From Desulfobacula sp. (lineage in GTDB: Bacteria > Desulfobacterota > Desulfobacteria > Desulfobacterales > Desulfobacteraceae), in assembly GCF_021107415.1 (NCBI RefSeq), contig NZ_JAIOSW010000331.1, positions 1 to 18,552 on the forward strand: a stretch of DNA of 18,552 bases, read 5' to 3'. Numbering within the stretch: position 1 is the stretch's first letter; every line of letters begins with the position of its first letter. Both the position numbers and the translations under genes were made by a program. Under the pieces are notes generated by a model. It worked only from the letters and a program-made list of their open reading frames with translations, was not told the DNA's origin and searched no databases. This document shows positions 1 to 18,552 of the stretch, piece after piece.

Positions 1-16
1 AAGGAGGCGGTATAAG

Positions 17-706
17 GTGGAACATCCATATTTGATTCTTACTTCAGTGTTCGGAATTTTCGGAATGGGAGAATGGGCTGGTGCCCATTCACATGTTACA
101 TATATGTGGCTTTGCATGGTAATTTTAATATTTTTTGGCTGGCTGGCAGGAAAGAGTATTTCCATGGTGCCCAAAACAGCGCAAAATGTATTTGAAACTT
201 TGATCTCAGGGCTTGAAGAGTTCATGGTTACTATTACCGGGGATGAAGGAAGGAAGTCCTATCCTATTGTATTAACCATATTTTTGTTTGTGCTTTTAGG
301 AAATCTCATGGGGCTGGTACCCGGGTTTTTCCCTCCAACGGCAAATATTAATACAACCCTTGCCCTGGCACTTATTGCGGTTTCATGGAGCCATGTCATC
401 GGTATTCAGCGCCATGGTTTCAAGTATATAAAACATTTTTTAGGGCCGGTACCTGCAATGATTCCCTTGTTTTTGCCCATTGAACTTATTGGTCATTCAG
501 CAAGGGTTCTCTCCCTTACCTTTCGTCTTTTTGGAAATATGATGGGCCATGAGCTTGTTGTTGGAATCCTTCTGGGGCTTGCCGGTATGTTCCTGGCACC
601 TTTGCCGATTATGGCCCTGGGTGCGTTTGTTGCGCTGGTCCAGGCATTTGTATTCTTCTTATTGTCGACCATGTACATAGCAGGTGCAATAGAAGAAGCA
701 CATTAA
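17..706 (+). CDS. atpB: F-type ATP synthase F0 subunit a
   Basis: This is the 229-aa integral membrane stator subunit of the F1F0 ATP synthase, which forms the ion half-channels next to the c-ring. Several hydrophobic helices are visible. The family signature near the C-terminus is intact: SLTFRLFGNMMGHE at residues 166-179, with the essential arginine at R170 (E. coli R210) and E179 aligning with E. coli E219, then VQAF with Q209 aligning with Q252. Length is usual for the short bacterial form. The start is GTG at 17, chosen because a perfect AAGGAGG lies at 1-7. atpE follows after 75 bp on the same strand, so this is the F0 part of the synthase. Genes upstream are outside the window. Very secure. 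Confidence 0.97.
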   Translation: MEHPYLILTSVFGIFGMGEWAGAHSHVTYMWLCMVILIFFGWLAGKSISMVPKTAQNVFETLISGLEEFMVTITGDEGRKSYPIVLTIFLFVLLGNLMGLVPGFFPPTANINTTLALALIAVSWSHVIGIQRHGFKYIKHFLGPVPAMIPLFLPIELIGHSARVLSLTFRLFGNMMGHELVVGILLGLAGMFLAPLPIMALGAFVALVQAFVFFLLSTMYIAGAIEEAH

Positions 707-781
707 TTAAGAGTTTTACGGGATTTGGAAGAAGCCCCGTTATTTTATATTGTTCTATTAAATTATAATAAGGAGTAAAAC

Positions 782-1051
782 ATGGAATTTCTAGTTGGTA
801 GTGTATGGGCAGCAGGTCTTGCAATCGGTATTGCCGCTTTTGGTTGTGGCATTGGTCAGGGTTTAGGCCTGAGCGGAGCCATGAGCGGTATTTCAAGAAA
901 CCCTGAAGCAGCCGGTAAAATCCAGGTTAACATGCTGATCGGTCTTGCAATGATAGAGTCTCTTTGTATCTACGCTCTCGTTGTTGCTTTGATCCTCATG
1001 TATGCTCATCCTGCGCTTAAGGGTGCGATTGCTGCCATGGGCGGACATTAA
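782..1051 (+). CDS. atpE: F-type ATP synthase F0 subunit c
   Basis: This 89-aa hairpin proteolipid forms the rotating c-ring. Two glycine-rich helices flank the polar loop RNPEA (residues 39-43). The ion-binding carboxylate is E59 in MIESLCIY of helix 2. Q26 in GIGQG sits 33 residues before E59, and S60 and Y64 follow it. The same Q/E/S/Y spacing occurs in Na+-binding c subunits of Ilyobacter and Propionigenium, but their Thr after the Ser is Leu here, so coupling ion is uncertain. Start ATG at 782 has AAGGAG at 770-775. A terminator follows directly, so no other ATP synthase gene is cotranscribed downstream; the F1 genes must lie elsewhere. Confidence 0.97.
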
Positions 1052-1085
1052 GCCATACAGCATAAATTAGATAGATATTAGTAAT

Positions 1086-1124
1086 AAAAAGGGTGTAAGA
1101 CATTTTGTTTTTACACCCTTTTTT
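1086..1124 (+). terminator. Intrinsic terminator after atpE
   Basis: AAAAAGGGTGTAA at 1086-1098 pairs with TTACACCCTTTTTT at 1111-1124 around a 12-nt loop, and the right arm ends in a T run. This is a standard Rho-independent terminator 35 bp after the atpE stop. The AT-rich flanks would let it work in both directions, but no convergent gene is present. Confidence 0.9.
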
Positions 1125-1156
1125 AGTCCTATCTTTTTATGTTTCAACGATTTTTC

Positions 1157-1185
1157 TTGCCTGACCCTGTCATTATTGTTATATT
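1157..1185 (+). promoter_or_regulatory. Probable sigma70-type promoter for the PilZ-ParA-kinase operon
   Basis: A -35-like TTGCCT at 1157-1162 is followed after 17 nt by TATATT at 1180-1185, preceded by TG at 1177-1178 (an extended -10). It lies between the atpE terminator and the first gene of the next operon, where a promoter is needed. It predicts a leader of roughly 70 nt. Assigned by eye. Confidence 0.45.
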
Positions 1186-1202
1186 TTTTAGAAAAACAGG
1201 AG

Positions 1203-1223
1203 TATCTGATGGAAAATCAGATA
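1203..1223 (+). other. Perfect 8-bp hairpin in the PilZ operon leader
   Basis: TATCTGAT (1203-1210) and ATCAGATA (1216-1223) form a perfect stem around GGAAA. It lies between the predicted promoter and the ribosome binding site (1250-1256). It has no U tract, so it is not an obvious terminator. It could be an mRNA 5' stabiliser, or on DNA a 21-bp operator-like dyad. Confidence 0.5.
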
Positions 1224-1261
1224 GAAATATTATATTTTTATAAAGTTCAGAGGTGGGCCTA

Positions 1262-1675
1262 ATGAGCGATCAATCCATTGAGTTTCAGAAGACAAAGGAA
1301 AATATATCTTTATCTGAAATTGTTCGTAAATCATTTCGTGTTCCAATTGAAGACAAGGAAAATGTTTGGGTTTTAATAAATAAAAAGCGCTATCAGGTTT
1401 TGGATATTTGTCTGGACGGAATCGGTATTGCCCTTGAAAAAGATTCAGCGTTTATCACTGAACAGGCATTATTAAATTGTGAACTCAATATTTTTAACGT
1501 ATTGATTAAAAATTTAAACGGTCAAATTGTTCACCTTACATCTGATAAGGACAAAAAGTTGCAATGTGGTGTTCAATGGATAGATTTGGAAAAAGGGGCG
1601 ATAGACCAGATTTCAGAAATCATTTCCAAAATGAAAGAACAATTGTTAAAAGATGTGGGCATATCCTTTGATTAA
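1262..1675 (+). CDS. PilZ domain protein
   Basis: A 137-aa soluble protein that looks like a single PilZ domain, the usual receptor for cyclic di-GMP. The arginine motif RKSFR is at residues 22-26, and the second ligand motif reads DICLDG (48-53), where the usual form is D/N-x-S-x-x-G; the serine is cysteine here. The C-terminal half is beta-rich and ends in an amphipathic helix. ATG at 1262 is preferred over GTG 1253 because AGAGGTGG at 1250-1256 sits at proper spacing for the ATG. It is first gene of a four-gene operon with a ParA-like ATPase and a histidine kinase, which suggests c-di-GMP input to localisation or signalling. Domain call is fairly sure; ligand binding is inferred. Confidence 0.8.
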   Translation: MSDQSIEFQKTKENISLSEIVRKSFRVPIEDKENVWVLINKKRYQVLDICLDGIGIALEKDSAFITEQALLNCELNIFNVLIKNLNGQIVHLTSDKDKKLQCGVQWIDLEKGAIDQISEIISKMKEQLLKDVGISFD

Positions 1676-1688
1676 GAAAAAAGATATA

Positions 1689-1970
1689 ATGGACAATATC
1701 CTCGTCGGTCATGGGGAGGAGTTTGCAGCTCGGGTTGAAGAGTTAAATTGTCTGATTTATAGAAATGAGTCGGGTTTAAAAAATGAAATCTCAGAAGACC
1801 CAGATGGAAAGTTCTGGCAGGCTTCAAAAGAAAATGTATCTGTTCAGGTTTGGGAAGGCAAAGCTAAAATTAAAGTTAGAGTTTCTCCCGGGGAAAAAAC
1901 TATTTCCATGAAACGAATAGCTGACATCGCTGTAAATGCTATTCTTGAGGAACTTAAGAAGGAGGATTAG
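1689..1970 (+). CDS. Conserved-looking small protein of unknown function in PilZ/ParA operon
   Basis: A 93-aa acidic soluble protein that I do not recognise. It has no signal peptide, membrane segment or cysteine motif. A predicted beta strand pair around residues 48-68 (SVQVWEGKAKIKVRV) is followed by a C-terminal helix that ends in acidic and basic residues. The ATG at 1689 is preferred; an in-frame ATG at 1653 would overlap the PilZ gene by 23 bp, and neither has a strong Shine-Dalgarno. The TAG stop overlaps the GTG of the next gene by one base (TAGTG), so translation is probably coupled to the ParA-like protein. It may be a partner of that ATPase, but that is only positional inference. 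Confidence 0.6.
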   Translation: MDNILVGHGEEFAARVEELNCLIYRNESGLKNEISEDPDGKFWQASKENVSVQVWEGKAKIKVRVSPGEKTISMKRIADIAVNAILEELKKED

Positions 1971-2911
1971 TGGCTATCATCGTCTGTCCTAAGTGTGCCA
2001 AAAGACATAAAGTTAATTTAGATACCATAAAAGAAAATGCGCCTTTGGGGAAAAAAATAGCGGCGCGATGTAAATCCTGCGGCCTCAAATTTCCCGTGCA
2101 GCTTGACAAGCTCATTAATCAAGAAAAAGAAAAATTTAAAGATTCGAAAATAAATGCCAGAAAAATTTGTGTCACACTCAGCAAGGGAGGTGTCGGGAAA
2201 ACCACCACCTCGGTCAACCTAAGTGCCGGGTTAGCTCTTGCCGGATATAAAGTATTGCTTGTGGATACAGACACCCAGGGTCAGTCTTCCTATATTCTTG
2301 GGAAAAAACCAAGAGCCGGGTTGACGGAATTGCTGACAAAAGAGCTTACACCTGAAGAGTGTGTCGTCAGAGCCAGAAAAAATCTCTGGCTTCTTTCTGG
2401 TGGCAAATCGCTTGCAGGGGTGAAAAGAATTATTGATCGAAAAAGTTTTGGTGCTGAGTGGACCTTGTCCGAGGCCATGAAAGAACTGGACGCTAGATAT
2501 GATTTTATTATTATCGATACTGCTCCCGGATGGGATCAGCTAATCGTCAATGTCCTGTTTTATGCCACAGAAGTCCTTGTGCCGGTGGCATTGGAGGTGA
2601 TGCCTCTGCAGGGGTTGGCAGAATTTATGAAAAGTCTGGGATCAATTCAAAAATACCGAAAGGAAATTGTTTTAAAATATATTGTTCCCACTTTTATGGA
2701 TGCCAGGATAAAGGGGCCCGAAACAATATATTCACAGCTTAAGAAATTATATCCGGAATATATGTGCACCCCTATACGGTATAGTGAGAGCCTCAGTGAA
2801 GCGCCATCCTATGGAAAATCCGTTTTTGAATTTGCCCCGGGATGTACTGCAGCTGCGGATTACAAGGAACTTGTAAGAAAAGTAACATTGGATGAGTCAG
2901 CGCTGCTTTAA
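1970..2911 (+). CDS. ParA/Soj-like ATPase with N-terminal MJ0042-type zinc ribbon
   Basis: A 313-aa protein with two parts. Residues 3-43 form a zinc ribbon with CPKC (C6, C9) and CKSC (C34, C37), matching MJ0042-type fingers. A charged linker (48-64) follows. Residues 65-305 are a ParA-family ATPase: deviant Walker A KGGVGKTT at 72-79 with the signature lysine K72, the DTDTQG switch at 99-104, and Walker B FIIIDTAPG at 179-187. ParA-type ATPases dimerise on ATP and position DNA, chemoreceptor arrays or other cargo on nucleoid or membrane. No parB is adjacent, so this is probably an orphan cargo-positioning ATPase rather than chromosome segregation. GTG start at 1970 has AGGAGG at 1959-1964. 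The zinc ribbon fusion is unusual for the family. Confidence 0.87.
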   Translation: MAIIVCPKCAKRHKVNLDTIKENAPLGKKIAARCKSCGLKFPVQLDKLINQEKEKFKDSKINARKICVTLSKGGVGKTTTSVNLSAGLALAGYKVLLVDTDTQGQSSYILGKKPRAGLTELLTKELTPEECVVRARKNLWLLSGGKSLAGVKRIIDRKSFGAEWTLSEAMKELDARYDFIIIDTAPGWDQLIVNVLFYATEVLVPVALEVMPLQGLAEFMKSLGSIQKYRKEIVLKYIVPTFMDARIKGPETIYSQLKKLYPEYMCTPIRYSESLSEAPSYGKSVFEFAPGCTAAADYKELVRKVTLDESALL

Positions 2912-2962
2912 CCTTTGGTTCCGATAAAGTTACATGTAATTTCGTAAAATAGGAATTATTCT

Positions 2963-5005
2963 GTGAGACTTAGGACAAGAATCATTATAGCAGTTGTGAT
3001 TGCCTCTAGTATCATAAACTTGTTTTTATGTTTTTATTTTACAGAAAAATTAAAAGAATCCGAATTTAAAAATCTTTATACCAGAATAGAAAAATCCGCT
3101 TATATGATGAAGCTTGTGAATGCAAGACCACTTTATAATGTGGATAAAGAAACTCTTCGAGTTAACATGGAGACTTTTTTTGATGATGAAAATATAAAAA
3201 GTATCTCACTCCATGAGCATGATATCGATATTGATATCAAACTTGAAAGAAAGTTTGGTGTTTTCAAGAGTATTGACATTAAAAAAAGTTTTTATATTTA
3301 TTATAAGTCTTTGAAATTGGGTAAAATGAATGTTGTCTATTCAACCAGTTTGATCGAACAAAAGATAGTAAAGTTCAGAAATCGGATGCTTTTTTTTGCC
3401 TTTACCGTCATTGTTTTCCTGGCTGTGGTGCTCATTTTTCTTGTGAACAAGCTGATGCAGCCTGTCACCAAATTGAGCCGGGCAGCTTCCGAAGTTGCTT
3501 CGGGAAATCTTGACAAGAATATTGAACAAAGCGGGGTGGGAGAAGTCGGGGAGCTTTCCCGTAATTTCGCTGCAATGAGGGATGCAGTCAAAGACAAAAT
3601 AAATGATCTTGCCATGACCAATCGGAATCTTGAAAAGGAGATATTTTTAAAAGAAATTAATGAGAAAAAGATATTACGACAGAGTACAGTGATCAGTTCG
3701 GTAAATCATTTTTTTCAACAATCCATGCTGGCTGAAACCTATGAGGAAATTTCACAGGTTTTTATTCCCATTGCCCTTAAAGTGATTCCAAGTAAATATT
3801 GTTTTGTCGGAGAAGTTAGAAAGGATAAAAAAGATTCAATGGAAATCATGGCTATCTCCGACCAGGCAATGCATGATTGTAATATGATTGAGATGGATAA
3901 GACTCTCCGGCTCAAGGGCCTGGAAATCAGAGGTAGCAGGTCGCTCTTTATTAAGGGAGATACAACAATTATTTTAAATGATCCTAAGTCTCATCCTGAT
4001 TTTATACAACCACCTGAGAACCATATCCCCATTGATTCTTTTTTGGGCGTTCCCATGAAACTGGGGTCTGAGATCAAAGGGGTTATTGCATTTGCCGGAA
4101 AGGAAGGCGGGTACGATTTTGATGACCAGGAAGCATGTGAAATACTGGCAGTTGCTCTTGTGGAAGCATTAAGCCTTAAAAAAAGGGAAGATGAAAAAGC
4201 AAAACTTGAAGAAATGATGATTCAGTCGGAAAAAATGATTTCCATTGGTAGTCTTGCCGCAGGTATGGCCCATGAAATCAACAATCCCCTTGCAGGAATT
4301 TTACAAAATGCCCAGGTTATCCAAAACAGGTTAAAAAAAAAATTACCGGCAAATGTATCTGTTGCAAGTGAACTTGGCCTTGATCTTGATGATATACAGG
4401 CATACATGGAAAAAAGAGATATTTACAAAATGATTAATTCGGTTATGGATGCCGGTAAAAGAGCTGCTGCAATCGTGGCGAACATGTTGTCGTTTTCCAG
4501 AAAAAGTACATCAGGGTTTATGCCTGAAAATGCACACGAGCTTTTGGATAAAACACTGGAACTTGCTGAAAGCGATTACAATCTGAAAGATAAATTTGAT
4601 TTTAAAAAGATAAAAATTATCAAGAAATATGCTCCTGGGATCCCAAAAATATCGTGTAAAGCAAGTGAAATTCAGCAGGTTTTTCTAAATGTACTATCCA
4701 ATGGTGCCCAGGCCATGATGTCACGGGTAGAAATCCATGAAGCTTGTTTTAAGTTAAAGATATCCAGAGAAGAGAATATGGTTAAAGTCGAAATCAAAGA
4801 TAATGGACCGGGCATGAAATCGGATACCAAAAAGAGGATATTTGAGCCTTTTTTTACTACGAAAACTGTGGGCGATGGAACAGGATTAGGTCTTGCTGTT
4901 TCTTACTTTATCATCACTGAAAATCATAAAGGAAGTATAGACGTCCATTCCAAACCTTCCAAGGGCACAAATTTTATTATTAAACTGCCTGTTGCCGAAG
5001 GATAA
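2963..5005 (+). CDS. Membrane sensor histidine kinase (HAMP, GAF-like, HisKA, HATPase)
   Basis: A 680-aa kinase. TM1 is about residues 6-26, a periplasmic sensor region runs to about 138, and TM2 is 142-162. A HAMP linker covers about 163-215, with a coiled coil to about 240. A GAF-like region spans about 245-405. HisKA carries AHEINNP with phospho-acceptor H437, and HATPase has the N box around N580, the G1 box DNGPGM (613-618), FEPFF and the G2 box GTGLGL (639-644). The HisKA hairpin has a lysine-rich insert (458-487) between its helices. It is likely to autophosphorylate on H437 and pass phosphate to a response regulator encoded elsewhere; none is in the window. GTG 2963 has AGGAAT at 2951-2956. 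Last gene of the PilZ operon, 51 bp after the ParA-like gene. Confidence 0.95.
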   Translation: MRLRTRIIIAVVIASSIINLFLCFYFTEKLKESEFKNLYTRIEKSAYMMKLVNARPLYNVDKETLRVNMETFFDDENIKSISLHEHDIDIDIKLERKFGVFKSIDIKKSFYIYYKSLKLGKMNVVYSTSLIEQKIVKFRNRMLFFAFTVIVFLAVVLIFLVNKLMQPVTKLSRAASEVASGNLDKNIEQSGVGEVGELSRNFAAMRDAVKDKINDLAMTNRNLEKEIFLKEINEKKILRQSTVISSVNHFFQQSMLAETYEEISQVFIPIALKVIPSKYCFVGEVRKDKKDSMEIMAISDQAMHDCNMIEMDKTLRLKGLEIRGSRSLFIKGDTTIILNDPKSHPDFIQPPENHIPIDSFLGVPMKLGSEIKGVIAFAGKEGGYDFDDQEACEILAVALVEALSLKKREDEKAKLEEMMIQSEKMISIGSLAAGMAHEINNPLAGILQNAQVIQNRLKKKLPANVSVASELGLDLDDIQAYMEKRDIYKMINSVMDAGKRAAAIVANMLSFSRKSTSGFMPENAHELLDKTLELAESDYNLKDKFDFKKIKIIKKYAPGIPKISCKASEIQQVFLNVLSNGAQAMMSRVEIHEACFKLKISREENMVKVEIKDNGPGMKSDTKKRIFEPFFTTKTVGDGTGLGLAVSYFIITENHKGSIDVHSKPSKGTNFIIKLPVAEG

Positions 5006-5018
5006 TCTGTTTTCAAGA

Positions 5019-5088
5019 TAAAGAGGGAAGAGGGCACTACCTTTTCCATGTCTGTCAATGGAAGGCAGTGCCAATCTCTTTTGTTTTT
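5019..5088. terminator. Bidirectional terminator between convergent operons
   Basis: A long imperfect hairpin pairs GGCACT..CCTTTTCCAT (from 5033) with ATGGAAGG.AGTGCC (to 5072). The outer flanks AAGAG and CTCTTTTGTTTTT give a T run on the plus strand, with A-rich sequence on the left for the minus strand. It lies between the kinase stop (5005) and the ACT gene stop (5087) and can end both operons. Confidence 0.75.
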
Positions 5089-5518
5089 ATAAATTGCAGA
5101 TTTCCTGATTGCTGATAACTTTAATATTTTTTTGTGCAAAAATTTTCAATGCTTTATCATGATCATCAAACCGAAAAATCATGATGGCATTTTTGCATTG
5201 CGGATTGGCAAATGCATACATGTATTCCACATTGACTTCATTTTCACAAAGTGGATCTAAAATGCCATTCAATCCACCGGGCTCATCTTTTACCTCAACG
5301 GCCATAACCTGGGTTTTCCCAACGGTAAACCCTTCTTTTTTCAATACTTTTTCTGCTTTTTCACTGTTATTCACAATTAAGCGCAATACACCAAAATCAG
5401 TTGTATCAGCAAGAGATAATGCTCTGATATTAACGTTGGCATCCCTTAAGATTGCGGTAACTTCAGCAAGCCGGCCTTCCTTGTTTTCAATAAATATGGA
5501 TATCTGTTCGACAAACAT
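5087..5518 (-). CDS. Tandem ACT domain protein
   Basis: A 143-aa protein made of two ACT domains, about residues 4-66 and 72-138. Both show the beta-alpha-beta layout with a glycine at the first loop (NKEGRLAEV and DEPGGLNGI). ACT domains bind amino acids and give allosteric control. Free-standing tandem ACT proteins of this size occur in anaerobes, often near amino-acid or CoA-thioester metabolism genes. The open frame extends upstream to 5662, but the ATG at 5518 is clearly right: AAAGGAGC lies just before it, and the extension would overlap the upstream gene. It starts 19 bp after the enoyl-CoA hydratase stop, so it is the last gene of the lapA-mutS operon. The ligand cannot be read from sequence. 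Confidence 0.9.
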   Translation of the reverse strand: MFVEQISIFIENKEGRLAEVTAILRDANVNIRALSLADTTDFGVLRLIVNNSEKAEKVLKKEGFTVGKTQVMAVEVKDEPGGLNGILDPLCENEVNVEYMYAFANPQCKNAIMIFRFDDHDKALKIFAQKNIKVISNQEICNL

Positions 5519-5537
5519 TAGGTTTTGCTCCTTTTGT

Positions 5538-6326
5538 CTAATAAAGTTCTCCTTTGAACACGGGTTTCCTTTTTTCAAGAAAGGCGTGGGTCCCTTCTTT
5601 TGCGTCTTCACTTGACATATTAAGGCCAAAGACGTCATTTTCAATTCTGCATCCGGTTTCAATATCTGTATTAAGACCGTTTTGAATGACTCCTTTTGCT
5701 GATCTCAGGGCCACTTTTCCCCTGGAAGCAATGAGGTTTGCAGTTTTTAACACTTCTTCCATGAGCTTGTCGTGTTCGATAATTTTGTTGACAATACCAT
5801 ATTCAAAGGCCTCCTGGGCTTTAATATTCTTTCCGGTAAAGATAAGTTCTTTGGCGCGGTTTACGCCTATACGCCTTGCCAGTCTCTGTGTTCCGCCAAA
5901 TCCGGGAATCAATCCCAGGGTTATTTCGGGCAGGCCGAAAAGGGCTTTGTCGGATGCATAGATAAAATCACAGCCAAGGGCAGCCTCTAACCCGCCACCC
6001 AAGGCAAATCCGTTTACAGCGGCAATGGCTGGGATGGGAAGATCTTCAATTTTTGAAAAAACCTTTTGCCCTTTTCGGGAAAAGCTTTTTCCTTCAAGAG
6101 GGTTCATTTTTACAAGTTCGGCAATATCGGCTCCTGCAACAAATGCTTTACCTCCACTACCTGTCAAGATAAGAACCCTTATATCCGTATTGTTTTTTAC
6201 CTGATCCAGTGCAAGGTCCAATTCATCAAAAAGGGCATTGTTAAGTGCATTTAAAGCTTTGGGCCGGTTAAAAAAAATAGTTGCAATAGGACTGTCGACT
6301 TCAAGAATAATGTTTTCAAAAGACAT
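5538..6326 (-). CDS. Enoyl-CoA hydratase/isomerase (crotonase) family protein
   Basis: A 262-aa crotonase of normal length. The CoA and oxyanion-hole region AFVAGADIAEL is at 61-71 and ALGGGLEAALGCD at 108-120. Both catalytic glutamates of true hydratases are present: E114 (rat E144) and E134 in FGLPEITLG (rat E164). PGFGGTQRL (141-149) also matches hydratases. It most likely adds water to trans-2-enoyl-CoA, perhaps crotonyl-CoA, in beta-oxidation or butyrate-type metabolism; the exact chain length is not readable. AAGGAG lies just before the ATG at 6326. It follows the amidase by 22 bp and precedes the ACT gene by 19 bp. There are no thiolase or acyl-CoA dehydrogenase genes beside it. Confidence 0.92.
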   Translation of the reverse strand: MSFENIILEVDSPIATIFFNRPKALNALNNALFDELDLALDQVKNNTDIRVLILTGSGGKAFVAGADIAELVKMNPLEGKSFSRKGQKVFSKIEDLPIPAIAAVNGFALGGGLEAALGCDFIYASDKALFGLPEITLGLIPGFGGTQRLARRIGVNRAKELIFTGKNIKAQEAFEYGIVNKIIEHDKLMEEVLKTANLIASRGKVALRSAKGVIQNGLNTDIETGCRIENDVFGLNMSSEDAKEGTHAFLEKRKPVFKGELY

Positions 6327-6348
6327 GATGATCTCCTTTACGTATTGG

Positions 6349-8109
6349 TTATAATTGTCTGGGATTTGTTGAATTTATATATTTTTCAACCCCATCGGTG
6401 ATGGTGTTGCAAATTGCTGTCTGATACGAATCACTCATGAGTCGTTTGCATTCTGTTTTGTTACTGATAAATCCAGTCTCAATCAGGATGGATGGCATCC
6501 TTGCGCCCAGCAGAACATAAAACGGTGCTTGCTTGACGCCTAGATTGTTGATCCCTGAATATTTTTTTTGCATTCCTTTTATAAAGGAATTTTGTACTAC
6601 ATTGGCAAGCCGGGTGGATTCTTCAATTTTTGCATGTTTCATTAAATCGCTTAAGATATATTCAAGGTCTGAAATATTTTTTTTCGATGTTGCATTCTCT
6701 CTGGCGGCAACGGCAATTGCCTGTTCATCGGTGGCAAGGTTTAAAATATAGGTTTCAATGCCCCGAAGACGTTTGTTTTTTGCCGCATTGCAGTGCAGGG
6801 ATATAAACAGATCCGCTCTCTTTGTATTGGCAATGGCAGTCCTTTCCTCAAGACTCAGTTTTTTATCGCTTGACCTTGTTAAGAGTACGGTGCATTTTAA
6901 GCGGTCTCTGAGGATCACAGCAAGTTTTTTAGCTATTTTTAGAACAATTTCTTTTTCCCAGACGTTTTTAAAATATCCCGGAGCCCCGGGATCAACGCCG
7001 CCATGCCCCGGATCAATGACAATTTTTCTAACGCCCAATGCAAACTGCCGCGCAATATCAGAGGATTTTAAATTGTCTGTTGTGATTCGGGAGATTTTAT
7101 CCGGTTTTCCGGGTTTGCCGGAGTCTGCAATGTTTTGACCGGAAGAAGAGACAGGCCCTCCATTAGACCCTTTTCCCCAGACATCAATGACAATTCTGAA
7201 CGGATCTTTTAAAGAAAATATCTTATAATTCTCAAAGGATTTGATATCGACTACAACCCGTACTGTATGGGGCAGATATTGTGCTGCCCGGGCCTGATTT
7301 AAAAGGTTGTCATTGATCTGGGTATGGTCGGCAACCCCTTTTCCCAGTCTTGATTGTTCTATATCAATATAGAGACGCTGAAAGGGTTTATTAATGCCGG
7401 GATCTTTTTTCAAAAGTCTGTGGGAATAATCCCTTTCGCTGTCGGCATTAACAACAATTCTGGTGTATTCCGGATTGGACCAGAATCTAAGATCTGTAAT
7501 TGTGGTGTCCTCTGGGAGACTCTTTTTTGATGAGGCAGGTTTTATTTCAACTGGCTTTTGATTTGTTGCTTCAATGGTTTTAATTGGTTTTTTACGGGTT
7601 TTTTTCTGGCTTAAAATAAATTTTTTAATAAGGACATCATTTTTTGTCAGTCTTTTCTTTGAGCTGATATGTTTGATTTTTTTTGCATAATAATCTGGCC
7701 GTATGTTTATGGATTTGAGTAAGGATCTGGCTCTGCCGGCGTAAGCGCTTTTGGGATATTTATTCCTGAGTCTTGCCAGAAGATCTGCGGCCTGATTCTT
7801 ATAGGTTTTTTTGCCGGATAATTTTGAAAGGGTTAAATAAAGCCGGGCTGCCTTATACATTCCTGCAGGCGCCCATGAACTTTCAGGATGAAGCCTGTAG
7901 ATGATTTCATACCTGCTGATACAATTAAACCATTCAGTCACCTTTTTTTGTTTGGCAGAAGACTGTCGAAGCTTTTTGTAGCAGGAATCTGCTATAAGGT
8001 ATTTTTGTTTTGCACTGTCGGCAAACCCGGTTGTTGTCAAAACAAAAATGCCTGTAAATATAATAGCAATGAAATATAGTGGCAGTATGGATGTCTTAAG
8101 CTTGGCCAT
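6349..8109 (-). CDS. N-acetylmuramoyl-L-alanine amidase (TPR-like, AMIN, Amidase_3)
   Basis: A 586-aa cell-wall hydrolase that would cut the MurNAc-L-Ala bond in the periplasm, as AmiC-type enzymes do at division. A hydrophobic N-terminal segment (8-28, ending TTGFADS) should export it. Residues 32-135 form helix pairs like TPR repeats (YxxAxxYL..., RNKYPKSAYAGRA), followed by a lysine-rich linker. The AMIN domain is about 203-312 and Amidase_3 about 362-578. Zinc ligands H369 (DPGHGG), E385 (EKEIVL) and H439 (SLHCNA) and catalytic E544 (LIETGF) are all present. The helix-repeat front makes it longer than AmiC. Its start lies 3 bp after the mutS stop with AGGA inside the mutS end, so translation is coupled. 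Confidence 0.95.
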   Translation of the reverse strand: MAKLKTSILPLYFIAIIFTGIFVLTTTGFADSAKQKYLIADSCYKKLRQSSAKQKKVTEWFNCISRYEIIYRLHPESSWAPAGMYKAARLYLTLSKLSGKKTYKNQAADLLARLRNKYPKSAYAGRARSLLKSINIRPDYYAKKIKHISSKKRLTKNDVLIKKFILSQKKTRKKPIKTIEATNQKPVEIKPASSKKSLPEDTTITDLRFWSNPEYTRIVVNADSERDYSHRLLKKDPGINKPFQRLYIDIEQSRLGKGVADHTQINDNLLNQARAAQYLPHTVRVVVDIKSFENYKIFSLKDPFRIVIDVWGKGSNGGPVSSSGQNIADSGKPGKPDKISRITTDNLKSSDIARQFALGVRKIVIDPGHGGVDPGAPGYFKNVWEKEIVLKIAKKLAVILRDRLKCTVLLTRSSDKKLSLEERTAIANTKRADLFISLHCNAAKNKRLRGIETYILNLATDEQAIAVAARENATSKKNISDLEYILSDLMKHAKIEESTRLANVVQNSFIKGMQKKYSGINNLGVKQAPFYVLLGARMPSILIETGFISNKTECKRLMSDSYQTAICNTITDGVEKYINSTNPRQL

Positions 8110-8112
8110 ATC

Positions 8113-10773
8113 CTATTTAATACTTTTTTGTTTTAAGTCATTTAACAAATTAATCGCTTCAAGGGGAGTCATACTTGAAATATCAATCTTTTCCAATATA
8201 TTTTTGATGGATTGTTCATTATGGTTAAATAATTCCATCTGATTGTCATCCTTTTCTTTTCTCTTTTTACCCTTTTTCCTGGGTCTTTTTGGTAGTGGTT
8301 TGGGGACATCCGAGTTGTTTTTGTCAATGTTGGATAATATATGTTTTGCATTGTTAATGACAATGTCCGGCATGCCGGCAAGCCTGGCAACCTGGATACC
8401 ATAGCTTTTATTGGTTCCGCCCTTAACCAGCCGTCGCAAAAACACAATATTATCATTGAATTCTTTGACGGCTATATTAAAGTTTTTGATTCTGGGTTTT
8501 GTCTCTTCTAATTTTGTCAATTCATGGTAGTGTGTGGCAAAAAGTGTTTTAACCCCTTTATTATTTAGATCATGAAGGTGTTCGGCAACTGCCCAGGCAA
8601 TGCTCATACCATCATAAGTGCTGGTTCCCCTTCCGATTTCATCAAGTATGATCAGACTTTTTTGTGTGGCATTATTAACGATATTGGCGGTTTCTTCCAT
8701 TTCCACCATGAATGTACTCTGGCCCGATGAGAGGTTGTCAAGGGCGCCTACCCGTGTAAATATTCTGTCCACAATGCCAAGAGATGCTTTTTGAGCAGGA
8801 ACGAATGATCCCATCTGGGTCATTAAGACGGTCAGGGCAACCTGCCTTAATACTGTTGACTTTCCTGCCATGTTGGGGCCGGTGATTAACAGGATCTGGT
8901 TCTCAACATCATCCATTTCAATGGAGTTGGGAACATAGCGTTCTCCTTTGATCAGTTTTTCTACCACAGGATGCCGTCCGTCTTCAATGGAAATGGTATT
9001 GTGTTCATTGATGACAGGTTTTGTATATCCATTTTCTGATGCTGCAAGGGCAAGCCCCTGAAGGACATCAATATTCGCAATAAAATCCGCCATTTTAAGA
9101 ATAAAATTTGCTTTTGAAATAACCTTGTCCCTGATTATGCAGAAAATTTTGTATTCCAGAGCATTTCGTTTATCCTGGGCATTCAATATGGTGGACTCAA
9201 CCTGTTTCATTTCATCGGTAATGAATCTTTCGGCATTCACAAGGGTCTGCTTCCTGATATAATGATCCGGAACCGAATTTGACTGACCTCTGGATACTTC
9301 GATAAAATAGCCGAAGACTTTATTATATTTAATCTTGAGAGAAGACAGTTTGGTTTTTTCTTTTTCCGTGGCCTCGGTTTTTGCAATCCATGATTTTCCA
9401 TCCCGTGAAATTAATAATAGTTCGTCCAGTTCAGGGTTATAACCATCATTAATTAAACCGCCTTCATTGAGCAGATGACCCGCATTTTCCCTGATGGCTT
9501 CTTCGATCAAATCGGCAAGTGAACCCAGCTCTTTTAAAATCATTTCCTGATCTTCAAGATCTTTTCCATTGAGTAAAGGGCTTTTAAACAGACAAAGTTC
9601 CTTAAAAAGAAGGGGAAGTCTTTTTAAAGAGTTTTTAAGAGCGATCATATCCCTGGCATTCCCCTGGCCCATGGAAATTTTGCTGCCAAGACGTTCAAGG
9701 TCATATACTGATTTTAAGTGGCTAATGATCAATTGATGAATATGGGAAGCCTTTGTGATTTCTTCTATGCAATCCAGGCGTTGGCAGATTTTATCTTTAT
9801 CAATCAGCGGATATCTGACCCAGGTCTTGATCAGTCTTGATCCCATGGCAGTGACTGTCCGATCCAGCACATGGATTAGGGTTCCTTTTTTGTCCAGGGT
9901 TTGTATATTGGTAAGAATCTCAAGATTTTTGCAGGACCTGTCATCTATTACCATAAAATTTTTCAGGTCATAGGGTGTGATTTGAAAAATGTGGTTGATA
10001 TCCTGCATCTGGGTGTCCTGAACATAAGAGAGGATGGCGCCCGCGGCAGAAATGGATGCAAAAAGATTCTCTGCACCGAATCCCTCAAGGCTCCTGGTTT
10101 TAAATTTACTTAAAAGCCTTTCCTTTGCCTCTTCAACATGAAAATTAGTTTTATCAAGATAGGTGATTTGTCTTCCGCTAAAAGCGTGCCGGATATGCCT
10201 ATAAATCGGGTCTTTTTCAAAATTGGACGGTAAAAGGATTTCTTTGGGATCAACCTTTAAAGCCTCATCAATCAGTTCCAAGGGTATTTTTGACTGTCTG
10301 CTTTGCACCTGGGTGGTTTTAAAGGTCCCGGTTGATATATCAAGATAGGCAATGCCGGCAACGTCCCTTGTTTTTGACAGGGCTAAAAGAAAGTTGTTGG
10401 TGGTTTTATCCAGTAGTTCTTCATTTAAAATCATGCCCGGGGTTATGACCCGGATCACTTGCCTTTTTACCAACCCCTTGGTTACCGCAGCATCTTCCAT
10501 CTGCTCGCACACGGCAACTTTGCATCCGTTTTTAATGAGTTTGGCAATATAATTGTCAGCAGCCCGAAAGGGAATCCCGCACATGGGAATTGGGGCGGCA
10601 TCATTTTTATTTCTGGAGGTTAAGGCGATTTCCAGAATAGAAGCTGCCTTTTTTGCATCCTCAAGGAACATTTCATAAAAATCCCCCATTCGGTAAAACA
10701 AAATTGTATCTTTATATGATTCTTTGATGGCCAGGTATTGCTCCATCATGGGAGTATTTTTTTTTTTGTTCAT
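8113..10773 (-). CDS. mutS: DNA mismatch repair protein MutS
   Basis: An 886-aa MutS, full length. The mismatch-reading F-x-E motif is GDFYEMF with F32 and E34. The ATPase part has Walker A GPNMAGKST (632-640), signature LSSGQST (681-687), Walker B LIILDE (707-712) and FATHYHEL (745-752). A lysine-rich linker precedes QMELF (845-849), a good beta-clamp binding motif, and a C-terminal tetramerisation-type helix. The start matches family N-termini because TPMM with EQYL at 7-14 aligns with E. coli MutS. No clear Shine-Dalgarno precedes the ATG at 10773. Codons 3-6 sit in an uninterrupted A11 tract (10757-10767), a slippage-prone site within the repair gene itself. It follows the lapA-like gene by 23 bp; mutL is not in the window. 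Confidence 0.99.
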   Translation of the reverse strand: MNKKKNTPMMEQYLAIKESYKDTILFYRMGDFYEMFLEDAKKAASILEIALTSRNKNDAAPIPMCGIPFRAADNYIAKLIKNGCKVAVCEQMEDAAVTKGLVKRQVIRVITPGMILNEELLDKTTNNFLLALSKTRDVAGIAYLDISTGTFKTTQVQSRQSKIPLELIDEALKVDPKEILLPSNFEKDPIYRHIRHAFSGRQITYLDKTNFHVEEAKERLLSKFKTRSLEGFGAENLFASISAAGAILSYVQDTQMQDINHIFQITPYDLKNFMVIDDRSCKNLEILTNIQTLDKKGTLIHVLDRTVTAMGSRLIKTWVRYPLIDKDKICQRLDCIEEITKASHIHQLIISHLKSVYDLERLGSKISMGQGNARDMIALKNSLKRLPLLFKELCLFKSPLLNGKDLEDQEMILKELGSLADLIEEAIRENAGHLLNEGGLINDGYNPELDELLLISRDGKSWIAKTEATEKEKTKLSSLKIKYNKVFGYFIEVSRGQSNSVPDHYIRKQTLVNAERFITDEMKQVESTILNAQDKRNALEYKIFCIIRDKVISKANFILKMADFIANIDVLQGLALAASENGYTKPVINEHNTISIEDGRHPVVEKLIKGERYVPNSIEMDDVENQILLITGPNMAGKSTVLRQVALTVLMTQMGSFVPAQKASLGIVDRIFTRVGALDNLSSGQSTFMVEMEETANIVNNATQKSLIILDEIGRGTSTYDGMSIAWAVAEHLHDLNNKGVKTLFATHYHELTKLEETKPRIKNFNIAVKEFNDNIVFLRRLVKGGTNKSYGIQVARLAGMPDIVINNAKHILSNIDKNNSDVPKPLPKRPRKKGKKRKEKDDNQMELFNHNEQSIKNILEKIDISSMTPLEAINLLNDLKQKSIK

Positions 10774-10796
10774 GTGCTAGCTTTGTCTAAGCAGAA

Positions 10797-11273
10797 TCAA
10801 TCAGCAGTGCCGGATTTATCATCCTTTTCATGGTTGTTTTCAGACTGATCCGATACAGACTCTTTTGGTGCAGGCTGGTCCGGTATAGATTGGTCTGGTG
10901 CAGACTGTTCGGCAATCGTTTTTTCTTCCAGCTGTCTTTTAATATAAGGATCATGCTGAAACACTTCGAGTTCAGTCTTTAAGGTATTCACCTGTTCTTT
11001 AAGGGATGTGATGGCAACATTTTTTGTCTTGATTTCTTTGCTTAATTTAAAACTTACCACAAACCCTTTGAGCCCGGCCAGAATAAGGCCCAAAAGAAAG
11101 CAAATTCCAAAGTAGGCAATATTTTGAATTTCCGGTATTGTCCAGTTCCAGGAAGCAACCTTAAGATCAAATTTTAATGCTTTAGTTGCCATAAAATAAT
11201 CTAAATTCTGGTAAATTAAGATCCCAAGCAAACCTAAAATAATCAGCCACAAAAGAAGTTTAATTTTTTTCAT
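10797..11273 (-). CDS. LapA-like (DUF1049) small inner membrane protein
   Basis: A 158-aa membrane protein with TM1 at about 4-22 and TM2 at about 51-70, followed by a cytoplasmic coiled coil (about 76-108). This is the layout of the LapA/YciS family, whose E. coli member helps control lipopolysaccharide assembly with LapB. The C-terminal tail (about 118-158) is a low-complexity repeat of Ser/Gln/Pro/Asp/Glu units such as APDQS, IPDQP and SVSDQ, which is longer than in E. coli. GGAG lies 8 nt before the ATG at 11273. It is the first gene of the mutS operon behind a good promoter. No lapB is next to it. Family call is based on topology and size more than on a strict motif. Confidence 0.75.
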   Translation of the reverse strand: MKKIKLLLWLIILGLLGILIYQNLDYFMATKALKFDLKVASWNWTIPEIQNIAYFGICFLLGLILAGLKGFVVSFKLSKEIKTKNVAITSLKEQVNTLKTELEVFQHDPYIKRQLEEKTIAEQSAPDQSIPDQPAPKESVSDQSENNHEKDDKSGTAD

Positions 11274-11322
11274 TTATCCACTCCATATTCCATTTTGTAT
11301 TGTAAACGCTTAAGTTTTTGTG

Positions 11323-11351
11323 ATCATAGATTAAATTTTCTTTTTTTTCAA
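11323..11351 (-). promoter_or_regulatory. Sigma70-type promoter of the lapA-mutS-amidase-ech-ACT operon
   Basis: Read on the minus strand, TTGAAA (11351-11346) is followed after exactly 17 nt by TATGAT (11328-11323), 50 bp before the lapA-like start codon. The spacer is AT-rich with an A8 run. It is the best sigma70 match in the window and the only one seen for the five-gene operon. Confidence 0.7.
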
Positions 11352-11389
11352 TTGTTCTTTTAATAATAAACAGCCTAAAATACTCATGA

Positions 11390-11418
11390 TTAGGGACAAA
11401 TTTCAAATTTGCCCCTAA
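11390..11418 (-). terminator. Hairpin at the end of the M23 gene
   Basis: TTAGGGACAAATTT (11390-11403) pairs with AAATTTGCCCCTAA (11405-11418) with one mismatch, and the stem contains the M23 stop codon. Such a tight 14-bp stem would stop or protect transcripts of the upstream group. It has no U tract, so it may be an mRNA 3' end protector rather than a classical terminator. It separates the two minus-strand operons. Confidence 0.5.
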
Positions 11419-11993
11419 AGGGAAACCGGATGAATCAGATTAACTTCAAGATTTTTTGAAAACAGGTCCCAATTGAGATGTTCCGGCGGCACCTTTTTTA
11501 AGACTTCAAAGCAGGAAAAATGAAGATGGGGCGGCAATTGTGGATTTCTATTAGTATCACACACCCTTGCAATGACATCCTTTTTTTTGATGATATGGCC
11601 CACTTTTAAATTCTTTTCAGGGATGATATGGGCATATGCAAAAATAATTCGCCTATTGAAAACTATTGAATTCTCATGTTCCACCACAAGGGTCTGACCC
11701 AGAAAATCATCACAGATATTTAAAATAATGCCGTCGTCCATGGCCGGAACCTTAATGGAATCATCAAAGCTATGTATTTCATCCGGATTCGTTCTGTAAT
11801 AAGTAATGTCTATTCCTTCATGGGGACAATGTCGAAATTTGAAATCCCCCCACCATTTATCCTTACTTGAAAACAGCATTCCACAATGGAACAGCCATTG
11901 AACTTTTCGGTTATTTCCAAGGCCATTGGCCTGACCGTTGACCAGACCATTAACCTGGGAAATAGCCTGAAGATAGTCTGAAAATTTACTCAT
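11415..11993 (-). CDS. M23 (LytM-type) peptidase domain protein without signal peptide
   Basis: A 192-aa protein with the LytM zinc signature: HEGID with H58 and D62, AYAHI with H122, and PHLHF with H156 and H158. LytM enzymes cut peptide cross-links in peptidoglycan. All expected ligands are present, so it may be active. Unlike most family members it has no signal peptide or membrane anchor; the N-terminus carries a short repeat rich in Asn-Gly (VNGLVNGQANGLGN, 14-27). It may leave the cell by another route or be a cytoplasmic carbohydrate- or lipid-binding relative. Its ATG overlaps the TAA of the Cache-HAMP gene by one base (TAATG) and has no Shine-Dalgarno, so translation is coupled to that receptor gene. 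Confidence 0.87.
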   Translation of the reverse strand: MSKFSDYLQAISQVNGLVNGQANGLGNNRKVQWLFHCGMLFSSKDKWWGDFKFRHCPHEGIDITYYRTNPDEIHSFDDSIKVPAMDDGIILNICDDFLGQTLVVEHENSIVFNRRIIFAYAHIIPEKNLKVGHIIKKKDVIARVCDTNRNPQLPPHLHFSCFEVLKKVPPEHLNWDLFSKNLEVNLIHPVSL

Positions 11994-13084
11994 TATTTTT
12001 TGTATAGCCTTTGCATGAATAGCTTTACACTCTGCTGGAGCCTTGATATGGATTCCGCTAACACTGCCAGCTCATCTTTTGATCGAATTTCAATCAAGGC
12101 ATCTAGATCTCCAAGGCTGATCCGGTCTGTCATTTCGGACAGGTATTTAATATTAGCTGTCAATCTACCGCCAAAAATAAATACAATAATGGCAATAATA
12201 AGTATAATAACAGAACTCAGAATGGCACTTTTAATAGTTTCAGCTTTTGCAATTGCCCTGCTCTCCCTTTCCAGGCGTTGCATAGGTTCGGTAAAGTCAT
12301 CCATATAGGTTGTGCTGGCAATGTTAAACCGGGTTCCCGTGACATTAACGCAGGCCATATATTTGTTCTTGAAAGATTTGTCTTTTTCCTGCCATTTATA
12401 GTATCCCTTTGACGGTTGTTCACTTTTTACCGCCGTTAAAATGTTCCAGAATTCAGGAAAATTTACTCCTAAGGGTTTCTTAAGCTTGGCCATATCATCC
12501 AATGCCGGAGCACAGATGTTGGGTCTGATATGGGCCCTGGTTCGCCATTTTCCATCGGATTCTTTTCCATATAAGGCAGTATATCCCTTTTTTCCAACTT
12601 TTTGAACGGCAATCTGCTGGAACTGCTGATCAGTCATAAACTGTTCTTTTGTAAGCTCCGGATGTGCTTCTATATACAGTTTTACCTGCTTTGCAACAGA
12701 CCGGGCAGTTTTCATGATATCATTTTCTGCCATTTCTTTGATAATTTGGGTTCCCTGTTTTCCAAATCGGTCTGCTGTTTTATTCAGTTGCAAAATCAGA
12801 TAATAAGCCTGCAGGCCAAAAATGCCAATCAGGATAATCAAAAAGAAAAATAATTTAAACCGGATACCGAATCCCTTGATTTTAGTTTCAGCTGCATCAG
12901 CAGGTTCATGGCTGACTTCCGGTTGTAAGGTGAATGCCTGAGAAGATGCATCTGAGATAATTTGGTCCTTATGGATGCTTATATGATTACCACATGTTTT
13001 GCATTTAAATCTGACTCTTGGAGCGATTATTTTGTTTGGATCAATTTTATAAGTGGCACCACATTTGTTACATGTTATATTCAT
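11993..13084 (-). CDS. Zinc-ribbon / Cache / HAMP membrane receptor without output domain
   Basis: A 363-aa protein. Residues 1-36 are an MJ0042-type zinc ribbon (C5, C8, C28, C31), then an acidic linker. TM1 is about 75-99, a periplasmic region about 100-285, TM2 about 287-305 and a HAMP domain about 306-358. The protein then ends at LYKK. The periplasmic part resembles a single Cache ligand-binding domain (VGKKGYTALY at 163-172, FPEFWNIL, GYYKW, ASTTYMDDF at 256-264), such as precedes chemoreceptors and kinases. There is no kinase, methyl-accepting or cyclase output, so the finger at the N-terminus or a partner on the HAMP must carry the signal. AAAGGAG precedes the ATG at 13084. The ligand is unknown. 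Confidence 0.85.
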   Translation of the reverse strand: MNITCNKCGATYKIDPNKIIAPRVRFKCKTCGNHISIHKDQIISDASSQAFTLQPEVSHEPADAAETKIKGFGIRFKLFFFLIILIGIFGLQAYYLILQLNKTADRFGKQGTQIIKEMAENDIMKTARSVAKQVKLYIEAHPELTKEQFMTDQQFQQIAVQKVGKKGYTALYGKESDGKWRTRAHIRPNICAPALDDMAKLKKPLGVNFPEFWNILTAVKSEQPSKGYYKWQEKDKSFKNKYMACVNVTGTRFNIASTTYMDDFTEPMQRLERESRAIAKAETIKSAILSSVIILIIAIIVFIFGGRLTANIKYLSEMTDRISLGDLDALIEIRSKDELAVLAESISRLQQSVKLFMQRLYKK

Positions 13085-13180
13085 ACTATATCTCCTTTAG
13101 TAGTGAATCACCAAGGGGGATTGTCCCCATTCCATCTATACGCATTGCAAATTCATCAGACGGCTGCCCTGTTTCTTCCC

Positions 13181-13627
13181 TTAGTATTGTTTTATGAGTC
13201 CCAGCATTATCTTTTGAAATTGTTGTTTCCCCGCTGGGGAGTCAATTTCTGTTGCCACCTTTTCCACAAGGCTGTACAGCATTTTATGAGGGAAATTATC
13301 TCTGGATCTGTTAAGTTCTTCTATCTTGTCGTCTAAAACCAGTGGAGCAATCGGGCCGATGCATTTGGAAAGTTCTTTTTCAAGTTTTCCCCAGAAAAAG
13401 GAGGGTATTTCAACAGAAGGCGGTGACTGGATTTGGATTATCTTAATAGCTTTTTTAGCCTGTAGTTTTTCCAGAACAGCATTAAGCTGACCCGCATTTA
13501 CATTAAATTTTGATTTGAGTTCGTCCAGGTCAGGATATTTATTAAACATGGCAATAACAGACCACTCCGAAGGTGTCAGTGTTATTGATTCCTTCACCGG
13601 CAATAGCTTTATTGATTGCTTGGTCAT
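13181..13627 (-). CDS. Winged-helix-like protein with IGPIA-type C-terminal domain
   Basis: A 148-aa cytoplasmic protein. Residues 17-66 look like a winged-helix fold of the type that follows DUF4388 domains (TPSEWSVIAMF, DLDELKSKF, LEKLQAKKAIKII). Residues 75-128 resemble the small C-terminal domain with a conserved IGP(I/M)A core found in some bacterial signalling proteins (CIGPIAPLV at 89-97). It has no clear catalytic residues. AAGGAGG stands just before the ATG at 13627, and the upstream gene stops 12 bp away. It may be an adaptor or regulator working with the DUF4388 protein two genes upstream. Both domain calls are from pattern memory and are moderate. An out-of-frame protein-like tail follows its stop (see findings). 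Confidence 0.65.
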   Translation of the reverse strand: MTKQSIKLLPVKESITLTPSEWSVIAMFNKYPDLDELKSKFNVNAGQLNAVLEKLQAKKAIKIIQIQSPPSVEIPSFFWGKLEKELSKCIGPIAPLVLDDKIEELNRSRDNFPHKMLYSLVEKVATEIDSPAGKQQFQKIMLGLIKQY

Positions 13628-13639
13628 ATGTATCCCTCC

Positions 13640-14002
13640 TTAACGGTCAAAAAATGATGTAAGAAATTTGGGGAATTTGCCCTGTTTATTCGAGTCTTCA
13701 ATAAAAATATCAAATTCCATTTTTACCTGAGACACACTGATATTATTGGTGCATTCACAGATGTAAATTGTTTCTCTATTTTTATAAAGATAAATATATT
13801 CTTCTTGGGTGTACAATAGCAGGTGAGAGCCTGGAGCACTCTTTTTGTGTTGAGCAATGATTTTATCAAAGTATAGTTTTTTTTCCTTTTTAATATTCGG
13901 GAAATAGGTGGTTTTGTTATTGTTGTGGATAATAACGCTTTTTATAAAATGATTTGCTTCCACAAAATTAAATGCCGGTGATCGGTTAGTCTTTGATTTC
14001 AT
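13640..14002 (-). CDS. Hypothetical protein in the DUF4388 gene group
   Basis: A 120-aa protein I do not recognise. It is rich in Lys, Asn, Ile and aromatic residues, has no signal peptide or membrane helix, and its middle alternates strands (HLLLYTQEEYIYLYKN at 60-75, ETIYICECT at 77-85), so a beta-rich fold is likely. The pattern could suit a small ligand-binding or roadblock-like fold, but I cannot show this. The ATG at 14002 has only a weak GGCAG upstream. The gene lies 93 bp after the DUF4388 stop and 12 bp before the winged-helix-like gene, whose Shine-Dalgarno is just past its stop. Shared strand and spacing support a common operon. Confidence 0.6.
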   Translation of the reverse strand: MKSKTNRSPAFNFVEANHFIKSVIIHNNNKTTYFPNIKKEKKLYFDKIIAQHKKSAPGSHLLLYTQEEYIYLYKNRETIYICECTNNISVSQVKMEFDIFIEDSNKQGKFPKFLTSFFDR

Positions 14003-14095
14003 AATCTGCCAATATATTTGAATGTTCGTTTTTTCCAGTCATGATATTAAGGAAGCGTGAATGAAAATTAGTATAATAAGTATCAAACCTGGGAA

Positions 14096-14662
14096 TCATT
14101 GGAGAATATCCTTACTTTTCATAAACATTAATAGATCATTTGTAAGTATTTTTTTTTCGAACAACAGTTCTATCCGCGCATGTATATTTTTGTCCAAATA
14201 TACGACCATAAAATTCCTGCCGTCAAAGGCTTCAAAATATTTAATATTGAAAATTTCAGGACATGAAAAAAAAGAATGCCGATATTCATAAATAATTACA
14301 TGATCGGTATTGTATTTAATAGAAAACATAGCCCCTATTTTATCGATGTATTCTCTGGCCTCATCTTTGCATTTAGAACAATCGATCAAAAGAAAATTGA
14401 TATCCACATTGATATTTTTTTCAGGCAAAATAATTCTTTCATCGAATTTAAAGTCCAGCTTTTCCAGTAACGCCAGCTGCCTTACAGCATCAATGCCTTT
14501 GGTTCCTAAAAAATCTGCATAAACAATACTGCCGTTTTCAAATCCGATTTTACCGACCACCGCTTTTTCCCTACTGAATGCAATAGTGCCGCTGCTGCTG
14601 TCATTATAGCAGACCTGTATCAGACTGGTGATTGAAAAGGTTTTAAGCGTTCCGGCAAACAT
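14096..14662 (-). CDS. DUF4388 (PATAN) domain protein
   Basis: A 188-aa protein. Residues 1-100 match DUF4388: GTLKTFSITSLIQVCYN at the front, then SGTIAF, GKIGFENGSIVYADFLGTKG (38-57) and the helix AVRQLALLEKLDFKFD, with the usual tail in which a helix begins INVDINFLLID. DUF4388/PATAN domains occur in bacterial signalling proteins and in PatA-type regulators, often with response-regulator or MglB-like parts. Residues 101-188 are of unknown fold and have no known output motif. The ATG at 14662 has AGAGGT about 10 nt upstream. It is first gene after the -24/-12 promoter, so the group may be sigma54-controlled. Confidence 0.8.
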   Translation of the reverse strand: MFAGTLKTFSITSLIQVCYNDSSSGTIAFSREKAVVGKIGFENGSIVYADFLGTKGIDAVRQLALLEKLDFKFDERIILPEKNINVDINFLLIDCSKCKDEAREYIDKIGAMFSIKYNTDHVIIYEYRHSFFSCPEIFNIKYFEAFDGRNFMVVYLDKNIHARIELLFEKKILTNDLLMFMKSKDILQ

Positions 14663-14967
14663 GATTTTATCAAACCTCTATTGTCTTATAATCCCCTTGA
14701 GATGATGAAGAATCTTTTAATTTTCTTCTATTTTTTATTTTGATTTTAAGTAATTGTCTGTTCAGAATATTCTCCATATAGGTTTGAATGATTCAGTTTA
14801 TGGTTTTATTAATTCTAAAACCTATTAACCTGTTTAATTATAAGGAGTTTTGAAGCAAATCTTATGCCATAACAGGAACGATGGATTTATAGGGAAAAGG
14901 CCTCATTTTCTTGGTATGGAAGCTATTGCTTTCTCTAAATTGGGACAATTATTGTTTGATATTTGAC
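14663..14967. other. Non-coding interval holding the DUF4388 leader and promoter
   Basis: Very AT-rich DNA between the DUF4388 start and the CooT terminator. Apart from the sigma54-like promoter and a leader of about 180 nt with several A/T runs, I see no gene, RNA or strong hairpin in it. Confidence 0.5.
14854..14869 (-). promoter_or_regulatory. Candidate sigma54 (-24/-12) promoter
   Basis: On the minus strand this reads TGGCATAAGATTTGCT. It keeps the invariant GG and GC with exactly 10 nt between, and matches TGGCAC-G-N4-TTGC[A/T] in 10 of 12 defined positions. It lies about 190 bp before the DUF4388 start and downstream of the CooT terminator, so it would drive the DUF4388 to M23 group. 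The activator and its binding site are not identified. A TATAAT overlaps nearby but lacks a -35 box at proper distance. Confidence 0.55.
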
Positions 14968-15005
14968 AAAAAAAGAACAGGCTGTACGAAAATTTCACAC
15001 AGCCT
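14968..15005 (-). terminator. Intrinsic terminator of the phosphoesterase-CooT unit
   Basis: On the minus strand AGGCTGT (15005-14999) pairs with ACAGCCT (14985-14979), followed by GTTC and a T7 run (14974-14968). It lies 54 bp after the CooT stop. Confidence 0.85.
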
Positions 15006-15058
15006 TTATATAAGAATATGGCGCTTGTCTTTTTACTGACAATCGAAAAACACATTCA

Positions 15059-15250
15059 TTACAGGGCTTTTAAGATGATTTTATGTCCCATAAGATTGAT
15101 GTCTTCAATAATGGCCTTGACTTCCATACTTTCTCCCAATAGGCCTTTTAAAAGAAATGTATTTTCTGCAACTGGTGTTATGGCTGCCACATTTTCCATG
15201 ATTAGTTTTTCATCATCATCTTTTCTTAAATATACATTGGATTCACACAT
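15059..15250 (-). CDS. CooT-type small nickel-binding protein
   Basis: A 63-aa protein that begins MCESNVYL, the hallmark of the CooT family, and continues with the family's small beta-barrel pattern (MENVAAITPV, LLKGLLGESMEVKAII, GHKIILKAL). Rhodospirillum rubrum CooT is a dimer that binds Ni(II) near Cys2 and helps load carbon monoxide dehydrogenase. C2 is present here. The frame is open further upstream to 15280, but the ATG at 15250 is chosen because Cys2 defines the family and AAAGGA lies before it through an A-rich spacer. It starts 19 bp after the phosphoesterase stop. No cooS or hydrogenase gene is in the window, so the nickel client is unknown. Confidence 0.87.
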   Translation of the reverse strand: MCESNVYLRKDDDEKLIMENVAAITPVAENTFLLKGLLGESMEVKAIIEDINLMGHKIILKAL

Positions 15251-15269
15251 TTTTTTTTCCTTTATTAGT

Positions 15270-15920
15270 TTATCTGTCATTTATTACCATTTTTATCTTT
15301 AAAGGCAACCCTTTACTGCAATCAATGATCGCACCGCCAAATTTTTTATTCATTGCACAATTGACAACCAGAATGTTTTTAAAAAATTGATATCCTGCCT
15401 GTTCATGGATATGGCCGCATAACACCATTAATGGCGGGTGGTTTTCAATCAATGTTTTTAAGTGGAAACTTCCGGCACTGAACCTGTTTCCCACTTTATC
15501 ACAAATACCCCTGGGTGGCGGATGGACAACCAGGATTGTCTCCGGGGTGATGCTATGTTTAAGGCTATCAAGGCGTTGAGTCTCCTTGAAACATATTTTT
15601 GAAAGAAATGGCAAAGGTATGGTGCCGTTAAGGCCAAGAAACCGGCCATCCGGATATGTCACAGGTATATGGTTCAAAAGACTTGTGTTTTTCTGTCCCA
15701 CCAAAAGCCGTTCAACACGTTTCAGATCCGAGTTTCCCCGGATACCAAAAATGGGGATATCAATATCCTTTAGCTGTTCAAAAGTTTTCAACGGGGAAAT
15801 AAAGTTTGTGATATCCCCGGCAAGCACAAGAATATCAGGAGCTTCCAGCGAGATAACAGCCTTTATTCTTTCTATCTTCTCAGTCTTGCCGTGAATGTCG
15901 GCTACAGCATAGATCCGCAT
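15270..15920 (-). CDS. Calcineurin-like metallophosphoesterase
   Basis: A 216-aa cytoplasmic enzyme with the whole dimetal motif set: VADIHG with D8 and H10, LAGDI with D36, GIRGNSD with N63, VVHPPP with H133, and CGHIH with H170 and H172. The size and motif spacing suit the compact YfcE/MJ0936-like phosphodiesterases, but the substrate cannot be told. GGAATAA stands just before the ATG at 15920. The remnant of the integron integrase ends only 29 bp upstream on the same strand, so the native promoter may have been lost or replaced. CooT follows after 19 bp and the pair ends at an intrinsic terminator. Confidence 0.92.
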   Translation of the reverse strand: MRIYAVADIHGKTEKIERIKAVISLEAPDILVLAGDITNFISPLKTFEQLKDIDIPIFGIRGNSDLKRVERLLVGQKNTSLLNHIPVTYPDGRFLGLNGTIPLPFLSKICFKETQRLDSLKHSITPETILVVHPPPRGICDKVGNRFSAGSFHLKTLIENHPPLMVLCGHIHEQAGYQFFKNILVVNCAMNKKFGGAIIDCSKGLPLKIKMVINDR

Positions 15921-15949
15921 CTTTATTCCATATTAATCAATTTTTAACT

Positions 15950-16645
15950 TTAAACATATTGCCACCGGGTTTCCATGGCAGCATTATTATACTTTCCGGC
16001 TAAGGCACCTGGCATGTACACCTCCCCGAAACCCTCTTCAAGATCCAGGTGATGCAATACCTTTACCTGTTTTATATGCCTTTTCAGTTCAAGAATTATC
16101 GGCTCGGCCAGGATGGTGCTTCGCCATTTTTCCCCCTTACCCAGCACATGTATCCTTTTACGGTCAAAATCTACGTCCTTGATTCTCAGCCGCACACACT
16201 CCATTAGTCGCAAGCCGGAACCATACAGGAGCTTTGCCATCAATGCGTGGGTCCTCTCAATATACTGGAAAAACTTCTTGATTTCCTCTTTACCGAGTAC
16301 AGTGGGCAGTTTGGGGTTTTTTTTTGAACGAATGGGTTGAATCTTTCTGTCCAAAGGGATATCGAGCACCTCACGATAAAGAAAGACAAGGGCGTTGAGA
16401 GCCTGGCGCTGGGTGGATGCTGACACCTTTCGTTTGACTGCCAGATCTGACAAAAAACGCTCGATATGATGGGAACTGAGATCCCGGGGATGGGTTTTAC
16501 CGTCGAAGAAACGGATATAACGCAATATCCATTGACAATAGGTTTGTTCAGTGCGGTAAGCGTAATGATGGTACCGCAGAACCTCGCGGATCTGGTCCAT
16601 TAATTTTAACTTTGGGTCGGGATAAAATTTTGGTTGACTTTCCAT
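15950..16645 (-). pseudogene. intI: Truncated integron integrase (IntI), catalytic C-terminus missing
   Basis: A 231-aa open frame that is the N-terminal two thirds of an integron tyrosine recombinase (full members are about 320 aa). The SAM-like DNA-binding domain runs about 10-105. GSGLRLMECVRLRI (143-156) holds the first catalytic Arg, and the beta region has GKGEKWR. The integron-specific insert is plain: LDLEEGFGEVYMP, then ALAGKYNNAA and WQYV. The frame stops at TAA right after WQYV, where FPS normally follows, so the HxxR, H/W and nucleophilic Tyr boxes are absent. It can no longer recombine. No clear Shine-Dalgarno precedes the ATG at 16645. It points away from the cassette-like gene at 16845, the normal integron arrangement. 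Confidence 0.92.
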
Positions 16646-16844
16646 ATTAGAAGCGATTATACCATGATAAGTGGAAAATTGGAACTTAAAAGGTCACAAA
16701 TGGAAAAGATTTCCATGTTTTAAACTTAATTATTAGTGATAGGTGGAAAATCTTGAAATCTATTACAGTCAATAGCATGGAAAATATCCACTTATTAACA
16801 CTGTTCAGAGTGTCATAATAACATAGTGAGCTTTGAGAATTGAA
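16646..16844. promoter_or_regulatory. intI-cassette spacer: likely attI region with repeats
   Basis: This 199-bp interval between the divergent integrase and the cassette gene is where attI and the cassette promoter Pc are expected. It contains a near-perfect direct repeat (TGATAAGTGGAAAAT at 16665-16679, TGATAGGTGGAAAAT at 16737-16751), an inverted copy (TCCACTTAT at 16787-16795) and a 7-bp hairpin ATGGAAA-AGA-TTTCCAT (16700-16716). A weak GTT core at 16803 could be the crossover point. I see no convincing Pc promoter. Confidence 0.4.
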
Positions 16845-17672
16845 ATGAAAAGAGCAATAGAAATAATACAGGAAAGAATCGATAGCTTATCCTTCTTTGA
16901 AGGTAATTTTCAAGAATGGATGGACCATACCATTATGCTATTATCAAAATTGTTTGGTGATAGCCATGAAAGCTTAAATCAATTAAAAAAAATAATTGAA
17001 AACCTTGATGTAGAATATATGCTTGACAGTATAGCCTCTGATCTATACAGGCAAGACGAATATAATGAACTTAAAGAAAGAGTAATTCAATTATTTAAAG
17101 TTTGCATAAACGAACTTGAAATTGTGGAAAGCACAAGAACTGATAGTGGAGAGCCATCCGTAATTGATGTCAATAGATTTAAAACTATTCTTTTAGAAAA
17201 AGTTCCAGAATGTGATCCAGTAATCATTGATTTTATCACTGAGGCGAGCAAATGTATCTATTATGCGAATTCTCTACTCGCTGCAACTTTTATGATAGGA
17301 GCCGCATCCGAAAAAGCCATATTGCTTCTTATTGAAAAATTTGCTGAAAATATTCAAAACGTAAGGAATCAAGAAAAATTTAGAAATAGAGTTAATAATC
17401 GGATGATTTCTATTAAATATGACGAATTCATAAAGTCATATTCAGGTTGTAAAAATAAACCAACGGATCCAATTTTATCCCAAGATCTAAATATAATAAT
17501 TGGGAATACCTTTCAATTCTGCCGAATTACCAGAAATCAGGTAGGCCATCCGAATATTGTACCTGAACCAAACCAAGACATAGTGGTTGCCAATCTTGGT
17601 CATATTGTCGTTTATATTGAAAGGATATATGGATTAATGAAACATTTTGAGGAGAATGGAGTTGTTTTATGA
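16845..17672 (+). CDS. Integron cassette protein with HEPN-like R-N-x3-H motif, function unknown
   Basis: A 275-aa helical protein, counted from ATG 16845. Residues about 15-45 (FQEWMDHTIMLLSKLFG) resemble a helical domain that often precedes HEPN-type regions in defence and toxin proteins. Residues about 128-270 look like a HEPN/DUF4145-like bundle: LLAATFMIGAASEKAILLLI (144-163), then RNQVGH with R230 and H235 before a last long helix. The R-N-x3-H pattern is the catalytic motif of HEPN ribonucleases. It has no signal peptide or transmembrane segment. A TTG at 16833 extends the frame by four codons, but neither start has a good Shine-Dalgarno. It is the only gene between intI and the attC-like site and is AT-rich. 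The domain call is from pattern memory; RNase activity is inferred. Confidence 0.75.
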   Translation: MKRAIEIIQERIDSLSFFEGNFQEWMDHTIMLLSKLFGDSHESLNQLKKIIENLDVEYMLDSIASDLYRQDEYNELKERVIQLFKVCINELEIVESTRTDSGEPSVIDVNRFKTILLEKVPECDPVIIDFITEASKCIYYANSLLAATFMIGAASEKAILLLIEKFAENIQNVRNQEKFRNRVNNRMISIKYDEFIKSYSGCKNKPTDPILSQDLNIIIGNTFQFCRITRNQVGHPNIVPEPNQDIVVANLGHIVVYIERIYGLMKHFEENGVVL

Positions 17673-17711
17673 GCGGATTGAAGCGACAGAATTACAATGT
17701 CATCAAATGAC

Positions 17712-17840
17712 TCCGAACCAGGCGTTTAACTCAGACGGCTAAAACCGGGGCATTTTTTATAAATTCGCAGTTAACCGCTTTTTGAGCTTACCATAAAATC
17801 TTAGAAATATATCTGCCGCTGGTTAGCTTGATCGTTACAT
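17712..17840 (+). repeat. attC-like integron recombination site
   Basis: A 129-bp imperfect palindrome starting 39 bp after the cassette gene stop. The left end TCCGAAC (17712-17718) approximates R'' and the right end GTTACAT (17834-17840) approximates R' (GTTRRRY, one or two misfits). Inside, TAAC-T-CAG-A-CGGC (17727-17739) pairs with GCCG-CTG-GTTA (17815-17825), leaving two extrahelical bases on one arm, as folded attC sites do. The right half GGTTAGCTTGATCGTTA looks like the 3' half of many environmental attC sites. Its place and orientation are as expected. Confidence 0.6.
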
Positions 17841-17916
17841 TAAACCTATCGGCAGACAAGTAATTTCAAATGCAAGCTTGAAAGTTTTTAAAATTTAGGT
17901 TCCCCGCAGGTATTAG

Positions 17917-18056
17917 GTTATTTGACCGGAGAACGGGGGAGCAATGCCGCAAGATTTACGCGAGTCATGTCATTTGCAAAAAGCGCAAATGCCACGCCTG
18001 TCATAAATCTTGCAATGGCCTTGCTCCCCCCTTATCTCCTAGGCAATTGCAATAAC
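17917..18056. repeat. 140-bp imperfect palindrome
   Basis: The left arm (17917-17977, GTTATT ... GGGGGAGCAA ... GCAAGATTTA ... CATTTGC) and right arm (17985-18056, GCAAATG ... TAAATCTTGC ... TTGCTCCCCC ... AATAAC) are inverted copies with scattered mismatches around a 7-nt centre. The outer ends are GTT/AAC, opposite to attC polarity, so it is not a second attC. It may be a MITE-like or other repeat element, or an end structure of the IS91 remnant that follows. Confidence 0.65.
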
Positions 18057-18088
18057 AAGCAGTAAGACAGAATCGTCCATTATTAAAT

Positions 18089-18375
18089 ATGAATAAAACT
18101 CAAGACAGTCATTCATAACTTCCAGACAAGCCGGAATCAAGCCCTGATATTGGGGACATCTTCAGGGAATAAAATACCGGCTGCATCCCCGGCAATACAA
18201 GGTCATGTATGACATTGAACACTGCCGGTGCGGTGAATTCGGAACCTACTGGACAATCTGTGATGCCTGCGGCCACATGGAGAAAGGGTATAATTCGTGC
18301 AGGAACCGACACTGCCCCGGATGCAACAACATTGCAAGACGCAGGTGGATTACCCGATCCTGTTATGGAACATGA
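18089..18375 (+). pseudogene. IS91-family transposase, broken N-terminal fragment
   Basis: The zinc-binding N-terminal region of an IS91-type rolling-circle transposase is readable in pieces. After an ATG at 18089 there is a stop at 18116, then DIFRE (18155-18169) at which the frame shifts. From about 18172 the frame gives KYRLHPRQYKVMYDIEHC, CDACGH, SCRNRHCPGC and ARRRWI, typical of the family with its cysteine/histidine finger. The frame stops at 18373 and the expected LLPVPYYHVVFTLP does not follow. The HUH catalytic part is absent from the window. It marks decay of a mobile element at the far edge of the integron. Confidence 0.75.
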
Positions 18376-18552
18376 ACCACAAGTGGCTGATTCTTCATGG
18401 AAGGGTTTACTTTTGATAGGATTACAGATAACAGATATTGAACATAAATTACCGGGATAGGTGCGGTTTGTTGAGGAAACTACAACAATTTTTTTCACAA
18501 TTTTAAACCAGGATACATAGAAATAGCATGCAAACAAGGACACCAGATTATA
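18376..18552. other. Unassigned sequence at window end
   Basis: No gene, repeat or transposase segment could be recognised in the remaining 177 bp. Open frames on either strand here overlap the IS91 fragment and look non-coding. Confidence 0.4.

Follow-up and report, generated by a model that had tools for sequence, protein, structure and literature searches.

Towards one end of the window, the whole stretch of 18,552 nucleotides that was analysed, from the sulfate reducer Desulfobacula sp., lie a calcineurin-like phosphoesterase gene, a shortened integron integrase gene (intI), an attI region, a gene cassette with its attC site, and the left end of an IS91-family element (Table 1). A first-pass annotation, made from the letters alone, had read this order as a decayed chromosomal integron, composed of an integrase with its diagnostic insert that stops at WQYV, before the HxxR and Tyr boxes, a divergent spacer with repeats, one gene in the reverse orientation to intI, and an attC-like palindrome after that gene. 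Each of these features was recovered in the analysis described here, the orientation directly, as the cassette gene is read from the forward strand and intI from the reverse. Related loci were the best 80 of those from 192 relatives, taken from species genomes with close integrases.

Table 1. Features at the integron locus and in the adjoining part of the window.
Feature	Position	Strand	Evidence
Open reading frames in the stretch of about 3 kb without a match in L002	11993-13084, 13181-13627, 13640-14002, 14096-14662	- (all)	
Calcineurin-like phosphoesterase gene, chromosomal neighbour of the integron	15270-15920	-	PF00149, 54.2 bits
24-nt AT-rich filler in place of the intI end	15928-15951	.	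Comparison of the window with L002
intI, integron integrase ending after WQYV, without HxxR and Tyr boxes	15950-16645	-	TIGR02249, 260.2 bits
attI region with its repeats and the crossover GTT (16803-16805)	16646-16805	.	End of relatives' similarity; alignment with 12 relatives
Integrated gene cassette, attI crossover to attC crossover	16804-17834	+	Bounds deduced from attI GTT and attC R' GTTACAT
Cassette open reading frame, 275 aa, helical N-terminal part and probable HEPN-fold C-terminal domain, R230-N231-xxx-H235	16845-17672	+	
attC: R'' TCCGAAC (17712-17718), L''/L' stem, long variable part, R' GTTACAT (17834-17840)	17712-17840	+	24.6 bits
IS91-family 5' end, palindrome 17929-18036 and start of transposase zinc finger	17922-18352	+	NF033538, 57.5 bits; PF14319, 56.9 bits

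The integrase gene, its deletion junction and attI

The intI reading frame encodes 231 amino acids and ends in ...METRWQYV. In a profile search, it covered positions 1-217 of the 315 of TIGR02249 and fell 5 bits below the cut-off of 265 because its C-terminus is missing, and with it a third of the profile. Six Xer-type profiles stopped at residues 192-199, an archaeal XerA/integron profile stopped at residue 193, and a DNA-invertase profile covered residues 136-179 only. TIGR02249 and NF011946, both of integron integrases, were the only profiles to reach residue 231, and hence the integron-specific insert is present. The protein is 90% identical to an intact integrase of 331 amino acids from Desulfobacula sp. 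(P0002), and alignment with intact relatives placed HTLRHSFAT and YTHVMD, the HxxR and Tyr boxes, beyond WQYV. Both are missing from the window's protein, whose catalytic set as a tyrosine recombinase is incomplete; the integron is therefore a decayed one. Given the chemistry of tyrosine recombinases, DNA cutting should be beyond the truncated protein. The same end point is seen outside this one assembly, in P0001, a non-identical protein from a 1,210-base ENA contig in which a single residue is substituted (D17N).

In an integron integrase from a Desulfobacterium MAG (P0069), likeness to the intact enzymes is lost after ...AAMENRW, three residues before the window's break; from these two sequences, breaks may recur where the integron-specific insert ends. 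A plasmid collection gave one 72-bp match only, to another integron integrase, a phage collection gave no match, and no relative was found among viral contigs.

A full-length intI at the same place was found in a sister locus, L002 (Desulfobacula sp. CSMAG_2491, NZ_JAUWQB010000015.1), which is syntenic with the window at the DNA level. The two align at 86% over window positions 5033-11993, at 83% over the phosphoesterase stretch (15043-15927), and with 89% DNA identity across the part of intI and attI that both have (15952-16805). The end of the complete intI of L002 abuts the phosphoesterase gene, the product of which is 80% identical to that of the window, and direct comparison showed 301 nt of this intI end (L002 10695-10995) to be replaced in the window by the 24-nt filler (Table 1). 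A template for the filler was sought within the window and none was close (best, 14 of 18). Among the best 80 of the 192 relatives' loci, the phosphoesterase was detected by tblastn in L002 only; as 79 of these 80 loci extend at least 700 nt beyond intI, the place is one common to the window and L002, and not to relatives generally. The identity to L002, together with housekeeping genes in the window, points to a Desulfobacula-like host and a chromosomal location. About 3 kb of the window (11994-15042) has no match in L002, in which the two flanking matches overlap at 11866-11882.

The loss of the intI end appears to have been recent, a reading that the first-pass annotation had named as an alternative to selection. 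The remaining 231 codons hold no stop and no frameshift, and the nonsynonymous and synonymous codon changes unique to each sequence number 3 and 7 in the window, compared to 9 and 14 in L001 and 14 and 23 in L002, both of which have an intact gene. Over these shared codons, dN/dS was 0.18 between the window and L001, 0.17 between the window and L002, and 0.17 between L001 and L002. That the window has so few changes of its own argues for a recent loss and not for selection on the remaining frame.

The spacer on the other side of intI was assigned to attI from the point at which relatives cease to resemble the window. Among the best 80 of the 192 relatives' loci, DNA similarity ends within 16790-16815 in 20; loci in which it ends elsewhere, or that have no match there, were left out of this count, and two of the 20 (L013 and L014), in which the end of similarity is the end of the contig, were set apart. 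In the other 18, similarity ends exactly at 16805 in 13 and within 16803-16806 in 16, coinciding with the GTT of attI/attC recombination, so that the site both lies beside intI and has a crossover point. Alignment of the 160 nt before the crossover with 12 relatives revealed conserved AATAAGTGGAAA-type repeats, which are the repeats noted earlier in the spacer and represent putative IntI binding sites; an inverted form of them lies within the core site TTTCCACTTATTAAcActGTT. The contigs of L013 and L014 stop exactly at the crossover GTT, which is what assembly breaks caused by variable first cassettes would produce.

The attC site and the IS91-family remnant

An attC was first read by hand at about 17725-17828, with R'' GTTTAAC and R' GTTAGCT, and was replaced after comparison with relatives and with a model, as it has no unpaired spacer. 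A first stem scan gave no site in the window at the threshold set for it, and the attCs of relatives also escaped it. A simple stem scan of the cassette side of related loci gave 35 candidates in 234,977 bases, compared to five in 646,809 bases of the other side. Four of the 35 were left out (L041:1463 and L058:9796 as attI-like, L015:675 as a near-duplicate and L037:153 as having another stem), L031:2857 was shortened, and four sites from a looser scan of 30 loci were added, which restored the number to 35; both L062 sequences were then dropped as misaligned. The remaining 33 attCs of relatives, with the window excluded, were used to build a covariance model, R1. The named structure was kept in 86% of the cells of this training set compared to 69% after shuffling and no more than 38% after sliding, a figure that is not independent proof, given that the training sites were chosen by stem score, which favours those that fold well.

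With filters off, R1 matched the window at the site listed in Table 1 with an E-value of 5.9e-4 in 18,552 bases. The next best match in the window scored 10.4 bits and noise on L002, also with filters off, reached 10.6-13.1 bits, so that the attC-like palindrome proposed by the first-pass annotation stands clear of noise. Applied with default filters to the best 80 of the 192 relatives' loci (961 kb), the model gave 124 matches at E <= 10, distributed over 44 of the 80 loci. All 124, comprising the 33 training sites and 91 others, shared the strand of the cassettes and lay 5' of intI. The window's site is near the low end of these scores and would rank 106th of 125. Like the first stem scan, the simple one did not list it, and the covariance model alone detected it. 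A scan of the window with Rfam, which to our knowledge holds no attC family, gave no match at gathering scores.

The model alignment names 13 pairs for the window's attC, and all of them are standard; the model's four outermost R pairs are outside these 13, and two of the four were flagged as non-standard. In spite of this, the site is predicted to fold poorly. The canonical fold of the bottom strand was calculated at -5.0 kcal/mol compared to -12.6 kcal/mol for the best fold, and each of the 13 named pairs had a probability of 0.00-0.06 in the bottom-strand ensemble. The expected number of L-stem pairs was 0.77, the lowest of 34 when set against the 33 training sites (5.0-14.9). Because that stem-picked set favours well-folding sites, all 19 matches scoring 24.2-29.9 bits were added to the comparison; these gave 0.89-13.8, the window again being the lowest (of 20), with two of the 19 close to it (0.89 and 1.29).

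Beyond the attC, an IS91-family remnant begins at about 17922, 81 nt past the site. Matches starting at 17920-17926 were found in 11 loci, in which the left end is like TTTACCGGAGAACGGGGG and the flanks are unlike. The remnant resembles the IS91-family transposon (NF033538) in having the left-end palindrome and the first part of the transposase zinc finger, and differs from it in that the first 430 bp or so alone remain, as a separate insertion outside the integron; similarity stops at 18352 and the remainder of the element is absent. The palindrome at 17929-18036 was itself considered as an attC and ruled out as part of this end. A palindrome of about 120 bp from the IS91 end occurs at 85-89% identity in L113, L116, L118, L119 and L120, with matches that do not reach the transposase, and these copies are perhaps a non-autonomous element.

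The cassette protein

The cassette protein resembles HEPN-domain proteins (HepT, Csm6 and AF0298) in one motif: R230, N231 and H235 do not vary across 55 sequences, namely that of the window and those of 54 of 101 relatives, conforming to the Rx4-6H of HEPN. Its C-terminal domain probably adopts the HEPN fold, and the protein is probably an HEPN-type RNase of the defence or toxin kind, an assignment made from the structure model and the motif, the latter lying where that model is least confident (residues 231-236, pLDDT < 50). It differs from the known HEPN-domain proteins in giving no significant match to Pfam or to PDB sequences, and Foldseek on the model returned no significant HEPN match. 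The N-terminal part, TBP/DUF3378-like in some relatives, is PDC-S35-like and helical in the window's protein, where it gave a weak match only to PADLOC PDC-S35 (residues 3-99 to positions 5-103 of 264, 19.2 bits, E 1.9e-4). Assignment of the protein to PDC-S35 was rejected, as the match is partial and does not extend over the whole model, and BLASTP detected no significant similarity to the PDC-S35 protein of L004. One homologue, P0121, has 87% identity from end to end and was the only sequence recovered when residues 1-102 served as sole query. The protein had no match in plasmids, nor in 86 genomes of the family, a search run without a positive control, such that its empty answer alone shows nothing. 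Promoter prediction gave five compared to 6.6 expected from shuffles, and hence no excess.

Fate of the platform after loss of the integrase

Several of the features that mark a chromosomal integron are found at the locus, namely the integron-specific insert, an attI with its crossover, an attC downstream in the cassette orientation, and a cassette gene reading away from intI. Its identity as a decayed chromosomal integron is well supported by the intact intI of L002, the deletion junction, attI and attC. It is very probable that the locus represents a sedentary chromosomal integron in which intI was inactivated recently, cassette exchange by its own integrase was lost, and the platform is eroding at both ends. 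Judging from L002, the ancestor of the window's lineage would have carried a complete intI, an attI and attC cassettes beside the phosphoesterase gene. The last 100 or so codons of intI, including the HxxR and Tyr boxes, were removed by a deletion of roughly 300 bp, of which the 24-nt filler marks the visible junction, after which the cassette at attI would no longer be exchanged by the integron's own integrase. The cassette retained, adjoining attI, carries one gene, predicted to encode a probable HEPN-type RNase, and an IS91-family element inserted just past its attC and persists as a remnant. It is the attC, recognisable but predicted to fold poorly, together with this insertion that would make the erosion one of both ends.

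Whether the cassette was kept by selection on its gene, as a defence or toxin gene that is useful or addictive, and not by historical accident, is less clear, and we consider selection plausible but somewhat doubtful. Its reading frame of 275 codons is open, RNxxxH is invariant among relatives, and P0121 has remained similar along its entire length. Against this, one sequence of the locus was compared and the loss of intI is so recent that an unselected frame would still be open. The first-pass annotation had taken the preservation of a lone cassette to suggest selection or a recent loss, and the argument for selection is not supported: the stretch past the attC is interrupted by the IS91-family remnant and then by the end of the window, 712 nt past the site, and the one retained cassette is therefore only what fits in the window.

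A second alternative is a platform that can still recombine, its attC, and perhaps its attI, being used in trans by a different integron integrase of the cell. Integrases usually favour their own attI and the window's attC is predicted to fold poorly, both of which make this unlikely, even though the genome of L002 encodes at least one further integrase (57% identical) and one or more integron integrase matches at E <= 1e-40 occur in 39 of 86 genomes of the family. Exogenous IntIs may, according to one report, use attC clusters that lack intI, in trans or after DNA uptake (PMC9668308). With regard to the earlier statement that the platform is frozen, the loss of the HxxR and Tyr boxes was confirmed, but the conclusion drawn from it has to be tempered by the possibility of such trans action; a frozen platform still appears likely.

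Retention of the truncated integrase as a DNA-binding regulator or blocker of attI/attC would accord with a frame that has no lesion beyond the truncation and unique changes that are mostly synonymous, but few changes are expected anyway if the deletion is recent, and we regard this as very unlikely. Even less probable is an assembly error as the cause of the truncation; the window is one sequence only, but the end point recurs in P0001 and synteny with L002 extends to both flanks. The absence of any integron, with a Xer- or IS91-associated recombinase lying beside a chance palindrome, can be practically dismissed in spite of the nearby IS91-family fragment, in view of the integron-specific insert, the attI boundary exact to the crossover, an attC matched by a model not trained on the window, and the clean strand and side bias of that model.

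Decay of this kind is real and ordinary, and is well known from Xanthomonas. Integrons with an inactivated intI are described as common in that genus in two studies (PMC12444791, PMC8618304), and the first of these states that strain groups sharing an intI lesion usually have common arrays (PMC12444791). As in the window, the Xanthomonas integrons are chromosomal with intI truncated or lost, and their arrays are presented in that study as more stable after the loss of intI; they differ in belonging to another phylum, in lying mostly beside ilvD, and in being drawn from hundreds of genomes (PMC12444791), compared to one sequence with one cassette in view here. Integrons have been detected in Desulfobacterota, as another paper indicates (PMC9668308). 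Our literature search found no paper on an integron together with Desulfobacula, and none joining integron gene cassettes, defense systems and Desulfobacterota. The L002 integron shares with that of the window its place beside the phosphoesterase gene and the close similarity of intI and attI, and differs in its intact intI. With one integron intact and the other freshly broken, and both occupying one place in closely related bacteria, the two provide a before-and-after pair away from Vibrio and Xanthomonas, the usual models, with which the fate of cassettes, attC and expression after the death of an integrase can be studied.

The first cassettes of this pair, Gabija in L002 and the probable HEPN protein in the window, fit the view of integrons as stores of defence genes. 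One paper states that integrons express cassettes best next to attI and that cassettes with phage-resistance functions are known (PMC8618304). A broader reading would have the window's cassette be an unnamed single-gene anti-phage effector, an HEPN RNase with a swappable N-terminal part, the integrons of the Desulfobacterota group be defence stores, and the dead integron fix one defence gene in the chromosome; this is offered as speculation, and we think it rather improbable as a whole.

The first cassette of L002 holds a complete two-gene Gabija pair (6050-9841, reverse strand; GajA 734 bits, GajB 783 bits) followed by a strong attC (52.9 bits), and next to it is a protein of 353 amino acids, residues 12-131 of which match an Aga_REase model, with a doubtful attC (13.1 bits). 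In L004, the first cassettes (7739-9819, reverse strand) encode a PDC-S35/CAP12-TIR protein, a ThsB-like TIR protein and an 8xMP membrane protein, with a BrnT-like toxin further along; PADLOC matched two of the 10 scanned cassette-side proteins of L004 and L001 at E <= 0.001.
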